A DNA stretch of 64,000 bases from Halosolutus gelatinilyticus. Its GTDB lineage: Archaea > Halobacteriota > Halobacteria > Halobacteriales > Natrialbaceae. Positions 1-64,000 of the stretch are shown here, one piece after another. How positions within the stretch are numbered: position 1 is the stretch's first letter; every line of letters begins with the position of its first letter. The notes under the pieces are model-generated. The model ran no database searches. It was not told the DNA's origin and saw only the letters and a program-made list of their open reading frames with translations. Both the position numbers and the translations under genes were made by a program. The stretch spans positions 1,488,001-1,552,000 of the forward strand of contig NZ_CP095491.1 in assembly GCF_023028105.1 (NCBI RefSeq), in the 5' to 3' direction.

Positions 1-666
1 TGGGCGCTCGGCGTCGGCACCTTCCTCGCGGCCATCGTCATGGTCGTCTTCTGGCGAATCTACGAACTCGCCTATCAGGTCAGCCCCTTCGGCGCGCAGC
101 TGGTCGTCGCGAGCTTCGCCGCGATCGTCGCCACGGCGCTCGCGCTCGCGGTCTCCGGGCGGGCGGAGCGGTACGCCGAGCGGGCGACGGACGCCATCGT
201 CGGGGCGGTCGTCATGGGAGCGATCATCGGCTCGCTGATGCTCGTCGGACGGATCGTCTCCCAACGGGAACTACTCGACGCCGGCGCCGGTCCGTTCACG
301 GGACTGGCCGCGCTGACGATCCCGCTCGCGCTCGTCGCGCTCGTACTCGCGTCGTTCTTGCGGTCCGTCGGCGCGTTCGACCGCGACGAGGGAATGCTCT
401 ACTTCTACGATCCCGAGCAGGCGATCGACCTCTCGGTGATCGACGCCGTGTCCAGTCGACGGATCGGTGACGCGGCCGTCGTGACGCTCGAGTACGCCCA
501 ACCGGACGGACAGTACGTCGCGGGGCCGCGTCGAATCGTGGTCCCGCCGCGGGTCGCAAGCGAGATACACGCGATCGTCGGCTCGCGACGGGTGCGCGTT
601 TCGGAGCGGGTGAAAAAGCGGCTGCAGAACGCGAAACGACGGCTCCGTCGCGCGCTTCGATCGTAG
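1..666 (+). CDS. Membrane protein with basic C-terminal tail, 5' end outside window
   Basis: The reading frame is open from the first base, so the true start lies outside the window; the first internal ATG is at 40. The visible 221 residues contain about four hydrophobic segments in the first 120 residues, which are probably membrane helices. A soluble C-terminal part of about 85 residues follows and ends in a very Arg/Lys-rich stretch. I recognise no catalytic motif. It is probably a haloarchaeal integral membrane protein of unknown function with a cytoplasmic tail. It converges with the CorC-like gene on the other strand, 41 bp away. Confidence 0.7.
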   Translation, partial: WALGVGTFLAAIVMVVFWRIYELAYQVSPFGAQLVVASFAAIVATALALAVSGRAERYAERATDAIVGAVVMGAIIGSLMLVGRIVSQRELLDAGAGPFTGLAALTIPLALVALVLASFLRSVGAFDRDEGMLYFYDPEQAIDLSVIDAVSSRRIGDAAVVTLEYAQPDGQYVAGPRRIVVPPRVASEIHAIVGSRRVRVSERVKKRLQNAKRRLRRALRS

Positions 667-707
667 CGGGCGGCTGGTGGTTCACGAAGGGCTCCGTTCC
701 GACCGAT

Positions 708-2123
708 CTACTCGAGCGGGCTATCCGTCACGTCGCCGGTGTCGGCCTCGTCATCCGGCGTCTCGTCCGCGTCGATCGTCGACGCCTCGCCTTCGAGTTT
801 GCGGAGCCGCGCCATCATGATCCGGGTGTTCTCGACGTCCTCGACCGTGATGCGGACGCTGTCGTAGGTGATCTCCTCGCCCTCCTCGACGAGTCGACCC
901 GCGCGGTTGAAGATGAAGCCCGCGATGGTCTCGAACTCCTCGCCCTCGGGCAGTTCGACGTCCAGCGCCTCGTTGACGTCCTCGATGTTGACCTCGCCGC
1001 GGACGAGGACGGTGTCGTCGTCGATCTCCTCGATCGGCTGCTCCTCGCCGCCCTCTAAGATCTCGCCGATGATCTCCTCGACCATGTCCTCCATCGTGAC
1101 GAGCCCTTCGGTGGTGCCGAACTCGTCGATGACGATCGCCATGTGCATCCGGTTTTCGCGCATCTCGGTGAGCAGTTCGTCGACGTTTTTCGACTCGGGC
1201 ACGTGCAGCGTCGGCTGGATGAGGTCGGCGAGTTCCAGGTCGTCGGCGTCGGTCTCGCCGTAGTTCAGGTCGCGGACGAGGTCGCGGATGTGGACGACGC
1301 CCTGGACGTTGTCGAGGCTACCCTCGTAGACCGGGATACGCGCGTGGCCGCTCTGGATACAGGTTTCGATCGCCTCGTCGATGCCGGCGCCTTTCGGGAC
1401 GGCCGTCATGTCCAGTCGCGGCGTCATCACCTCCTTGACGATCGTGTTGTTGAATCTGAAGATCCGGGTGAGCATCTCGTGCTCTTCTTCCTCTAAGACC
1501 CCCTCCCGCTCGCCGGACTCGATCATCTCCTGAATCTCGTCGCGGGTCACGTAGGGCGACTCGATCGCCCCCGTAGAGCCGATGAGGCGGTTCACCTGTC
1601 GGGTGAGGTAGTCGAACAGGACGATGAGAGGGTAGAGGAGGTACTCGGTGCCTCTGAGCGGCTTCGCGATGCGAACCACCCACGAGTCGGTGTTCTCGAC
1701 CGCGTAAGACTTGGGAACGCTCTCGCCGAACAGGAGGACGATTGCGGTGACGCCGAACGTCGCCAGCAGAATCGATGCGAGCCCCTCGAAGTAGATCCCG
1801 AGCAGGGCCGTGGCGATCGATGACATCGCGATGTTGACGAGGTTGTTGCCGACGAGGATCGTCACGAGCAGCCGATGCGGATCGCTTTTGAGTTCCTGTA
1901 CTAACGTTGCACCTTCGGTGCCGTCCTCGACCATTCCCTCTAGCCGGTGTTTCGACAGGTTGAACATCGCGATCTCGGACGAGGAGAAAAAGGCGGAGAG
2001 TCCAACCAGTATGACGATGGCGAGAAGGCCGAGGATCGTCACGGACGTCTGATCGACCTCGAGACCCACAACTGGCACCTCGAAGGCGGCGAGTGCAACC
2101 TCGAGCAGCGGAGACGGCGCCAT
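708..2123 (-). CDS. CNNM/CorC (HlyC) family membrane protein with CBS pair
   Basis: The protein has 471 residues with the usual family order. An N-terminal DUF21/CNNM membrane domain (about residues 25-200) has a GNNLVNIAMS segment and a FGESVPKSYA motif. A pair of CBS domains follows (about 228-350; VMTPRLDM, GVVHIRDL, FGTTEGLVTMEDMVEEIIGEI), then a CorC_HlyC domain (about 365-445) and an acidic tail. CNNM/CorC proteins are linked to magnesium or other divalent-cation transport, and the CBS pair often senses nucleotides. The start is the ATG at 2123, with a possible TATA-like GTAAAC about 27 nt upstream. The exact substrate cannot be told from sequence. Confidence 0.9.
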   Translation of the reverse strand: MAPSPLLEVALAAFEVPVVGLEVDQTSVTILGLLAIVILVGLSAFFSSSEIAMFNLSKHRLEGMVEDGTEGATLVQELKSDPHRLLVTILVGNNLVNIAMSSIATALLGIYFEGLASILLATFGVTAIVLLFGESVPKSYAVENTDSWVVRIAKPLRGTEYLLYPLIVLFDYLTRQVNRLIGSTGAIESPYVTRDEIQEMIESGEREGVLEEEEHEMLTRIFRFNNTIVKEVMTPRLDMTAVPKGAGIDEAIETCIQSGHARIPVYEGSLDNVQGVVHIRDLVRDLNYGETDADDLELADLIQPTLHVPESKNVDELLTEMRENRMHMAIVIDEFGTTEGLVTMEDMVEEIIGEILEGGEEQPIEEIDDDTVLVRGEVNIEDVNEALDVELPEGEEFETIAGFIFNRAGRLVEEGEEITYDSVRITVEDVENTRIMMARLRKLEGEASTIDADETPDDEADTGDVTDSPLE

Positions 2124-2225
2124 TGATGTGCAGTCTTGTCACCGGATCGGTTTACCCGTTACCATTTAGCGGTCGGTACGACCGCCGACGACACGTTTAC
2201 CCGGCTCTCACCCAAACGAACATCT

Positions 2226-2558
2226 ATGATCGCAGCCGCCAGTGCAGACACGGAGGCACCGATCACGTTCTACCGACTACAGGGCTGTCCGTACTGCGAG
2301 CGGGTCGCGCGACGGCTCACCGAGTACGACCTCGAGTACGCCTCGCGGTTCGTCGAGCCGTTGCACTCACGGCGCGACGTCGTCAAGCGCGTCGCCGGCG
2401 TCCGCACCGTTCCGGTCATCGTCGACGAGAACACCGGCGTGACGATGGCCGAGAGCGCGAACATCGTCGACTACCTGGAGTCGACCTACGGCGATCGCGC
2501 CGCGGAAACGGCAGACGAGGAGCCGTCGTCCGCGGCGGCCGCCGGAGGTGAGGAGTGA
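2226..2558 (+). CDS. Glutaredoxin / GST N-terminal-like thioredoxin-fold protein
   Basis: This 110-residue protein has a thioredoxin-fold redox motif CPYC (Cys21, Cys24) and the cis-proline motif TVPVIVD typical of glutaredoxins and GST N-terminal domains. The ATG at 2226 gives the normal distance to the CPYC motif; longer in-frame starts add an unrelated leader. Its stop codon overlaps the next ATG by one base (TGATG), so it is very likely co-translated with the redoxin-like gene. Haloarchaea generally use gamma-glutamylcysteine rather than glutathione, so the in vivo thiol partner is uncertain. The last 20 residues are low-complexity and acidic. Confidence 0.88.
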   Translation: MIAAASADTEAPITFYRLQGCPYCERVARRLTEYDLEYASRFVEPLHSRRDVVKRVAGVRTVPVIVDENTGVTMAESANIVDYLESTYGDRAAETADEEPSSAAAAGGEE

Positions 2559-3067
2559 TGCCGGCGTTCGACGTCGTCGAACTCGATCCCGCGGACGGCC
2601 CCGAGCCCGGCAGCGAGGCGTCCGATTTCACCCGTCCGCTGGTCACCGACGAGTTCTGGCAGGATCGCGACCTCGCGGGCCTCGCGGCCGACGGCGGGAC
2701 GATCCTCGTCTTCACGCCCATGGTCGGCTCGTTCGTCGCGAAGTACGTCTGGGACGAACTCGCCGAGCGAGGCTGGCACGAGCGCGACGAGCGCGTCGTC
2801 GGCGTCAGCGCCTCGACGCCGTACGGCATCGCCCGGTTCCTCGACGAGAACGAGTATCCGTTCTCGATCTTCGCCGATCCGTCCAACGAGGTCGCCGAAT
2901 CCTACGGCATCGCCCACGACCTCGACGGGATGGCCGGGATCGGCGAACCGCGGCTGGCGTTCGTCGCGATCGACGCCGATCGCACCGTCGAGGCGGCCTG
3001 GGTCGCGACCGAGTGGCCGGAGTTCCCCGACTACGACGACCTCGAGGACGAACTCGCCCTCGACTGA
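2558..3067 (+). CDS. Redoxin (AhpC/TSA-like) family protein lacking cysteine
   Basis: This 169-residue protein has the thioredoxin-fold pattern of the AhpC/TSA redoxin family, including a peroxiredoxin-like start (PxxGSEASDF) and an ILVFTPMVGSF strand-loop. The position where peroxiredoxins have the peroxidatic Cys (TxxC, about residues 53-59) is occupied by Met/Val/Gly/Ser, and the whole protein contains no cysteine. It cannot use ordinary peroxiredoxin chemistry. The ATG at 2558 overlaps the upstream glutaredoxin stop, so the two are probably partners. It could be a scaffold, a regulator or a redox-inactive paralogue. An in-frame GTG one codon earlier is an alternative start. Confidence 0.82.
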   Translation: MPAFDVVELDPADGPEPGSEASDFTRPLVTDEFWQDRDLAGLAADGGTILVFTPMVGSFVAKYVWDELAERGWHERDERVVGVSASTPYGIARFLDENEYPFSIFADPSNEVAESYGIAHDLDGMAGIGEPRLAFVAIDADRTVEAAWVATEWPEFPDYDDLEDELALD

Positions 3068-3176
3068 GACGCCAATCGTGGCGATACCGATCAACCGTGG
3101 TGAGGGTGGGGCGGCCGCCGCGACCGGACGGCGATCGCGGTACGTTTTTGCCGGTTACGGCCCGACGTTCGATCGA

Positions 3177-3767
3177 ATGACCGACAGCGACATCGACCGC
3201 GCCGCCGCCGCGATCGGGGAGGGAGAGCTCGTCGTCTACCCCACGGAGACCGTCTACGGACTCGCCGCGGACGCGCTCGATCCCGACGCCGTATCGCGCG
3301 TTTTCGAGGCGAAAGGGCGGGACCGATCGAAGCCCATCTCGTTCGCGGTGCCGTCGGTGCCGGCCGCACTCGAGTACGTGCGCGCGAGCGATCGGGAGCG
3401 CCAGTTCATGGCCCGGTTCCTGCCCGGCCCCGTCACGGTGCTCTGTGCCCGACGCGAGCAGGTTCCGGACGAACTCACAGCCGGCCGCGATCGGGTCGGC
3501 GTCCGGATTCCGGACCACGACCTCGCGCTGGCGCTGTGCGAACGGGCCGGGACGCCGATCACTGCGACGAGCGCGAACGTCAGCGGCGAGGGCAGCGTGC
3601 GACGGCTCGGCGAGCTCGATCGAACGATCCGCGAGACGGCCGCCGCGACTCTCGACGGCGGGGAGACGGCCGGCACCGAGAGCACGGTCGTCGACGTCTC
3701 GACGGGAACGATCCACCGACGCGGTGCGCGGGCGGACGAGATCGAACGCTGGCTCGACGAGCACTGA
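3177..3767 (+). CDS. L-threonylcarbamoyladenylate synthase (Sua5/YrdC/YciO family)
   Basis: This 196-residue YrdC-domain protein makes threonylcarbamoyl-AMP from threonine, bicarbonate and ATP, the first step of the universal t6A37 tRNA modification. Visible family motifs are YPTETVYGLA, AKGRDRSKPI, PGPVTVL, RIPDH, TSANVSG and TESTVVD. The length is that of a YrdC-only protein without the extra Sua5 C-terminal domain. The ATG at 3177 gives the canonical N-terminus; the longer in-frame extension is not family-like. It probably has its own promoter, with a T-rich stretch at about 3142-3150. Confidence 0.93.
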   Translation: MTDSDIDRAAAAIGEGELVVYPTETVYGLAADALDPDAVSRVFEAKGRDRSKPISFAVPSVPAALEYVRASDRERQFMARFLPGPVTVLCARREQVPDELTAGRDRVGVRIPDHDLALALCERAGTPITATSANVSGEGSVRRLGELDRTIRETAAATLDGGETAGTESTVVDVSTGTIHRRGARADEIERWLDEH

Positions 3768-3794
3768 TCGGACTCTCCTCCCTAACTGCGGCCT

Positions 3795-4478
3795 CTACAA
3801 TCCGAGGAGCGATCGCAACGTCCGCGTTCGAACCCCGCAGTCGGCGGCGAACTCGCAGGCCTCGCACTTCGATCGATTGTCGATCCGCGGGGGCGGCCCG
3901 TCGAGTTCCCGAACCGTCCGGAGCGCGCGCCGGTACCGGGCCTTCCGCCGGACGGTGAGATCGATACGGCGAATCACGCCGTGAGCCGGGTATTCGATCC
4001 ACGTCCGATCAACGGGCGTTTCGTACTCCCACGCGAGGGCTTTCGCGGCGGCGACAGCGTGAACCGATTGTGGTTCCCAGACCCCCTGGTCCGGCGGGGA
4101 CCCGGGGGAGACGACCGCGGGTGCGAGCGGGGCGTCGAGCACCTTGTGGACGATCCCGCGGCAGTGCCGGCCGGCGCACAGGACGTCGCGATCGGCCGGT
4201 TCCCGTAGTCGATCCCAGTGGCCGGCCTCCCGCAACCGATCTCGCGTGCGCGATAGTCGATCGCGGTACGCCTCCGGCGAGACGGCGATCGGTTCCGCTT
4301 CGAGCGCGTCGACCGAGCGATCGAGGAGATCCTCGTATCGGGTCGCGAGGGCGCGGATCTCGGCGACTTCGGGCGGTGGTTCCCGATCGTAATCGTCCCG
4401 GGTTCGCTGATAGTAGCACTTCCGCGGGCAGTACGCGGCCGATCGGAGGTCGCTGAACGAGACCAGTTGGCGAGACAC
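3795..4478 (-). CDS. Stand-alone Cas4-like (PD-(D/E)XK / RecB family) protein
   Basis: This 227-residue protein has the Cas4/RecB-family Fe-S signature. N-terminal AYCPRKCYY contains Cys17 and Cys21, and the C-terminal cluster CEACEFAADC contains Cys205, Cys208 and Cys214. A QSVHAVAAAKALAW helix resembles the QxxxY region. The nuclease core looks degenerate: where Cas4 has GxxDxV the protein has GIVHKV (His111 instead of Asp), and no E-x-K follows. No CRISPR array or cas gene is visible nearby. A TATA box at 4501-4507 gives a leaderless start at this ATG. It could be a Fe-S DNA-binding protein without nuclease activity. Confidence 0.72.
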   Translation of the reverse strand: MSRQLVSFSDLRSAAYCPRKCYYQRTRDDYDREPPPEVAEIRALATRYEDLLDRSVDALEAEPIAVSPEAYRDRLSRTRDRLREAGHWDRLREPADRDVLCAGRHCRGIVHKVLDAPLAPAVVSPGSPPDQGVWEPQSVHAVAAAKALAWEYETPVDRTWIEYPAHGVIRRIDLTVRRKARYRRALRTVRELDGPPPRIDNRSKCEACEFAADCGVRTRTLRSLLGL

Positions 4479-4500
4479 GAGCGGTCTGGCCGTCCGATCG

Positions 4501-4508
4501 TATAAAAA
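4501..4508 (-). promoter_or_regulatory. TATA box of the Cas4-like gene
   Basis: On the minus strand this reads TCTTTTTATA and lies 23-30 nt upstream of the ATG at 4478, as expected for a leaderless haloarchaeal transcript. No Shine-Dalgarno is needed. Confidence 0.6.
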
Positions 4509-4550
4509 GAGTCGTCCAGATCCTGGCTACGAAGATGCGTCTAATTCATA

Positions 4551-4570
4551 CGGTACAAGCATTTGTACCG
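4551..4570. repeat. Perfect 8-bp inverted repeat with 4-nt loop
   Basis: CGGTACAA and TTGTACCG flank the loop GCAT. It lies between the Cas4-like gene and the Cmi4-like gene. It could be a protein-binding site or a transcript hairpin, and its last three bases overlap the neighbouring terminator-like stem. Confidence 0.55.
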
Positions 4571-4603
4571 AGCGCGAGCGGCAGCGAGCGCTCGGCCTTT
4601 TTT
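4568..4603 (+). terminator. Terminator-like hairpin followed by T6
   Basis: CCGAGCGC (4568-4575) pairs with GCGCTCGG (4588-4595), followed by CC and six T (4598-4603). Its orientation would end a plus-strand transcript, but the genes on both sides are on the minus strand. Either an unannotated plus-strand RNA ends here or the structure is incidental. Haloarchaeal terminators are mostly simple U tracts. Confidence 0.35.
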
Positions 4604-4669
4604 CATCGAAGTTTTTTGGCGGGGTTTGACCGAACGAAGTGAGGGAAGACCCCGTTAAAAAGTTCGTTC

Positions 4670-5260
4670 TTAGAAGTCGACGTTCGTCTCCATCCCCTCG
4701 GTGGCGTCCTCGAGGCCGTCCTCGCGGACGTCGGTCGCCATCCGATCGGTCAGGTCCGCGTCGGCGAGGATACTGTCGAACTCGTCGCGGTAGCGATCGT
4801 TGGCCGCGCGGGATTCGTCCTTGGCCGCGGCGACTCGCCGGTAGCGGCGGATCTGAGTCTCGCTGACGTCGTACTCCGCGGCGAGCGTGGCATCGTCTTC
4901 GTCCCGATCACGGATCGCGACGAGGTCGACCTCATCGGCGTCGTCCTCGGCGACGAGGTGCAGCGACAGCCGGGCGTCGAAGACCGTCTCCTCGTCGACG
5001 CCGAGATCGTCGGCGATGGCGTCGTCGCTCTCGCCGTCGTAAAACGCCTTTGAGAGAGCGATGAGTTGGTCGTCCGAGAGCGGCGTCTCGAACTCGTACC
5101 GCTCGCGCATCTGCGCGATCACGTTCTCGAGCCGGTCCTCGGCGCTTCGGTCGTCCTTTTCGAGCGATCCGCGGGTGTCCTCCTGCGACTCGGTGATCGT
5201 CGCTTCCCCGTCGGTAACGTCGGTGAAGATATCCCTGAGTTCCTCCGTTTTTTCGTTCAT
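4670..5260 (-). CDS. cmi4: Conditioned medium-induced protein 4 (Cmi4)-like protein
   Basis: This 196-residue, very acidic protein begins MNEKTEELRDIF, which I associate from memory with the haloarchaeal family annotated as conditioned medium-induced protein 4. Residues about 60-160 are helical and contain two segments that resemble helix-turn-helix units (SDDAIADDLGVDEETV and ATLAAEYDVSETQIRRYRR), so a DNA-binding or regulatory role is plausible. The molecular function is not established. A clear TATA element at 5285-5291 makes the ATG at 5260 a leaderless start. A short inverted repeat (CGGGGT/ACCCCG) at 4620-4654 follows the gene. Confidence 0.75.
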   Translation of the reverse strand: MNEKTEELRDIFTDVTDGEATITESQEDTRGSLEKDDRSAEDRLENVIAQMRERYEFETPLSDDQLIALSKAFYDGESDDAIADDLGVDEETVFDARLSLHLVAEDDADEVDLVAIRDRDEDDATLAAEYDVSETQIRRYRRVAAAKDESRAANDRYRDEFDSILADADLTDRMATDVREDGLEDATEGMETNVDF

Positions 5261-5284
5261 GGATGGAACATCCCGACGGGCGGC

Positions 5285-5291
5285 TATTTAA
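5285..5291 (-). promoter_or_regulatory. TATA box of the Cmi4-like gene
   Basis: The minus strand reads GGCTTAAATAGCC here, 25-31 nt before the ATG at 5260. This fits a leaderless transcript. Confidence 0.6.
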
Positions 5292-5438
5292 GCCTGTTGC
5301 CAGATACCGTCGGCAGAAGCCGGCGGTGAACAACAGTTATGAACCCACAATTGAATTACTATTTACGCACGAGGGAAGCGTGATAGCGGCAAATTCGACG
5401 GGGCAAGAATTAAGTCACCACCCTCCCCGTGATAGAAC

Positions 5439-7628
5439 ATGAACATCGTAGCCCAGTCGGACGTGACGAGGGATACGTACTGGGGGATCAGTAGCACCGA
5501 GTATGCGCTGTTCTATCTCCTCGCGACGATCACGATCCTCGTCTTCGTCTACGGCGTCTACCGGCGGTTCAGCCGCTACGCGGAGGGGGACGCTGATCCG
5601 TTCGATCGACTCGACGGCCTGGCGAACCGGATCGTCAGCGCCGCAAAGATCGTCGTCACGAACGAGAAGCAGTTCAACAGGGACCTCTACGGCGGGTTGA
5701 TGCACTCGTTCATCCTCTGGGGATTTCTGTCGCTGTTCATCGCGACGCTCATCCTGATGGTCGACGAGTACGCCGCCCAGAAACTCCTCTCGATGTCGTT
5801 CTGGCACGGCGAGTTCTACCTCGCCTACCAGTTCATGGTCGACGCGATGGGGCTGCTGTTCGTCGTGGGCCTCGGCATGGCGATGTACCGCCGCTACTGG
5901 GTCCGTAACGAACGCCTCTGGGATCGCCACACCGGAAACGAAGACGACCTCTTCATCTGGCTCCTGTTCGGACTGGGCGTCGGCGGCTTCCTGCTCGAAG
6001 GGCTCCGGATCTACAGCGCCGGCATACCGGAGCACGAAATCGTCAGCTTCGTCGGCTACGGGCTGGCGCTCGCGTTCCAGGCGATCGGTCTCGCGACCCT
6101 CGGGCCGACCGAAGCCGGCGTCAACGGCGCCGGACTGAACGTCGAGAACCTCCACTGGGCGACCTGGTGGCTCCACTCGCTGATGGCCTTCTTCTTCATC
6201 GCGTGGATCCCCTCCGCCGGCAAGCCGTTCCACGTGGTCTCCTCGTTCGCGAACGTCGTCACGCGCGACGAGCAGACCGGTCGGCGGCTGCCGAACGTTC
6301 CCGCGGATCTGGACGCGACGAACGCCGAATCGATCGACGACTTCACCTGGAAGGAACTGCTCGACCAGGACGCCTGCACCAAGTGCGGTCGCTGTTCGTC
6401 GGTCTGCCCCGCGAAGGCCTCCGATCGGCCGCTCGATCCGCGCAACGTTATCCTCGACCTCCGGAACTACCGCGAATCGCTCGATGCCGGCGGCGGGGAG
6501 CAACCGATCATCGCCGACGGCGGCACCTCGGTGATCAATACCGAGACCATGGAATCCTGCATGGCCTGCATGGCCTGCATGGACGCCTGCCCCGTCGAGA
6601 TTGAGCACCTGCAGTCGTTCACCCGCCTCCAGCGCCAGATGACCGACCAGGGCGACATCGCCCCCAGCATGCAGGACGTCTTCCAGAACGTCATGCAAAA
6701 CGGCAACACGTTCGGCGACTCCCCGCGCAACCGCGGCGACTGGGCCGACGAACTCGAGTTCGACGTCGCCGACGCCCGGGAGGAGGAGGTCGACTACCTC
6801 TGGTACGTCGGCGACTTCCCGAGCTACGACGAGCGCAACAAGCAGGTCGCCCGATCGCTCGCGGCCATCCTGCAGGAAGCGGACGTCAGCTTCGGCATCC
6901 TCTTCGACGACGAGAAGTACGACGGCAACGACATCCGCCGCGTGGGAGAGGAGTTCCTCTACATCGAACTCGCCGGCCACCACGTCGAAACGTGGGAAGA
7001 CTGCGAGTTCGAGACGATCGTCTGCACCGACCCCCACTCCTACAATACGTTCAAAAACGAGTACCCCGAGGTCGACTTCGAGGAGTTCGCCGACGACCCG
7101 ATGATGCCGTTCGACTACGAGGAACAGTGGAACGCCGACGGCGAGATCGAGGTCCTCCACTGGACGCAGGCAGTGGAGGAACTCGTCCACGACGGCAAAC
7201 TCGACCTCACGGGCACCGAACTCGACTACACGGTCACCTACCACGACCCCTGTCATCTCGGCCGGTACAACGACGAGTACGAGGCGCCGCGCGAACTGAT
7301 CAGGGCGACCGGCTGCACGCTCGACGAGATGCCGCGCAACCGCGAGAACTCCTTCTGTTGCGGCGGCGGCGGGGGCGGCCTCTGGATGGACTTCGAGGAG
7401 GAGCCGAAGCCGAGCGAGGAGCGCCTGCGCGAGGCGCTCGAGGACACCGACGCCGGCAGCGGCGTCGACAAGTTCGTCGTCGCCTGCCCGATGTGCATGA
7501 CGATGTACGAGGACGGCCGCAAGACCGGCGGCTACGAGGACGAGATCGAGATCGTCGACGTCGCCGAACTGATCGTCGAGGCGATCGGCGCCGAGGAGGA
7601 GGCGAGGATCGCGGCGGCGGCCGACTGA
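5439..7628 (+). CDS. Membrane-bound HdrD-like iron-sulfur oxidoreductase
   Basis: This 729-residue fusion has an N-terminal membrane domain of about six helices (residues about 20-265, resembling the NarI/HdrE cytochrome b type). A dicluster ferredoxin domain follows with CTKCGRCSSVCP and CMACMACMDACP. A C-terminal CCG-type domain contains DPCHLGRYND, CTLDEMPRNRENSFCCGGGGGG and ACPMCMTMY. The family passes electrons between soluble carriers, often electron-transfer flavoprotein, and membrane quinones. I infer such a role here, which would suit the acyl-CoA and dimethylglycine dehydrogenase chemistry encoded in the window. The first CCG repeat is degenerate. A TATA-like ATTAAG lies about 27 nt upstream of the ATG. 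Confidence 0.88.
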   Translation: MNIVAQSDVTRDTYWGISSTEYALFYLLATITILVFVYGVYRRFSRYAEGDADPFDRLDGLANRIVSAAKIVVTNEKQFNRDLYGGLMHSFILWGFLSLFIATLILMVDEYAAQKLLSMSFWHGEFYLAYQFMVDAMGLLFVVGLGMAMYRRYWVRNERLWDRHTGNEDDLFIWLLFGLGVGGFLLEGLRIYSAGIPEHEIVSFVGYGLALAFQAIGLATLGPTEAGVNGAGLNVENLHWATWWLHSLMAFFFIAWIPSAGKPFHVVSSFANVVTRDEQTGRRLPNVPADLDATNAESIDDFTWKELLDQDACTKCGRCSSVCPAKASDRPLDPRNVILDLRNYRESLDAGGGEQPIIADGGTSVINTETMESCMACMACMDACPVEIEHLQSFTRLQRQMTDQGDIAPSMQDVFQNVMQNGNTFGDSPRNRGDWADELEFDVADAREEEVDYLWYVGDFPSYDERNKQVARSLAAILQEADVSFGILFDDEKYDGNDIRRVGEEFLYIELAGHHVETWEDCEFETIVCTDPHSYNTFKNEYPEVDFEEFADDPMMPFDYEEQWNADGEIEVLHWTQAVEELVHDGKLDLTGTELDYTVTYHDPCHLGRYNDEYEAPRELIRATGCTLDEMPRNRENSFCCGGGGGGLWMDFEEEPKPSEERLREALEDTDAGSGVDKFVVACPMCMTMYEDGRKTGGYEDEIEIVDVAELIVEAIGAEEEARIAAAAD

Positions 7629-7642
7629 TTCCGATCCCGGTT

Positions 7643-9577
7643 TTACTCGCTCTCCTCGTCGGATTCGGTCGAGAGCGTTACGGAAGTCGTGTCGCTCTTT
7701 CCGGCGACGTCGGTCACTCGAAGCGTGATCGTCCGCGTCTCGTCCCACGTTTCGTCGCCGCAGCTCTCGCCGCCGACGATGATCGAGAACGCTTTCGCGT
7801 CCGTCTCGAAATCGCTGTCGCTGTCCGTGTCCCACTCGTAGGCTTCGATATCGACTTCGGACTCGGAGGGCGAAGCGTCGAGGCCGACTTGCGTTCCCTG
7901 CGGGAGGTCCGTCGTCTCGGCGTCAGCAGGGGTAGTTTCGATCTGTGCGGTCGGCCCGTCACAGTCGGCGATCTCGACGGTCGTCGACGCCGACGCCGTC
8001 CTGTCGAAGGAGTCCCGGAACGTAATCTCCGCCTCGTAAGTGCCCGGTTCATCGTAGGCGTGCCTGTCGATGGTGACGGCTGAACTCCACTCCTCGAACG
8101 CCGGCTCCTCGTCGTCACCGATCGCGTGGTCAATTTTCCACTCGTAGGAGTACTCGTCTATCAACTCGTTTCGACGCTCGGGGTCGTCAACGCCTTCGAA
8201 GGTGAGTTCGTATTCGAAGATGACGTCCTCGCCCGCACAGTGCGGTCCGGGCTCGTCAAGGCTGATGGTAGCTTCGGGTGCTGGCGGTTTCTCGCTCTCG
8301 ACGTATGCGTACACGCTCGTGTCGTAGTCCGGATCGTACGTCGCGACGAACGCGGTACCGTCGACCACCGCTGGCGCGGCGTTCATCGACGCGGGATACC
8401 GCCTCTCGGCGCCTCGGCTGAGAATCTTCCCCGTCTCGGCGTCGACGGCGTACAGACCGTCGCCGCCCGTCCCGGCGTACAGGGTCTCGCCGGCTACCGC
8501 CAGTTCGCTGACCACGGTCACGTTGTCTCCGTCGAAGGTGGTCGTCCAGCGCTCGGCGCCGGTCTCGGCGTCGAACGCGCGCAGTTCGCTGTTGTCGTTC
8601 TCGCCGTCGTATCGATTTACCGCGTAGACGGTGTCGTTCCCGACGGCCGGCGTCCGTGCGTCGGAGACGGACCACCGCTGGTCGCCCGTGGCGGCGTCGA
8701 ACGCGTAGAGGTTGTGCCAATAGTTCTCGGAACCGGCGCTGATGTACACCGTGTCGTCGGCGACCACGGGAGCGGTAAACGTCATGTCTATGGTCGATCC
8801 GTCGGCGAGTTCCGGCAACTCGACGCGCCAGCGTTCCTCGCCGGTGTCGGCTGCAAGCGCACACAGCGCCCCCCGTTGGGACATACCGACGCCAACGTAC
8901 ACCGTGTCGCCGGCGACGGCGGGTGTGGTGTCGGGCTTCCAGTCCACGTCTTCTGTTGCGGGGTCGAACGTCCACTCGACACTCCCGTCCGCGGGATCGA
9001 ACGCAGTGACGGTACGACTGCGGACGCTACTGGTGACGTGGTTGCCCGTGGTCGCGTATAGCGTTCCGTTCGCAAAAGTTGGCGAGCGGGAAACGCCCCT
9101 TTCCGACTGCCAGAGTTCCGACCCGTTTTCGGCGTCGAGCGCGAGCAGCGGGCCGTCGCCGATGAACAGGCGGCCGTCCGCGACCACCGGCGTCGATCGG
9201 GCTCTCATATCCGTCTCGACGCGCCATTCGTGTGACCCGTCGCTCGCGTCGACCGCGTGGACGTATCCCATCCCACTCATGCGGGTGTCTTCCAGCGAGG
9301 CGAAGTAGAGCGTTCCATCCGCGAGTACGGGACCCGATCTGATCCCCCAGCGTCCGACCTCGTCGTAGTCGACGTTCCACGCCGACTCGAGGTGTCGTCT
9401 GGGACCCTCCGCGTCGGTTGAACCCGTGTTCGCGGCGTCCCCCTGAAACTGCGGCCAGGGACCCGCTTCGGTATCCGTGTCTGCCTGCGAGAACGGTTCT
9501 GTGCCTGCAACGGTGCCACCGAGTGCCAGCGCAGACGCGGCTGTACCCAGGAATACGCGTCGGTATGTGCGTACCAT
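7643..9577 (-). CDS. Tat-exported PQQ-like beta-propeller protein with C-terminal PKD-type domains
   Basis: This 644-residue protein begins with a twin-arginine signal (YRRVFLGTAASALALGG). Residues about 40-430 contain repeated PQQ-enzyme-type blades (PQFQGDAANTG, DGTLYFASLE, DAENGSELWQ, AADTGEERWR, DAATGDQRWS, DAETGAERWT, DAETGKILSR). Two Ig/PKD-like domains follow (about 435-535 and 540-640; IDRHAYDEPGTYEAEITF, GLDASPSES, ITLRVTDVAGKSDTTSVTL). It is probably an extracellular binding or scaffold protein, because PQQ-cofactor residues cannot be confirmed. Two cysteines in the PKD-like part (EIADCDGP, GGESCGDE) could form a disulfide outside the cell. It converges with the HdrD-like gene, only 14 bp apart. 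Confidence 0.85.
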   Translation of the reverse strand: MVRTYRRVFLGTAASALALGGTVAGTEPFSQADTDTEAGPWPQFQGDAANTGSTDAEGPRRHLESAWNVDYDEVGRWGIRSGPVLADGTLYFASLEDTRMSGMGYVHAVDASDGSHEWRVETDMRARSTPVVADGRLFIGDGPLLALDAENGSELWQSERGVSRSPTFANGTLYATTGNHVTSSVRSRTVTAFDPADGSVEWTFDPATEDVDWKPDTTPAVAGDTVYVGVGMSQRGALCALAADTGEERWRVELPELADGSTIDMTFTAPVVADDTVYISAGSENYWHNLYAFDAATGDQRWSVSDARTPAVGNDTVYAVNRYDGENDNSELRAFDAETGAERWTTTFDGDNVTVVSELAVAGETLYAGTGGDGLYAVDAETGKILSRGAERRYPASMNAAPAVVDGTAFVATYDPDYDTSVYAYVESEKPPAPEATISLDEPGPHCAGEDVIFEYELTFEGVDDPERRNELIDEYSYEWKIDHAIGDDEEPAFEEWSSAVTIDRHAYDEPGTYEAEITFRDSFDRTASASTTVEIADCDGPTAQIETTPADAETTDLPQGTQVGLDASPSESEVDIEAYEWDTDSDSDFETDAKAFSIIVGGESCGDETWDETRTITLRVTDVAGKSDTTSVTLSTESDEESE

Positions 9578-9842
9578 ACTCCGCCTGATTCCAATTTTCT
9601 CCGTTACTATACATTTGATAATCGATCATTGTGGGTTCGTGAACAGTTACGGTGGCGCCGTTCAGGGGCACAAGTAACTCAACCGGAAACAGATACCACG
9701 GCGGAATCACCAAGAGCGGTCGCCAGCAGCGTCCCCTTTTGCGGCCGTTCCCCTCGTGGTGGTCACTCGGGTGACACGTCGGCGTTCGTCTGGAGGTCAG
9801 CGACAGTCGATCCGTCGGAGGCCGCCGAACAGGAAGTCCGGG

Positions 9843-10553
9843 CTACGCCGAAGCGTTTTCGGGCTTGCTTACCGCTTCGCTTCGCTCGCGAACGTACTCG
9901 ACGAAGTTGTCGAAGACGAGTTTGGCCTCGCAGGCCCGCTGGTAGTTCTCCTCGGTGATTTCGTCGAGGACCGATCGGCGCCGCTCCTCGGAGAGGTCCT
10001 TCCGAAGAACGAGTTCGCGGGCGGTCTTGATGTCGTACTCGGGGTGGAACTGGACGCCGAAGACCCGCCCTCTTCGGAAGCCGTGGTTCGAGTACTCGTT
10101 CTCGGCGAGTGACTCGGCCCCCGGCGGGAGTTCGGTCACGGCATCGTAGTGGCTCGTGAAGACGGTGAACTCCCGGGAGATACCGTCGAACAGCCGCGAG
10201 TCGCCACCGTGTTCGATTTCGCTGTAGCCGACCTCGTAGACGCCCATGGCCTCGACGGTGCCGCCGAGAACGTCCGCGAGCAACTGGTGGCCCCAGCAGA
10301 TCCCGAGAATCGGAAGCTCGCGATCGATCGCCCCCCTCACCCACTCCTTCGTCGTCTCGATCCACTCCTCGTCCCAGTAGACCGACGATCGAGAGCCGGT
10401 GACGACGGCGCCGTCGAAGTCGAACCCGTCGGGGACCTCGCCCTCGGTGACGTCAAACTCCGCCAGCGAGGCGTCGAGTTCGCGCCGGAAGTTTCGCGTC
10501 GTGTTCACGTCCCGGTGGGCGGCGTTCAGGACGGCGAGCCGAAGCTGTCTCAT
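9843..10553 (-). CDS. Type 1 glutamine amidotransferase (class I GATase)
   Basis: This 236-residue class I glutamine amidotransferase domain has the nucleophile elbow GICWGHQLLA (Cys) and the His/Glu dyad region GVQFHPEYD. It belongs to the GMP synthase-like stand-alone group that releases ammonia from glutamine. No synthetase partner is adjacent, so the acceptor is unknown. The upstream promoter has a strong TATA (TATTTATAT on the minus strand at 10574-10582), 21-29 nt before the ATG. The divergently transcribed strand has no gene nearby. Confidence 0.88.
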   Translation of the reverse strand: MRQLRLAVLNAAHRDVNTTRNFRRELDASLAEFDVTEGEVPDGFDFDGAVVTGSRSSVYWDEEWIETTKEWVRGAIDRELPILGICWGHQLLADVLGGTVEAMGVYEVGYSEIEHGGDSRLFDGISREFTVFTSHYDAVTELPPGAESLAENEYSNHGFRRGRVFGVQFHPEYDIKTARELVLRKDLSEERRRSVLDEITEENYQRACEAKLVFDNFVEYVRERSEAVSKPENASA

Positions 10554-10573
10554 CGGCGGCTAGTGACCGCTCG

Positions 10574-10582
10574 ATATAAATA
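10574..10582 (-). promoter_or_regulatory. TATA box of the glutamine amidotransferase gene
   Basis: TATTTATAT on the minus strand, 21-29 nt before the ATG at 10553. It is a strong A+T island in G+C-rich surroundings. Confidence 0.6.
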
Positions 10583-10722
10583 GGCCTTCCGTCGCATCCC
10601 GGCCTTGCCGCGACCGCAGACGGCGGCCCGAGCGGTTCGATCGCATCGGCGCCGCGGGCGACCCGCGCGACTCGATCGCGTCGCCGCGGACGGCGCGTCG
10701 GGATCGATCGACCGCACGGGAC

Positions 10723-12057
10723 TCACATTGAGTGGTACGACCCGTCCTCGTCCCGACGGAACCGGTCGCCGGTATCGAACCAGTTGTCTTCGAATCGGCC
10801 GCGGTCACCGTCGGCATCGCCGCTGTGATCGGGTTCGCCCTCGCCGGCGGGTTCGTCAGTGCCGTCGAGGCCGTCGTCGCTCGCGGCGGATTCCGCGGCT
10901 TCCTCGATCGCGGGCTCGTACCACTCCTCGTCGTCGGTTCCGGACGCGGCGACGTAGTCCGTCGCGAGCACCGGACCCGACAGCTGGAGACGCCCTTCAA
11001 CCGCGCCGTCGAGGGTGGTTCCCTCGTCGTCGACGAGACGGGCCCGACAGTCCGGGAGCGGACGGCCGACGCCGGTACCCGCGACGGGGTCGGTTCCCGT
11101 CGTCTGGCACAGCGCGGTCGGACACTCGAGTCGGCCGTACGCGCGAACCATCGGGACGTCGCGCGCCGCGTACGGGGCGACGAGGTCCTGGTCGGTCGCC
11201 TCGTCGCAGATCACGAGGTCGACGGCCTCGATCGCCGCGAATCCCTCGTCGGCCGCGAGTTCGCGAACCACCGTCGCGCGGCCGGCGAGGACGGTCACGT
11301 CGCGGGCGTCGATCGCGGTCAGCGCGTCACCCGGATCGAAGGCCCGATCGAGCACCAGCGTTCCGCCGACGTAGAGCAACGGGAGCGCGATCCGGAACAG
11401 ACCGTCGGCGGCGGACAGCGGCGTCGATACGAGTCCCGAGTCGTCGCCCGAGAGCCCCCACGTTACGGCGGCCGTGATGCAGTTCCACTCGACGGCGCTC
11501 GCCGAGTAGCCGACGATCGGCCGACCGGTTTCGCCGTGCAGCGCGAGCAGCGGGCCGTCGCGATCGGCGTCCTCGTCGACTGACACGGCCACTCGGTCGC
11601 CGTCCTCGGTCGACGTCCGATCGGTTTCGGCGAGTTTCTCGAGCGTCACGGATCGGTCGAACGGGATCGAACGCACGAGGTCCCGCTGGGCGGCCTCGGA
11701 GACGACGAGGTCGGGATCGAGCACCTCGAACGGGCGCTTGACGGTCGCCGGCGTCAGCCGGTGCGAGATCGGGGCGTACGTCGCGCCGAGTCGACGACAG
11801 GCGAACAGGAGCGCGATCGAGGCGACCCGGTTCCTCGAGACGTAACAGACGGTGTCGCCGACGCCGACGTCCAGCGCCGCGAGGCGCTCGGCCGTTCGAT
11901 CGACGATCGCGGCGAGTTCGCCGTAGGAGACGCGATCATCGTGGACCGTCTCGGCGGGCGCGTAGAGACGGTGCTCCGAGACGTCCACGATCGCAGTACG
12001 GTCGGGGAAGCGATCGGCCCGGCGAGCCAGCGAAAGCGTCACGGTCGTCCCGTCCAC
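10723..12057 (-). CDS. Truncated, degenerate adenylate-forming enzyme (acyl-CoA synthetase homologue)
   Basis: The protein (444 residues from GTG 12057) resembles the large N-terminal domain of AMP-forming acyl-CoA synthetases (ALARRADRFPDRTAIVD start, ACRRLGATYAPISHRLTP, WFDTGDRFRRDEDG near the end). Three features are abnormal. The phosphate loop reads LHGETGRPIV and has lost the conserved Thr/Ser-Gly-Thr-Thr-Gly-x-Pro-Lys. The (Y/F)G-x-TE motif reads YGRLECP. The protein stops just after the A8-type DTGD segment, so the C-terminal domain with the catalytic Lys is absent. The start is uncertain: GTG 12057 gives a family-like N-terminus, and the frame is open to 12435. It is probably inactive or repurposed. 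I see no continuation in another frame downstream. Confidence 0.6.
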   Translation of the reverse strand: MDGTTVTLSLARRADRFPDRTAIVDVSEHRLYAPAETVHDDRVSYGELAAIVDRTAERLAALDVGVGDTVCYVSRNRVASIALLFACRRLGATYAPISHRLTPATVKRPFEVLDPDLVVSEAAQRDLVRSIPFDRSVTLEKLAETDRTSTEDGDRVAVSVDEDADRDGPLLALHGETGRPIVGYSASAVEWNCITAAVTWGLSGDDSGLVSTPLSAADGLFRIALPLLYVGGTLVLDRAFDPGDALTAIDARDVTVLAGRATVVRELAADEGFAAIEAVDLVICDEATDQDLVAPYAARDVPMVRAYGRLECPTALCQTTGTDPVAGTGVGRPLPDCRARLVDDEGTTLDGAVEGRLQLSGPVLATDYVAASGTDDEEWYEPAIEEAAESAASDDGLDGTDEPAGEGEPDHSGDADGDRGRFEDNWFDTGDRFRRDEDGSYHSM

Positions 12058-12204
12058 GCTCTCGTACGTAGTACGTCGGGGGTCAGTCGCAAGCACGAAC
12101 GGCGCGGGTCGCGCCGACCCGATTCGCGACCTGCGCGTTCGCGGGGGCAACTTTCCCGTAGTGCAGGCGTGCTCGTTATCTCCGTTCCGGTGATACCGGT
12201 CGTA

Positions 12205-12915
12205 ATGATCGGAGGCGACCCTGATTTCGACCCGGAAGCGTCCGAAGAGCGGGAGATCGGTCGCGAGATGGTCGACAAGAGTACTGGCCTCGGGTCGGTC
12301 ACCGCGCACCTCTACCGGGGGGAAATCTCGCGCGTCACCACCTGGCGCGATCGACTCGACCAGACCACCAACTGGGCGGTCACTGTCATGGCCGCGATCC
12401 TCGTCTATGCGTTCTCGAGCGACGGGACCTCGCACGTGATCCTGCTGATCGGGATGCTCGTGATGTCGGTGTTTCTCGGGATCGAGGCGCGGCGGTACCA
12501 GAGCTACGACGTGTGGCGTTCGCGGGTGCGATTGCTGCAGGAGAACCTGTTCGCGAACGCCCTCGATCCGTCCGCGGGCGTGGAACTATCGCGCTGGCGA
12601 GCGGAGTTGAGCGAAGACTACCGCAACCCGACGATCAAGATGCCGTATTCCGAGGCGCTCGGGCGACGTCTCCGTCGGGTGTACCTCCCGTTACTAACCG
12701 TTATGCTGGTCAGCTGGCTGTTCCGGATCGGCGCGTACTACCCGGGCCAGACCTGGTGGCAGGCCGCGTCGATAGCCTGGGTACCGGGCTCGGTCGTCCT
12801 CGGCGGCGTCCTGCTCGGCTACGGGCTCGCGGTGGGGATCGCCTACTGGCCGCGTAACCGGCAGGCGAAAGGCGAGGTCGAGGAGACCGATTACGGCGAG
12901 TGGAAAGAGTCCTGA
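12205..12915 (+). CDS. DUF2270 family membrane protein
   Basis: This 236-residue protein matches the haloarchaeal/bacterial DUF2270 pattern: REMVDKSTGLGSVTAHLYRGE, RVTTWRDRLDQTTNWAV, then pairs of hydrophobic helices (about 56-95 and 165-220), with YQSYDVWRSRVRLLQENLFA between them. The function is unknown; it is an integral membrane protein, probably with four helices. The ATG at 12205 was chosen because the protein signature begins shortly after it; upstream in-frame sequence lies antisense to the adenylate-forming gene. The gene is divergent from that neighbour. Confidence 0.85.
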   Translation: MIGGDPDFDPEASEEREIGREMVDKSTGLGSVTAHLYRGEISRVTTWRDRLDQTTNWAVTVMAAILVYAFSSDGTSHVILLIGMLVMSVFLGIEARRYQSYDVWRSRVRLLQENLFANALDPSAGVELSRWRAELSEDYRNPTIKMPYSEALGRRLRRVYLPLLTVMLVSWLFRIGAYYPGQTWWQAASIAWVPGSVVLGGVLLGYGLAVGIAYWPRNRQAKGEVEETDYGEWKES

Positions 12916-12973
12916 CGCCGGGACGGTTCGTCGGATCGCTCGAACATGAACCCTTCGGCGGAGGACGACCCGA

Positions 12974-13762
12974 TCACCCCCACTCGTCTTCGGTTCCGGT
13001 TTCGAGAGCGTCCGCGAGCAGGTCGTTGACCGTCCGCGATCGCTCGACGAAGCACAGGTGGCCCGCGCCGTCGATCGGGACGAACTCGCCGCGCGGGAGG
13101 CTGCGCGCGAGGTCTTCGCCAGCCTCGTCTGGAACGAGTTCGTCGTCGGTGCCGTGGATCACGCGCGTCGGCTGAGTGACCTCCACGAGCCAGTCCGTCG
13201 CATCGAACTCCTCGAGTGCGGCGACCTGCGCCTCCCAGCCCGCTCGATCGGCGTCGCCGTCCGCCCGCCAGTCGACGACGCCGTCCACCGCGTCGGGCTG
13301 AGACTCGAGGAAGTCCTCCGAGAGGCCCGCCGCGAGCGAGTCACGGAGCGCCGCCCGATCGTCCGGCGGCGCGAACAGCGGGTCGAGATCGTACGTCTCG
13401 CCCCGCGGCGCGGTTCCGAACAGCGTCAGCGTCTCGACCCGGTTCGTGGTCCGGGCCGCGGCGAGCGCGACGGCACCGCCGAGACCGCAGCCGGCGACGT
13501 GCGCTTTTCGGACGCCGCACTCGTTCAGCACGGCCGTCAGGTCCCCGACGAGCGTCTCCAGCGCGTACGGACCCGGCGGCGCGTCCGATCGACCCGTCCC
13601 CCGGAGGTCCCAGACGATCGCCTCGTACGGGCCGGCGACGGCGGCGTGTTGCCACCCCCACAGCCAGCCCCCGAGGCCGGCCTCGGGGACGAAGACGACG
13701 GGATCGCCGTCGCCCTGGCGATCGTAGTACAGCGAGACGGAGCCGGTAGCGGCGGTGGGCAT
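12974..13762 (-). CDS. Alpha/beta-fold hydrolase homologue without the Ser nucleophile
   Basis: This 262-residue alpha/beta hydrolase-fold protein has VVFVPEAGLGGWLWG (oxyanion-loop region), VWDLRGTGRSDAP, a nucleophile-elbow region, RVIHGTDDELVP (acid region) and GAGHLCFVE (His region). The elbow reads AGCGLGGAVA. Where the family has G-x-S-x-G-G, the Ser position (residue 93) is Gly and a Cys (92) precedes it. The acid and His are kept. It may be non-hydrolytic, or use Cys92 in a shifted geometry. The ATG at 13762 gives the usual family N-terminus, and the gene appears monocistronic. Confidence 0.8.
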   Translation of the reverse strand: MPTAATGSVSLYYDRQGDGDPVVFVPEAGLGGWLWGWQHAAVAGPYEAIVWDLRGTGRSDAPPGPYALETLVGDLTAVLNECGVRKAHVAGCGLGGAVALAAARTTNRVETLTLFGTAPRGETYDLDPLFAPPDDRAALRDSLAAGLSEDFLESQPDAVDGVVDWRADGDADRAGWEAQVAALEEFDATDWLVEVTQPTRVIHGTDDELVPDEAGEDLARSLPRGEFVPIDGAGHLCFVERSRTVNDLLADALETGTEDEWG

Positions 13763-13898
13763 GGGTGAACGAACGCGCGAATCGGGGAAAGAAGGCGGGG
13801 TTTCGACTCGAGGCTATCGCGGCCTCCAATACTCCCCGGTCCGTTCAATAGCGAAACCGTTAGGAAGACAGATACGTCTCCGTTCGGACGGGTGAATC

Positions 13899-14129
13899 AT
13901 GGTTCCCGACGATCGATCGAATCGGCGATCGATCCGGACTCCCTCCCGCAGACGGCTGCTCGCGCCGGGCGGCGGCGGTCTTACCGCCGCCTTCGCGGGC
14001 TGTACCGGCCTTCGGACGCGAACCCTCTACGAACCGGAGACGATCGAGGCCGACGGGTTGCTGGGCCGAGTGTACGAGATCGAAGGCCACCTGGTTCGAA
14101 CGCTCCCGGGATACGATCACCTCGAATGA
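13899..14129 (+). CDS. Small putative Tat lipoprotein (hypothetical)
   Basis: A 76-residue reading frame has an N-terminal segment RSIRTPSRRRLLAPGGGGLTAAFAGC that looks like a twin-arginine signal followed by a haloarchaeal lipobox (FAGC). About 40 mature residues follow (LYEPETIEADGLLGRVYEIEGHLV). No family is recognised. It could be a real short lipoprotein or the remnant of a longer one; the opposite strand also has an open frame. The signal-like start is the main support. Confidence 0.4.
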   Translation: MVPDDRSNRRSIRTPSRRRLLAPGGGGLTAAFAGCTGLRTRTLYEPETIEADGLLGRVYEIEGHLVRTLPGYDHLE

Positions 14130-14166
14130 GCGCAGGCAACCCGATCGAGCGGCCGCCGGAACTACT

Positions 14167-15429
14167 TCAGCCCGCCAGATACGCCTGGGCCGCCGCCGCG
14201 AGAACCTCCCCCGCGGTCAGGACCTCCTCCCACGCGATCGACTCCTCGGGGAAGTGGGCCTGGTCGACGGTTCCCGGCCCGAACAGCACGGTCGGAATCT
14301 CGGCGCGCACGTAGTGGCGGCTGTCGGCGCCGTAAGTCGCACCGCGGACGTCGGTGTCCTCGAGTCCGGCGTCGGCCATCGCCGACTGAACCGCCCGAAC
14401 GACCGGTTCGTCGGCGTCGGTCTCCGCGGGTTCGAACTGGATCGAGAAGCGCTCGAACGTCGGCGGGTGGGATTCGAGGAACGAGTCCTCGGCGACGACC
14501 GCGGCCAGTCGCTCCTCAAACTCCCGTTCGACCTCGGCGACCGTCTCGCCGGGCGCCACGCCGATTCGGACCTCCGCTTCGAGCCGGTCCGGCACTGACG
14601 ACGCCCACCGGCCCGCCTCCACGCGGCCGAAACAGACCGGCCACGAGATCGGGAACTCCTCGTATAACGGGTGGCTCACGCGCTCGGCACGCTCGGCCTC
14701 CAGATCCTCGAACGCCCGGCGGATGCGCTCGAACCTGGGGAGGACCGACTCACCCCGCCAGCGGGACGCCGCGTGCGCCGATCGGCCCTCGAGTCGGAGC
14801 CGCTTCATCACGCTTCCCTCCGTCGCCGTCACCGGCCGACACTCGGTCGGCTCGGCGACGATCGCCGCGTCCCGCGAGAACGGGTACGGGTTCTCGATCG
14901 CCGCGGCCGCCGCGCCGATGCCGCCCTCTTCTTCGCCGACGACGCTCTCGACGACGAGCCGGCCGTCGACGTCCGGTTCCGACGCCGCGAGGTGGCGGGC
15001 CGCGAACACGCACGTCGCCAACCCGGCTTTCATGTCCGCCGCGCCGCGGGCGACGAGCCGACCGGCCGCGCCGGCGTCGTCGACCCACCGCGGTTCGAAC
15101 GGATCGCCCTTCCAGCCGCTGCCCGTCGGGACCACGTCGACGTGGCCATTCAGTACGAGGGTTCGGCCGGCGCCCGGGTCGCCGAACTCGAGTACGCCCG
15201 CGACGCTCGGCCGATCGGCCGTCTCGATCTCGTCGGAGTCGTCCGGAAACGACGGGTGGCCAGCGAGGACCTCCGTGTCGGCGTCCCACCGGTAGGTCTC
15301 GAAGCCGGCGTCAGAGAGGTACTCTCGGATCCACTCCTGGGCGGGCGCCTCGTTTCCAGCCGTCGACTCGAACCCGCAGAGTTCGTCGACGAACGACCGC
15401 AGTTCGTCGTCCCACGCCGAAATTTGCAT
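14167..15429 (-). CDS. M20 family metallopeptidase (ArgE/DapE-type deacylase)
   Basis: This 420-residue M20 metallohydrolase has the canonical zinc-site motifs LNGHVDVVPTG, ARGAADMKAGLA, VGEEEGGIGA and AEPTEC, and the C-terminal ATYGADSRHY and FGPG. The family removes acyl groups from amino acids or cleaves dipeptides with two metal ions. The substrate (acetyl-ornithine, succinyl-diaminopimelate or another) cannot be decided from sequence. It has the normal family length. The gene lies 141 bp downstream of alaS in the same direction as other minus-strand genes and may have its own promoter. Confidence 0.9.
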   Translation of the reverse strand: MQISAWDDELRSFVDELCGFESTAGNEAPAQEWIREYLSDAGFETYRWDADTEVLAGHPSFPDDSDEIETADRPSVAGVLEFGDPGAGRTLVLNGHVDVVPTGSGWKGDPFEPRWVDDAGAAGRLVARGAADMKAGLATCVFAARHLAASEPDVDGRLVVESVVGEEEGGIGAAAAAIENPYPFSRDAAIVAEPTECRPVTATEGSVMKRLRLEGRSAHAASRWRGESVLPRFERIRRAFEDLEAERAERVSHPLYEEFPISWPVCFGRVEAGRWASSVPDRLEAEVRIGVAPGETVAEVEREFEERLAAVVAEDSFLESHPPTFERFSIQFEPAETDADEPVVRAVQSAMADAGLEDTDVRGATYGADSRHYVRAEIPTVLFGPGTVDQAHFPEESIAWEEVLTAGEVLAAAAQAYLAG

Positions 15430-15570
15430 GCGTGAACAGCGGACGCGCTCGTGAAAATACCAGCGGGTTCGCGGTCGATCGGGAGCGTCGACCCCGACGG
15501 CGGGCGGCGCGATCGCTCGGCGGTCGAACGGGCGGAGAGAAACCTGGCGGCCGGTCGGAGTGGCGGCCGA

Positions 15571-18348
15571 TCAGGCGTTCAGCACGTTCTGCAACACATC
15601 CGGCGCGTCGTCGAGTGCGTCGTCAAGCGCGTCGGCGTCTGGACCGCCACCCTGGGCGAAGTCCGGCGGGCCGCCGCCGCCGCCGCCGACCTTCCGGGCG
15701 AGTTCGCCGACGACCTCGCCGGCGTTGACGCCGACGCCGTCGGGCACCGCAACGACGAACTGCGCGCCGCTCTCGCCGCTTCCGAGCACGGCGATCTTGC
15801 CGTCCTCGACGAGGGCGTTCGCGGTCGCTCGAAGTTCGTCCATGTCGGCGTCGATCCGATCGACGATCGCCGTCGCGTCGCCGACGTCGACCTCCTCGCC
15901 GCCGCCACCGCCGCCGGCGCGCGCCGCAGCGAGCTGTTCTTTCAGGTCCTCGATCCGCTTGCCGCGGTCCTTCCACTCCTCGAAGAACCGTTCGGCGGTC
16001 TCGGGAACGTTCTCGGGGGAGACGTCGAGGACGTCGGCCGCCGCGTAGAGGGCGTCCTCCGTGCGCTGGGTCGATTCGAGGGCGGCCTCGCCCGCCGCGA
16101 AGACGATCCGTTCGACGCCGTCCTGGACGCGCTCCGTGTTGAGCACCTTGATGGTGCCGATCTCGCCGGTTCGGGCGACGTGGGTGCCGCCACACGCTTG
16201 CACGTCCTCGTCGACGTGGATCAGCCGGATCTGCTCGCCCGGCGGGATGCCGCCCTGGTAGAGGTCGAAACCGTACTCGGCCTCGGCGTCGTGGCGATCG
16301 GGCCACTCCTGGCTCACCGCGGTGTTGTCCATCACGATCTCGTTTGCGACGCGTTCGATCTCCTTGACGGCCGCGCGATCGATGCGATCGTAGTGGCGGA
16401 GGTCGATCCGCGAGGAGTCGACGCCCTTCTGGGCGCCGGCCTGGCGGACGTGCTCGCCGAGCACGGTGCGTGCGGAGTGCATGATGATGTGCGTCGCCGT
16501 GTGGTGGCGCATGAGCTGGCGCCGGCGCGCGGCGTCGACCTGGCCGTTGACGAACTCGCCCTTGCCGGGGTGGTCGTCGGTGCGGTGGAGGATCACGCCG
16601 TCCTCGATCTGGACGTCAGAAACCTCGACGGTGGTGTCGTCGGTCGAGAGCGTTCCCGTGTCGGCGGGCTGACCGCCGCCCTCGGGGTAGAACATCGTCT
16701 GGTCTAAGACGACGTCGTAGCCGTCCTCGCGTTCGAAGACGTCGAGGACGACCGCCTCGAACTGGGTTCGCTGCTGGTCGTCGTAGTAGAGCTTCTCGGT
16801 CTCGGGGAGGTCCTCGAACCGCTCCTCCGCGTCGCCGGTGGACTCCTCGGCCGCTTCGACGGTGTCGTGGCGCTGGGCGACCAGGCTGTAGAAGTCGTCC
16901 GGAACGTCGACCTCGGCGCCGACGTCGTCGGCGATCTCGGCGACCATATCGGGCTGGATGCCGTGGGAGTCGTAGAGTTCGATCAGCTCCTCCGTCGGAA
17001 CGGGTTCGCCCTTCTTCGCGTACTCCTCGGCCAGGCTCTCGACCCGGCGGCCGCCGCGTTCGAGCGTCTCGCGGTACTTCTCGACTTCGGTGCGGACGAT
17101 GTCGCGGATCGTATCGCGGTTCTCGTACTCCAGGCGCTCGGCCTGCATGTCGACGAGTTCGTCCAGCGGTGCGTCGACGCCGACGTTGTCACACAGCCGC
17201 TTGGTTCGGCGGAGGACCATCCGCGCGAGGTAGCCCGTCCCGACGTTCGAGGGGACGATGCCGTCGCCGAACATGTACGCCAGCGTCCGGCAGTGGTCGG
17301 CGATCGCGTAGATGTCCTCCAGTGGTTCGACCAGTCGGCGGAGTTCGTCGGTATCGACGCCGAGTTCGGCCGCGAGATCGTCGCGAGCCGCCTCGACATC
17401 GTCGACGTCGTCGATGTCGAGCTGACCCGACAGGCGCGCGGCGCGGTTGACGAGTTCCGTCTCCTCGTCGGTGTAGTCGATCCCCGCGTTGTCCCTGAGG
17501 AAGTCGATCATGTCGGGGTAGATCGCCTCGTAGACCGTCGCCGTGCCCTGGCTCATCCAGGTCCACCGCTCGAGCCCGTAGCCCGTGTCGACGATGTACG
17601 TGTCCATGTAGGAGTAGCGGTTCCCGTCCTTGAGCTCGTACTCGCCTTCGGGGTCTTGCTCCATGCACATGAAGACGAGGGTCGCCAACTCCAGCCCGCG
17701 GTAGATGACCTCGATCGCGGGGCCGGCGTTACCGCCGCCGACCCACGGATCTTCGATGTAGGTGACCTCGGTGATGTCGGCGCCCATCGAGTCCAGCAGT
17801 TCGTCGCAGAGTTCGACGGTCCGATCCTTCCAGTACACCTCGCCGTGGTAGGCGTACTCGTCCTCGGGGACGTCCTCGCGCGTGTTGAAGGCGTGGTGGG
17901 CCATCATCTCGAAGGCCATCGTGTGCCGGCCCGTCTTGCCGACGTTGTCGATGTCCTGCATCCGGATGCAGGGCTGAGAGATCGTCAGCGGATTGGCCGG
18001 CGGCGGCGTCTTGCCGCTGGTCACCAGCGGCTGGAAGTCGTAGATCGACGCCTGGGTGAGCAGGACGTCGTCGCGCCAGCGGTTCGCCGCGACGGGGTAG
18101 GGATCGATCCGCTCGTGGCCGTGCTCCTCGAAAAAGGAGAGGAAGGCCTCGCGCATCTCCTCCAGGCTGTACTCCTCCTCGAAGCCGGGGTTCCCGATGA
18201 AGTCGTACTCCGCACACGGCGGCTCGCCGCAGGTCTCCCGGTCCCGATCGCGCGTCCAGAAGTGCGCGCCACACTCGACGCACTCCTTGCGCTCGAATCC
18301 TTCCGACTCGAAGTACTCGAGTCGGTACTCCTCCGCCAGTTCGCTCAT
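15571..18348 (-). CDS. alaS: Alanyl-tRNA synthetase
   Basis: This 925-residue class II synthetase attaches alanine to tRNA-Ala. The archaeal-type N-terminus has an extra Cys-rich segment ([20 protein letters not shown]). The catalytic domain contains [14 protein letters not shown] and [14 protein letters not shown]. The editing domain carries the zinc-binding [10 protein letters not shown] and [13 protein letters not shown]. The C-terminal oligomerisation part ends with a Gly-rich run ([10 protein letters not shown]). The ATG at 18348 was chosen because [12 protein letters not shown] is the family start; an in-frame ATG 14 codons earlier adds a non-family leader. A TATA-like TTTTAC lies 29-35 nt upstream. 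Confidence 0.97.
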
Positions 18349-18649
18349 TACACGTGCATTGACCGCGCAGCGGGTAAAACAGTTCCGCAACGTTCAGAAG
18401 CACCCCGACAGCCGCGTGATTCCCGACGGAACCGTTCTCGGCCGATCGCCGCTCCGACCCGAATCCTGCGGCGCCGGACCGGGCGCGATCCTGTACCAGA
18501 ACGGAAGACGTAATAATGTGCACCTAATTGACGTATCTACGAATGGTGGGGTTCAATCGAAACCGTGTGGCCGAACGAACGAGACGGCAGCCGCGCCCGA
18601 GTCGGTCGCCGGGACGCCGACCGGCGACCCGCCGAGGTATCGCGTGACG
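18349..18649. other. Intergenic region between alaS and the Tat-signal gene
   Basis: These 301 bases hold the alaS promoter near 18377-18383. An A+T-richer stretch at about 18509-18540 (GACGTAATAATG, CCTAATTGACG) may be the promoter of the plus-strand gene at 18650. I see no coding frame with family features and no RNA gene. Confidence 0.4.
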
Positions 18650-19300
18650 ATGCCGACGAGACGGACGCTCCTCCGAAAGGCCGGCGTGATGGGGATCGGA
18701 ACGGCGATCGGGGTCGCCACGTTGCCGTCGCCGCCCGAATCAACGACGACTGGCGGCACGGTCGAGGGCGCCGGGCCGTCGGCCGTCGTCACGCCGTGGG
18801 ACGACGAGGTGATCGGCGACGAGAACGACGCGCCGATCGCGCGGTATCAGTACCGACCCCGCCGCGGCGGCGAGTTCGCCCCGACCGCCCCGGTCAACGT
18901 CGTTCTCCTTCCCGATCGCGGCAGGCTCGAGCGCGTAATGGGGGTGCTGGAGAACGCGGGCTGGCTGCGCAACGTCGAAGAGTACACCCGATACGCGTGG
19001 GACAGCGAGACGGCGCGGTACGTTCGCCAGCAGGCGTCGGCGGCCGAAACCTACTACGGAACCAGCGGCCGCCGCCACGTCCGGTGCTGGGCGTTCGACG
19101 GCGTCGTCTCGATGCAGGCCCACGAAGATACGGGCGCGAGACCGAAACACGGGATCGCCTCGTACGAACGCGGCCGCGAGACGGTGGAAACGCTCTACGC
19201 CGCCGACGGGTGGTCCGTCTCGCCGGGGGCGATCGATCTGGACAACGCCAAGGCGCCGGACCACGACGGGGTCGCGACGGTCATCGCGGAGGCGCCGTGA
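18650..19300 (+). CDS. Tat-exported protein, possibly LssY C-terminal-like
   Basis: This 216-residue protein starts with a twin-arginine signal (PTRRTLLRKAGVMGIG). The mature part (VNVVLLPDRGRLERVMGVLENAGWLR, GTSGRRHVRCWAFDG, HGIASYERGRETVETL) resembles the LssY C-terminal domain; this is tentative and from memory. The ATG at 18650 places the RR motif at the N-terminus. The stop codon overlaps the start of the next gene (GTGA), so the two form a translationally coupled pair of an exported protein and an integral membrane protein. Confidence 0.72.
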   Translation: MPTRRTLLRKAGVMGIGTAIGVATLPSPPESTTTGGTVEGAGPSAVVTPWDDEVIGDENDAPIARYQYRPRRGGEFAPTAPVNVVLLPDRGRLERVMGVLENAGWLRNVEEYTRYAWDSETARYVRQQASAAETYYGTSGRRHVRCWAFDGVVSMQAHEDTGARPKHGIASYERGRETVETLYAADGWSVSPGAIDLDNAKAPDHDGVATVIAEAP

Positions 19301-19977
19301 GCACCGACCGCCGGCTCATCGAGTGGCCGGACGGCCCCGCGATCCTCGAGAACCCGCTGATCGGCCTCGATCGGCGGCGAACGACGATCGCGATCGCGTA
19401 CGTACTCGCCGTCGTCGGCCTGTTCGCGGCCAGTTACGCCGGCGGCGCGGTCGTGATCGACGGTACCCCGCTCGACACGGCGCGGCCGAGTTTCGATACG
19501 ATCAGCGCCGTACTCATCGCGCTCGCAACGGCAACGATGCTCGTCGTTCCGCTGGGGTACGCGGCCTGGAACGGCGGGCCGGCGTTGTCGTTCGCGCTCC
19601 CGCTGGTCCCGGTGCTCCTCGCCGACGCCGCCACCGGCCGGTACGTGCTCGATCTCGACGTCTCGATCGCGCTCACCGTGGGCGCGGCCGCGTGTGCGCT
19701 CGCGGTGCTTTCGACCGACGTTCGACGGCGAGGAACCTACCGTCCCTGGCGCTACCGGTCGATCGACGAGAACGCGGTGCTGTTCGTCACCGCCGCGACG
19801 ATCGTCGCCGGCGTCGGCGTGCGCCGGTTTCTCGTCACCGCTCCGGCGCACGCCCGCGAATGGTACCTCCCCTACGGCGCGTGCTGGCTCGTCCCGGTCG
19901 GGATTCTCGTCGCCTACTGGTACGGGCTCGGGACGAGCGTTGCGAACCGGACGGGTCGGCAGTCGCCCGATCGGTGA
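19297..19977 (+). CDS. Integral membrane protein coupled to the LssY-like gene
   Basis: This 226-residue protein starts with GTG at 19297, overlapping the upstream stop codon by three bases. About six hydrophobic segments are visible (near residues 28-50, 62-85, 90-108, 115-135, 152-170 and 188-210). No catalytic motif is recognised. The overlap suggests that the exported upstream protein and this membrane protein act together, perhaps at the cell surface. The function is unknown. Confidence 0.75.
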   Translation: MSTDRRLIEWPDGPAILENPLIGLDRRRTTIAIAYVLAVVGLFAASYAGGAVVIDGTPLDTARPSFDTISAVLIALATATMLVVPLGYAAWNGGPALSFALPLVPVLLADAATGRYVLDLDVSIALTVGAAACALAVLSTDVRRRGTYRPWRYRSIDENAVLFVTAATIVAGVGVRRFLVTAPAHAREWYLPYGACWLVPVGILVAYWYGLGTSVANRTGRQSPDR

Positions 19978-20116
19978 CGGCGGCGGAATCGGCCGCCGTT
20001 CGCGGGTGACGATCGACGATCGGGCCGCACCGATCCGGCCGAGTCGCCCGGTGAACCAACCAGTAGCTTTTTCACACAGTTCGACAGCCGTACGTGACGA
20101 CCCGCGTTCACACCCC

Positions 20117-21622
20117 ATGACCGTCATCGTCCTGTACGTCGCAGCCACCGGCGCCGACGCGAGTCGCGGGGCCGGCGACCTCGAGCGGAGCGCGTCCGGC
20201 GTTTCGGCCGTCCCGGCCGTCTCCCTCGAAGCGATCCGCGATCGCGCGCCCGCCGCCGACTGCGTCGTCTTCGCGGAGACGCCGACGACCGCCGACGGCG
20301 CGCATCTGCTCGACGTGATCGACGCCTGCGGCGAAACGCCGCTGGTGCTCTACGCCGACGCGGCCTACGCTCCGACGGCCGCGCGAGCGACCGCCGGCAT
20401 CGACGGCTACGTCCGTCGCGACGGCGATCGATCGACGGTCCACCTCGCCGACGAGATCCGCTGGATCGCTCGCGGTCCCGCCCCCGCAGACGAGCCGACC
20501 GCGCTTCCGAGCGCGCCGAGCGACGCCGGCGACCGCTCCGGAGCGAACGACGGGGCCGCTTCGGCGGACGCCCGGCTCTCGTCGCTCCTCGAGGCGGTTC
20601 CCGATCCCGCGGTTCGGTACGCGATCGTCGACGGCGAAGCGATTGTCCGGGACGTCAACGCCGCGTTCGAAACCGTCTTCGACGAAGACGCCCCGGCGCT
20701 CCGGGGAACGCGACTCGCGGACCACCACGCGCTCGACGCCGTCGAGACGGGCGATCGGACGAGCGCCGATCGAGGGGACGACGGGCCGTCGCGTGCGTTC
20801 GTCCGGTGCGGGACGCCGGAGGGACGGCGAGACTTCCTCGTAACCGTCGCGACGTGCGAGCGCGAGGACCGCGCCGTCGGCGTCGCGACGTTCAGGGACG
20901 TCACCGATCGCAAACGCCGCGAGCGAGCGCTCTCCGCCCAGCGGGCGCGGCTCGAGGCGTTCGAACGGATCGTCAACCAGGAACTGCGCAACCGACTCAA
21001 CCTCGCACAAGGATACCTGGCGGCCGCACGAGAGACGGGCGATCCCGACCACGCCGCGGAGGTCGAAATCGCACACGACCGCCTCGCCGAGTCGATCGAC
21101 GCGCTCCTGAAACTCTCCCGGCGGCGGGGCGTGATCGCGACCGTCGAGCCGGTCGCGCTCCACGATCTGGCCAGACGAGCCTGGGCGCGCCTCGACGACG
21201 ACGACCGGGACGGACGGCTGCTACACGTCGCCGAGGATCGACTCCTCGAAGCCGACAAGGAGCGGCTCACCGACGCCCTCGAGCACCTCTTTCGAAGCGC
21301 CGAACCGGCGGACGAGGGGCCGGTCACGCTCCGCGTCGGCGCGACGCCGAACGGATTCTTCGTCGCCGACGACGTTCCCGGTCCGGACGCCGATCGGGAA
21401 CGACTCCTCGAACCCGGCGCCGACCGCGCCGATCGGTGCGGCTACGGCTACGGGATCGTCACCCGAATCGCCGAGGCCCACGGCTGGTCGGTTTCGATCA
21501 ACGAGCGCGCCGCGGGCGGGACGCGCGTCGAGTTCGTCGGCGTCGAAACGGACGACGACTGGCTGTTCTCCGACTCGACCCGCGATCCGGCGCTCGATCG
21601 GATCCGAAACGTCGAAAACTAA
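20117..21622 (+). CDS. Degenerate sensor histidine kinase (pseudokinase-like)
   Basis: This 501-residue protein has the layout of haloarchaeal PAS/histidine kinases: an N-terminal receiver-like region (residues 1-120), a PAS domain (about 150-270, ending GVATFRDVTDRKRRE), a DHp helix and a HATPase_c domain. The phosphoacceptor box reads VNQELRNRLN, with Gln288 where His should be. The N-box LxxLFRNA reads ALEHLFRSA, so the Mg-binding Asn is gone, and the DxGxG box reads ADDVPGPD. It is unlikely to autophosphorylate. It may sense a signal and act through protein contacts. The frame is intact, so this is not a simple pseudogene. Confidence 0.82.
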   Translation: MTVIVLYVAATGADASRGAGDLERSASGVSAVPAVSLEAIRDRAPAADCVVFAETPTTADGAHLLDVIDACGETPLVLYADAAYAPTAARATAGIDGYVRRDGDRSTVHLADEIRWIARGPAPADEPTALPSAPSDAGDRSGANDGAASADARLSSLLEAVPDPAVRYAIVDGEAIVRDVNAAFETVFDEDAPALRGTRLADHHALDAVETGDRTSADRGDDGPSRAFVRCGTPEGRRDFLVTVATCEREDRAVGVATFRDVTDRKRRERALSAQRARLEAFERIVNQELRNRLNLAQGYLAAARETGDPDHAAEVEIAHDRLAESIDALLKLSRRRGVIATVEPVALHDLARRAWARLDDDDRDGRLLHVAEDRLLEADKERLTDALEHLFRSAEPADEGPVTLRVGATPNGFFVADDVPGPDADRERLLEPGADRADRCGYGYGIVTRIAEAHGWSVSINERAAGGTRVEFVGVETDDDWLFSDSTRDPALDRIRNVEN

Positions 21623-21623
21623 C

Positions 21624-22613
21624 TCACTCGCTTTCGAGCGCCAGCGAGGCCAGCAGCGCCTCGAGTTGCAGTCGCTCGTTCGCCCCCTCCGTGATCCGGT
21701 AGTCGGCCTCGCCCAGCCGTTCGAGCAGGCGCACCGTCGCTGGCTCCGGGATGTCGAACTGCCACGCGGAGCGATGCAGTTGGTCGATCACGTCGCCGCC
21801 GGCGAGGCCGCGATCGGTCAGCAGATCCTCGAGCGCGGCGCGCGCGGCGGTGAAGTCGCCGTCGATGGCGTGCTCGACCATCTCCTCGACCTCCTCGGGG
21901 CGGGCGGTCGAGGTGAGCGCGAAGACCGTCTCCTCGTCGACGGTTTCGCCCATGACGGCCGCGGCCTGGAGGCCGTTGATCGCCTTTCGCATGTCGCCGT
22001 CGGCCGCGTAGACCAGCGCGTCGACGCCGTCGTCGGTCACGTCGATCCCCTCGTTCTCGGCGATCTCGCGAACCTGCGCCTCGACGGCCTCCACGGAGAG
22101 TTCGGTGAAGCGGAAGACCGCACACCGCGATTGGATCGGATCGATGATCTGGCTGGAGTAGTTACACGAGAGGATGAAGCGGGTGTTGTTCGAGAACTGC
22201 TCCATCGTCCGGCGGAGCGCGGACTGGGCGTCGCTGGTCAGCGCGTCGGCCTCGTCCAGAAAGATGATCCGGTGGTCGTAGCCGCCGAACGACGATCGAG
22301 CGAAGTCCTTGATGCGATCGCGAACGACGTCGATCCCGCGCTGGTCGGAGGCGTTGAGTTCGAGGAAGTTCTCCCGCCAGTCGTCGCCGTAAAGCTCCCG
22401 CGCGACGGCCTGTGACGCGGTCGTCTTCCCCGTCCCGGCCGGCCCCGCGAACATGAGGTGCGGCAGGTCGTCCCGCTCGACGTACCGCTGCAGTCTCGGA
22501 ATGATATTCTCGTGGCCCTTGATCTCGTCGAGCCGCTCCGGGCGGTACTTCTCGATCCAGACCTCGGTCCTGCCGGGGGTCGGCTCCGCCGCCTGGTCGT
22601 CGGCCTCGCTCAT
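21624..22613 (-). CDS. rfcS: Replication factor C small subunit
   Basis: This 329-residue clamp-loader ATPase loads the PCNA sliding clamp at primer-template junctions. Visible motifs are [16 protein letters not shown] (RFC box), GPAGTGKTT (Walker A), [10 protein letters not shown] (Walker B) and QSRCAVFRF (SRC arginine-finger motif). No intein interrupts the gene, although inteins are frequent in this gene in other haloarchaea. The ATG at 22613 follows a TATA (GATTTATC on the minus strand) at 22638-22645. Its 3' end lies one base from the end of the histidine kinase gene, so the two converge tightly. Confidence 0.96.
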
Positions 22614-22637
22614 ACCGATCGCAAGGGGCGGCCCGCA

Positions 22638-22645
22638 GATAAATC
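22638..22645 (-). promoter_or_regulatory. TATA box of rfcS
   Basis: GATTTATC on the minus strand, 25-32 nt before the ATG at 22613; a leaderless transcript is likely. Confidence 0.6.
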
Positions 22646-22816
22646 GCCCGAAGGCCACCGCCGGGGCCGGGCGGAAACGGGGCTATCGGATCGTTCGAGG
22701 GGGCGCGAGCGACCGATCGCGAGGTGACGATTACGGCGGATCCGATCGCCTCGGCCGACTCCTCCGTCGTGGGAACTAGGTGACAGTTATTGGGTCCTGG
22801 GAGTCGTACGATCGGT

Positions 22817-23896
22817 ATGGAACGCATTCCACTCTCGCGAACGCAGTTGGTCGTCGTCGCCGTCCTCGCCGTCGTGGTGCTCGGGACGGTCCCGATCGGG
22901 GCCGTCGCCCAGTCCGAGCGACAGGCCGGCGGCACGATCGTCGTCGAGGAGGGCGAGACGGTCGACGAAATCGAGGCGTTCGCCGGGAACGTGATCGTCC
23001 GCGGGACCGTCACCGGCGACGTCAGCGCGTTCGCGGGCAACGTCCACGTCGAGGGCGAGGTCCGCGGCGACGTCGAAGCCGCCGCGGGGAACGTCGAGAT
23101 CACCGGGACCGTCGACGGGGACGTCAGCGCCGGCGCCGGCAACCTCGTCGTCGGCGAGGGCGCGGTGATCGGCGGCTCGCTCGACGCCGGCGCCGGCACC
23201 GTCACGATCGACGGCACGATCGAGGGCGACGCGGAGATCGGCGCGGAGACGATCCGCCTCGGCGAGACCGCGTCGATCCAGGGCGACCTCCGCTACGGCG
23301 GCACGCTCGAAGGGAACACCGACGCGGTCGCCGGCCAGATCACGGAGGACTCGCGGGTCGGCGTCGGGGTCTGGCCGACGCTCCAGCCGATCACCGAGTG
23401 GGTGTTCGTGGCCTACGCGTTCGTCATGAACCTGCTGCTCGGCGCCGTCTTGCTCGCCGTCTTCCCACGGTTCTCCGACGGGGTCGTCCGGCGCGTCGCG
23501 ACCAACCCGGTCAGGACCGGCCTCGCGGGCCTCGGCGTCCTCGTCGGCGTGCCGATCCTGCTGATCGCGATCGCGATCACGGTACTCGGCATTCCGATCA
23601 GCGTGCTCGGCGCGTTCGCGTTCGCGCTCGTCGTCTGGATCGGCGTCGTCTACGGCCGGTTCGCCGTCGCCGCGTGGCTGCTTTCCGCCGCCGGCGTCGA
23701 GAACCGCTGGCTCGCGCTCGTCGTCGGCCTGCTCGGCGGCGCGCTCCTCGCGCGGATACCGATCGTCGGCGGCCTGCTCAACCTCCTACTTCTCCTGCTC
23801 GGACTGGGAGCGCTCTCGCTCGGGCTGGTCGCCCACCGGCGGCACACCCGAGCGTCGCCCGCGCCGGCCCAGCCCGACGGCTCGGCGGCGGAGTGA
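22817..23896 (+). CDS. Bactofilin-like polymer-forming membrane protein
   Basis: This 359-residue protein has an N-terminal signal or membrane helix (VVVAVLAVVVLGTVPIGAVA). A right-handed beta-helix of short repeats follows (about residues 38-180; FAGNVIVRGTVTGDVSAFAGNVHVEGEVRGDV and similar, about 16-18 residues per turn), as in bactofilins and other polymer-forming cytoskeletal proteins. About four or five C-terminal membrane helices follow (200-340). The beta-helix probably faces outward and may assemble at the surface. The ATG at 22817 starts just before the signal segment. It is one of several cell-envelope proteins of unknown role in the window. Confidence 0.85.
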   Translation: MERIPLSRTQLVVVAVLAVVVLGTVPIGAVAQSERQAGGTIVVEEGETVDEIEAFAGNVIVRGTVTGDVSAFAGNVHVEGEVRGDVEAAAGNVEITGTVDGDVSAGAGNLVVGEGAVIGGSLDAGAGTVTIDGTIEGDAEIGAETIRLGETASIQGDLRYGGTLEGNTDAVAGQITEDSRVGVGVWPTLQPITEWVFVAYAFVMNLLLGAVLLAVFPRFSDGVVRRVATNPVRTGLAGLGVLVGVPILLIAIAITVLGIPISVLGAFAFALVVWIGVVYGRFAVAAWLLSAAGVENRWLALVVGLLGGALLARIPIVGGLLNLLLLLLGLGALSLGLVAHRRHTRASPAPAQPDGSAAE

Positions 23897-24192
23897 CCGG
23901 GCGCTCCGATCGGGCTACGGCCCGCCGATTGCGAGCGTCGATCGCGGTTCTCGCTCGTACCTCCGCGGTTCTCGCTTTCTTCGTTTGCTCCCGGGTCACT
24001 TCGTTGCTCACGGGTCGCTGCGCTTTTCGCGGGTCACTTCGTTCCCCGCTCGAATTCGCGGCCCGTCGGACCGCGCACTCCCCGTTCGCTTCTCGCGGTT
24101 CGTTCCACTCACCGCTCGCTTTACCGCGGTTCTCACTCGCTACGCTCGTTCCGAACCGCGCTCCTCAAGTTCGTTCCCTCGTAAGATCGCCC
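23897..24192. repeat. Repetitive pyrimidine-skewed intergenic block upstream of SAMP2
   Basis: These 296 bases contain many imperfect copies of short units such as GCGGTTCTCGCT, CGGGTCACTTCGTT and CGCTCG, and the plus strand is rich in T and C. At 24125-24160 CGCGGTTC pairs with GAACCGCG around a 20-nt loop, forming a hairpin that ends 32 nt before the SAMP2 ATG. I see no coding frame of quality. It may be a structured leader, or decayed repeats common near haloarchaeal gene ends. Confidence 0.5.
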
Positions 24193-24411
24193 ATGCAGGT
24201 CACCGTCGACGTCAAGGGCGAGGACACCCACGAGTTCGATCTCGACTCCCTGAGCGCCGGCGAGGCGACGCCGACGTACGCGGACCTCCTCCGCGAAGTC
24301 GACCTCAGCCCGCACGAGGTGAGCGTCCTCGTCGACGGCCGCCCCGTCCCGGAGGACCAGCCGGTCGAGAGCGAGCACGTCACCGTGTTGCGGCTGATCA
24401 AAGGCGGCTGA
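24193..24411 (+). CDS. samp2: Ubiquitin-like small archaeal modifier protein SAMP2
   Basis: This 72-residue beta-grasp protein ends in LRLIKGG, the C-terminal diglycine needed for activation by the E1-like UbaA. The sequence SPHEVSVLVDGRPVPEDQPVE and the C-terminus closely resemble Haloferax SAMP2, which is conjugated to lysines of target proteins and also acts as sulfur carrier for tRNA 2-thiolation. The ATG at 24193 is the family start. The glyA gene starts 74 bp downstream in the same direction, and a shared transcript is possible. Confidence 0.95.
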   Translation: MQVTVDVKGEDTHEFDLDSLSAGEATPTYADLLREVDLSPHEVSVLVDGRPVPEDQPVESEHVTVLRLIKGG

Positions 24412-24485
24412 CGAGATCGCCGACTTTTGAACGGGTCGATCACCTGCGACGAAGCTACTTGGAGGACGTTCTCGATGATCGCGGT

Positions 24486-25730
24486 ATGTCAAATCACCTC
24501 ACGGAGGTGGACCCGGCTGTCGCGGATGCCGTCGATCGAGAACGCGAGCGCCAGGAGTCGACCCTCGGGATGATCGCCTCGGAGAACCACGTCTCCGAAG
24601 CCGTCCTGGCGGCCCAGGGAACGGCGTTAACCAACAAGTACGCCGAGGGCTATCCCGGCGCGCGCTACTACGGCGGCTGCGAGCACGTCGACGAGGTCGA
24701 GCGACTCGCGATCGAGCGGGCGACGGAGCTCTGGGGCGCGGACCACGTCAACGTCCAACCGCACTCCGGAACGCAGGCCAACATGGGAGTCTACTTCGCC
24801 GCGATCGAACCGGGCGACACCATCCTCTCGCTCGATCTGACCCACGGCGGCCACCTCAGCCACGGCCACCACGTCAACTTCTCCGGGCAACTCTACGCGG
24901 TCGAACAGTACGAGGTCGATCCCGAGACGGGGTACGTCGACTACGACGCGCTCGCCGAGCAGGCCCGCGAGGTCGACCCCGACCTCGTCGTCAGCGGTTC
25001 CTCGGCCTACCCGCGCGAGTTCGACTGGGAGCGCATCGGTGCGATCGCCGACGAGGTCGACGCATACCACCTCGCTGACATCGCCCACGTTACGGGCCTC
25101 GTCGCCGCGGGCGTACACGCCAGTCCCGTCGGGCACGCCGATTTCGTCACCGGGAGCACCCACAAGACCATCCGGGCCGGCCGGGGCGGGATCATCATGT
25201 GCGAGGAGGCGTACGCGGACGACGTCGACAGCGCGGTGTTCCCCGGCAGCCAGGGCGGGCCGCTGTTGCACAACGTCGCCGGAAAGGCGGTCGGATTCGC
25301 GGAGGCGCTGACGCCCGACTTCGAGGCGTACGCCGAACGGGTCGTCGACAACGCGTCCGCGCTGGCCGACGTCCTGCGCGAGCGCGGGCTGTCGCTGGTC
25401 TCCGACGGGACCGACAAGCACCTCGTCCTCGTCGATCTCCGGGACTCGCACCCGGACCTCACCGGGGCCGACGCCGAAGCCGCGCTCTCCGACGTCGGGA
25501 TCGTCGTCAACAAGAACACGGTTCCGGGGGAGACGCGATCGCCGTTCGTCACCAGCGGCGTCCGCATCGGGACGCCCGCGCTGACGACGCGCGGGTTCGG
25601 CCCCGAGGAGATCGAGACGGTCGGCCACCTCGTCGCCGACGTGATCGACGCTCCCGACGACGGCACGACGCGCGATCGGGCGTCCGACGCGGTCGACGAC
25701 CTCTGCGAGTCGTTTCCGGTTTACGAGTAG
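24486..25730 (+). CDS. glyA: Serine hydroxymethyltransferase
   Basis: This 414-residue PLP enzyme interconverts glycine plus methylene-tetrahydrofolate and serine. Visible motifs are LGMIASENHVS, NKYAEGYPGARYYGGCE, NVQPHSGTQAN, the PLP-lysine region VTGSTHKTIRAGRGG, FPGSQGGP and VTSGVRIGTPALTTRGF. The ATG at 24486 gives the family start. In many haloarchaea folD follows glyA, but here a SnoaL-like gene follows. Its position next to a glycine-betaine catabolism region suggests it also consumes the glycine and one-carbon units made there (inference). Confidence 0.96.
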   Translation: MSNHLTEVDPAVADAVDRERERQESTLGMIASENHVSEAVLAAQGTALTNKYAEGYPGARYYGGCEHVDEVERLAIERATELWGADHVNVQPHSGTQANMGVYFAAIEPGDTILSLDLTHGGHLSHGHHVNFSGQLYAVEQYEVDPETGYVDYDALAEQAREVDPDLVVSGSSAYPREFDWERIGAIADEVDAYHLADIAHVTGLVAAGVHASPVGHADFVTGSTHKTIRAGRGGIIMCEEAYADDVDSAVFPGSQGGPLLHNVAGKAVGFAEALTPDFEAYAERVVDNASALADVLRERGLSLVSDGTDKHLVLVDLRDSHPDLTGADAEAALSDVGIVVNKNTVPGETRSPFVTSGVRIGTPALTTRGFGPEEIETVGHLVADVIDAPDDGTTRDRASDAVDDLCESFPVYE

Positions 25731-25846
25731 TCGACCCGGCACGACTTGCGCCGCTCACCGATCCGGCGAACCGACAGAACCGTTATTATCGATCGTGTTG
25801 AACCCTCGACAGACTCGCCGGCCGCGGATCCGGCGGGAGGGTACAC

Positions 25847-26206
25847 ATGTCCACGAGCACGACGAGAGAAGACGTACTGGATCACCACCTCGACGCCTTC
25901 GAGAACCAGGATCTCGAGGCGGTCATGGAGGACTACACGGACGACTCGACGGTCGTCACCAACATGGGAACGTTCCGCGGGCTGGACGAGATCGAGGGGC
26001 TGTTCGCGACCCTGTTCGAGGAGTTCGACCACCCCGACGCGTCGATCGCGATGGAGCAACAGCTCGTCGAGGACGAGTTCGGCTACATCGTCTGGCGCGC
26101 CGAATCGGGCGAGAACGTCTACGAGTTCGCGACCGACACGTTCCACATCCCCGAGGACACGATCGAGTTCCAGACGTTCGCGGGGAAGGTCGCGCCGAAG
26201 GAGTGA
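25847..26206 (+). CDS. SnoaL-like / NTF2-family protein
   Basis: This 119-residue single-domain protein has the SnoaL/NTF2 cone-fold pattern: an N-terminal helix DVLDHHLDAFENQDLEAVMEDYTDDSTVVTN, then GLDEIEGLFATLFEEF and paired strands with YIVWRAE and TDTFHIPEDTIEFQTFAGKV. Such proteins may be small-molecule isomerases, hydrolases or ligand carriers; the substrate is unknown. It starts 116 bp after glyA and converges with the BCCT transporter. Confidence 0.85.
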   Translation: MSTSTTREDVLDHHLDAFENQDLEAVMEDYTDDSTVVTNMGTFRGLDEIEGLFATLFEEFDHPDASIAMEQQLVEDEFGYIVWRAESGENVYEFATDTFHIPEDTIEFQTFAGKVAPKE

Positions 26207-26335
26207 CCGCGTCGATCGAGGGTCGAACGGCGAGCGGATCGAACGTTCCGTTTTCGGTCGCGTGAAGCCGCGGTAACGCCCCGCGAGTCGACGGTCGGTA
26301 GACGCGAGGGTGCCGCCGGGACGGCGATCGACGGC

Positions 26336-27961
26336 TCAATCGTCGTCCGGAGCGCTGTCCACGCCGACGACGTCGCCGGTGCCGGGCACCTCCACGCCGT
26401 CTTCCTCTCGGAGGAACAGCGAGCGTTCGGTGCCGAACGCGAGACCCATCGACGCGACGGCGAGGAGGGCGATGACCGAGAACGGGCCGCCGGTGATGAT
26501 CGCAGCCGCCCGAAGCGCGTCGACGCCGCCGGTGACCATCAGCAGCGACGCGAGTGCGCCGATGAGGAAGCCCCAAATGACGCGGTTGATCGTCGAGGGG
26601 CGTTCGGCGCCGCCGGTGGTGAGCATCCCGAGCGCCAACGTCGAGGAGTCGGCCGACGTGACGAGGAAGGTCGTGACGAGCACGAGGAACAACACCGTCA
26701 ACACTCCGCCGAGGGGCAGCGCCTCGAACAGCGGGTAGCCGGACCCGGCCTCGCCGAGTTCGCCGACCACGGTGAGGATGTCGGCCCGGCCGGTCTCCTG
26801 CAGGAAGATCGCCGTTCCGCCCATGGTGGCGAACCACGGGATCGTGACGCCGGTCGAGGCGACGACGCCCGTGACGGCGACCTGTCGCACCGTCCGGCCG
26901 CGCGAGATGCGGGCGATGAACAGCCCGACGAACGGCGTCCAGGAGAACCACCACGCCCAGTAGAAGACCGTCCAGTTGCCGACCCACTCGGCGACGCCGC
27001 CGCCGACGCTCTCCGCGGCGCCGGTGTAGAAGCTCATCGTGACGAACTGGTTCAAGTAGGCGCCGAGCGCCTCCGTTCCGACGGACGTGATGTACGTCGT
27101 CGGACCGAGGACGAACGTCGCGACGGTCACCACGGCGAACAGCCCCATGTTGAAGTACGAGAGCCGACGGATCCCCTTTCGAACGCCGAGCGCGACCGAG
27201 ATCGTGAAGGCGACGGTGAGCCCGGTGATCACCGCCACCGTGCCCGCGTCGCCGACGCTCGCGCCGGTCATCCACTCGACGCCGACGAGGAACTGGTTGC
27301 CCACCAGCCCCAGCGTCGTCGCGACGCCGCCGATCGTCGCGAACACCGCGAGCACGTCGACGAGCTTCGCGATCGGCCCGTCGAGGTTCTCGATCCCGAT
27401 CCAGGGGGCCAGAACCGTCGAGATGCGCATCGGCGCGTCGTGGCGGTAGGCGTAGTACGCGATCGGCAGCGCCACGACCACGTAGGCGGTCCACGCGGAG
27501 ATACCCCAGTGGAAGAACGTGTACTGGATCGCTCCGACGGCGGCCGACGACGACTGCGATTCCGCACCGATGAACGGCGAGACGGCGTCGTAGTGGAAGA
27601 TCGCCTCGGCCGGCCCCCAGAACACGATACCGGCGGCGATTCCCGCCGAGTACAGCATCGCGAAGTACGCGAGGAAGGTGAACTCCGGTTCCTCGTCGTC
27701 GTCGCCGAGTTTGATGTTCCCCCACGGGCCGAAGATGAGGAACGCGACGAAGACGACGAGGACGAACATGGCGAGCAGGTACCACCACCCGAGCGCCGTC
27801 CACAAGAATTTGTTCGCCCTGTTCATGTATTTGGACGCGGTTGCCGGTCTGAGTACGAACGCGAGTACCGCGACGGCCGCGACGGCGAACCCGGCGCCGA
27901 AGACGACGGTGTCGAGTTCGTCCGTAAAGGTTCGTAGCGTGTTGTGTCTGGTGTCGTCCAT
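26336..27961 (-). CDS. BCCT family betaine/choline/carnitine transporter
   Basis: This 541-residue transporter with about 12 membrane helices has the BCCT signature regions YSAGIAAGIVFWGPAEAI, QYTFFHWGISAWTAYVVV and WTVFYWAWWFSWTPFVGLF. It imports quaternary ammonium compounds such as glycine betaine, driven by sodium or protons. The neighbouring betaine demethylation genes suggest a catabolic role besides osmoprotection. A perfect 6-bp inverted repeat (28087-28101) lies upstream, near the predicted transcription start. It is downstream of the ilvA-like gene but separated by 245 bp, so it has its own promoter. Confidence 0.93.
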   Translation of the reverse strand: MDDTRHNTLRTFTDELDTVVFGAGFAVAAVAVLAFVLRPATASKYMNRANKFLWTALGWWYLLAMFVLVVFVAFLIFGPWGNIKLGDDDEEPEFTFLAYFAMLYSAGIAAGIVFWGPAEAIFHYDAVSPFIGAESQSSSAAVGAIQYTFFHWGISAWTAYVVVALPIAYYAYRHDAPMRISTVLAPWIGIENLDGPIAKLVDVLAVFATIGGVATTLGLVGNQFLVGVEWMTGASVGDAGTVAVITGLTVAFTISVALGVRKGIRRLSYFNMGLFAVVTVATFVLGPTTYITSVGTEALGAYLNQFVTMSFYTGAAESVGGGVAEWVGNWTVFYWAWWFSWTPFVGLFIARISRGRTVRQVAVTGVVASTGVTIPWFATMGGTAIFLQETGRADILTVVGELGEAGSGYPLFEALPLGGVLTVLFLVLVTTFLVTSADSSTLALGMLTTGGAERPSTINRVIWGFLIGALASLLMVTGGVDALRAAAIITGGPFSVIALLAVASMGLAFGTERSLFLREEDGVEVPGTGDVVGVDSAPDDD

Positions 27962-28086
27962 TGTCGGTCACCGTGCGCGTCGTGGTCTACTCCCGTGGAT
28001 TCGGCCGATCGATCGCCGTCGCGCGACGCAGTCACCCGCCGACGGATCGCCCCTCGTCCGACGGGTACTCGTGGTACGGGAACTCA

Positions 28087-28101
28087 TGCCAATAGTTGGC
28101 A
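28087..28101. promoter_or_regulatory. Inverted repeat, candidate operator of the BCCT transporter gene
   Basis: TGCCAA-TAG-TTGGCA is perfectly symmetric. On the minus strand a TATA-like ATTAAG (28123-28128) lies about 25 nt upstream, so the repeat sits at the predicted transcription start. A repressor bound here would block transporter expression. The regulator is unknown. Confidence 0.5.
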
Positions 28102-28206
28102 AAGTCCCCCATCAGTGTTCATCTTAATCATCGGCGACCCTTTTAAGTGGACGTCTCGCGGAGACGGGCTGGGCCGGTTATCGTCGATGCGTCCGGTTCG
28201 GAGCGG

Positions 28207-29433
28207 TCACGCGTTGACGTGTCTGACCTCGTACCCGTGGCCGCGGATCGACCGAATGATCGCGCGAGCCTGGCTCGCGCCGCTGGTCTCGATCTGGAAG
28301 ACGAGGTGCGCCTCCCCGACGTCGAGTTCCGGGGCCGATCGATCGTGGCGGATGGTCTGGATGTTGGCGTTGTGCTCGGCGATGACCCCCGAGATCTCCT
28401 CCATCTTTCCGGGCCGGTCGTCGATGCGAACGCGCAACCGCAACAGCTGTTCCCGATCGGTCAGCGCGTGGACGAGCACCGTCTGGAGCATCGTCATGTC
28501 GAGGTTGCCGCCGCAGAGCAGCGGCATCACCGTCTCGCCCGCCACGTCCAGTTCCTCGCTGATGATCGCGGCGACCGAGGCCGCACCGGCGCCCTCGACG
28601 ACCTGCTTCGCCCGCTCGAGCAGGAGGAGGATCGCCCGGGCGATCTCGCCGTCGGTGACCGTCACCACCTCGTCGACGTGCGCCTGGATGTGCGAGAGCG
28701 TCAGCTCCGAGATGCCGCCCGTCGCGATGCCGTCGGCGATCGTCTTCACCGACTCGAGGGCGACCGGATCGCCCTTCTGAAGGCTATCGGGAACGGTCGC
28801 CGCCCCGGCCGCCTGGACGCCGACGACGCGCGTCTCCGGCGACAGTTCGGCGAACGCGGTCGCGATCCCGGAGATGAGGCCGCCGCCGCCGATCGGGACG
28901 ACGATCGTGTCGACGTCGGGCAGGTCCTCGTACATCTCGATCCCGAGGGTACCCTGCCCGGCGACGATGGCGGGGTCGTCGTAGGCGTGGACGAACGTCG
29001 TCTCGTCGTCGACGAGGCTGCGGGCGTGGCGCATCGCCTCCCGAAAGTCGCTCCCGACGAGTTCGACGTCGGCGCCGTAGCCCCGGGTCGCGTCGACCTT
29101 CGCCTGCGGCGCTCCCTTCGGCATCACGATGGTGGAGTCGACACCGAGTTTCGTCGCCGCGAGCGCGACGCCCTGGGCGTGGTTGCCCGCGCTGGCCGCG
29201 ACCACCCGATCCGTCTCGTCGGCGCACTGGGCGATCTTGTTGTAGGCGCCGCGCGGTTTGAACGAGCCGGTCCACTGCAGGTGCTCCATCTTGAGGTGGA
29301 CCTCGCCGTCGGTCAGGTCGTCGAGCGACGTGCTCCGCTCGACCGGCGTGTGCTTGACGACCGACTCATCGTCGAGTCGCTCCCGCGCGACCTCGACGTC
29401 ATCGAACTCGATGGTACTGCGCTTCCGGTTCAT
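28207..29433 (-). CDS. ilvA: Threonine/serine ammonia-lyase (IlvA type) with ACT domain
   Basis: This 408-residue PLP enzyme has the Schiff-base lysine motif TGSFKPRGAYNK, ASAGNHAQGVA, PIGGGGLISG and a C-terminal ACT-like domain (about 325-405; RVRIDDRPGKMEEISGVIAEHNANI). The family deaminates threonine to 2-oxobutyrate and often serine to pyruvate. Its start lies 6 bp after the stop of the dimethylglycine dehydrogenase gene, so the two are co-transcribed. In that setting serine is an attractive substrate, because demethylated betaine gives glycine and then serine via SHMT. The preference for serine is inference. Confidence 0.9.
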   Translation of the reverse strand: MNRKRSTIEFDDVEVARERLDDESVVKHTPVERSTSLDDLTDGEVHLKMEHLQWTGSFKPRGAYNKIAQCADETDRVVAASAGNHAQGVALAATKLGVDSTIVMPKGAPQAKVDATRGYGADVELVGSDFREAMRHARSLVDDETTFVHAYDDPAIVAGQGTLGIEMYEDLPDVDTIVVPIGGGGLISGIATAFAELSPETRVVGVQAAGAATVPDSLQKGDPVALESVKTIADGIATGGISELTLSHIQAHVDEVVTVTDGEIARAILLLLERAKQVVEGAGAASVAAIISEELDVAGETVMPLLCGGNLDMTMLQTVLVHALTDREQLLRLRVRIDDRPGKMEEISGVIAEHNANIQTIRHDRSAPELDVGEAHLVFQIETSGASQARAIIRSIRGHGYEVRHVNA

Positions 29434-29439
29434 CGCGGA

Positions 29440-31956
29440 TCAGCGGAGCATCTTCTCCCGATCGGGATCGAACAGCGGCTCGTCCCGGACCGTCGCGGGG
29501 TACCGATCGTTCTCGTAGCCCAGTTCGACCTCGCGGCCGGCCTCGGCCTCGTCGGCCGGCAGGTAGGCGTACGCGATCCCCGCGTCGATCGTGTAGCCGT
29601 ACTCCGCGCGGGCCACGTACCCGAGCGCCTCGTCGCCGTCGGGATCGAACACCGGGTGGCCGGCGTCGACGAGGGCGCCGGGTTCGTCGAGCGTGATCGG
29701 GGTGATCTTCCGATCGATCCCCTCGTCGCGGGCCTCAACCAGCGCCTCCTTGCCGAGGAACTCCGTCTCGAGGTCGACGGCGAAGCCGATGCCCGCCTCG
29801 TAGGGGTCGTACTCCGGCGTGAGATCGGTCCCCCACAGCCGGAACCCCTTCTCCAGGCTCGTCGAGGCGAGGGCCGCCCACCCCATCGGGACGATCCCGT
29901 ACGCCTCGCCGGCGTCCTCGATCGTCTCCCAGAGGCGCGCGCCGTACTCCGTCGGGGTGTAGATCTCCCACCCGAGTTCGCCCGCGTACGAGAGGCGGAG
30001 TGCGGTCACCGGCAGGCTCTCGAGGTACGTCTCTCGGGCCGTGTAGAACGGGAACGCGTCGTTCGAGAGGTCGGCTTCGACCAGCGGCGCCAACACGTTC
30101 CGTGCCTCGGGGCCGAAGACGCCCACGCCGCAGAGACTCGAGTCGTGCGTCGTCACCGAGACGGAGCCGTCGCTCGGCGCGTGCTCGCGGATCCACCGCG
30201 AGTGCAGCGTCGCGGAGTTGCCGCCACCCGTGTAGAGCACGAACCGATCGTCCGCGAACCGGGCGATCGTCACGTCCGCGAGGACGCCGCCGTCCTCGTT
30301 GCACATCGCCGCATAGCGCATCCGTCCCGGCGAGACATTGACGTCGTTGGTCAGGAGCCCCTGGAGGAACCCGACTGCGCCGTCGCCCGTCACCTCGATC
30401 CCGGTGTAGGTGGTCATGTCGACCATCGCCACGCGATCGCGGACCGCGTGGTGTTCGACGCCCTGGGCCTTCGACCAGTTCCGATCGAGCCACGCCGGCC
30501 GATCGGGTACGTCGTACTCCTCCAGCAGCGACTCATTCGTTTCGTACCACTGGGGGACCTCCCAACCGCCCGCGTCGTAGAACTCCGCGCCGAGTTCCGC
30601 CTGGCGATCGTAGAACGGGCTCCGCCTGAGCGCCCGCTGGTCCCGCGGCTGCTCGCGCGGGTGGATCAGCTGGTAGACCTCCTGATACTGCTGTGCGCCG
30701 CGACCCCAGGTGTACTCGCGCGATCCGGCGTGGGGCTGAAACCGCGACAGGTGGGCCGGCGTCGCGTCGACGCGATCGCCGTCGAGCCGCGGGACGCCGT
30801 CTTCCATCCAGTGGGCGACGATGTTCCCCGCGCCGCCGGACTGGGTGACCCAGATCGCCAGCGCCCACCAGAGGCCGTCGATGTCCTCCGTCGGCCCCAG
30901 GATCGGCATTCCGTCCGGGGTGAAACAGAACATGCCGTTGATCGCCGACTCGAACTCGGCGTCCCGCAGCGACGGGATGAGTTCGCAGGCCGCGTCGGAG
31001 GCCGTCTGCTCGTGATCGGGGTGGGTGTTCTCGTAGAAGTGCTCGGCCGTGAACTCCCGCAGCGAGGGGTACTCGAGGCCCAGGTCGTCGAGTTTCTCCG
31101 GGCCGTAGATATCCGCGGGATCGACGAGCAGCGGCTCGTGGTTGTACGAGCCGATCCCGTACCGCTCGCCGTGCTGACGGAAGTACAGCGACCGGTCCTG
31201 GTGGCGCAGGATCGGCTGTTCGATCTCCCGGCTCGCGCCGGCGAGTTCCGGCAGTTCGTCGGAGACGAGGTACTGGTGGGCGCACGGAACCAGCGGGATA
31301 TCGACGCCGACCATCTCGCCGAACAGCGGCCCCCAGATGTTGGTCGCGACGAGCACCTCGTCGGCCGCGATCCGGCCGCGATCGGTGACGACGGCCTCGA
31401 TCTCGCCGTCGTTCGTCTCGAGGTCCGTCACGGTCGTCTCGCCGTAGAACTCGGCGCCCACCGCCCGGGCGCGCTCGGCCATCGCCGCCGAGGCGTCGAC
31501 CGCGTGGGCCTTGCCGTCGGTCGGGACGTAGTAGCCGCCTCGGACGACCGACTCGTCCACCTGCGGGACGCGGTCGGCGACTTCGGCGGGCGAGAGCAGG
31601 GCCCCACCCTCGATGCCGTAGGACCGTCCCCACTCGCGCTTTCGCTTCAGGAGGTCCCAGCGATCCGCGGTGTACGCGACCTCGATGCCGCCGCACGTCC
31701 GAAACCCGTCGAGGTCCTCGTACAGCTCCCGCGTGTACGACGCCATCCGCGTCATCAGCTTACAGCCCGACGTCTGGAACACCAGTCCCGGGGCGTGCGA
31801 AGTTGATCCGCCGGTCTCGAACAACGGCCCCTGGTCGACGACGACGACGTCCTCCCGGCCGAGTCGGGTCAGGTGGTAGGCGGCGCTACAGCCGACGCAG
31901 CCGGCGCCGACGACGACGGTTCCTGCCGTATCGGGAATCGCGTTCCCTGTGCTCAT
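29440..31956 (-). CDS. Dimethylglycine (or sarcosine) dehydrogenase with GcvT-type folate domain
   Basis: This 838-residue flavoprotein starts with a Rossmann FAD motif (VVVGAGCVGCSAAYHL), followed by GGSTSHAPGLVF. The His there matches the covalent FAD-attachment site of dimethylglycine dehydrogenases. From about residue 480 it has GcvT and C-terminal aminomethyltransferase domains (LTNDVNVSPGRMRYAAMCNEDGG, SYAGELGWEIYTP, EKGFRLWGTDLTPEYDP). The family oxidises N-methyl groups and passes the formaldehyde equivalent to tetrahydrofolate, with electrons going to ETF. It forms an operon with the ilvA-like gene. Whether dimethylglycine or sarcosine is preferred is uncertain. Confidence 0.9.
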   Translation of the reverse strand: MSTGNAIPDTAGTVVVGAGCVGCSAAYHLTRLGREDVVVVDQGPLFETGGSTSHAPGLVFQTSGCKLMTRMASYTRELYEDLDGFRTCGGIEVAYTADRWDLLKRKREWGRSYGIEGGALLSPAEVADRVPQVDESVVRGGYYVPTDGKAHAVDASAAMAERARAVGAEFYGETTVTDLETNDGEIEAVVTDRGRIAADEVLVATNIWGPLFGEMVGVDIPLVPCAHQYLVSDELPELAGASREIEQPILRHQDRSLYFRQHGERYGIGSYNHEPLLVDPADIYGPEKLDDLGLEYPSLREFTAEHFYENTHPDHEQTASDAACELIPSLRDAEFESAINGMFCFTPDGMPILGPTEDIDGLWWALAIWVTQSGGAGNIVAHWMEDGVPRLDGDRVDATPAHLSRFQPHAGSREYTWGRGAQQYQEVYQLIHPREQPRDQRALRRSPFYDRQAELGAEFYDAGGWEVPQWYETNESLLEEYDVPDRPAWLDRNWSKAQGVEHHAVRDRVAMVDMTTYTGIEVTGDGAVGFLQGLLTNDVNVSPGRMRYAAMCNEDGGVLADVTIARFADDRFVLYTGGGNSATLHSRWIREHAPSDGSVSVTTHDSSLCGVGVFGPEARNVLAPLVEADLSNDAFPFYTARETYLESLPVTALRLSYAGELGWEIYTPTEYGARLWETIEDAGEAYGIVPMGWAALASTSLEKGFRLWGTDLTPEYDPYEAGIGFAVDLETEFLGKEALVEARDEGIDRKITPITLDEPGALVDAGHPVFDPDGDEALGYVARAEYGYTIDAGIAYAYLPADEAEAGREVELGYENDRYPATVRDEPLFDPDREKMLR

Positions 31957-32165
31957 ATGACACAGGTACTGCCAGCCGATCGGGCATAGCTATCCGGGTG
32001 CATAATCTGTGGCGTATAACACGACGCCGCGATCGGAAGGAGCTGCGGACGGATCGAAGCCCGCGATCTGACGGCCCGAGAGCGCGGACTGGAAGTGCTG
32101 GCTGAGAGCGGATCGAACCGTCCGCGGTCGCGTCGGTGCGAGCCCGCTTTCGCGCCCGCTCGGGT

Positions 32166-33341
32166 CTACTCGTCGAACCGATCGAGTCGGAACATCTCGA
32201 TCGGGTGGTCCGTCTCGCCGTCGATCGCGAGGTCGGCGAGGATCTCGCCGATCACGCTGGCGAACTTGAAGCCGTGGCCGGAAAAGCCGGCGCCGACGGC
32301 CACCTGCGGGTGATCCGGCAGCGTATCGAGGATGAAGTGCTCGTCCGGCGAGTTCGTGAACATGCAGGTGGCGAGTCGCATCGTCGGCCCGTTCGCGTCG
32401 GGGAAGTACCGCCGCGTGACTTCCCGGAGCACGCGCTCGTCCTCGATCGTCGGTTCCGTCTCGTAAGCGTCCGGGTCGACCCGCTCGTCCCGGTGGTGGT
32501 ACTTCCCGAGTTTCATCCCCGGAACGTCGTAGATCGGCAGCCCGTAGAACCGTCCCTCCTCGACCTTCAGATTCCAGACCGGGAAGTTCTCGGGGGCGAA
32601 CGTCGACGGACGATCGGGCTGGAACCAGCCAAGTACCTGCCGCTCTGGAACCGCGAGGCCGTCGAGCGCATCGGCGAGCTTGTAGTTCCACGCGCCCGCG
32701 GCGAGCACGAGCGCGTCGGCCTCGTAGCTGCCGCGATCGGTTTCGACGCGGACGCCCTCGTCGGGCGTCGGCTTCCAGTCGACGACGCGCTCGCGGGCGC
32801 GCACCTCCGCGCCGGCGGCTTGCGCCGCCTCGGCGTGACCGACGATCGACTGCTCGGGGACGACGAACCCGCCGTCGGGCTGGTACACCGCCATGTGGCC
32901 GTCGGGGAGTCGATAGCCCGGGAACCGCTGGGTGACCTCCTCGCTCGCGAGCACCTCGTGGGGGATGTCGTACTCCTCGCAGGAGCGGCGCGAGCCCTCG
33001 AAGACGACGTTGCCCTCGGGTCCGGCGTCGATCGACCCCGTCCGGTGGATCACCTCGCGTCCCGTTTCGATCGCGAGATCCTTCCAGAGGTCGTACGCCC
33101 GCTCGATGAGGGGAATGTACGAGGGGTGCTCGTAGTAGGCTCGGCGGATGATCCGCGTGATGCCGTGCGAGGATCCCTTCGTGTGCGGAACGTCGTACCG
33201 TTCGAGGCCCAGGACGTCGATTCCGCGCGCGGCCAGGTGGTACGTCGTCGCGCTTCCCATCCCGCCGACGCCGACGACGACGGCGTCGTACCGTTCGGAG
33301 TCCGTGCTCATACTGCCGCCCGGTTCGATGACGACGTCCAT
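32166..33341 (-). CDS. Monomeric sarcosine oxidase-like FAD enzyme (MSOX/MTOX family)
   Basis: This 391-residue (or 381-residue) flavoprotein begins VVVGVGGMGSATTYHLA (FAD Rossmann). It carries the covalent-FAD cysteine motif RLATCMFTNSPDEHF and the oxygen-activating lysine region PGMKLGKYHH of the monomeric sarcosine oxidase family, with C-terminal GAGFSGHGFKFAS. The reaction oxidises sarcosine or another N-methyl amino acid to glycine, formaldehyde and hydrogen peroxide. Two ATGs compete: 33341 lies about 28 nt from a weak A-rich TATA candidate and would be leaderless, while 33311 (MSTDSERYDAVV) is the usual family start. It lies divergent from the Rieske gene. Confidence 0.88.
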   Translation of the reverse strand: MDVVIEPGGSMSTDSERYDAVVVGVGGMGSATTYHLAARGIDVLGLERYDVPHTKGSSHGITRIIRRAYYEHPSYIPLIERAYDLWKDLAIETGREVIHRTGSIDAGPEGNVVFEGSRRSCEEYDIPHEVLASEEVTQRFPGYRLPDGHMAVYQPDGGFVVPEQSIVGHAEAAQAAGAEVRARERVVDWKPTPDEGVRVETDRGSYEADALVLAAGAWNYKLADALDGLAVPERQVLGWFQPDRPSTFAPENFPVWNLKVEEGRFYGLPIYDVPGMKLGKYHHRDERVDPDAYETEPTIEDERVLREVTRRYFPDANGPTMRLATCMFTNSPDEHFILDTLPDHPQVAVGAGFSGHGFKFASVIGEILADLAIDGETDHPIEMFRLDRFDE

Positions 33342-33628
33342 GAGAGTTCGTCTGTCTCACGTCACACCTTTTTGACGCGTCGATCAGGTGTCGAACTCCT
33401 CGTCGACGAGTCCCTACCGTGTCGTCGACCGTCGTCGCGATCTCGGCCGATCGGTAGCGAACGGCGAGTCGGCACGCGATCGCGTAACCGAGCGCGGTCG
33501 CGATCCGGCCGCGAACGTGGGCCGGGAATCCGAGTCGGATCCCCGGCCGCTCCCGCGGATAACCGCCCGCCGCCACTTATAGGTCCGAACTACCTGCGAT
33601 CAACCATTATTGAACGGTACGCCATGGC
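33342..33628. promoter_or_regulatory. Divergent promoter region, sarcosine oxidase / Rieske oxygenase
   Basis: These 287 bases separate two divergent genes of betaine catabolism. On the plus strand a TATA candidate CTTATAGG (33576-33583) would start a transcript with a leader of about 20 nt before the ATG at 33629; a second A+T element CCATTATTG (33604-33612) is nearer. On the minus strand TCAAAAAGG (about 33366-33374) may serve the oxidase gene. I see no clear operator palindrome. Confidence 0.45.
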
Positions 33629-34834
33629 ATGACACAGAGCATGACCAGATGGAACAACGGTCTGGACGAGGTAGAGCGAGTCAGTCCCGACATCACCGAC
33701 GAGACGAACGCGCTTCCGGCGTGGTACTTCACCGATCCGGAGGTCCACGAACTGGAGAAGGAGGCGGTGTTCGGTCGCTACTGGGTGTACGCGGGGCACG
33801 CGAACTGCATCCCGGAGACCGGCGACTACTTCACCCGGACGATCGGCGATCGGGAGCTCATCGTGCTCCGGGATCACGACGGCGAGATCCGGGCGTTCTA
33901 CAACGTCTGCGCCCATCGCGGCTCCGCGATCGTCGAGGACACCCCGATGACCGATCCGGGCAACGCGCGGCGCATCCAGTGTCCGTACCACCTCTGGACC
34001 TACGACCTGGACGGCGATCTCGCGAGCACGCCCCGGAGCTTCGAGGAGGCGCGGCTGAACCCCGACCTCGACGACGAGGACGTCCCCGAGCTGGACGCCG
34101 AGGACAACTCGCTCATGGCGGTCCACACCGATCGAATCGGCCCGTTCGTCTTCGTGAACCTCGACGACGACCCGATGCCGCTGGCGGAACAGGCCGGGGA
34201 GCTGACGGACGAACTCGAGGCGCTCCCGCTCGAGGAGTACCGCCTCGCCCGCCGAATCGTCTCGGAGGTCGAGTGCAACTGGAAGGTCTTCGCCGGCAAC
34301 TACTCCGAGTGCGACCACTGCCAGGCGAACCACCAGGACTGGGTCAAAGATCTGGAACTCCTCGAGTCCGAACTCGAGGTCGACGACTACCACTGGACCC
34401 TCCACTACAAGCACAAGGAGGACGTCGACGACGAGATGCGCATCCACGACGAGCACGAGGCGCAGTTTCACTACTTCTGGCCGAACTTCGCGGTCAACAT
34501 GTACGGCACCGCCGACGGGTACGGAACCTACCTCGTCGATCCGATCGACGAAGGACGGTTTCAGCTGGTGGCCGACTACTACTTCCGGGAGTCGGAGCTG
34601 AGCGAGGAGGAGACGCAGTTCGTCCGAACGAGCAGGCAGCTCCAAGAGGAGGACTTCGAACTGGTCGAGCGCCAGCAGCGCGGGCTGAACACCGGTGCGA
34701 TCGCGCAGGCGCAACTCGGGCCCAACGAACACACGGTTCACCGGCTCCACCGGCTCGCACAGGAGGCCTACGACGCGTACGCCGACGAGACCGCCGAGGA
34801 CCGATCGCACGAGGGTGAGGCCTCGGAAGCGTAA
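33629..34834 (+). CDS. Rieske oxygenase alpha subunit, glycine-betaine-demethylase-like
   Basis: This 401-residue ring-hydroxylating-type oxygenase has the Rieske [2Fe-2S] ligands CAH and CPYH (in YNVCAHRGSA and IQCPYHLW). The mononuclear iron site lies in NYSECDHCQANH, with the H-x4-H pair. Related enzymes include glycine betaine demethylase GbcA, stachydrine demethylase and choline monooxygenase. The surrounding DMGDH, sarcosine oxidase and BCCT genes favour oxygenative demethylation of glycine betaine to dimethylglycine. No ferredoxin reductase (GbcB-type) gene is visible in the window. The ATG at 33629 was chosen; ATG 33641 is possible. Confidence 0.88.
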   Translation: MTQSMTRWNNGLDEVERVSPDITDETNALPAWYFTDPEVHELEKEAVFGRYWVYAGHANCIPETGDYFTRTIGDRELIVLRDHDGEIRAFYNVCAHRGSAIVEDTPMTDPGNARRIQCPYHLWTYDLDGDLASTPRSFEEARLNPDLDDEDVPELDAEDNSLMAVHTDRIGPFVFVNLDDDPMPLAEQAGELTDELEALPLEEYRLARRIVSEVECNWKVFAGNYSECDHCQANHQDWVKDLELLESELEVDDYHWTLHYKHKEDVDDEMRIHDEHEAQFHYFWPNFAVNMYGTADGYGTYLVDPIDEGRFQLVADYYFRESELSEEETQFVRTSRQLQEEDFELVERQQRGLNTGAIAQAQLGPNEHTVHRLHRLAQEAYDAYADETAEDRSHEGEASEA

Positions 34835-34857
34835 CCGCCGAAAATCATGCAGTACCC

Positions 34858-35232
34858 ATGACCACCTACCGGCAGCCCCCGTTCGTCGCGATCTGCCCGG
34901 ACTGCGACGTCGAGTGCGAGACCATGGAGCCGAACGAAGTCGTCGCGTTCTACCGCCGTCACTACCGGCACACGGGACACGACGTGGTAGTGACCCGCGC
35001 CGATCCCGACGCCGACCTCGACGACGAGGTGGCGGATCCTGACGACGTCGCGGCGATCGTCGATGCGCTCGACGCGCGGGACGGGGACGAAAACGGCGTC
35101 CCGATCGGAATCGTCGTCGCCGCGATGAGCGAGCGAGGCGACACCGTCGGCGAGGCGCTCGGCGCGATCGAGAAGGTGCGACTGACCGGCGCGCTCTACG
35201 AGCCCCGCGACGATCACCTCGCCGCGTTCTGA
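34858..35232 (+). CDS. Small zinc-finger plus winged-helix-like protein
   Basis: This 124-residue acidic protein has an N-terminal Cys/His cluster (Cys13, Cys16, Cys20, His35, His38, His41) that probably binds zinc. A C-terminal half (about 65-120; IVDALDARDG, GIVVAAMSERGDTVGEALGAIEKVRLTGALYEPRDDHL) resembles a winged helix of the MCM C-terminal type. It begins 23 bp after the Rieske gene and is likely in the same transcript, so it may be a local regulator. The family name is not known to me. Confidence 0.78.
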   Translation: MTTYRQPPFVAICPDCDVECETMEPNEVVAFYRRHYRHTGHDVVVTRADPDADLDDEVADPDDVAAIVDALDARDGDENGVPIGIVVAAMSERGDTVGEALGAIEKVRLTGALYEPRDDHLAAF

Positions 35233-35272
35233 GCGGCGTCGGCAGCGCCGTGGGGCTCCGTCGGTTCCGACG

Positions 35273-35917
35273 CTACTCCTCGAGCAGCGTCGTCTCGACG
35301 AGCTTGCCCGTCCCGCGGCGGATGCGGCCGCCGACGGCCGTCGGCGAGATGTCGAGTCGCTCGGCGAGTTCCTCGAGCGAGGTTTCGCGCGGTTCCTCGA
35401 AGTAGCCCTCCTCGTAGGCGCTGACCAGGGCGATCCGCTGTTCGTCGGTCAGATCCGTCGCCCGCCCGTTCGTCCACTCGTCCTGGCGGAACACGCGATG
35501 CAAGTCGAACGAGATGTCCCGCCCCTCGCAGTACTCCCACAGCGTGGCGAGCGCCTCTCGATCGGGGAGGTGAAGTCGAACGGTCCAGCCGCGATCGACG
35601 CTCTCCGCTTTCAATAGCAACCCGCCGAGTTCGCTGACCGCGGGCGAGATGAGTATCGCCTCGTCGGTGTGTTGCAATCGGTAGATGCGGGTCGAATCGA
35701 GGTCGTCGGCGGGCGTCCACTCCGCGACCGTCGGATCGCGACCGAGCGCGTCTTCGAACGACTCGTCGGCGTTCTCGACGAGAAAGAAGAACAGGCCGGT
35801 CTCGGGGTCCGTCGTCGAATGCGGGACGACCTCGATGGAAACGCCCGGACACCCCTGAATCGTCGGCGTCAGCGCGAGGTCCGGATGCGCGATGTCGGCG
35901 ATGACGATCAGGCTCAT
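35273..35917 (-). CDS. HTH_10 (bacterio-opsin activator-type) transcription regulator
   Basis: This 214-residue protein ends in a typical haloarchaeal HTH_10 domain: LTDEQRIALVSAYEEGYFEEPRETSLEELAERLDISPTAVGGRIRRG. The N-terminal 150 residues form the sensor-like part common in Bat-type regulators. The ATG at 35917 (SLIVIADIAHPDLAL) is the family start; an in-frame extension upstream is poor. It converges with the Rieske operon 40 bp away and is the best candidate for its regulator, though this is based on position only. Confidence 0.88.
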   Translation of the reverse strand: MSLIVIADIAHPDLALTPTIQGCPGVSIEVVPHSTTDPETGLFFFLVENADESFEDALGRDPTVAEWTPADDLDSTRIYRLQHTDEAILISPAVSELGGLLLKAESVDRGWTVRLHLPDREALATLWEYCEGRDISFDLHRVFRQDEWTNGRATDLTDEQRIALVSAYEEGYFEEPRETSLEELAERLDISPTAVGGRIRRGTGKLVETTLLEE

Positions 35918-36147
35918 CGGGTCGTCCCTCTCTCGCGCGAGCGCCGCAGCACCGTTCGTCGGTCGAGCGTCGATCGCCCCCCGAACTCGAGAACCCCGTG
36001 TCGGGTACAGCCGTTCTTCCGCCCCATATGGCATCCGCTACCACGAGTCACTCCTTAACCGTTCGGACGATTTTCGGTCTCGAACGCCCGATCGGGACGG
36101 TCCAGAAAGCCCGATCGTTTTCCCGGCGGGGATCGTACCGGACACCC

Positions 36148-36324
36148 ATGATCGACACCGTCGGCAAGGTGACCCTCGCGAACGTCCGTCCGGAGCCGGA
36201 TCCGCTCGCGTTCGACGTTCGCGATCCCGGCGAGATCGCCGTCGTCCCGTCGTCCCGCGACGGCTCGATCCGGGACCGACCGGAAATCGACGCGCTGTTA
36301 GCGGACGCGGACCGACTCACCTGA
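36148..36324 (+). CDS. Conserved-looking 58-residue hypothetical protein
   Basis: A short frame from ATG 36148 encodes 58 residues with a regular protein-like pattern (DTVGKVTLANVRPEPDPLAFDVRDPGEIAVVP and a C-terminal helix RPEIDALLADAD). The third-position G+C preference matches its neighbours. No family is recognised. It ends 8 bp before the GNAT gene in the same direction, so the two probably share a transcript. Confidence 0.6.
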   Translation: MIDTVGKVTLANVRPEPDPLAFDVRDPGEIAVVPSSRDGSIRDRPEIDALLADADRLT

Positions 36325-36332
36325 CGAGTACG

Positions 36333-36776
36333 ATGCACGTCCGCACCGCGACGATCGACGACGTCCTCGACGTGCGGCGCATCCTCGACGCCGCGATGCT
36401 CGAACCGGGCGACGTCGAGGCCCGGATCGCGGAGGGGAACGTCCTCGTCGCCGGCGATCGACGCGGCGGGTCGACCGACGACGAGACGGCGATCGGGGAC
36501 GGCGGCGGAGACGAAGATGACGAACGGATCCTCGGCGCCGTCGTCCTCGAACCGCGCGAACGGGGCAGCCACGTCTCGGCGATCGGCGTCCGCCGTCGAC
36601 AGCGCGGCCGCGGTATCGGCCGGCTGTTGATGGAGCGGGCGCTCGAACGAGAGGCGCAGCTCACGGCCCACTTCGACGACGGCGTGCGGCCGTTCTACGA
36701 GCGGCTGGGATTCTCGATCGAACCGATCGACGATCGGCGCCACCGAGGCGTCAAGCAACGGGACGGCGGCGCGTGA
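36333..36776 (+). CDS. GNAT family N-acetyltransferase
   Basis: This 147-residue protein has a GNAT fold: N-terminal VRTATIDDVLDVRRIL, strand ILGAVVLEP, and the acetyl-CoA pyrophosphate loop RRRQRGRGIGRLLMERAL (R/Q-x-x-G-x-G/A), then FYERLGFSIEP. An acidic Gly-rich insertion (about 45-65) separates the early strands. The substrate is unknown. It starts 8 bp after the 58-residue gene. Confidence 0.85.
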   Translation: MHVRTATIDDVLDVRRILDAAMLEPGDVEARIAEGNVLVAGDRRGGSTDDETAIGDGGGDEDDERILGAVVLEPRERGSHVSAIGVRRRQRGRGIGRLLMERALEREAQLTAHFDDGVRPFYERLGFSIEPIDDRRHRGVKQRDGGA

Positions 36777-36846
36777 ACGGCGAGGAAACGTCTCGCTCGA
36801 CCGGGCGCCCGGTACGCACCGGTTTCCGGCATACCCCCGCACGACA

Positions 36847-36852
36847 TTTATC
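36847..36852 (+). promoter_or_regulatory. TATA box of the gene at 36879
   Basis: TTTATC, 27-32 nt before the ATG at 36879; leaderless transcript expected. Confidence 0.55.
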
Positions 36853-36878
36853 AAACAGAACGTGGTACGGTGGGTCGC

Positions 36879-37175
36879 ATGGCGCTACAACGGATGCTCA
36901 GCGGCGATCCCTCGCGGAGTTCGAAACTCTACCTCGCGATCGGCGTCCTCTCGCTCGCGAAGGCGATCGCTGTGCGGAACGACAACGAACGGTTCCGACG
37001 GGAGCTGGTCGACGCCGGCCTCTACCTCGGAATCGGACTCGTCCTACGACAGTACAGCCAGATGAAAGCCGAAAAGCGATCGCAACTGGAGTCCCAGCTG
37101 CCCGACTGGGTCGCGAGCGGAACCGGAAGCCAGTCATCGGGGCTGCGATCGCGGGCGAAGCGTCGGCTCTCGTGA
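36879..37175 (+). CDS. Small conserved haloarchaeal membrane-associated protein
   Basis: This 98-residue basic protein has two weakly hydrophobic helices (SSKLYLAIGVLSLAKAIAVR and LVDAGLYLGIGLVLRQY). No domain is recognised. The ATG at 36879 is supported by a well-spaced TATA. It could be a peripheral or short two-helix membrane protein. Confidence 0.7.
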   Translation: MALQRMLSGDPSRSSKLYLAIGVLSLAKAIAVRNDNERFRRELVDAGLYLGIGLVLRQYSQMKAEKRSQLESQLPDWVASGTGSQSSGLRSRAKRRLS

Positions 37176-37434
37176 GTCGACCCCGCCGGTGCTGACGACG
37201 GTCGATCGGGCCGAACCTCGCCGGCCGGAGTCGGGTCCGCTCGCGGGCCGTGACCACCGCTTTTCGCGCACTCTGTCGGATCGGTAGATTCGCCGCCGTC
37301 GGCCGAGAGGATCGTCGTTTCGTCCGCCTCCCCTCGAATTTCCCGGTCGAACGACGGCGTTCCGCGCCCCGATCGATACGACCGACGGATCGCAACGCGG
37401 CGGTCGCCGGCTCGGCTCTCGCAGCCGACGCGAG

Positions 37435-38781
37435 CTACGACGATATCGGCTCGAGTTCGGCGGTGAAGTGCCGGAGTTCGGGAATCTCGGGGTTCGTCGC
37501 GACCCGGAAGCCGGAGACGTCCGATCGCTTCTCGATGACCGCCGCGGCCGCCTCGGCCACGTGCTCGAAGTGGTCTCCGTGGTACATCCGCCGCGGAACC
37601 GCGAGGCGGACCAGTTCGGGTCGGTCGGTCTCCGGGAAGGCGAAACTCCCGAGTTCGACCCCGCGGACGCCGCCCTCGCGGTAGAGTTCGCAGACGAATG
37701 CTTGGCCCGGGAAGTCGTCGGCGGGGACGTCGGGCAGCGCGGCACCGGCGTCGACGTAGACCGCGTGGCCGCTGGTCGGCGTGACGATCGGGACGCCCGC
37801 GTCGGCGAGCAACTGACCGAACTCGCGGATGCCGTCGACCCGATCGGCCACGTAGGCGTCCTCGACGGCCTCGCGCAGCCCCACGGCGAGCGCCGCGACG
37901 TCGCGGCCGGCCATCCCGCCGTACGTCGGAAAGCCCTCGTAGAGGATCGTCCGCGGCTTACACCGCTCGAAGAGATCCCGGTCGTCGGTCGCGACGAAGC
38001 CGCCCGCGTTGGCCAGCCCGTCCTTTTTGCCGCTCATCACGACGGCGTCGGCGTAGGAGAGCTGTTCGCGGGCGATCTCCGCGATCGAGGCGTCCGCGAA
38101 CTCGGACTCGCGCTCCCGGACGAAGTAGGCGTTCTCCGCGAACCGGCAGGCGTCGACGACGAAGGTCGCGTCGATCTCCTCCGCGAACTCGCTGACGCGC
38201 CGGGTGTTCTCGACGCTGACCGGCTGGCCCGCCGCCGAGTTGTTCGTGATCGTCAGGATCACCAGCGGCACCCGATCCCGACCGACCTCGTCGACGAATT
38301 CCCGTGCGCGATCGATCGAGAAGTTCCCCTTGAACGGCGCCTCCGAATCGCGATCGTGGGCCGCGTCGGTCGGACAGTCGACCGGCTCCGCGCCCTGGTT
38401 CGCGACGTGGGCGCGCGTGGTGTCGAAGTGGGTGTTGTTCAGGGCGACGTCGCCCTCCGAAAGCACGGTCCCGTAGAGGACGTTCTCCGCGCCCCGTCCC
38501 TGGTGGGTCGGGAGCACGTACTCGAACCCCATAACGTCCGCGACCGCTGACCGAAGCTCTTCGAAGCTCCGCGAGCCGGCGTACGCCTCGTCGCCGCGGA
38601 TCAGTGCGGCCCACTGGGCGTCGCTCATCGCGCCCGTCCCGCTGTCGGTCAGCAGGTCGACGTACACCTCCTCGGCGGGGATGTTGAAGACGTTGTACCC
38701 GGCTTCCGAGAGGGTGCGTTCGCGTCGCTCTCGCGACGGGAGTTCGATCCGTTCGACGACTTTCGATCGGTACGCGACCAT
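37435..38781 (-). CDS. tnaA: Tryptophanase (beta-eliminating lyase)
   Basis: This 448-residue PLP enzyme has the beta-eliminating lyase pattern: RTLSEAGYNVFNIPAEEVYVDLLTDSGTGAMS, LPTHQGRGAEN, ITNNSAAGQPVS, the Schiff-base lysine region MSGKKDGLANAGGF and the C-terminal RLAVPRRMY. It splits tryptophan to indole, pyruvate and ammonia, or, as tyrosine phenol-lyase, tyrosine to phenol. The length fits both, and the SGKKD motif is also seen in tyrosine phenol-lyase, so the substrate is not settled. It is divergent from the acyl-CoA synthetase at 39042. Confidence 0.9.
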   Translation of the reverse strand: MVAYRSKVVERIELPSRERRERTLSEAGYNVFNIPAEEVYVDLLTDSGTGAMSDAQWAALIRGDEAYAGSRSFEELRSAVADVMGFEYVLPTHQGRGAENVLYGTVLSEGDVALNNTHFDTTRAHVANQGAEPVDCPTDAAHDRDSEAPFKGNFSIDRAREFVDEVGRDRVPLVILTITNNSAAGQPVSVENTRRVSEFAEEIDATFVVDACRFAENAYFVRERESEFADASIAEIAREQLSYADAVVMSGKKDGLANAGGFVATDDRDLFERCKPRTILYEGFPTYGGMAGRDVAALAVGLREAVEDAYVADRVDGIREFGQLLADAGVPIVTPTSGHAVYVDAGAALPDVPADDFPGQAFVCELYREGGVRGVELGSFAFPETDRPELVRLAVPRRMYHGDHFEHVAEAAAAVIEKRSDVSGFRVATNPEIPELRHFTAELEPISS

Positions 38782-39006
38782 ACGACCAGTCGGACGGCCA
38801 GGTAGTTCAAATCGAGCGAGAGTAGCTGTCTATCGGTGCCGGGTTCGGGCCGCCGAGGGCCTCTCACCGGCGCCAACGTGCTGATCCGCCGTCTCGACCG
38901 CGGAGTCGTCCACCGATCGCCGGAAGTGGGGTCCCGGCCGCGAAATCGCGGTTTCGATCTCGAACGGACGCGGACGCAGCCGTGTCGTCGTATCCGACAC
39001 CGACTA

Positions 39007-39014
39007 TTATTATA
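39007..39014 (+). promoter_or_regulatory. TATA box of the acyl-CoA synthetase gene at 39042
   Basis: TTATTATA, 28-35 nt upstream of the ATG; the strongest A+T run in this intergenic region. Confidence 0.55.
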
Positions 39015-39041
39015 GTTGGGTGGCAATTGTTAGCACGAACT

Positions 39042-40676
39042 ATGGGAGGATACGATCAGACGCTGCGGCCGTTTCTGTGGCGCGCCGAACGGTTGCACCC
39101 GGACCAGGAAGTCGTCTCGCGGACGCACGAGGGGATCGTCCGCAACACCTACGACGAGTACGCCGATCGGACGCGCCAACTCGCGAACGCCCTCGACGAG
39201 GCGGGGGTCGGCGCGGGCGATCGAGTCGGGACGTTCTGCTGGAACCACCACCGGCACGCGGAGGTGTACTTCGCGGCGCCGAACATCGGCGGCCAGCTAC
39301 ACACGATCAACCCGCTGCTTCCGCCCGAGCATATCCGGTACATCGTCGAGAACGCGCAGGACAGGGTGCTCTTCGTCGATCCGTCGCTGCTCGAGCCGTT
39401 CGAGGCGGCCTACGACGAGGAAGCGTTCGCGAGCGTCGAGCAGTACGTCGTCATGGGGTCGGAGGTCCCCGAGGCGAGCCTCGAACCGATCACCGACTAC
39501 GAGTCGTTTATCGGCGCCCACGACGCCGCGTACGACTGGCCCGAACTCGACGAGGAGACGCCCGCGGGGATGTGTTACACCTCGGGGACGACGGGCAAGC
39601 CGAAGGGCGTCGAGTACACCCAGCAGATGCTCTGGTCGCACACGATGGCCACCCTGACGCCGCAGGGCCTGGGCATCGAGTCGGACGACGTCGTCATGCC
39701 GGTCGTGCCGATGTTCCACGTCAACGCCTGGGGGCTCCCGTTCACGACGACGGCCGCAGGCGCGAAACACGTCTACCCCGGTCCGTCGCCCGATCCCGCC
39801 GACCTGGTCTCGCTCATCGAGGCGGAGGGCGTGACGCTCAGCGCCGGCGTCCCGACCGTCTGGATGGGCGTCCTCGAGTACGTCCGGGAGACCGACGCCG
39901 ACCTCTCCAGCCTCGATCGGGTCGTCATCGGCGGCTCCGCGGCGCCCGAAAGCCTCATCCGCCAGTACGACGAGCTCGGCGTCGAGGTCGTCCACGCGTG
40001 GGGAATGACCGAGATGTCCCCGATCGGCACGGTCGCCCACCTCAAGCCGGAGTTGGAGGGTCTACCGGATGAAGAGAAAGACGAGAAGCAGGCCAAACAG
40101 GGGCTGATCGTCCCGGGCCTCGAGTTCAAGGTCGTCGACGACGACGGCGAGGAGGTGCCGTGGAACGGCGAGGACTTCGGCGAACTCTACGTCCGCGGAC
40201 CGTGGGTCACGGACTCCTACTTCAAGCGGCCCGACGCCGACGAGGCCGACTTCGAAGGGTCGTGGCTCAAAACGGGCGACATCGTCACCGTCGACGAGGA
40301 CGGCTACATTCAGATCGTCGATCGCGCGAAGGACGTGATCAAAAGCGGCGGCGAGTGGATCTCCACGGTCGAACTCGAGAACGCCATCATGGCCCACGAC
40401 GCCGTCGCCGAGGCGACCGTCGTCGGCGTCCCCCACGAGAAGTGGCAGGAGCGCCCCGCCGCGTTCGTCGTGCCGGCCGAGGACGTCCCCGACGACGAAG
40501 ACGCGTTCCTCGCGGAGCTAAACGACTTCCTCAGCGAGGACTATCCCGACTGGTGGACCCCGGACACCGTCGTCTACATCGACGAGGTGCCCAAGACCGC
40601 CACCGGCAAGTTCGACAAGAAGACGCTCCGCGAGGAGTACGCGACCGAGGACCTCCTCGCGGAGGACGCCGACTAG
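39042..40676 (+). CDS. Long/medium-chain acyl-CoA synthetase (AMP-forming)
   Basis: This 544-residue adenylate-forming enzyme has all core motifs intact: YTSGTTGKPKGVEYT (phosphate loop), WGMTEMSP, SWLKTGDI, DRAKDVIKSGGEWIS and the catalytic lysine motif PKTATGKFDKK. It activates a carboxylic acid to acyl-AMP and then acyl-CoA. The sequence resembles the fatty-acyl-CoA synthetase group; chain length is not predictable by eye. The ATG at 39042 follows a clear TATA. Confidence 0.93.
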   Translation: MGGYDQTLRPFLWRAERLHPDQEVVSRTHEGIVRNTYDEYADRTRQLANALDEAGVGAGDRVGTFCWNHHRHAEVYFAAPNIGGQLHTINPLLPPEHIRYIVENAQDRVLFVDPSLLEPFEAAYDEEAFASVEQYVVMGSEVPEASLEPITDYESFIGAHDAAYDWPELDEETPAGMCYTSGTTGKPKGVEYTQQMLWSHTMATLTPQGLGIESDDVVMPVVPMFHVNAWGLPFTTTAAGAKHVYPGPSPDPADLVSLIEAEGVTLSAGVPTVWMGVLEYVRETDADLSSLDRVVIGGSAAPESLIRQYDELGVEVVHAWGMTEMSPIGTVAHLKPELEGLPDEEKDEKQAKQGLIVPGLEFKVVDDDGEEVPWNGEDFGELYVRGPWVTDSYFKRPDADEADFEGSWLKTGDIVTVDEDGYIQIVDRAKDVIKSGGEWISTVELENAIMAHDAVAEATVVGVPHEKWQERPAAFVVPAEDVPDDEDAFLAELNDFLSEDYPDWWTPDTVVYIDEVPKTATGKFDKKTLREEYATEDLLAEDAD

Positions 40677-40722
40677 GGGGTCGAGCGATCGGCGGCATTC
40701 TTCGATCGAAAACGCGGAGAGC

Positions 40723-41607
40723 CTACTGCACGTCGGAACTCGTCGCTCGGGCCAGCAGCGTGACCGAGATCGCGCCGAGGACGATCGCCAGACCCGCCAG
40801 AACCGCAACGCCAGGGACGACCGCGTTCATCGCGCCGTCGAACCGCGTCACCTCGACGACCGTCATCACGTCCCGATCGAGCATCAGCGCCCGCGCGGCG
40901 TCGACGCCGTACGTGACTGGGTTGAACGTGGCGAACGTCTGAATCCAACCGGGAAGCGTCGAAAGCGGCAGGAACGCGCTGGAGAGGAACAGCAGCGGGA
41001 ACTGCAGCAGGTTCGCGCCGATGATCGTCGACTCCTGGTCGCGGGTGAGGATCGCCAGCGCGTTCGAGAGGGCGATGAACCACAGCGAGAAGAGGACGCC
41101 GACGGCGACGATTCCGACGGCGCCGACGATCCCCGTCGCGATGTCCGCGCCGAGGAGGACGCCCAGACCGAGGATGATCGCGACCTGAATCGCGATCCGG
41201 AACACCTCCGCGGCGGTCTTGCCGACGAACACCGCGGTCCGGTTCATCGGCGAGACGAGCACCTTCTCGAACATGCCGTTCTCGATGTCGTTGACGAGGC
41301 CGATGCCGGAGGTGACGGCCGCCGCGAGCGCGACCTGGATGGCGATCGCCGGTACGAGAAACGTCTCGTAGCTGATGCCCGGAATGCCACGGTTGACGGC
41401 GTCGCCGGCGACGTTGCCGAACACCTCCGTGAAGAGGACGAGGAAGATGATCGGCTGCACCAGCGAGACGACCAGCACGAACGGGTTGCGGACCGCCTTG
41501 AGGTTCCATCGCTTGAAGTTGACCCAGACGTCCCCGAGGAACGTGTTCGCCGATCGGTCGACGCTCGCGGCCCGTTCGCCGGCGGCGGCGACCGACTCGC
41601 CGCTCAT
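40723..41607 (-). CDS. ABC-2 type transporter permease
   Basis: This 294-residue membrane protein has about six helices and the ABC-2/DrrB pattern: KRWNLKAVRNPFVLVVSLVQPIIFLVLFTEVF, GMFEKVLVSPMNRTAVFVGKT and LSSAFLPLSTLPGWIQTFATFNPVTYGVDAAR. It forms an exporter with the ATPase encoded just upstream. Its ATG overlaps the ATPase stop (ATGA), so expression is coupled. Drug or lipid export is typical; the substrate is unknown. Confidence 0.93.
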   Translation of the reverse strand: MSGESVAAAGERAASVDRSANTFLGDVWVNFKRWNLKAVRNPFVLVVSLVQPIIFLVLFTEVFGNVAGDAVNRGIPGISYETFLVPAIAIQVALAAAVTSGIGLVNDIENGMFEKVLVSPMNRTAVFVGKTAAEVFRIAIQVAIILGLGVLLGADIATGIVGAVGIVAVGVLFSLWFIALSNALAILTRDQESTIIGANLLQFPLLFLSSAFLPLSTLPGWIQTFATFNPVTYGVDAARALMLDRDVMTVVEVTRFDGAMNAVVPGVAVLAGLAIVLGAISVTLLARATSSDVQ

Positions 41608-42737
41608 CGGTCCACCCCCGTCGACGCCGGCGATCCCGCGGTGCCGGTATCGTTGGTCGCGTCGGTCGCATCCGCATCGCCGTTGTCGCCGGTGCCGTCG
41701 GTATCGACCGTCTCGCCGGTGATCGCGAGGAAGACGTCGTCCAGCGTCGGCGCGCGGACGTTGAAGCCGGTCACCGTCAGCCCGGCGTCGCGGAGCGCGA
41801 CCAGCAGGTCCGTCCCGTGCTGGCGGGCGGTCTCGGCGGTTACGCTGATCCCCTCGTCGGTGACGTCGATCGTCGCGTCGTCGAACGCGTCGAACTCGCG
41901 GGCGATCGTCGCGGCTCGCGCGCGATCGTCTCCTCCGTCCTGCAGTTCCACGTCGAGGATCTCGCCGCCGACGCGGCGCTTGAGGTCGGCGGGCGAACCC
42001 TCGGCGACGATCGAGCCGTCGTTGATGACCGCGAGGCGGTCGCAGAGCTGATCCGCTTCTTCGAGGTACTGGGTCGTCAGGAAGATGGTCGTGCCGCGAT
42101 CGTTGATCGCCCGGAAGTACTCCCAGAGCCGGTTGCGCGCCTTCGGGTCGAGCCCGGTCGTCGGTTCGTCGAGAAACACCAGCGGCGGCTCGTGGACCAG
42201 CGCGGTCGCGGCGTCGAGGCGCTTTTTCATCCCGCCGGAGAACTCGTCGGCCCGCTTGTCCGCAACGTCCGCGAGGCCGACCAGATCGAGCAACTGGTCG
42301 ATGCGATCGGCGCGCTCGCCGCGGGGCACGCCGTAGGCCTCGCAGGCGAACTTGATGTTCTCCTCGGCGGTGAGTTCGGGATCGATGCTCGTCTCCTGGG
42401 CCATGTAGCCGATCGACTCCCGGACCTTCCGCGACTCGCTTCGGGCGTCGAAACCGTTGACCTGCACCTCGCCGCCGGTCGGCGACAGCAGCGTCGCCAA
42501 CACCTTGATCGTCGTCGTCTTGCCCGCGCCGTTCGGGCCGAGAAAGCCGAAGAACTCGCCTTCGGGAACCGCGAGGTCGACCCTCCGGACGGCCTCGGTG
42601 CCGTCCGAGTACGTCAGCCGGAGGTCCGAGACCGATACCGCGAACGGTCCCGCACGAGCCGTCGGATCGAGGCCCGTCTCCGGTTGGGAGGCGTTTCGTC
42701 GATCGTCGGCGGAATCGACCGATTCGCGGGGTTCCAT
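41604..42737 (-). CDS. ABC-2 exporter ATP-binding protein
   Basis: This 377-residue ABC ATPase has LGPNGAGKTTTIKVL (Walker A), the signature EFSGGMKKRLDAATAL, LVFLDEPTTGLDPKARN (Walker B) and a C-terminal DrrA-type extension (about 260-350). An acidic Asp/Thr/Gly-rich tail ends the protein. The ATG at 42737 gives a 40-residue acidic leader; the long in-frame extension above it is antisense noise. It is the first gene of the two-gene exporter operon. Confidence 0.94.
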   Translation of the reverse strand: MEPRESVDSADDRRNASQPETGLDPTARAGPFAVSVSDLRLTYSDGTEAVRRVDLAVPEGEFFGFLGPNGAGKTTTIKVLATLLSPTGGEVQVNGFDARSESRKVRESIGYMAQETSIDPELTAEENIKFACEAYGVPRGERADRIDQLLDLVGLADVADKRADEFSGGMKKRLDAATALVHEPPLVFLDEPTTGLDPKARNRLWEYFRAINDRGTTIFLTTQYLEEADQLCDRLAVINDGSIVAEGSPADLKRRVGGEILDVELQDGGDDRARAATIAREFDAFDDATIDVTDEGISVTAETARQHGTDLLVALRDAGLTVTGFNVRAPTLDDVFLAITGETVDTDGTGDNGDADATDATNDTGTAGSPASTGVDR

Positions 42738-42855
42738 AGGGACGGGACGTGCTCCGCGGGGAAAAACGTGCGACTTCGGGGGTAGATTGCCGCGACGAGA
42801 CGCGAGGGTCCCGCGCTGCCCGACGGCTCCGCGTCGACTCGGCGGCTCGATCGCC

Positions 42856-43002
42856 CTACAGCAGCATCGACAGCACGGCCAGGACCAGGAAGAGCAGCAC
42901 GAGCCACTTGGCGATCGCCATCGACACGCCTGCAACGCCGGTCGCGCCGAACGCGCCGGCGACGAGCGCGATCACGAGGAACAGGATTGCGAGTTCGAGC
43001 AT
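42856..43002 (-). CDS. DUF1328-like 48-residue membrane protein
   Basis: A short frame encodes 48 residues (MLELAILFLVIALVAGAFG then a second helix). Two hydrophobic helices are separated by the GATGVAG turn characteristic of the DUF1328 (YtjA) family of small membrane proteins, whose function is unknown. The length matches this family. No Shine-Dalgarno is obvious. It lies between the ABC exporter and aspartate kinase with its own upstream space. Confidence 0.8.
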   Translation of the reverse strand: MLELAILFLVIALVAGAFGATGVAGVSMAIAKWLVLLFLVLAVLSMLL

Positions 43003-43210
43003 GGATCCATTTCGGGGTCTGCGACGGAAAGGACCTGAGCCTGAATGTGCGGAAAATCAACGAGTAAGCGAACACTAGGACTCGAAATCGTAGCGATAGG
43101 TGCGATCGGATCGACTCCCACCCGGCGGGAACGAGCGGCCTCGACGAACACGTCGGCGCCGCGGTCGAGCGCCGCCGCTGCGGGTGGGAAACCGGAAAGT
43201 CCGTGGGGAC

Positions 43211-44389
43211 TCAGAACAGGTCCTGGGTGAGTTCGAGGGTCTCCTCGCGGTCCTCCCAGTCGACGATGATCGCGACGCTGGTCGCGCTGGTGATGATGTC
43301 GTGGACGTTGATCCGCGCGTCGGCCAGCGGGTTGACGATATCGCTGATGACGCCCGGCTGGTTCGGGAGTTCGCCGCCGGTGACTCGAACGACGGCCATC
43401 GGCTCGTCGACGGTGACGCTCGAGAGTTCGTCGCGGGCGATGACCTCGCGGTGGAGGATGTTCTCGGCGCGCTCGGCCTCGTCCTCGTCGACGTAGAAGG
43501 TGACGGTGTCGAGGCCGCTCGCGACGGCGTCGATGTTGACGTCGCTGTCGGCGAGCGCCTCCGAGAGATGATAGAAGACGCCGGGCTGGTTGCGGATCGC
43601 CCGGCCCGCGACGGTGAGACAGGCCAGCGGACGCTCGCGCAGGTCGACGAGGTTCTGGAACTCGCCCTCGATGCTGGTCCCGCCCGAGAGCAGATCGCCG
43701 TGCTGGTAGTGGACGACGCGGACGTCGAGTTTGCCGTCCTTGTACGACAGCGCGGACGGGGCGACGACCTCGGCGCCGCGAAACGAGAGGTTCCGCAGTT
43801 CGTCGACCGAGATCTCGCCGACGTTTCGGGCCCCTTCGACGACGTTGGGGTCGCCGGTCATGACCCCCTCGACGTCGGTGACGATGACGACCTCGTCGGC
43901 CTCCATGTACTTGCCCATCATGACGGCCGTCGTATCGCTGCCGCCGCGGCCGAGCGTGGTGACCGACCCGTCCGGGCCCTCCGCGAGGAATCCGGTGATG
44001 ACCGGGACCGTCTCGTCGAGTGAGTCGGCGACCTCGAGGCCACGCTCCTGGGTCTCTTCGACGTCGACCTCGCCGTACTCGTCCGTGATGACCGGCCACT
44101 CTTCGCTGCCGGGTTCGAGGAACGTAGCATCGACGCCCCGCGAGGACAGCGCGGCCTTGAGCATCCGGACCGACGTCCGCTCGCCCATGCTGACAATCTG
44201 GGCGCGATCGGCGTCGTCGGTCTCGAAGGTGATCTCCTCGAGCAGGTCGTCGGTGGTCGATCCCATCGCGCTGGCGACGACGGCGATCTCGTGGCCGTCT
44301 TCGACGGCGGCGGCGATCGAGTCCGCGGCGCGATTGATGCGATCGCCGCTGCCGAGACTCGTTCCCCCGAACTTGGCTACGACGCGCAT
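43211..44389 (-). CDS. Aspartate kinase
   Basis: This 392-residue aspartokinase catalyses the first step of the aspartate-family amino acid pathway (lysine, threonine, methionine). Motifs are VAKFGGTSLGSGDRI at the N-terminus, GFLAEGPDGSVTTLGRGGSDTTA and VIVTDVEGVMTGDPN. Two C-terminal ACT domains (about 260-390; GRAIRNQPGVFYHLSEALADSDVNID and GGELPNQPGVISDIVNPLADARIN) allow feedback control by end products. The ATG at 44389 (MRVVAKFGG) is the family start. Confidence 0.95.
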   Translation of the reverse strand: MRVVAKFGGTSLGSGDRINRAADSIAAAVEDGHEIAVVASAMGSTTDDLLEEITFETDDADRAQIVSMGERTSVRMLKAALSSRGVDATFLEPGSEEWPVITDEYGEVDVEETQERGLEVADSLDETVPVITGFLAEGPDGSVTTLGRGGSDTTAVMMGKYMEADEVVIVTDVEGVMTGDPNVVEGARNVGEISVDELRNLSFRGAEVVAPSALSYKDGKLDVRVVHYQHGDLLSGGTSIEGEFQNLVDLRERPLACLTVAGRAIRNQPGVFYHLSEALADSDVNIDAVASGLDTVTFYVDEDEAERAENILHREVIARDELSSVTVDEPMAVVRVTGGELPNQPGVISDIVNPLADARINVHDIITSATSVAIIVDWEDREETLELTQDLF

Positions 44390-44588
44390 ACAGACACCTC
44401 TGCACGGTCCGTTCGGTTGTCGGTGGCGTGGCTCATATGCCAGTTCGTTACCAGAGCGAGCAGATAACTGTGTCCCATCGCCGCTAATTTTACCGGTCAC
44501 CGGTTCGATTCCGATCGCCAGCGCGCCGCCGCAACGACGGAATTGGTCGCGATCGGAGATAGTTCAGGATCGGTGAACTGCGACGGGA

Positions 44589-44596
44589 TTTATATT
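44589..44596 (+). promoter_or_regulatory. TATA box of the gene at 44621
   Basis: TTTATATT, 25-32 nt before the ATG at 44621; one of the best TATA boxes in the window. Confidence 0.65.
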
Positions 44597-44620
44597 CGTG
44601 GGTAGCATTACCACACTCAA

Positions 44621-45058
44621 ATGAACGTACGGGACGCACTCGAAGCTGACGCCGATGCGCTCGCGTCGATTGCGGACTCTCCGACGGACGTGATGCGGAA
44701 CCTGGTGCACGATCGGACGGTGCGCGTCGCGGAGGACGGGCCGCGCGACCCGAACGCGGACGTCGACGAGTCGCAGTACGGCGTCTCCGATCCCGAAGAC
44801 CTCCTCGGCTTCATCAGTTTCGACGCCCAGGAGGATACGGTCCACATCACTCAGCTCGACGGGACGGCGGACGCCTGCAGACGGTTGCTCGCCGAGCCCG
44901 TTCGGTTCGCCGAACGCGAATCGATGGACGTCGAGGTGCTGGTCCCGCCCGGCACCGAACCGGTCGAGACGGCCGCCGAGGAACTCGGCTTCGAAAAGCG
45001 CGGGACCGGGCCGCGATTCGACGGCTCGCGGACGATCCGATTTCGACTGGAGCCGTAG
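44621..45058 (+). CDS. GNAT-like hypothetical protein
   Basis: This 145-residue protein resembles a degenerate GNAT fold: MNVRDALEADADALASIADSP at the start, LLGFISFDAQEDTVHITQLDG, then CRRLLAEPVRFAERESMDVEVLVPPG and ETAAEELGFEKRG. The acetyl-CoA loop Q/R-x-x-G-x-G/A is not evident, so it may not bind acetyl-CoA. A strong TATA supports the start. I would call it a haloarchaeal conserved protein of unknown activity. Confidence 0.7.
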   Translation: MNVRDALEADADALASIADSPTDVMRNLVHDRTVRVAEDGPRDPNADVDESQYGVSDPEDLLGFISFDAQEDTVHITQLDGTADACRRLLAEPVRFAERESMDVEVLVPPGTEPVETAAEELGFEKRGTGPRFDGSRTIRFRLEP

Positions 45059-45195
45059 GACGTTCGACTCGAACCGCGGGACGGCCCCGTCACCGGAGGG
45101 AGACGGGCTCCGCCGCGAACGCGCAACGGCGTCCGCACGGGGACGCCGATCGGGCCGGCTTTTTCCCGGCCGCAGACGACGAAACTGACCGAAGC

Positions 45196-45202
45196 AATTA
45201 TT
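45196..45202 (+). promoter_or_regulatory. TATA box of the acyl-CoA synthetase gene at 45229
   Basis: AATTATT, 27-33 nt before the ATG at 45229; leaderless start likely. Confidence 0.55.
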
Positions 45203-45228
45203 GCCGACAACGGTGCCACCCGCGGTGT

Positions 45229-46902
45229 ATGCCAACGGACCACAACATGCCCGACTACGAGCGGGTTCGCGAGGGGTTCTCGTGGGAGGACGTCTACGAA
45301 GCGGCGGGCTGGGGCGCGCCGGAGCGGCTCAACGTCGCCCACGAGGTCTGCGATCGCCACGCCGAAAACAACGAGAAAGTCGCGCTCTACCAGGTGAGCG
45401 AGGACGGCGAGCTGACGGCGCTGACGTTCTGGGAACTGGCAGCGCGGACGAACCGGTTCGCGAACGTCCTCGAGTCGCTGGGTATCGATCACGGCGATCG
45501 CGTCTTCTCGTACATGCCGCGGGTACCGGAACACTACGTCGCGCTGGTCGGGACGCTCAAGCGCGGAGCCGTCTTCGGCGGCGTCAACGAGCGGTTCGGC
45601 CCCGACGGCATCTCCTACCGGCTGGACGACTGCGACGCGAAAGCGATCGTCACGACGCCCGAGAATCGCGAGACCGTCGCCGAGGCGCTGGACGACGCGC
45701 CCTCCGTCGAGCACGTGATCGTCGTCAGCGACGACGGGACGGGGATCCGACGCGGCGACGTCAGCTACCACGGCGAGATGGAGACCGCGAGCCGCGAGTA
45801 CGACGCGGCGGAGACCGGCGGCGAGGACGACGCGCTGCTGTACTACACCAGCGGAACGACCGGGCTGGCGAAAGGGGTGTTGCACAAACACCGCTGGGTC
45901 GCGGGCGTCGCGGCGACCCAGAAGTACGCCGTCGACCTCCAGGAGGGCGACCTCTACTGGTCGACCGGCGATCTGGGCTGGCTCACCGGCCCGATCAACA
46001 CGCTCGGCGCCTGGTTCTGGGGTACCGCGCTGTTCACCTACGAGGGCGAGTTCGACCCCGAGGCGTGGGCCGACCTGCTCGATCGGTTCCCGATCACGGT
46101 CCTGTTCTCGGTGCCGACGGCCTACCGCATGCTCCGCGAGCACGAGCGCGTCCTGGACGACGTTTCGCTGGACCTGCGCCACGCGCTGTCGATCGGTGAA
46201 CCGCTCTCGGCCGGCGTCGTCGAGTGGGGCGAGGAGACGCTGGGCGTGACGATCCACGACACCTACGGCCAGACCGAGACGGGGAACATGATCGTCAACA
46301 ACTACCCGACGATGGCGGTTCGACCGGGATCGATGGGCAAGCCGCTGCCCGGGATCGAAGCCGCCGTCGTCGACCCCGAGACCGGCGAAGTCCTGGAACC
46401 GGGCGAGACAGGCGAGATCGCCCAGCGCGGGGACTACCCCTGCTTCTTCGCGGAGTACTGGGAGAAGCCCGAACAGACGGCGAACTGCTTCGTCGACGGT
46501 CCCGACGGTACGTGGTATCTCTCGGGCGACCTCGCACACACCGACGAGGACGGCTACTTCTGGTTCGAGGGGCGGGCCGACGACGTCATCCTCTCGTCCG
46601 GCTACCGGATCGGCCCCTTCGAGGTCGAGAGTTCGCTGGGCGAGCACGAGGCCGTCGCCGAGGCTGCCGTCGTCCCGAAATCCCACCGCGAGCGGGGGAA
46701 CATCGTAAAGGCCTACGTCGTGCCGAGCGAGGGCGCGACGCCCTCCGAGGAGTTGAAAAAAGAGATCCGAACCCACGTTCGCGAGGAGCTCTCGGCCCAC
46801 GAGTACCCCCGCGAGATCGAGTTCCGCGACGAACTCCCGAAGACGGTCACCGGGAAGATCCGCCGGACGGAACTCCGAGACGAGGCGGAAGTCGAGGACT
46901 AA
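45229..46902 (+). CDS. Acetyl/medium-chain acyl-CoA synthetase (AMP-forming)
   Basis: This 557-residue adenylate-forming enzyme has YYTSGTTGLAKGVLHKH, DTYGQTETGN, YLSGDLAHTDEDGYFWFEGRADDVI and the catalytic lysine motif PKTVTGKIRRTEL. GDLGWLTGPINTLGAWFWG is typical of the acetyl-CoA/medium-chain (MACS) group. It activates short or medium carboxylic acids. All core residues are present, unlike the truncated homologue at 10.7-12.1 kb. It converges with the amidohydrolase gene (3 bp between stops). Confidence 0.93.
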   Translation: MPTDHNMPDYERVREGFSWEDVYEAAGWGAPERLNVAHEVCDRHAENNEKVALYQVSEDGELTALTFWELAARTNRFANVLESLGIDHGDRVFSYMPRVPEHYVALVGTLKRGAVFGGVNERFGPDGISYRLDDCDAKAIVTTPENRETVAEALDDAPSVEHVIVVSDDGTGIRRGDVSYHGEMETASREYDAAETGGEDDALLYYTSGTTGLAKGVLHKHRWVAGVAATQKYAVDLQEGDLYWSTGDLGWLTGPINTLGAWFWGTALFTYEGEFDPEAWADLLDRFPITVLFSVPTAYRMLREHERVLDDVSLDLRHALSIGEPLSAGVVEWGEETLGVTIHDTYGQTETGNMIVNNYPTMAVRPGSMGKPLPGIEAAVVDPETGEVLEPGETGEIAQRGDYPCFFAEYWEKPEQTANCFVDGPDGTWYLSGDLAHTDEDGYFWFEGRADDVILSSGYRIGPFEVESSLGEHEAVAEAAVVPKSHRERGNIVKAYVVPSEGATPSEELKKEIRTHVREELSAHEYPREIEFRDELPKTVTGKIRRTELRDEAEVED

Positions 46903-46905
46903 GTT

Positions 46906-47814
46906 TCACTCGCCGTTTTTCCTGGGGACGGGCGCTTCTTCGAGTCCCAGATAGTCGATCGCGGTCCGATAGAAGATATCCCGCGCCGTTTCTTCTGGGA
47001 GATCTCGATCGAGCAGCCCGGCCCGCTCGTTACGATACGGGTACGGAACGTTCGGGTAGTCCGAGCCGTACATGATGGATTCCGAGAGTTCGATCAACGT
47101 CTCGTCCGCGATCGTCGACGGATCGAACCCCATCGTGTCGGGAGCGGACGTGGACATCGCGAACGTCGTGTCGAGGTAGACGTTCTCGTTGTTCCGCGCG
47201 AACTCGAGGAACGCGCCAACCTCGTAGGCACCCATGTGCGCACAGCAGACCCGAATCTCCGGGTAGGAGTCGACCAGTTCGGCGAACGCGTCCGCGCCGA
47301 CGTACGGGCTGTCCTGGAACATCGGCGCCGTGCCGCCGTGGTAGGTGATCGGTCGATCGTACTTCGCTGCGATCTCCAGTGCGGGTTCGAGTCGCGGATC
47401 TGCGGGGCGACATTCCTGAACCGGACAGTGGATCTTCAGCCCGCGAGCGCCCGCCTCGAACGCGTCACGGACGATACTCGCGACGTCATCGTCGTCCGGG
47501 TGGACGGTCGCGAACGGGAGCAGGGACGTCGACTCGGCCGCTCGTTCGAGGAGCCAGTCGTTCAGACCGGCCGCGATTCCGGGCTTGTGCGCGTACGGCA
47601 GGGCGACGTAGGCGGCGACGCCCGCTGATCGGAGGACCTCCTCGATTTCGGGTCGAGCCGTCGGGTTCGAGAACTCCCAGCCGGCTTCGGCGCGGAGCGC
47701 GCGCTGAATCGCCTCGGCGAGCCGCTCGGGAAACAGGTGCGCGTGGGCGTCGATCGCGGGGCGAAACGGGGACCGGCGTTCTTCGGACGACCGCCGCCGT
47801 TCGGGTGGAGACAT
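46906..47814 (-). CDS. Amidohydrolase family protein (amidohydrolase 2 type)
   Basis: This 302-residue TIM-barrel metal-dependent hydrolase has the HxH motif IDAHAHLFPE, GLKIHCPVQE, ITYHGGTAP, CAHMGAY and MYGSDYPNVPY near the end (the catalytic Asp region). The amidohydrolase 2 group includes decarboxylases and hydrolases of small ring or carboxyl compounds. The substrate is unknown. The ATG at 47814 gives a short basic leader before the HxH; the frame is open further upstream through the polD1 3' region but is not family-like there. Confidence 0.88.
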   Translation of the reverse strand: MSPPERRRSSEERRSPFRPAIDAHAHLFPERLAEAIQRALRAEAGWEFSNPTARPEIEEVLRSAGVAAYVALPYAHKPGIAAGLNDWLLERAAESTSLLPFATVHPDDDDVASIVRDAFEAGARGLKIHCPVQECRPADPRLEPALEIAAKYDRPITYHGGTAPMFQDSPYVGADAFAELVDSYPEIRVCCAHMGAYEVGAFLEFARNNENVYLDTTFAMSTSAPDTMGFDPSTIADETLIELSESIMYGSDYPNVPYPYRNERAGLLDRDLPEETARDIFYRTAIDYLGLEEAPVPRKNGE

Positions 47815-47903
47815 CTCGATCGGGTGTCGTGACGGTAACGCGATCGCGGATAAAAGCACTGCTGCCGGCGATCGATCGCCGACTCGCGATCCGACGCCGG
47901 GTA

Positions 47904-49529
47904 CTAACTGAACTTTTGGACCGTCACGTCGAGCGTGTCGAGATCGACGATCGGGGCGTACCCCGAGTCGGGGTCGATATTGACGCTCTTCTGGAAGTCG
48001 GTCTGGGCCTGCCAGCAGCCGGAGTTGATCGCGAGCACGTTGTGGTACTTGCCGAAGCCGAGTTTGTGGACGTGACCCGTGTGGAAGATGTCGGGCACCT
48101 CGTCGATGATGAGGTAGTCCTTCTCCTCGGGTGCGAGGCGGGTGTGGCCCCCGAACTGTGGTGCGACGTGGCGCTTCTTCAGGAGCTGGTACATCGCCTT
48201 GTGGGGCTCGTCGTAGCTCGCTTTCTCTGCGGGAAGCTCCGCGATTACCTCGTCGAGCGAGACGCCGTGGTACATGAGAACGGAGACGCCCTCGATCGTC
48301 ACCGTCGACGGGTTGCTCACGATGCGCGGGGCATGGGCCGACATGATTTCCCGGAGTTCCTCGTCGAACCCGGGCTGGGGCTCCGCCAGGCGCACCGCGT
48401 CGTGGTTGCCCGGGATCATGACGATCTCGAGGTCGCCGGGAACCTGTTTCAGGCGCTCGCTGAACGCCTCGTACTGCTCGTAGATATCGACGATGTCGAG
48501 TTCCTCGTCCTGATTGGGGTAGACGCCGACGCCCTCGACCATGTCGCCCGCGATCAGCAGGTACTCGACGGCCTCGCCCGCCTCGGTGTGGAGCCAGTCC
48601 GCGAACCGGTTCCACGCGTCCGCCATGAACTCCTGGCTACCGACGTGGACGTCGCTGATGAGCGCCGCCTGAACCGGCCGATCGGCCGTCGACGGTTCGT
48701 GGGTTCGAGGAACGTCGGGGAAGTACATCGAATCGACGAACGCGATCCCCGAGTCGTCCGAGAGCGTCCCTTCCATGGCGAGCACCTCGTCGCAGAGCAG
48801 TTCGTCGACGAGGTCGACGTACTCCCGGTCTTTCATCACGAGCCACGGGAACGTTCCGGTGGCGTCCTCGAGTTCGATCAGCCAGTGGCCGCTGGCCGTC
48901 GATCGCACGTCGTTGACCAGCCCGACCATCGCGACCTCACCGCCGCCCGGCATGTTCTGGATCGCCGTCGCCGGCCGGTGATTGACCCGTCCCCGCAGCT
49001 TCGAGCCGAGCCGATTGAGGCGATCCCGGAACACCGACACGAAATCGCCGTACTCGCCGGTTCCCGTACTCTGCCCGGTCATGTCGTTTCGAATCTCGAG
49101 CGATCGGGCCTCGGGGTCGACCGAGCGATCGGCCGCCGATCGAGACCCCTTCGTTTCAACTGGAGAACGGTCACCGTCGGCTGGCGAATCCTCGGCGCCA
49201 GCTCCAGTTGAAACAGGGGGGTTGCTCGTTGATGCGTCCGCACTGGCATCGGCGTCGGTATCGGACGCCGAATCGGCGCCGCTGGCCCGATCAGCGGCGT
49301 TCGCGTCCGGTTCGGAGTCGCCGGCGCCTCGCTCCCGGTTGGCCTCCAGGACCGTTTCGACGTGGTCCGTGCTGACGACGAGCGCCTCCGCCGGAACCCG
49401 CTCGATGACGCGTTCCAGGACAGCCTGCGGGTCGTCCGCGGCGGCGATGCGCGTCACCGCCTCGCGCTCGGCGTTGTAGCCGCGGTTCGTGAGTTCGCTG
49501 ACGATCCGGGCGGGACCCTCGAGTGGCAC
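47904..49529 (-). CDS. polD1: DNA polymerase D small subunit DP1 (3'-5' exonuclease)
   Basis: This 541-residue small subunit of the archaeal replicative PolD has a calcineurin-like phosphoesterase core: ALISDVHVGS, LIAGDMVEGVG, MIPGNHDAVR, MYHGVSLDE and HTGHVHKLGFG. An OB-fold precedes it (GLVNDVRSTASGHWLIELEDATG). An N-terminal helical region and an Asp/Ser/Ala-rich linker (about residues 75-145) complete it. GTG 49529 starts the conserved VPLEGPARIVSELTNRGYNAERE. Two ORB-like DNA motifs lie inside the linker codons. The order polD1-sec11-orc1 matches the start of the Haloferax chromosome as I recall it. Confidence 0.95.
   Translation of the reverse strand: MPLEGPARIVSELTNRGYNAEREAVTRIAAADDPQAVLERVIERVPAEALVVSTDHVETVLEANRERGAGDSEPDANAADRASGADSASDTDADASADASTSNPPVSTGAGAEDSPADGDRSPVETKGSRSAADRSVDPEARSLEIRNDMTGQSTGTGEYGDFVSVFRDRLNRLGSKLRGRVNHRPATAIQNMPGGGEVAMVGLVNDVRSTASGHWLIELEDATGTFPWLVMKDREYVDLVDELLCDEVLAMEGTLSDDSGIAFVDSMYFPDVPRTHEPSTADRPVQAALISDVHVGSQEFMADAWNRFADWLHTEAGEAVEYLLIAGDMVEGVGVYPNQDEELDIVDIYEQYEAFSERLKQVPGDLEIVMIPGNHDAVRLAEPQPGFDEELREIMSAHAPRIVSNPSTVTIEGVSVLMYHGVSLDEVIAELPAEKASYDEPHKAMYQLLKKRHVAPQFGGHTRLAPEEKDYLIIDEVPDIFHTGHVHKLGFGKYHNVLAINSGCWQAQTDFQKSVNIDPDSGYAPIVDLDTLDVTVQKFS
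49146..49168 (-). repeat. ORB-like element inside polD1 (a)
   Basis: On the minus strand the core reads CTCCAGTTGAAACGAAGGGG, matching the origin box at 53809. It encodes the linker residues SPVETKG. The G-string points to lower coordinates. Confidence 0.65.
49202..49222 (+). repeat. ORB-like element inside polD1 (b)
   Basis: CTCCAGTTGAAACAGGGGGG on the plus strand, 33 bp from element (a) and in opposite orientation. It is the complement of codons for PPVSTGA in the DP1 linker. Confidence 0.65.
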
Positions 49530-49733
49530 ACCCCTCGAATTCGTGAGCGCGGGGAAAAACGTAGCGGATCCGAGATCGTTCGATCGTAACGGCTCCGAGA
49601 CCGCTCGATTCGATCGCGGCGGCCGCTCGACGGGATCGCCCTGTCGAAGGCCGGGTCGGGTCAGATCGGCGTCCCCGACCCGGCGGGCGTCCGAGCAGAA
49701 AGTTGATTGCCGGCCGCGGCAAAACACGGGACG

Positions 49734-50810
49734 ATGACCGGCCCCGATTCCGGAGACACCGACGACGACGACGCCGGAGACGGTACTTCCGATCACCGTT
49801 TCTCGGGCCCAGGTGACGACCCGTCGTCGGACGGGACCGCCGCTCCGGACGATACGTACGACGACGCGACTGCGCACCGATCGACCGAGGCCGGCCGGCG
49901 ATCGACTTCCGAATCGGGTCGAACCGACGGCGACGCGATCGCAGCCGAGCAGGGATCGGCGACTCGGACGCCCGACTCCTCGAACGCCGGGGCGGGAACC
50001 GACGAGGTGACGATCGCGGAGGTCGGTATCGTTCGCTGGTTTCTGCGAACCGACGACGAGTCGGTCGTCCTCGCCCGCGATATCCTGAGCAGCGTCGCGC
50101 TCGTCGCGCTCATCGGCCTCCTGCTGTTCGGGATCAGCGGCATCTGGCCGCCGCTGGTCGCCGTCGAGAGCGGGAGCATGGAACCCAACATGCAAGAGGG
50201 AGACCTGATCTTCATCGTCGACGACGACCGATTCGTCGGCGACGATCCGATCGACGGCACCGGGATCGTTACCCGCGAAACCGGGCAGGACAGCGGCCAC
50301 GAGAAGTTCAGTCAACCCGGCGACGTCATCGTCTTCAAACCCGACGGAAGCGATCGCCGGACGCCCGTCATCCATCGGGCCCACTTCTGGGTCGAAAAGG
50401 GCGAAAACTGGGTCGACACCAAGGCGAACCAGAAGTACCTCGGTGGGGCCACCTGCGCCGAAGTACAAGCCTGTCCGGCGCCGCACGACGGCTTCGTCAC
50501 CAAGGGCGACGATAACATGGGCTACGATCAGCACTACGGCGGGGCCCAGACGAACATCGTCAAACCCGAGTGGGTCACCGGCAAGGCCATGTTCCGGATC
50601 CCGTATCTCGGACACATCCGGCTGGCCTTCGACTCGATCTTCGGGATGACGGCCCCGACGTCGCCGTCGATCATCAACTCGATCGCGATCGAGCCGGGAC
50701 TGTCAGCGGGATCGGGCCAGGGGCCTGGACTCGCCGGTCCGGCCGGCGCAGCGGCGACGGCAACGACCGGCGCGACGGCTGCGGCCGCCATCACGCGACG
50801 ACGACGGTAA
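49734..50810 (+). CDS. sec11: Signal peptidase I (archaeal Sec11 type)
   Basis: This 358-residue S26B-type signal peptidase removes Sec signal peptides at the membrane. A low-complexity acidic N-terminal region of about 95 residues precedes a membrane helix (SSVALVALIGLLLFGISGIW). The catalytic serine lies in VESGSMEPNMQEGD; then GDVIVFKPDG, VIHRAHFW (the His that replaces the bacterial Lys) and VTKGDDN follow. A second hydrophobic region near the C-terminus ends in RRRR. The ATG at 49734 was chosen. It is divergent from polD1 and convergent with orc1. Confidence 0.94.
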   Translation: MTGPDSGDTDDDDAGDGTSDHRFSGPGDDPSSDGTAAPDDTYDDATAHRSTEAGRRSTSESGRTDGDAIAAEQGSATRTPDSSNAGAGTDEVTIAEVGIVRWFLRTDDESVVLARDILSSVALVALIGLLLFGISGIWPPLVAVESGSMEPNMQEGDLIFIVDDDRFVGDDPIDGTGIVTRETGQDSGHEKFSQPGDVIVFKPDGSDRRTPVIHRAHFWVEKGENWVDTKANQKYLGGATCAEVQACPAPHDGFVTKGDDNMGYDQHYGGAQTNIVKPEWVTGKAMFRIPYLGHIRLAFDSIFGMTAPTSPSIINSIAIEPGLSAGSGQGPGLAGPAGAAATATTGATAAAAITRRRR

Positions 50811-50921
50811 TTCGAGATTCGGTCGACGGTCTCGAGAGTCAGTTTCGCAGTCGGCTCAGATCGAACCCGGTTCGACGCGATTCGATCGACGTTCGACGCG
50901 ACCGAAGCCGAGAAGGAACGG

Positions 50922-52685
50922 TCAATTCTCGAAACGGGCCTGGACGAACGGCTGGATGTCGTCGATATCGCTCAACCGGGAGTCCGAGAGCAGGACGGCC
51001 TCGGTCTCTTCGAGCGGAACCGAGAGGCTGATCTCCTTCGTTCGACCGTACCGCCCCTTCGAGACGACGATCGCGTTCACGATTCCGAGCATATCGAGTT
51101 CGCTGATGAGATCGGTGACGCGGCGCTGGGTCAGCACGTCGGCGTCGATCTCCTCGCAGAGGCGCTTGTAGATGTTGAACACCTCGCCCGTGTTGATGCT
51201 GTGGACGCCGTTCTTCTCGAGGAGGATGATCGCGAAAAGGACGAGTTTGCTCTGCGTCGGCAGGGTCCGGACGACCTCGACGACCCGGTCGAGTTCGATC
51301 TTGTCCTGGGCCTGCCGGACGTGTTCCTCGTCGATCGTCTCGGCCTGGGACCGCTCCGCGAGTTCGCCCGCCGTTCGAAGCAGATCGAGCGCGCGGCGCG
51401 CGTCCCCGTGTTCCTGCGCGGCGAACGCGGCGCACAGCGGGATCACGTCGTCGGACAGCGCACCTTCCTTGAACGCGACCTCCGATCGGTGCTGGAGGAT
51501 GTCCCGCAACTGGTTGGCGTCGTACGGCGGGAAGACGATCTCCTCTTCGCCCAGCGAGGACTTGACGCGCGGGTCGAGGAAGTCGGTGAACTTCAGATCG
51601 TTCGAGATGCCGATGATCGAGACGCGCGAGTTCTCGAGTTCGGAGTTCATCCGCGAGAGGTTGTAGAGCGTGTCGTCGCCGCTCTTCTCGACGAGTTTGT
51701 CGATCTCGTCGAGCATGATCACGACGACCCGCTCGTCGTAATCGACGGCGTCGAAGAACACGCTGTAGACCCGATCGGTCGGCCAACCGGTCATCGGCAC
51801 TTCCTCGAACGACTCCTCGTCGGCGCGCAGTTGGTCGATCCGGTCTTCGATCTCCGCACGCGAACCGAACGGCGTCGATTCCAGCGGATGGTCCGGCGGG
51901 AGCGTTCCACCGGCACCGATCGCGTCGCCGCGCGTTCCGTCGCCGGACGTCCCGCTGCCGCCCGTCGCGTCGCTACCCGGATCTCCGGTATCGAGTGCTG
52001 AATCAGACCCCCCTGTTTCAACTGCAGATTCGCCAGACTTGACGTCGAAGTTACCTCCAGCCGAAACCGAATCGTCGGGGTCGGAGCCGTCTCGATCGGA
52101 CGACAGACCAGCCGCCTCGTCGAAGAGATCGGACTGGGTAGTAGCCCGGTCGGCCGGTCGATCGTACTCCTCGAGCTTCTCGAGGAGCGATTCGAGTGTG
52201 TCGATCCGATCGGCGATCTGCGCCTCGTTTTTCTCGATGAACTTGTTCGCCAGCTGCGCGAGGACGCGGTACTGCGTGTCGGTTACCTCGCAGTTGATGT
52301 ACTCGACGTCGCAGGGAACGCTGTACTTCTGGGAGGTGCTCTCGAGTTCCTTGCTGACGAACTTGGCGCTCGCGGTCTTTCCGGTGCCGGTCTTCCCGTA
52401 GATGAGGATGTTCGACGGCGTTTCGCCGCGGAGGGCGGCGACGAGAATCGTCGCCATCTTGTTGATCTGGTCGCTACGGTGTGGCAGTTCGTGTGGCGTG
52501 TAGGACGGACGTAACACCTCCTTGTTCTCGAAGATCGGCTCCCCGCTGAGGAGGTCGTCGAACAACCCCTGATTCGAACTTTCGTCTTCGATATCGGAAT
52601 TCCCGAAATCAGTCGAAAAGCCGGCTGTTTCGTCGCGCTCGACGTTTACGTCGGTCCTGGTGGATTCCGTATTCTTGTCTGACAT
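50922..52685 (-). CDS. orc1: Orc1/Cdc6 replication initiator
   Basis: This 587-residue AAA+ initiator binds ORB elements and recruits the MCM helicase. Motifs are YGKTGTGKTASAKF (Walker A), VVIMLDEIDKL (Walker B), IIGISNDLKF (sensor 1) and a C-terminal winged helix (about 490-585; TGEVFNIYKRLCEEIDADVLTQRRVTDLISELDMLG). An unusually long acidic Gly/Ser/Asp-rich insertion (about residues 165-280) sits between the Walker motifs. An ORB-like DNA motif lies in the insertion codons at 52007-52027. The ATG at 52685 (MSDKNTES) is preferred over the in-frame ATG at 52700. It is adjacent to the origin. Confidence 0.97.
   Translation of the reverse strand: MSDKNTESTRTDVNVERDETAGFSTDFGNSDIEDESSNQGLFDDLLSGEPIFENKEVLRPSYTPHELPHRSDQINKMATILVAALRGETPSNILIYGKTGTGKTASAKFVSKELESTSQKYSVPCDVEYINCEVTDTQYRVLAQLANKFIEKNEAQIADRIDTLESLLEKLEEYDRPADRATTQSDLFDEAAGLSSDRDGSDPDDSVSAGGNFDVKSGESAVETGGSDSALDTGDPGSDATGGSGTSGDGTRGDAIGAGGTLPPDHPLESTPFGSRAEIEDRIDQLRADEESFEEVPMTGWPTDRVYSVFFDAVDYDERVVVIMLDEIDKLVEKSGDDTLYNLSRMNSELENSRVSIIGISNDLKFTDFLDPRVKSSLGEEEIVFPPYDANQLRDILQHRSEVAFKEGALSDDVIPLCAAFAAQEHGDARRALDLLRTAGELAERSQAETIDEEHVRQAQDKIELDRVVEVVRTLPTQSKLVLFAIILLEKNGVHSINTGEVFNIYKRLCEEIDADVLTQRRVTDLISELDMLGIVNAIVVSKGRYGRTKEISLSVPLEETEAVLLSDSRLSDIDDIQPFVQARFEN
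52007..52027 (-). repeat. ORB-like element inside orc1 (c)
   Basis: On the minus strand CTGCAGTTGAAACAGGGGGG. It encodes AVETGG within the low-complexity insertion of Orc1. Confidence 0.6.
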
Positions 52686-52698
52686 CCGTCGTACACGC

Positions 52699-52720
52699 AC
52701 CCCCTTATTTCGAGTGGAAC
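52699..52720 (-). repeat. ORB element next to orc1 (d), overlapping its likely TATA box
   Basis: On the minus strand GTTCCACTCGAAATAAGGGG followed by GT. The part AAATAAGG is TATA-like and lies 18-25 nt before the ATG at 52685, so initiator binding could control orc1 transcription. Confidence 0.72.
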
Positions 52721-53486
52721 GCCGACCCCGGATACAGGAATACAGCCAGTGAAACGGCCAATATCGGCTATTTCACCCATCCAGATATCAGGATCGGGTC
52801 CAGTTGATGCAAACGAAACAGAGGAAGACATTGGTAATAAAATCTTCCATTCAATGCAGCTGTTGTGACGACGTTCGGACCGATCGGCGTATCGGCATGT
52901 CGGACGGCATTCGGCCGCATTCGACCTCCACATTCGGTCGCGTTCGGTACTGGCGTCGATCGAAACGGCTCGCGATCGAGCACTGCGACCCTCGGTCGCG
53001 GCAGTTCGCGGACGCTCGTTTCGCGTCGACGCTCCGTCGTCCCGTCGGGACGAAGCGGCTAGGTTCGATTCGCGGTCCGGACAACCGAGCGGGTGATCGG
53101 CGCGACCGTCCCGTCGATCGATTCGAGCGACGACTGTGATCGTTTCACCAGTAGGTGACAATACGATCCGGGCGTAGTCCTGCACGCAGTGATTACGATG
53201 CGTGGTGCTCACGACGCCGTCCGTTCCGTGCGATAGTCGTCAACGTCCCGAGAGTCAACGACCCCGAAAGTCACTGTCCGAGAGTTAGGATGCCGGCGCC
53301 CGCGTCCCGTAAAGTCGTACTGCGATCGGCGGACGTATCGCGACCACTATGCAGCGGCTCGTTGCGGTGACGATCGGATCGATCGCTGGGCGAGATAGAC
53401 GCGGCTTACGAGAAAACGACGTGAAAGATCGGAATCGGCGAGCAATGCGATGGAGTGCTGTGTTATTCCACAACACGATGGTTCGG

Positions 53487-53517
53487 AACCCCCCCACCCC
53501 TTCGTTTCAGGTGGAAC
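53487..53517 (-). repeat. ORB element flanking the unwinding core, left (e)
   Basis: On the minus strand GTTCCACCTGAAACGAAGGG, then G, T, and seven G. It is the longest G-string of the set, pointing away from the A+T-rich core. Confidence 0.85.
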
Positions 53518-53584
53518 GACCCGAGAGAGTGGACGGGATCGACGGATTATCGGACGGAAGGATTTATTTAGATGGGTGAGAAAC

Positions 53585-53700
53585 AGTATCCGTAGAACTA
53601 GCAAAACGCCATACATTACTAGGGTATTGTATTCAATTACTAGATTCTACTAGAATACTTGGATTAGACCGTTCACATTACTAGGACCGTCGCTTCTCCA
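53585..53700. other. A+T-rich duplex unwinding element with CTAG cluster
   Basis: The stretch 53613-53685 has about one third G+C by hand count, far below the rest of the window. It contains CATTACTAGG twice (53614-53623, 53676-53685) plus ATTACTAG and TCTACTAG. CTAG occurs five times (53598, 53619, 53640, 53650, 53681). It lies between two outward-facing ORBs, as expected for the site of first strand opening. Confidence 0.75.
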
Positions 53701-53808
53701 ATATTCTCCAGGGAGCTCCCCGTTATTCGGGGTTCGAGCCGAAATCGGGGACGATCGTGTCCGCTCAGTGATGAGTTCTCCTACTCACGGAATACCGGCC
53801 TCGCAGAT

Positions 53809-53835
53809 CTCCAGTTGAAACGAAGGGGTGGGGGT
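53809..53835 (+). repeat. ORB element flanking the unwinding core, right (f)
   Basis: CTCCAGTTGAAACGAAGGGG followed by TGGGGGT on the plus strand. The G-string points away from the core. Confidence 0.85.
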
Positions 53836-54094
53836 GTCCGAGAGCAGCAAGGCGAGTGCGACATTCTCTACCGATGTCCGAGTCGTTGACGGTCACAGCG
53901 GCAGCAATAATGACGATTCAGATCGCGACACTGATTGCTACGACGATGACGATCACTACGTCGTCCCGCGACGATCCCCGCCGATCGTTGGTCGACTGAT
54001 CGTATTCAACTGGTGGACTGACCGTATTCAATACTGGTTGCTATCCCCTGTCGTTGTCCGTCGTCCCCAAACCTGTCGTCTGTCACTCGGACAA

Positions 54095-54123
54095 CGTACA
54101 TCGGATAGGCGTACGTCGGATAG
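54095..54123 (+). repeat. Tandem 15-bp direct repeat upstream of oapA
   Basis: CGTACATCGGATAG (54095-54108) and CGTACGTCGGATAG (54110-54123) differ at one base and lie one helical face-and-a-half apart (15 bp). TTCATAG and CTCATAG copies follow at once. It lies 25 bp before a TATA-like TTTATATG (54149-54156) and may be a regulator site. Confidence 0.5.
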
Positions 54124-54264
54124 TTCATAGTACTCATAGATCACGGTCTTTATATGAGATCGAGCGTTCCCCGCCCACTGGTTCCCAATCGGATCGTTCT
54201 CCGACGGATATTTCACGCGACGGTTTGATTCAATCGTATTTGACAGTCAACACGTCTGACGTAG

Positions 54265-54272
54265 GCTTAAGT
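54265..54272 (+). promoter_or_regulatory. TATA box of the oapABC operon
   Basis: GCTTAAGT lies 56-63 nt before the oapA ATG, giving a leader of about 30 nt. The leader carries GGAGGT at 54314-54319, 8 nt before the ATG at 54328. This Shine-Dalgarno fixes the start and is unusual in a window where most genes look leaderless. A stronger TATA (TTTATATG, 54149-54156) may serve a longer transcript. Confidence 0.5.
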
Positions 54273-54327
54273 GAGTTCGGTTTGTACTACGCGCAGATGC
54301 ACCCCGTGGTGCTGGAGGTCCCCAAGG

Positions 54328-54966
54328 ATGGGATTGTTCACAGAGCTCAAAGATAGTATCTCTCGGGTCACGGAACGCCTGTTCTCCGAACAGGAGCCCA
54401 AACGAATCGGTATCTATGGTCCGCCGAACGCCGGCAAGACGACGCTCGCGAACCGAATCGCCCGCGACTGGACTGGTGACGCTGTCGGGACGGAGAGTCA
54501 CATTCCACACGAAACGCGCCGCGCACGCCGGAAGGAAGGCGTCGAGATCGAACGGAACGGCAAGACGGTGACGATCGACATCGTCGACACGCCGGGCGTC
54601 ACGACGAAGGTCGATTACGAGGAGTTCACCGACGAGATGGAAGAAGACGACGCCATCCGCCGATCGCGAGAGGCGACCGAGGGCGTCGCCGAGGCGATGC
54701 ATTGGTTGCGGGAGGACGTCGACGGCGTCATCTACGTTCTGGACAGCGCAGAGGACCCGATCACGCAGGTCAACACGATGTTGATCGGGATCATCGAATC
54801 CCGCGATCTGCCGGTATTGATCTTCGCGAACAAGATCGACCTCGATGAATCGAGCGTCAAGCGGATCGAGGACGCCTTCCCGCAGCATAAGACGGTTCCG
54901 CTGTCGGCCAAGGAGGGCGAGAATATGGACGAAGTGTACGAGAGCATCGCGGAGTACTTCGGGTGA
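54328..54966 (+). CDS. oapA: Origin-associated GTPase OapA (Era-like)
   Basis: This 212-residue GTPase has IGIYGPPNAGKTTLANRI (G1), IVDTPGVTTK (G3), FANKIDL (G4) and LSAKEG (G5). It belongs to the archaeal Era-like group encoded next to haloarchaeal oriC1 and named origin-associated protein A. Its role in origin use or growth is only partly known. The ATG at 54328 has a Shine-Dalgarno GGAGGT 8 nt upstream. It is the first gene of a three-gene operon with very short overlaps. Confidence 0.9.
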   Translation: MGLFTELKDSISRVTERLFSEQEPKRIGIYGPPNAGKTTLANRIARDWTGDAVGTESHIPHETRRARRKEGVEIERNGKTVTIDIVDTPGVTTKVDYEEFTDEMEEDDAIRRSREATEGVAEAMHWLREDVDGVIYVLDSAEDPITQVNTMLIGIIESRDLPVLIFANKIDLDESSVKRIEDAFPQHKTVPLSAKEGENMDEVYESIAEYFG

Positions 54967-54971
54967 TAGCC

Positions 54972-55373
54972 ATGCCAAAAGCAACGAACGCGGACGAACC
55001 GGACGCTCCGGACGGTGTCCAGATCGACCTCATCAGCGGCGAACGGATGGACGGAATGGCGACCATGGAGAAGATCCGGATGATCTTAGACGGTGTCCAC
55101 GAGGGGAACATCGTCATCCTCGAAGAGGGGTTGACGCCCGACGAGGAGAGTAGACTCATCGAGGTGACGATGTCCGAGATCAGTCCCAACGAGTTCAACG
55201 GGATCGAGATCGAGACCTACCCGCGGTCGGACACGCGCGATTCGTCGCTGCTCGGTCGGATCATGGGATCGAACGAGTCGACGGCGAAACTGACCGTGAT
55301 CGGCCCGGCGAACCAGATCGAAACGCTCCACAAGGACGAAACGCTCATCAGCGCACTCGTGTCCCGAGACTAA
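54972..55373 (+). CDS. oapB: Origin-associated protein OapB (DUF2073 family)
   Basis: This 133-residue protein has the DUF2073 pattern: VQIDLISGERMDGMATMEKIRMILDGVHEGNIVILEEGLTPDEESRLIEVTM, then GIEIETYPR and the C-terminal LTVIGPANQIETLHKDETLISALV. It is placed by gene order and family as OapB. The ATG at 54972 lies 5 bp after the oapA stop; an in-frame GTG at 54963 overlaps that stop and is an alternative. It is co-transcribed with oapA and oapC. Confidence 0.88.
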   Translation: MPKATNADEPDAPDGVQIDLISGERMDGMATMEKIRMILDGVHEGNIVILEEGLTPDEESRLIEVTMSEISPNEFNGIEIETYPRSDTRDSSLLGRIMGSNESTAKLTVIGPANQIETLHKDETLISALVSRD

Positions 55374-56284
55374 TGCCTCACCAATGCACGAACTGCGGCC
55401 GGGTGTTCCCTGACGGCTCGAAGGAGATGCTCTCGGGCTGTCCCGACTGCGGCGGGAACAAGTTCCAGTTCGCGCCGAAGGCGATGGCCGCACGCGAGTC
55501 GGCGGATACGGGCGACTCCGGATCGACCCGGGCTCGATCGACCGCGTCGTCCCGAACGACGGAGTCCGCCGACGTCACCGATTCCGGAGCCGGTTCGGAG
55601 GGAGCCGGCGGCACACGTACTGCGAGTGAGTCACGCACCGCGGGAGAGAAGAACTCTGACTGGCCCTCGTCTGCGTCGCCCGACGCCGGCGACGCGTCCA
55701 CCCCGGCGACCGGATCGGACGAGTTCACTGAGTGGCCCGACGCCGCACGGCGGCCCGAGGATCGATCGGCACCGCCACAGGAAGAGCGGGCCGATACCGG
55801 GACGGACTCCCCTGTCGATTCGGCAGACCCGACCGATAGATCGGATCCGGTCGACCCGTCGGACAGGACGTCGCTCCCGGACGACGAAGACACCGCACAG
55901 GCCGACGCGCGCAGCGAAGTCGTGTCGACGGACGACCTCCCGTCGCAGCCGCCGGACGAGCTTCCACCGCGGACCCGCGATACCGACGATCGGGCCGCGA
56001 CCGGGTCGACGGACGTCCCACCGGAATCTCGACCCGCAGACGACGCCGCACCGCCGGGCAACGGCCGCGTCGTCAGCGAACCGTCGGCCGATCGACCGTC
56101 GATCGAAGAGCTCCGCGCGGAACTCAACCAACAGTTCGAGAGCATCAAGATCCTGCAGCCGGGCCAGTACGAACTCAACCTGATGGAGCTCTACAACCGT
56201 GAGGAGTACATCGTGTCGCTGCAAGAGGACGGGCGGTACGTCATCGACGTCCCGGAATCGTGGCGCGGCGCCGACTCCGAGTAA
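55373..56284 (+). CDS. oapC: Origin-associated zinc-ribbon protein OapC
   Basis: This 303-residue protein has an N-terminal zinc ribbon (CTNCGRVFPDG, CPDCGGNKF). A long low-complexity linker rich in Ser, Asp, Pro and Thr follows (about 40-235), then a conserved C-terminal segment IEELRAELNQQFESIKILQPGQYELNLMELYNREEYIVSLQEDGRYVIDVPESW. Its ATG overlaps the oapB stop by one base (TAATG). This layout matches OapC of haloarchaeal origin clusters. It may bind nucleic acid through the ribbon. Confidence 0.88.
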   Translation: MPHQCTNCGRVFPDGSKEMLSGCPDCGGNKFQFAPKAMAARESADTGDSGSTRARSTASSRTTESADVTDSGAGSEGAGGTRTASESRTAGEKNSDWPSSASPDAGDASTPATGSDEFTEWPDAARRPEDRSAPPQEERADTGTDSPVDSADPTDRSDPVDPSDRTSLPDDEDTAQADARSEVVSTDDLPSQPPDELPPRTRDTDDRAATGSTDVPPESRPADDAAPPGNGRVVSEPSADRPSIEELRAELNQQFESIKILQPGQYELNLMELYNREEYIVSLQEDGRYVIDVPESWRGADSE

Positions 56285-56368
56285 CGAACTCGTTCTGCGT
56301 ACACCGTCTCGGTTCGACTCCAGAAATACCAAATTGACGATTCGTAGCCTGTGACGGAGCGAAATATC

Positions 56369-56390
56369 CTCCAGTTGAAATGATGGTGTG
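56369..56390 (+). repeat. Degenerate ORB-like element after oapC (g)
   Basis: CTCCAGTTGAAATGATGGTG followed by TG. The core half is perfect compared with element (f), but the G-string is broken. It may be a decayed or weak box. Confidence 0.45.
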
Positions 56391-56477
56391 GCCGGTCGGA
56401 TGGCGCGTGCCCGATCGATACCCTCGGGCGATGCGGTCGGAGCCGGTACGGGCGGCGATCGTCTTCGGGACAGATGG

Positions 56478-56484
56478 ATTTAAG
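56478..56484 (+). promoter_or_regulatory. TATA box of the microprotein operon at 56509
   Basis: ATTTAAG, 25-31 nt before the ATG at 56509; a leaderless transcript is expected. Confidence 0.6.
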
Positions 56485-56508
56485 CGACGTGGACGATAGC
56501 CACCGAGT

Positions 56509-56601
56509 ATGAGCACCGCGACCAAGATCGTTCTCGGTACCGTTGCCGCATCGGCACTGCTGTCGGTTCTGATCGTCTTCCAGACCGTCTTCGGCGCCTG
56601 A
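56509..56601 (+). CDS. 30-residue single-helix membrane microprotein
   Basis: A short frame encodes MSTATKIVLGTVAASALLSV followed by LIVFQTVFGA. Nearly the whole product is one hydrophobic helix after a short polar start. A TATA box with leaderless spacing precedes it. Its stop overlaps the ATG of the next gene (TGATG), so its translation is coupled to the 260-residue protein. The function is unknown; membrane anchoring or regulation of the partner is possible. Confidence 0.7.
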   Translation: MSTATKIVLGTVAASALLSVLIVFQTVFGA

Positions 56602-57383
56602 TGTTCGAGACCCGGACGCTCTCGAGTCGGCTCGAAGCGGTCCGCGATGCGTACGCGCCTGACGCGCGGGTAGTCGACGCGACCCGTGACTTCGAGACGG
56701 TCCCACCCGCGCAGGCCGAGGATCTCGGTCTGATCGTCGACTCGCTCGAACCCGCGAGCTATCCCGCGGACTGGCTTCCCGACGACGCACCCACGCTGCT
56801 CGCTCGCTACGCGAGTTCGAATCTGACGATCGGGATGCCGGGCGACGGGAGCATCGCGTGGACGCGTCAGACCGATCCGCCGACGGTCATCGTCAAACCC
56901 CGCGTTCAGGGCTCACCGGAGTCGTTTATCGACTTCCTCCTCGCGGAGGCGTTCGTGGAACTCGATCTCGGCGTCCCGGAGCACTTCCTCGGCTTCTTCG
57001 AGGACGACTATCCCGCGTTGAACCGGGCGACCCCGCTCGACCCCGGCGGCACCTATCAGGTCGCCGCGGCGCTGTACGACGGCTGGGTGGGGCTCCAGAG
57101 CCGCGAGGTCTTCGCCGGATGGAACGACGACTACCCGGAACTCGCCGACGCGTGGCAGGATGCGGGAACCAGACTCGAGGGCCGGGTCGGGGACCTTCCG
57201 CGGGCCGTCGCCCGCGGCGAGACCGACTTCGCGGATGCGACCGAACTCGCCTGTGCGGCGATCAAACACGCGATCGAACTCCCGGCGCCGTACGCGGCCC
57301 TCGATACCGACGCGTACCGGGATCACGGATCGGCGTACGCGGTTCGATGGGCCGAGAAGACGTTCGACTCGCTGGCCGAGTGA
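56601..57383 (+). CDS. Conserved haloarchaeal hypothetical protein
   Basis: This 260-residue soluble acidic protein is coupled to the upstream microprotein by a one-base overlap. It shows no membrane helices and no motif I recognise. Regular alpha/beta character is seen (LLAEAFVELDLGVPEHFLGFF, YQVAAALYDGWVGLQSREVF, ATELACAAIKHAIELPAPY). The frame and acidic composition make it a clear gene. It converges with the gene ending at 57451. Confidence 0.75.
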   Translation: MFETRTLSSRLEAVRDAYAPDARVVDATRDFETVPPAQAEDLGLIVDSLEPASYPADWLPDDAPTLLARYASSNLTIGMPGDGSIAWTRQTDPPTVIVKPRVQGSPESFIDFLLAEAFVELDLGVPEHFLGFFEDDYPALNRATPLDPGGTYQVAAALYDGWVGLQSREVFAGWNDDYPELADAWQDAGTRLEGRVGDLPRAVARGETDFADATELACAAIKHAIELPAPYAALDTDAYRDHGSAYAVRWAEKTFDSLAE

Positions 57384-57450
57384 CCGAACCCCGTTCCCGA
57401 ATCCTCTTCGTTTTCCACCGCGATCCGCGGCCGCTGACGCCGCTCGCCGC

Positions 57451-58029
57451 TCAGAATTCGGCGTCGATGGTGCCGTCTTCGTCCAGATCGATCACGCCGC
57501 CGAACAGCTCGCGGATCTCCTCGACGAACGCCTCGTCGTGAGGGTCCTCGGAGACGTGAAAGAGGCCGATCGCGTCGTATTCGTCCAGAAGTTCGAGGAT
57601 CCGCTCGACGGCCTCGAGCGCCTCGTCGTCGCCGGCGTAGTAGGCGAGTTCCGTGACGGAATCGAAACTGAGCCGGAGTTTGCCGTCGTGGTCGTTGAGG
57701 AAGCCGTCGATGTGATCGACGATGCCGTCGACGTCGTCCGGGGCGGCGACGTAGTGGACCGCATCGCTCGATCGGCGGGAGTAGCCGCGCTCGATGCTCA
57801 GCGTATCGAGGATTTCGGCACGTTTCTCGTCGACGTCGTAGTACTCCAGTTTCTGCCTGACCTCTCGAGCGGTGGTTCGGGTGGAGATGACGAGGAAGGT
57901 GTCGGTATCCGTCTTGAGGAAATCTGTGTCGATGCGGTCAGTTTCGCCCGTGCTCGGGTGGAGTAGAAGCACCCCGGTTCCGCCCGGTACCGTCTCTGGC
58001 GTCCCGTCGATTTCAAGCGCGTATTCCAT
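57451..58029 (-). CDS. RecA/KaiC-superfamily-like protein without canonical Walker A
   Basis: This 192-residue protein resembles truncated RAD55/KaiC-type domains of haloarchaea: GGTGVLLLHPSTGETDRIDTDFL, FLVISTRTTAREVRQKLEYY, DVDGIVDHIDGFLNDHDGKLRLSFDSVTELAYY, DAIGLFHVSEDPHDE. The expected GxxGxGKT loop is replaced by HPSTGETD, so ATP binding is doubtful. The ATG at 58029 lies 28-33 nt from the TATA CTTAAG (58057-58062). The in-frame ATG at 58053 is too near that box. Confidence 0.7.
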   Translation of the reverse strand: MEYALEIDGTPETVPGGTGVLLLHPSTGETDRIDTDFLKTDTDTFLVISTRTTAREVRQKLEYYDVDEKRAEILDTLSIERGYSRRSSDAVHYVAAPDDVDGIVDHIDGFLNDHDGKLRLSFDSVTELAYYAGDDEALEAVERILELLDEYDAIGLFHVSEDPHDEAFVEEIRELFGGVIDLDEDGTIDAEF

Positions 58030-58546
58030 ATTGGAGTGAACAACTTTCGGCACTGACTTAAGAGTGGGGATGTGTCCCCCGACGCACTGTGGCGATTGGT
58101 CTCGATCGTCGATCGATTCGATGATAGCTCCGACTGTCTGGGACTTCGATCAGTCAGACAGCCGCGACAATCCGTCAGGTGGGCAAAAATCCGATTACTA
58201 GACCCGCGTTTCGGCCGTCCGGTCTCGATTTCGATCCCGTTCGACGGGGGATCAGGCCAGTTCGTGCGAGACCGCTGGCTCGCCGCTCACGGACTCGCCG
58301 AGTTCGATCCGATCGGAGTGGTTGTGCATCGGCTCGACGACCTCGCCGGCGTCGAGTCGATACGGTAGAGGACCGTGGGGCCGAGATACCGTCGGTAGGT
58401 CACCCCGCCGTCGGATACGAACGCGACAGCCGTTCGCAGCGATCGAACGGATACCGATCGTTCCGTGGCGGTAGCTGTGTCAGTTTCGGTGGAAAGAGGT
58501 GAGAGGACACAGGGGTGTTCTTCGGCCCGAATCCGATGCCCACGGA

Positions 58547-58562
58547 TTTCGGCCAACCGAAA
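58547..58562. promoter_or_regulatory. Palindrome TTTCGG-CCAA-CCGAAA
   Basis: A 6-bp perfect dyad, with centre 34 bp from the DtxR-box-like palindrome at 58581 and the same spacer design. It could be a second site for the same or a related regulator. Confidence 0.4.
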
Positions 58563-58580
58563 CCTCTCCACTTCTCTCTT

Positions 58581-58596
58581 TTTAGGCCAGCCTAAA
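58581..58596. promoter_or_regulatory. DtxR/IdeR-box-like palindrome TTTAGG-CCAG-CCTAAA
   Basis: The dyad TTAGG(N6)CCTAA resembles binding sites of DtxR-family metal-dependent repressors (SirR/Idr in haloarchaea). The nearest downstream plus-strand gene starts 190 bp away (58786), so the target is unclear. It may be the promoter relic of a lost gene. Confidence 0.5.
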
Positions 58597-58785
58597 GAAT
58601 CTACCGGTGCCGGACGCCGCGGTGTCTTCGGTACGGACTCGATCGTCGAACCCGCCGCCCGGCGGCGGAATCCGGATCGGAACGCTGGATCCCGTCGAAA
58701 ATCGTACCGATGCGGGATCCGGGTCGTCTCGACGGGACGGTAGAGAGTCGAATCGGTTTTGCCTCCCGGTCGTGATTGGTCGCCC

Positions 58786-59466
58786 ATGAGCGTACGCGAG
58801 GAGTTCGACGACTGGGCCACGAGCGGTCGCGACAAGGGGATGGAAGAGCGCCACTGGCACACCGCCAAACACGCGCTCGCGCGGATGCCCGTCGAACCCG
58901 GCGATACGGTGCTCGACCTGGGCTGTGGCAGCGGTTACGCCGGCCGGGCGCTGCGGGACACCAAGGGCGCCGGCCGCGTCTACGGCCTCGACGGCGCCCC
59001 CGAGATGGCGCGAAACGCCGCCGGCTACACCGACGACGGGCAGGTCGGGTACGTCGTCGGCGACTTCGGCTCGCTCCCCTTCGAGGACGACTCGATCAAC
59101 CACGTTTGGTCGATGGAGGCCTTCTACTACGCCGCGGATCCCCGCGAGACGCTCGCCGAAATCGCCCGCGTGCTCCGATCCGGCGGCGCCTTCTACTGCG
59201 CCGTCAACTACTACGAGGAGAACGTCCACTCCCACGAGTGGCAGGAGTTAATCTCGATCGAGATGACCCGCTGGGACCGCGAGCAGTACCGATCGGCCTT
59301 CCGCGAGGCCGGCCTTCACGTCGCCGAACAGGACAACGTCCCCGATCGGGAGATCACCATCCCGAACAAGTCCGAATTTCCGACCGACGACTGGGACACC
59401 CGCGAAGCGATGGTCGAACGCTACCGCGAGTTCGGCACGTTACTCACCGTCGGCGTCGCGCCCTGA
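58786..59466 (+). CDS. Class I SAM-dependent methyltransferase
   Basis: This 226-residue Rossmann methyltransferase has motif I VLDLGCGSGYAG, motif II VYGLDGAPEMA, VGDFGSLPFEDDSINHVWSMEAFYYAADP and VLRSGGAFYCAVNYYEENVHSH. It resembles the UbiE/sterol methyltransferase-like group (Methyltransf_11). The substrate is unknown. The ATG at 58786 gives the family-like start; nine extra in-frame codons upstream are possible. It appears monocistronic. Confidence 0.9.
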   Translation: MSVREEFDDWATSGRDKGMEERHWHTAKHALARMPVEPGDTVLDLGCGSGYAGRALRDTKGAGRVYGLDGAPEMARNAAGYTDDGQVGYVVGDFGSLPFEDDSINHVWSMEAFYYAADPRETLAEIARVLRSGGAFYCAVNYYEENVHSHEWQELISIEMTRWDREQYRSAFREAGLHVAEQDNVPDREITIPNKSEFPTDDWDTREAMVERYREFGTLLTVGVAP

Positions 59467-59770
59467 CGGCGTCGTCTCCGCTCGCCGATCGTCTCGCCGT
59501 ATCGAATCACCGATCAGCTGCCGTATCGCACCGCCCGTTCGCCTCCCACCGCCGGTGCAGCCCTCGGTTTCGACTGCAACCGACGTCCACGGGTGCCGGG
59601 CTACCGACCGCTCTGTCGCAGTCGTTCACCGATTCTCGCTCGTCGATTTCCGTTCTCGGTTTCCGTTCCGAACCCCCGTTCGCCCCGACACCCCTCCGTT
59701 TCCACTCGAACCGCGTGATCAGGGGCCGATTCGACGGTATTGGCGTCCGTCGCCTTCGATCGGCCTGCCG
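59467..59770. other. Intergenic region without recognisable feature
   Basis: These 304 bases between convergent genes have frames open on several strands, as expected from high G+C, and no family motif. I see no RNA gene, palindrome of note or clear promoter. Confidence 0.4.
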
Positions 59771-60364
59771 TCAGTTCGACTCGAACCGCTCCCCCGCCGG
59801 GATCGCCGCGTCGAGCCAGTTTTCCTCCGGCGGGAGCGGGCAATCGAAGGTCTCGCTGAACGCACAGAACGGGGTGTACGCGAGGTTGAAGTCGACGACG
59901 ATCTCGTCGTCCGTCTCGAGGTCGCGATCGGGCGCGAGTTCCATGTACCGACCGCCCCGGTAGGTCTGTTGGCCGGTAGTCTTGTCGCGGAACGGGATGA
60001 AAAGCGGTTCGTCGCTCTGACGTTCGATCTCGTACGCGCCGAGTTCGAACGTCCCGTCCTGAAGGTCCGGATCGTCCCGCACGAGTTCGAACTCGAGCGT
60101 CGCGGTTCGCAGGTAGCGCATCTCCCGGCCCGCGGTCGTCTCCATCAACACGACTTCGGGGTCGTCGTGGACCTCGACGGTCGCGGTCACGCGGTAGTCG
60201 GGATCCGGTTCGAAGTAGTCCAGCCCCGAAAACTCGTCGCGCTCGTCGGGCGGGATCGGCGACTGGGGATGGTCGGCGAAGAACTCGTCCTTCTCGGCGC
60301 GTTTCGACTCGAGTTCGGCGCTCCAGCGATCGGGATCGACGTCCGCGTCGGAAGCATCGGCCAT
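59771..60364 (-). CDS. DUF1684 family protein
   Basis: This 197-residue protein shows the DUF1684 pattern: RAEKDEFFADHPQSPIPPDERDEFSGLDYFEPDPDYRV, GTFELGAYEIER, LFIPFRDKTTGQQTYRGGRYME and the C-terminal VVDFNLAYTPFCAFSETFDCPLPPEENWLDAAIPAGE. The family is widespread and its biochemical activity is unclear. The length is normal. It is separate from its neighbours. Confidence 0.9.
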   Translation of the reverse strand: MADASDADVDPDRWSAELESKRAEKDEFFADHPQSPIPPDERDEFSGLDYFEPDPDYRVTATVEVHDDPEVVLMETTAGREMRYLRTATLEFELVRDDPDLQDGTFELGAYEIERQSDEPLFIPFRDKTTGQQTYRGGRYMELAPDRDLETDDEIVVDFNLAYTPFCAFSETFDCPLPPEENWLDAAIPAGERFESN

Positions 60365-60519
60365 ACCGGTACTACCGGTCGAAGGCTGGAATGGGTTGCG
60401 TTTCGGAGCCCGCTCGATGCGGTATCGGGATTGTGACGAGAGAAGAGCCGGTTCGATCGGGACGGTCGGCGAACGGGGTAATTTCGACCGCAGCGATCGG
60501 TCCGCGGCGTCGCCGACGT

Positions 60520-60759
60520 CTATTCTTCGATCGTTAGAACGCCGTTCTGGACGGACACGTCCGTCGCTTCGGGCGGCAGTTCGAACTCGAACTGCTCGCC
60601 GTCGGTGACGACGATCGCGGTCGACCCGAGGATGTCGACGGTGAGGGCGTCGCCCGCGTGGCCGAAGTCGACGGCGATAACGCTGCCGTCGTCGTACTCG
60701 AAGGTCCGGACGACCGCGCCGCTGCGATCGGCGTTCTGGAGGGCTTTGGGGACTTTCAT
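60520..60759 (-). CDS. Small Hsp20/alpha-crystallin-like protein
   Basis: This 79-residue protein has strands typical of an alpha-crystallin-like fold and the C-terminal DVSVQNGVLTIEE, which resembles the NGVLT(I/V) motif of Hsp20 proteins. It is shorter than true small heat shock proteins and lacks the C-terminal IxI tail. A chaperone-like or scaffold role is possible. The start at 60759 is supported by a TATA at 60786-60791, with a perfect palindrome in between. Confidence 0.75.
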   Translation of the reverse strand: MKVPKALQNADRSGAVVRTFEYDDGSVIAVDFGHAGDALTVDILGSTAIVVTDGEQFEFELPPEATDVSVQNGVLTIEE

Positions 60760-60766
60760 CGTACGT

Positions 60767-60778
60767 GCACCTAGGTGC
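60767..60778. promoter_or_regulatory. Perfect 12-bp palindrome between TATA and start
   Basis: GCACCTAGGTGC is fully symmetric and occupies positions 8-19 upstream of the ATG at 60759, downstream of the TATA (60786-60791). A protein bound here would block transcription. It contains the rare CTAG tetranucleotide. Confidence 0.55.
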
Positions 60779-60998
60779 TCGGACCGTTAAAGGGGCACGC
60801 TCGCAGCATCCAGCACCGACGTTCGTGACCCGATACGGCCGACGGATTTCGCTCGGCGCTCGAAGCGACCGGCGACTTTCCGGCTGCGAGTCGAACCGCT
60901 CGGTCCGATCGTCGCCCGATTCGGCGAGCTGCCGAACCAGGCGGTTTATGTACGAGAGCGCGGCCAGTGCAGTCCGTCAACCCTATGACCGACCGACG

Positions 60999-63395
60999 AT
61001 GAGTACGGCAGGCATGACGAACTGGCGGATGGTGTTCGGCCACGACGAACCCTACGACGAGCAGGTCGACGGCATCGAGACCGCCATCGAAACCGCTCGG
61101 GACGGCGGCTATTCCGTCGTCGAGGGCGCCTGTGGCACCGGAAAGACGATGATCGCGCTCACCGCGGGGATCGACCTCGTTCGCGATCCGGACACCGACT
61201 ACGAGCGCGTGTTCGTGCTCACGAGCGTCAAACAGCAACTGCGCCAGTTCGAAGCCGACCTCGAGACCATCAACGAGAACCTGCCCGACGACTGGAACCC
61301 GGTTTCGGGACTCACCCTCGTCGGCAAGGCCGACGTCTGCCCGTACAACCGCGCGAACGCGGGCGGAATCGACGACGGAAACGTCTACGATCGCTGCGAG
61401 ACGCTGCGCGATCGGACTCGCGACTTGACGGGCGAGGGGGGCGACACGACGACGGGGACCCTCGCCGCGCGCGCCCGCCAGCAACAGACCGGCCTGGCCG
61501 ACAGCGGGCGGACCGCCACCACCGCCCGGTTCCTCGAAACGGCGGGGGAACCGGCGCCCTACCCGCTCGACATGCCGACCTACTCGGACGGCGGCCCCGT
61601 CGGCGCGGAAACCGAGTACTGTCCGTTCTACGCGCAGTACCTCGAGGACCTCCCGGACGACGAGGAAGGCTCTCCAGTCGAAGCGGTCCCCTTCGACTTC
61701 ACCGAGACCGGGATGGTCACGCCCGAGGACCTCGTCGCCCGATCGGTCCGCCGCGGAACCTGCCCGCACTCCGTGATGGGCGCACTCCTGGGCTACGCCG
61801 AGGTCGTCATCGGCAACTACTACCACGCGTTCGATCCCACCACGACGACCGCGTTTACGGGCGCCCTGCTCGACGAGTCGACGTTCGTCGTCTGCGACGA
61901 AGCGCACATGCTCGAACCGCGCGTGCGAGACCTGGTCAGCGACGGCATCGCCGACGCGACGCTGCGGGAGGCCGAGACCGAACTCTCGCGAGTCATCCAG
62001 CCCGTGAAGTTCGAACGCGAGGGTCGACGCGCCGAGGGCGGCTCCAAAACCGCCGACGCCGACCTCGTCCGCTCGGAACTCGCGGACACGGACGTCTCCT
62101 TCGACGAACTCGTTCGAACCCTCGAGTTCCTCCGGGACCTCCGCGGGGAACTCGATCGGCGGGTGACGGCCCACCTCGATCGCCACTACCGGGGTTGGGA
62201 GTCGAACCTGACCGATCTCGAAGACGAGGAGATCCCGCTTCGCGATCCGCGAGAGCCGGCCGAGGACGAGATCACCGAGTGGGCGAGAAACGCGGGCTAC
62301 ACGGATGTCGACTGGATCCGCTCGGAGACGGTCGGCGCCGTCGTCGCGCGCATCCTGAACGAGGCCGAAGACGAAGATCGGACGCGCGCCGCGCCCGCCG
62401 TCGGTCGCGTCCTCGGCGAGTGGTACCGCCGGGGCCACACCGACTACTTCCGGGAGATCGAACTCGAACGCACCTGGAACGAGACCGAACCCGCCGACTC
62501 GTGGCGCCGCGCGTACACCGCCAGACTCGCCCTGCACAACTGCGTCCCGAGCGACGCGATCGGTGCGCGCCTCGACGCGTTCGGCGGCGGCATTCTGATG
62601 AGCGCGACCCTCGAACCGATGGACGCCTTCACCGAGGTGACGGGACTCCGGTACCTGGCGCGCGAGGAGGACAGACCGGTCGTCGAGCGCCGCTACGGGT
62701 TGCACTTTCCGGCGGAGAACCGCGAGAGTTTCGCCGTCGCCGCGCCCAAGTTCACCTACGACAACCGGGGGAGACCGGGAGACGACAACCCGACCCGCAC
62801 GCACTACGCGGACGCGATCGCGAAGGTCGCCCGCCTCCCCGGGAACGTCCTCGTCGGCATGCCGAGCTATTCGGAAGCGGAGTGGGCCGCCGGCGTCCTC
62901 GAGGATCGCGTCGACAAGCCGATCCTGCTCGACGCCGCGAGCGACGACGAGACGACCCGGTCGCTCAAAGCCGAGTTCTTCGCCGGCGACGGGAAGGTGC
63001 TCGTCACGAGCCTCCGGGGAACGCTCACCGAGGGCGTCGACTACAGCGGCGATCGCCTCGCGGCCGCCGTCGTCTGCGGCGTCCCGATCGTCAACACCTC
63101 CAGCCCCCGGACGAAGGCCGTCCGGCGGGCCTACGACGACGAGTTCGAGGACGGATTCACCTACGCGCTGACTATCCCCGCCGTCCGCAAAGCCCGGCAG
63201 GCGATCGGCCGGGTCATCCGCAGCCCCGAGGACGTCGGCGTTCGCGTCCTGCTCGACGAGCGCTACGCTCGCGACAGCTGGGATTCGGTTCGTCAGTTCT
63301 TCCCCGCGGACGACGAGTTTCAGCCGGTGAGCCCCGATATGCTGGAACACGGGCTCGATCGGTTCCGATCGCGGCTCGCGTCGCGCTCGTCGTAG
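60999..63395 (+). CDS. XPD/Rad3-type ATP-dependent DNA helicase (Fe-S)
   Basis: This 798-residue superfamily 2 helicase has VVEGACGTGKTMIAL (motif I), LTSVKQQLRQFE (Ia), VVCDEAHMLEPR (DEAH box, motif II), GGILMSATLEPMD (III), LVGMPSYSEAE (IV), VTSLRGTLTEGVDY (V) and QAIGRVIRSPEDVG (VI). Four cysteines (in ADVCPYN, YDRCETL, EYCPFYA and GTCPHSV) fit the XPD [4Fe-4S] cluster. It unwinds DNA 5' to 3' and acts in repair. The ATG at 60999 is preferred; 61014 is an alternative. The frame open upstream is not family-like. Confidence 0.92.
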   Translation: MSTAGMTNWRMVFGHDEPYDEQVDGIETAIETARDGGYSVVEGACGTGKTMIALTAGIDLVRDPDTDYERVFVLTSVKQQLRQFEADLETINENLPDDWNPVSGLTLVGKADVCPYNRANAGGIDDGNVYDRCETLRDRTRDLTGEGGDTTTGTLAARARQQQTGLADSGRTATTARFLETAGEPAPYPLDMPTYSDGGPVGAETEYCPFYAQYLEDLPDDEEGSPVEAVPFDFTETGMVTPEDLVARSVRRGTCPHSVMGALLGYAEVVIGNYYHAFDPTTTTAFTGALLDESTFVVCDEAHMLEPRVRDLVSDGIADATLREAETELSRVIQPVKFEREGRRAEGGSKTADADLVRSELADTDVSFDELVRTLEFLRDLRGELDRRVTAHLDRHYRGWESNLTDLEDEEIPLRDPREPAEDEITEWARNAGYTDVDWIRSETVGAVVARILNEAEDEDRTRAAPAVGRVLGEWYRRGHTDYFREIELERTWNETEPADSWRRAYTARLALHNCVPSDAIGARLDAFGGGILMSATLEPMDAFTEVTGLRYLAREEDRPVVERRYGLHFPAENRESFAVAAPKFTYDNRGRPGDDNPTRTHYADAIAKVARLPGNVLVGMPSYSEAEWAAGVLEDRVDKPILLDAASDDETTRSLKAEFFAGDGKVLVTSLRGTLTEGVDYSGDRLAAAVVCGVPIVNTSSPRTKAVRRAYDDEFEDGFTYALTIPAVRKARQAIGRVIRSPEDVGVRVLLDERYARDSWDSVRQFFPADDEFQPVSPDMLEHGLDRFRSRLASRSS

Positions 63396-63446
63396 CGAGT
63401 TGCGAGCCGCCGTCTCGCAGCCGCGATCCGCGGACCGTCGACGGAC

Positions 63447-64000
63447 TCAGTTTCGATCCGGCACTCGCTCTCGTCGCTCGACGCCCGCGCCGCCCGTGTC
63501 ACCGGCCGTCGATCGCGCCGTCCCGTCCTGAAGGCGGAGCTCGATCCGGCGCTCGAACTCGTCCTCAGATAGCTCGCCGTTCGCGTACTGCCGTTTCAGA
63601 TCGCCGAACGGATCGCTCGCGGCCGGTTCGGGGGTGTCGACTTCCGCGGCCGACGCGGCGGAATCGCGTCGTTTCGGGGATTCGGATTCTCGGCCGCTCG
63701 GGATCGCGCGCTCGTCGGTCCTCGAGCGCGGGTACGCGTCGGCCGACTCGATATTGCCGATGAGCGAGAGGTACACCGGCCAGAGGACCGCCAGCGAGAG
63801 GGCCAACGCCGGCAGTCCCAGCCCGAGGAGCGCGGGCAGCCAGAACAACGCGGCGAGCGATAGCCCCCACCGCGGGACTTCGAACAGGGCCAGCGCCAGC
63901 AGCCAGAGCCCGGACATCCCGGTCGTCGATCCGAGAAGCGTCCGCCCGAGCCACCCGTCGGGCGTGTACCGTTCGACGAGCGCGTGCCACCGCCCGAGGC
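63447..64000 (-). CDS. SHOCT-domain membrane protein, 5' end at or beyond window edge
   Basis: The visible frame has a hydrophobic region of about two to three helices (LWLLALALFEVPRWGLSLAALFW and LPALLGLGLPALALSLAVLWPVYLSL). An Arg/Ser/Glu-rich linker follows, then a SHOCT motif near the end (DPFGDLKRQYANGELSEDEFERRIELRL). SHOCT domains are short helical-hairpin oligomerisation modules. The frame stays open to the last base with plausible residues (RWHALVERYTPDGWLGRTLLG), so the true start is probably outside the window; the ATG at 63917 would be a shorter alternative. Confidence 0.75.
   Translation of the reverse strand, partial: LGRWHALVERYTPDGWLGRTLLGSTTGMSGLWLLALALFEVPRWGLSLAALFWLPALLGLGLPALALSLAVLWPVYLSLIGNIESADAYPRSRTDERAIPSGRESESPKRRDSAASAAEVDTPEPAASDPFGDLKRQYANGELSEDEFERRIELRLQDGTARSTAGDTGGAGVERRERVPDRN

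Follow-up and report, generated by a model that had tools for sequence, protein, structure and literature searches.

Does the gap between orc1 and oapA hold a replication origin, and what is the role of the ORBs that lie outside this gap, among them an inverted pair inside the DNA polymerase gene polD1? The gap spans 1,642 bp (52686–54327), from the end of the orc1 ATG at 52685 to the oapA ATG at 54328, within the window, by which we mean the whole 64-kb stretch of DNA that was analysed. Coordinates of all features are collected in Table 1.

Table 1. Features of the candidate origin and its surroundings, by position in the window.
Feature	Position	Strand	Remarks
polD1, DNA polymerase D small subunit (DP1), start inferred	47904..49601	-	PF04042; hosts ORB pair
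polD1 intragenic ORB arm 1	49146..49165	-	34.3 bits; 20-mer identical to ORB-R, then TCT, no long G-string
polD1 intragenic ORB arm 2	49202..49221	+	27.0 bits; inverted relative to arm 1 and 56 bp away; outward-pointing G-ends
sec11 / signal peptidase I, start uncertain	49707..50810	+	TIGR02228
orc1, initiator gene beside origin	50922..52685	-	NF001625, 655.7 bits against a cut-off of 501; ORC1-type replication protein
ORB-like site in orc1 variable insertion	52008..52027	-	21.9 bits; a weak partner in inverted orientation lies 47 bp further on
Third ORB in gap	52700..52719	-	24.6 bits; 14 bp upstream of orc1 start codon
ORB-L with extended G-string on outer side	53488..53516 (20-mer core 53497-53516)	-	32.3 bits
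A+T-rich core, probable unwinding element	53559..53668	.	66% A+T, top 110 bp of 64-kb window
Five CTAG	53598, 53619, 53640, 53650, 53681 (53598..53684)	.	Spacings 21, 21, 10, 31
ORB-R with extended G-string on outer side	53809..53837 (20-mer core 53809-53828)	+	34.3 bits
oapA, small GTP-binding protein	54328..54966	+	GTPase match; name taken from first-pass annotation
oapB, start uncertain	54963..55373	+	PF09846
oapC	55373..56284	+	PF09845
Weaker ORB-like site between oapC and DUF7089 gene	56369..56388	+	20.4 bits
Second weaker ORB-like site	59560-59579		14.2 bits
Weaker ORB-like site	59691..59710	-	21.4 bits

The orc1-oapA gap as a candidate oriC1

The first-pass annotation had described the gap as an oriC1-type origin with two inverted ORBs whose G-strings point away from an A+T-rich core of about 110 bp. 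The inverted pair was confirmed, with arms at 53488–53515 and 53810–53837 that are 28 nt each, 89% complementary and 294 nt apart, but the count was too low, as a third ORB lies beside orc1. The C/G runs of both arms of the pair were found on the outer sides, with the G-ends outward as described, and the most A+T-rich 110 bp of the window lies between them. A search with the pattern TTCCANNTGAAACGAAGGGG (18 fixed bases), allowing up to three mismatches, returned four matches in the window against 0.01 expected, and the exact 13-mer TGAAACGAAGGGG occurs in three copies in the 4.76-Mb genome, namely in ORB-L, in ORB-R and in polD1. The claimed oriC1-type neighbourhood also held, with the NF001625, PF09846, PF09845, GTPase, TIGR02228 and PF04042 matches all in place; the gene order polD1-sec11-orc1 / GTPase (oapA)-oapB-oapC was found here and in relatives, and the order polD1-sec11-orc1 / oapABC is also given in the legend of Figure 2 of PMC4010727.

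For comparison, 80 loci were fetched, of which 11 were left out for want of an orc1-oapA pair, and the window plus 69 loci of named haloarchaea made up a set of 70 gaps. One locus is represented twice, as L034 and L035; both copies are counted in the 70 and in the 58 polD1 loci described below, L035 being omitted from alignment A1 only. An inverted ORB pair was present in all 70 gaps. In genomes of genus g29 (G004, G120, G281 and others) oriC1 and its ORB pair lie approximately 10 kb from oapB and do not adjoin it. The possibility that g29 is devoid of ORB pairs was rejected on finding the pair at this distance; no ORB pair was found in 2 of the 15 g29 genomes searched.

The locus shares with described haloarchaeal oriC1 loci (Haloarcula hispanica oriC1-cdc6A and relatives; PMC3936714, PMC3528665, PMC4010727) the orc1/cdc6 neighbour, the gene neighbourhood, the inverted ORBs, the extended G-string and the A+T-rich region. 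In H. hispanica a G-rich inverted repeat inside the ORBs is described as enhancing oriC1 (PMC3936714, PMC3528665, PMC4010727), whereas none was seen in the host core when read by eye, and the host differs further in its third ORB upstream of orc1 and in its scattered ORBs. Judged from its sequence, the gap is almost certainly haloarchaeal oriC1, and an ordinary representative of this known kind of origin. The annotation had gone further in holding that the gap fixes a replication start. All the sequence features expected of oriC1 are present and conserved; that the gap is used as an origin in vivo is something we infer, GC skew giving no confirmation, with no turn at oriC1 over 400 kb. Keto skew over the same 400 kb declines to the left and climbs to the right, its broad minimum lying 29 kb from oriC1.

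The region between the two inverted ORBs is marked by a cluster of CTAG. This tetramer is avoided in the window (13 occurrences against 73 expected), and five of the 13 fall within 87 bp at the core. Across the 70 loci the density of CTAG was 21.9 per kb between the ORBs (432 in 19,729 nt), 1.27 per kb in the remaining gap (94 in 73,877 nt) and 0.29 per kb in the remainder of the loci (297 in 1,015,609 nt); not one of the 15 other palindromic tetramers was concentrated like CTAG in these loci. L082 (Halostella pelagica) is the sole locus of the 70 with a single CTAG between its ORBs. The spacing series 49-20/21-21/22-10-31 is common to many Natrialbaceae-type loci and other loci differ, descent not being separated in this comparison. 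The spacings lie near multiples of the helical repeat (10.4).

In 2016 Blow et al. (PMC4752239) described CTAG clusters upstream of haloarchaeal orc1/cdc6 genes and an associated orphan m4C methyltransferase, and PMC10609329 restates this. The cluster upstream of orc1 is therefore already published, and its confinement between the ORBs, of which we found no printed account, is a refinement of that pattern. The present cluster fits the published clusters, and the genome has a gene of matching distribution; the differences are its placement between two ORBs and the spacing shared by many Natrialbaceae-type loci. In PMC4752239 the orphan motif of haloarchaea is given as CATG in the body of the article but as CTAG in the Figure 6 legend. 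For Haloferax volcanii, PMC5867850 describes CTAG as raised at only one origin, and a strain without its restriction-modification genes as having no growth defect.

The host genome encodes a 366-aa methyltransferase (PF01555). Among 392 genomes of the order, 349 have a relative of this gene. It is missing mainly from one genus, taken to be Halorubrum, and its distribution matches that of the published CTAG enzyme, making CTAG its putative specificity. In family f5 there were 49 CTAG in 5,922 nt where the methyltransferase gene is present and 3 in 2,762 nt where it is absent, while genus g29 gave the reverse (0 in 614 nt with the gene, 8 in 2,063 nt without), such that dependence of the cluster on the methyltransferase is supported between groups but not within g29. 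Substitution of GATC for CTAG in origins of genomes without the CTAG methyltransferase was considered and rejected, GATC not being raised in the core.

Codon-level selection on an inverted ORB pair in polD1

The remaining copy of the 13-mer belongs to a second inverted pair, which sits in the variable low-complexity linker of DP1. A polD1 match was obtained in 67 loci, and 58 of these were selected for a pair with no more than 10 mismatches; the spacing and codon counts given here describe those 58. Among the nine others, seven yielded no frame spanning the whole linker, and L048 and L099 have one arm only. The arm starts are 56 bp apart in 54 of the 58 loci, 53 bp in three and 74 bp in one, and the 11 codons in the 36 bp that separate the arms are free in sequence.

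Within the arms, by comparison, codons are fixed, with GTT used for 42 of 42 valines, ACT for 49 of 49 threonines, GGA for 52 of 52 glycines and CCA for 51 of 51 prolines, although these are rare synonyms that make up 3–9% of the codons for their amino acid in the catalytic part of polD1. Ahead of arm 2 the amino acid varies and the third base is nearly always T. The pair thus shows selection at the level of codons, which bears directly on whether it might be a protein motif of the DP1 linker (DPSVSTG ... SPVETKG) that merely resembles two ORBs. The peptides can still be recognised in loci with one decayed DNA arm, but a protein motif would not explain the fixed rare synonyms, nor a third base that is kept at the arm edges while the amino acid varies, nor the 5.6 mismatches to the ORB pair observed against 14.8 ± 2.2 in the same peptides randomly recoded, and we give this explanation only a slight chance. 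An mRNA hairpin was also rejected, since the arms show no covariation and their pairing does not exceed that with shuffled partners.

The pair was followed in ten genomes chosen because the match to the pair model R1 lay away from its usual place or on a contig other than that of oapB. In all ten the match was in polD1 and had the 56-bp pair, at distances from oapB that start at 5 kb, on its opposite side, and reach 1.76 Mb, two genomes giving no distance. In G258 and G024 orc1 had been displaced together with polD1, and in G200, G374 and G344 it had remained by oapA; in G094 orc1 was found beside neither polD1 nor oapA. Because the pair stays with polD1 when the gene moves, over displacements of 26 kb to 1.76 Mb, it belongs to polD1, and its interpretation as part of oriC1 is unsupported. 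In a set of 30 genomes chosen mostly from weakly matching families, polD1 was found in 29 and the pair with no more than eight mismatches in only seven of these, hence some parts of the order have lost the intact pair or never had it. Searches with R1 in other parts of the phylum gave, outside the order, weak matches alone (E 7e-5 or worse), and a count of 385 of 392 genomes was set aside because chance matches in GC-rich genomes reach about 1e-6. The polD1 arms mostly continue from GGGG into TCT, and with neither a long G-string nor an A+T-rich core the pair is probably not an origin.

ORBs before and inside orc1 and around oriC1

Further ORBs are associated with orc1 itself. In 69 of the 70 loci the part of the gap towards orc1 holds an ORB with no more than five mismatches, compared with 1.7% in shuffled sequence, and exactly three sites of at least 12 bits were found in 56 of the 70 gaps. 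The position of this third ORB suggests that orc1 is controlled by its own product. The ORB-like site inside orc1 was found in 39 of the 70 loci; counterparts lie 500–1,000 nt into orc1 in 35 of the 70, and none fall in the two adjacent 500-bp bins. The Orc1 family match is broken by a variable insertion of approximately 100 residues (window positions ~51790–52100), and it is this insertion that carries the ORB-like site.

Using a weight matrix built from the origin and polD1 arms, we found 14 sites of at least 12 bits in the 400 kb centred on oriC1, compared with none in a 400-kb control segment from the same contig and an average of 0.2 in Markov-random sequence of that length. Ten genomes from the same family yielded 96 sites with no more than three mismatches besides the oriC1 pair, 71 of them within 150 kb of oriC1 and 82 within 250 kb, a count that leaves out one site of the window genome on another contig and one site of G240. 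Sixteen genomes from four other families contributed 99 extra sites (69 within 150 kb, 79 within 250 kb), giving 195 in the 26 genomes pooled (140 within 150 kb, 161 within 250 kb), where the share expected by chance within 150 kb is 8–9.5% and a control with the reversed pattern gave 0–3 matches per genome. The genomes are related and several of the sites are syntenic, therefore these counts are not independent, and binomial probabilities calculated from them come out much too small. Orientation is even, with 23 plus-strand and 18 minus-strand sites to the left and 21 and 20, respectively, to the right (10 genomes, 250 kb).

One of the sites in the host genome lies just behind tRNA-Gln(CTG), 33 kb from oriC1, and the same tRNA neighbours an ORB in nine of nine further tRNA-scanned loci, which were chosen for that likeness. 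The ORB sites cluster around oriC1 and are conserved, and they very probably constitute a selected, origin-centred field. A search limited to open-access literature found no account of ORBs within polD1 or of a scatter of ORBs around oriC1.

The genome also has a second origin candidate (C1:3441926-3442378; locus L011, ~810–1265), with its own ORB type and beside another cdc6 gene. It lies 1.90 Mb from oriC1 on the 3.91-Mb contig, almost opposite, and has six CTAG within 200 bp nearby. Its ORB type is not scattered, the four best matches all falling in its own gap.

Possible roles of the scattered sites

At archaeal origins, Orc1 is described as binding the ORBs, with MCM loaded between them (PMC7776575, PMC12141716). 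By the mechanism given in the archaeal-origin literature, Orc1 would here occupy the two inverted gap ORBs, its AAA+ part lying over the outer G-strings, and MCM would be loaded onto the A+T-rich core between them, from which forks would depart both ways. About ten more sites of this ORB type are spread over about 150–250 kb on each side with no strand polarity, in a field that includes the site upstream of orc1, the orc1-internal site, the inverted pair in polD1, the site at tRNA-Gln(CTG) and others. In its most likely role the field would hold Orc1 and lower the level of free Orc1 once the origin region has been copied, a titration like that proposed for the DnaA boxes near E. coli oriC, and orc1 and polD1 would be controlled locally alongside it. 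The sites, their clustering and conservation and the codon-level selection in polD1 are observed; Orc1 binding, titration and regulation at the scattered sites are what we infer. The reading as a whole, in which oriC1 is accompanied by an origin-centred field of Orc1 sites that probably acts as an initiator sink, in gene control or both, is put forward tentatively from sequence comparison, at a little under an even chance. That titration is the main role of the field is plausible yet falls short of probable: a sink of about ten sites would be small, the strand bias of the E. coli type is absent, and the sites in and before orc1 and polD1 fit gene control as well as they fit titration.

Gene control could in fact be the whole explanation if Orc1 is a transcription factor, with the orc1 and polD1 sites serving as operators or roadblocks that tie expression to the level of Orc1 and the other sites regulating further genes. 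The recurrence of the upstream and internal orc1 sites among the 70 loci, and the fact that the pair accompanies polD1 when polD1 moves, are in keeping with such a role; several sites, however, lie behind genes or in unassigned ORFs, and gene control does not require clustering over hundreds of kilobases around oriC1, which makes this account on its own rather unlikely. An origin-centred scatter on both sides with no strand polarity, and inverted pairs with fixed spacing, would also be compatible with elements for anchoring or segregating the origin region, comparable to bacterial parS and bound by Orc1 or another protein. The sites are identical to those of the initiator, though, which leaves Orc1 as the simplest binder, and we regard parS-like elements as improbable. 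It is more improbable still that the inverted pairs of the scatter serve as accessory or dormant replication starts in a broad initiation zone. Their G-ends point outward as in oriC1, but the polD1 arms are only 36 bp apart and have neither the A+T-rich core nor the long G-string, without which plasmids with the Haloarcula hispanica oriC1 are reported not to replicate (PMC3936714). Given these two absences, the polD1 pair more likely serves as an Orc1 sink or in gene control than in initiation.

Titration by initiator motifs has been proposed in two systems with which the field may be compared. DnaA boxes accumulate near E. coli oriC, with strand bias, in what has been proposed as a titration region (PMC12371093), and the greater density of initiator motifs near the origin is common to both. 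The present field differs in having about ten sites around one origin, an archaeal initiator, a function that is predicted, no strand bias and conserved inverted pairs inside genes. Strand bias is not regarded as a defining feature, and the place is not filed as a titration region of the DnaA-box type. At oriC2D of Haloarcula hispanica, ORBs outside the origin are proposed to titrate the initiator (PMC3936714); there, 11 ORBs lie in one 722-bp gap beside cdc6E, whereas here the gap contains three ORBs and the rest are singles and pairs over a few hundred kilobases around oriC1.

How re-firing of the conserved origin is controlled in archaea with multiple origins is, according to the literature consulted, little understood. 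The genome-wide list of extra Orc1-type sites makes initiator titration testable in tractable haloarchaea, and the ORB pair in polD1 could be removed by synonymous changes. For the annotation of origins, an ORB alone does not mark an origin. For the biology of haloarchaea, it is possible, if rather doubtful, that the field counts copies of the origin through titration of Orc1 and couples initiation to the synthesis of initiator and polymerase, in which case it would be an independently evolved counterpart of DnaA titration.

Follow-up and report, generated by a model that had tools for sequence, protein, structure and literature searches.

Clusters of the tetramer CTAG upstream of orc1/cdc6 genes in Haloarchaea were described by Blow et al. 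2016 (PMC4752239, Fig. 6D) in a search for motif clusters of orphan methyltransferases. Their occurrence correlated with that of an orphan m4C methyltransferase, a single genome often had them at several of its orc genes, and a role in replication control was proposed (PMC4752239). The core idea of the initial annotation of the locus analysed here, that methylation of clustered CTAG sites could time initiation, was therefore already in print.

Subsequent work identified HVO_0794 (zim) as the CTAG methyltransferase of H. volcanii, where CTAG enrichment was seen only near oriC2 and not near the other two of the three origins (Ouellette et al. 2018, PMC5867850). Removal of zim together with other restriction-modification genes gave no growth defect, and the origins themselves are not needed for efficient growth of this organism (PMC5867850). 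Because two of the three origins are unenriched and the cells grow without origins, the H. volcanii deletion is no test of the proposal. Across the class, the enzyme was reported in 174 of 217 haloarchaea, with CTAG underrepresented in all and a later acquisition of the gene inferred for some Halorubrum (Fullmer et al. 2019, PMC6471742), and measurements in a Natrinema pallidum strain showed m4C at CTAG (PMC12160562). In the E. coli system, the GATC pairs that SeqA prefers in vitro are separated by two to three integral turns of 10.4 bp (PMC5145175). A regulatory role for DNA methylation in archaea was proposed in 2016.

Results

The window, by which we mean the whole stretch of DNA analysed, comprises 64,000 nt of Halosolutus gelatinilyticus (NZ_CP095491.1, positions 1,488,001-1,552,000; GCF_023028105.1). 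The orc1/cdc6 initiator gene of oriC1 lies at 50922..52700 on the minus strand as a 592 aa ORF with a provisional start codon (Pfam Cdc6_C 4.6e-32, Cdc6_lid 2e-31), and its product has orthologs in 393 of 394 class members. Two origin recognition boxes (ORBs), each with a G-string, lie at 53488..53515 (left, minus strand) and 53810..53837 (right, plus strand) and form an inverted repeat of 28 nt that is 89% complementary. The ORB motif CCACCCCTTCGTTTC, found at 53494-53508 within the left ORB, is present in approximately 200 haloarchaeal orc1 loci. An MMR_HSR1-type GTPase gene (54328..54966, plus strand; Pfam MMR_HSR1 2.8e-14) occupies the opposite side of the origin; it stands beside oriC1 in most loci and served as the syntenic marker for the tree described below. 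The adjacent orc1/cdc6 gene and the inverted ORBs with G-strings around an AT-rich core, features that characterise a haloarchaeal oriC1, back the earlier assignment of this region as an origin.

Five CTAG sites start at 53598, 53619, 53640, 53650 and 53681, all between the inverted ORBs. Site 1 (GAACTAGCA, 53598..53601) is 89 bp from the left ORB and is found in 38 of 39 long Natrialbaceae cores. Site 2 (ATTACTAGG, 53619..53622) follows after 21 bp and occurs in all 39 cores in one of two registers that differ by a single base, while site 3 (ATTACTAGA, 53640..53643), a further 21 bp on, is also present in 39 of 39. Site 4 (TCTACTAGA, 53650..53653; 10 bp after site 3) and site 5 (ATTACTAGG, 53681..53684; 31 bp after site 4) each occur in 38 of 39. 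Directly to the left of site 1 lies a second conserved element, TTTAT ... AGAAACAGTATCCGTAG (53563..53597), which is possibly a mini-ORB or a promoter element; similar blocks (TTTTAT ... AACAGTAYCC) persist in methyltransferase-negative genomes that have lost the CTAGs.

The initial annotation had described five CTAGs in 87 bp of an A+T-rich core, lying partly in repeated sequence, in DNA otherwise poor in this tetramer, and each part of this description held. Exactly five sites fall within 53598-53684, in a stretch of 34% G+C (the window has 66.6%) that is also the most AT-rich part of the core, and ACATTACTAGG occurs as an exact repeat at 53613-53623 and 53675-53685. As judged from the 64-kb window and sampled flanks, CTAG is rare: dinucleotide shuffles predict 73.1 (sd 8.0) for the window, which holds 13, with just 8 in the ~63.6 kb outside the core. 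Inside the AT-rich core, 5 are observed against 1.3 expected from dinucleotide shuffles of the core. GATC, by comparison, does not cluster in the core of the window (3 observed, 2.8 expected), nor is it clustered in the sampled haloarchaeal cores.

Elsewhere in the 4.76-Mb genome only four further places were seen with at least 3 CTAG at start-to-start steps of no more than 34 bp. The only one with five is a 35-bp cluster, CTAGTAGTGTGACTAGACTAGCACTACTAGTCTAG, at C1:3441639-3441673, which lies ~0.8 kb upstream of a second chromosomal orc/cdc6 ORF; no oriC1-type ORB was recognised near it.

We took the region upstream of orc1 from 210 genomes and located the ORB-to-ORB core in 202, leaving four cores with doubtful ORB calls (G005, G045, G205, G243) out of the statistics. 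The initial annotation had named a lack of enrichment at orthologous origins as one way to refute its idea; over approximately 200 genomes, CTAG proved to be enriched in the methyltransferase-positive groups other than g30. In Natrialbaceae (family f1), all 45 cores hold at least 3 CTAG (mean 6.5), at 21.2 per kb against 0.69 in flanks and at 3.4 times the dinucleotide-shuffled expectation. Across the 39 long cores of this family the five sites of the window are kept in 192 of 195 cases while the spacers have diverged, giving a mean column identity of 92% for CTAG, 62% for the rest of the core and 95% for the ORBs.

Other methyltransferase-positive families show core CTAG at 1.6-3.5 times expectation, with the exception of a single f11 genome, whose core has none; most positive families fall at 2.0-3.5. 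The ratio of core to flank density is 31-fold in Natrialbaceae, 26-fold in family f3 and 17-fold in each of the other positive groups given, and CTAG ranks first of 136 tetramers by this measure in every methyltransferase-positive group except g30. In methyltransferase-negative groups CTAG is unremarkable and TATA leads; the 47 negative cores of family f4 carry 1.4 CTAG per kb (O/E 0.56), and 36 of them have none. Four f4 genomes of group g35 hold one CTAG in four cores. Natrinema pallidum, in which m4C at CTAG was measured, carries nine sites in its strain DSM 3751 (G034).

A scan of 257 Gb of GTDB sequence for the spaced array (20-21, 21-22, 10, 31) returned 44 matches. Thirty-five are from Natrialbaceae, all at oriC1 with an ORB at the expected distance, and 34 of these have both ORBs; the stretch of the remaining one (L276) ends before the left ORB. 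The other nine are bacterial and unrelated, mostly low-complexity 10-bp CCTAGG-like repeats.

Bacteroidales (Prevotella and relatives; L252, L256, L268, L270, L245, L253) carry CCTAGG-like units every 10-10.5 bp. At L256 and L270, for both of which ORFs were listed, these arrays are largely intergenic. As far as seen, none of the Bacteroidales arrays is related to dnaA. A viral scan with a shorter four-site array gave 64 matches.

The genome of the window encodes a 366 aa PF01555 protein with an SPPY motif (L035), which we assign, from similarity and the published family pattern, as a probable ortholog of the CTAG m4C methyltransferase (Zim/HVO_0794 type). No restriction gene is linked to it. 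A conserved gene partner was sought in 14 neighbourhoods and none was found, so the gene is solitary, which agrees with the earlier suggestion of an orphan CTAG-type enzyme. Orthologs were detected in 341 of 394 genomes; matches with an E-value >1e-30 were read as absent, and a few of the 341 therefore count as absent in our sample. Genomes without the enzyme are mostly in f4, chiefly in the large genus g30, which from its pattern we take to be Halorubrum. The methyltransferase-positive members of g30 (G072, G109, G112, G154, G171, G227, G336, G351) have one CTAG in eight oriC1 cores. The enzyme is thus not sufficient for the sites, and in g30 it must do, or have done, something else.

The association between enzyme and sites was evaluated on a tree built from the GTPase beside the origin and the gene that follows it. 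The tree covers 152 genomes, of which 35 are methyltransferase-negative, and the methyltransferase state changes eight times on it. Phylogenetic regression (PGLS) of CTAG on methyltransferase gives t = 3.8 and p = 2e-4 at the best-fit lambda (0.80), and a slope that is not significant at lambda 1 (p = 0.21). Well-supported branches provide only four independent pairs, in which the CTAG trait follows the enzyme in ~2.3 and opposes it in 0.1, numbers that do not suffice for significance. The direction of the association is consistent; its independence of ancestry is not proven.

The steps between sites in the window, 21, 21, 10 and 31 bp, are multiples of the helical repeat, a regularity that the initial annotation had overlooked. 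At 10.5 bp the window reaches a phase coherence of 0.97, with p = 0.0002 when periods of 10-11 are considered and p = 0.014 over any period of 5-20. Across the 39 Natrialbaceae genomes the five sites are separated by 20-22, 20-22, 10 and 31 bp, corresponding to 1-3 helical turns, and raw spacings peak at 10 (40 times), 20-22 (92) and 31 (30). Since the spacings are constant in raw, unaligned coordinates, an alignment artefact is ruled out. The mean phase coherence of the family is 0.69 against 0.32 expected, a figure that is descriptive only because the genomes are related. The sites are direct repeats with the directional consensus ~TTACTAGA.

Family f3 has nearly as many CTAGs, yet shows no phasing (coherence 0.27 against 0.35 expected), so phasing cannot be a general requirement and is rejected as a rule for all haloarchaea. 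Outside Natrialbaceae, the cores have in common no more than the CTAG palindrome itself, with a weak preference for A/T in the flanks and no shared spacing. CTAG is the general rule, and the phased array is its Natrialbaceae form. Relative to the array, the other TA steps are out of phase (mean cosine -0.29, where CTAG gives 0.86); generic TA-step phasing for bending or wrapping is thereby rejected, and bendability alone is not the conserved property.

No SeqA family member was found in the genome of the window, and a search of 60 relatives gave one marginal match, so that any reader of the sites would be another protein. The marginal match (G006, C1:1956470-1956655; E 3e-5, at the cut-off) lies in a Halorubrum-like genome with a Dam-type methyltransferase. 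We also considered a switch of motif to GATC in genomes that lack the CTAG enzyme and carry a Dam-type one; GATC there is at most mildly raised (O/E 1.25 by shuffles) and remains below its density in the flanks, and no clear switch is seen. In the f4 cores of methyltransferase-negative, Dam-positive genomes, GATC stands at 1.7 times the trinucleotide expectation against 0.9 times in flanks, a weak hint.

Discussion

Taken together, we favour the reading that the oriC1 unwinding region carries a selected array of methylation targets, served by the orphan CTAG N4-cytosine methyltransferase and marking the origin, to which we give a probability of about one half. The sequences establish the array and where it lies, its conservation, its specificity for CTAG and its tie to the methyltransferase. 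That the only other five-CTAG cluster in the genome is also adjacent to an orc gene counts in its favour. Against it count the loss of significance in PGLS at lambda 1, the CTAG-poor cores of g30 and g35, the lack of phasing in f3, the absence of a growth defect in H. volcanii (PMC5867850) and the lack of SeqA. Replication control by CTAG methylation is plausible, previously published and partly supported.

In such a scheme the five sites would be methylated in this organism, a reader would exist and the timing of initiation would come under their control. Most probably, the CTAG sites of oriC1 would be fully methylated ahead of replication and hemimethylated immediately afterwards; the methylation state would alter the way in which the core is engaged by a protein or by the Orc1-MCM machinery itself, and a fresh origin could thereby be told from an old one. 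Direct repeats of ~TTACTAGA on one helix face, 1, 2 or 3 turns apart, suggest cooperative binding by a CTAG-reading protein. More tentatively, and with some doubt, a putative archaeal SeqA-like protein in Natrialbaceae might read m4C-TAG pairs that are hemimethylated and lie on one face of the helix, and might sequester or license oriC1.

Chief among the rivals is a plain array of protein-binding sites: the CTAG repeats would be the central part of sites bound by an origin or nucleoid protein, with methylation incidental or secondary. The directional consensus and helical phasing in Natrialbaceae do resemble an iteron-type array, and a precedent exists in Sulfolobus, whose DUE motif (ucm) is the target of the nucleoid protein UBP and is indispensable for the origin to function (PMC12141716). 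We nonetheless regard this explanation as doubtful, given that the presence of sites tracks the CTAG methyltransferase and that beyond Natrialbaceae only a bare palindrome with weak flanks and no common spacing remains. The spacing rule also distinguishes a model with a protein reader from one based on melting, according to which m4C in the CTAGs would change the melting or flexibility of the unwinding region with no dedicated reader. N4-methylation slightly weakens base pairing, and the core is at its most AT-rich (34% G+C) where the sites lie between the ORBs; such a purely physical effect leaves the fixed spacing of one family unexplained, however, and the out-of-phase TA steps outside CTAG (-0.29 against 0.86) mean that what is conserved is something other than generic bendable steps. 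We consider it unlikely.

It is quite improbable that the array acts as a transcription operator, for orc1 or for a transcript through the origin, in which case methylation would regulate the supply of initiator and not the origin itself. The presence of a cluster upstream of the orc gene at each chromosomal locus, together with the TTTAT-containing conserved element that flanks the array, would suit an operator, but the array lies ~0.9 kb from the orc1 start, between the ORBs. A by-product of composition, whereby AT-rich non-coding DNA simply escapes CTAG avoidance, would fit the avoidance elsewhere in the window and the AT-richness of the core, yet equally AT-rich cores of methyltransferase-negative genomes are without such CTAG (O/E 0.56), and in Natrialbaceae the tetramer reaches 3.4 times dinucleotide expectation with sites conserved and spacers not. 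These results refute this explanation for Natrialbaceae and f3, and we give it very little credence overall.

The locus shares its motif, its place, its methyltransferase association, the proposed role and the presence of clusters at several orc genes with the clusters of PMC4752239: the non-coding DNA ahead of orc1/cdc6 shows CTAG enrichment, and the presence of the cluster correlates with the methyltransferase, strongly overall and significantly at the best-fit lambda, but with only four well-supported independent pairs. That study measured density in 500-bp windows, and the word 'spacing' is absent from its main text. Our analysis adds site-by-site conservation, the fixed helical spacing in Natrialbaceae, the position within an ORB-flanked core and the finding that sites are missing from some methyltransferase-positive lineages. 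The fixed spacing and site-level conservation appear to be undescribed in the open-licence PubMed Central literature. A five-site array with fixed spacing, present family-wide and in genetically tractable members such as Natrinema, names the exact bases to mutate; for Natrinema sp. J7, shuttle vectors based on oriC are available (PMC5350488).

Comparison with other archaeal origins places the array in a familiar setting. The oriC1 of Haloarcula hispanica is likewise orc1-adjacent, with inverted ORBs and G-strings around an AT-rich region; its ORBs, G-strings and an inner G-rich repeat have been tested, and the portion of that paper considered here contains no test of CTAG sites (PMC3936714). 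Sulfolobus oriC1 also has a conserved short motif inside an ORB-flanked unwinding region, though in another lineage and as a single motif in several origins instead of a CTAG array, with no link to a methyltransferase found in the part of the source covered (PMC12141716). A bacterial parallel is E. coli oriC with Dam, where the origin is likewise densely set with palindromic target tetramers of an orphan methyltransferase. That system pairs GATC and m6A with SeqA, whereas the present one would pair CTAG with m4C; furthermore, the GATC sites of E. coli oriC are not phased by integral turns (PMC5145175), while the Natrialbaceae CTAG array is. If a SeqA-like reader of this kind exists in Natrialbaceae, archaea would possess an epigenetic replication switch independent of Dam and SeqA, built on an array better phased than that of E. 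coli.
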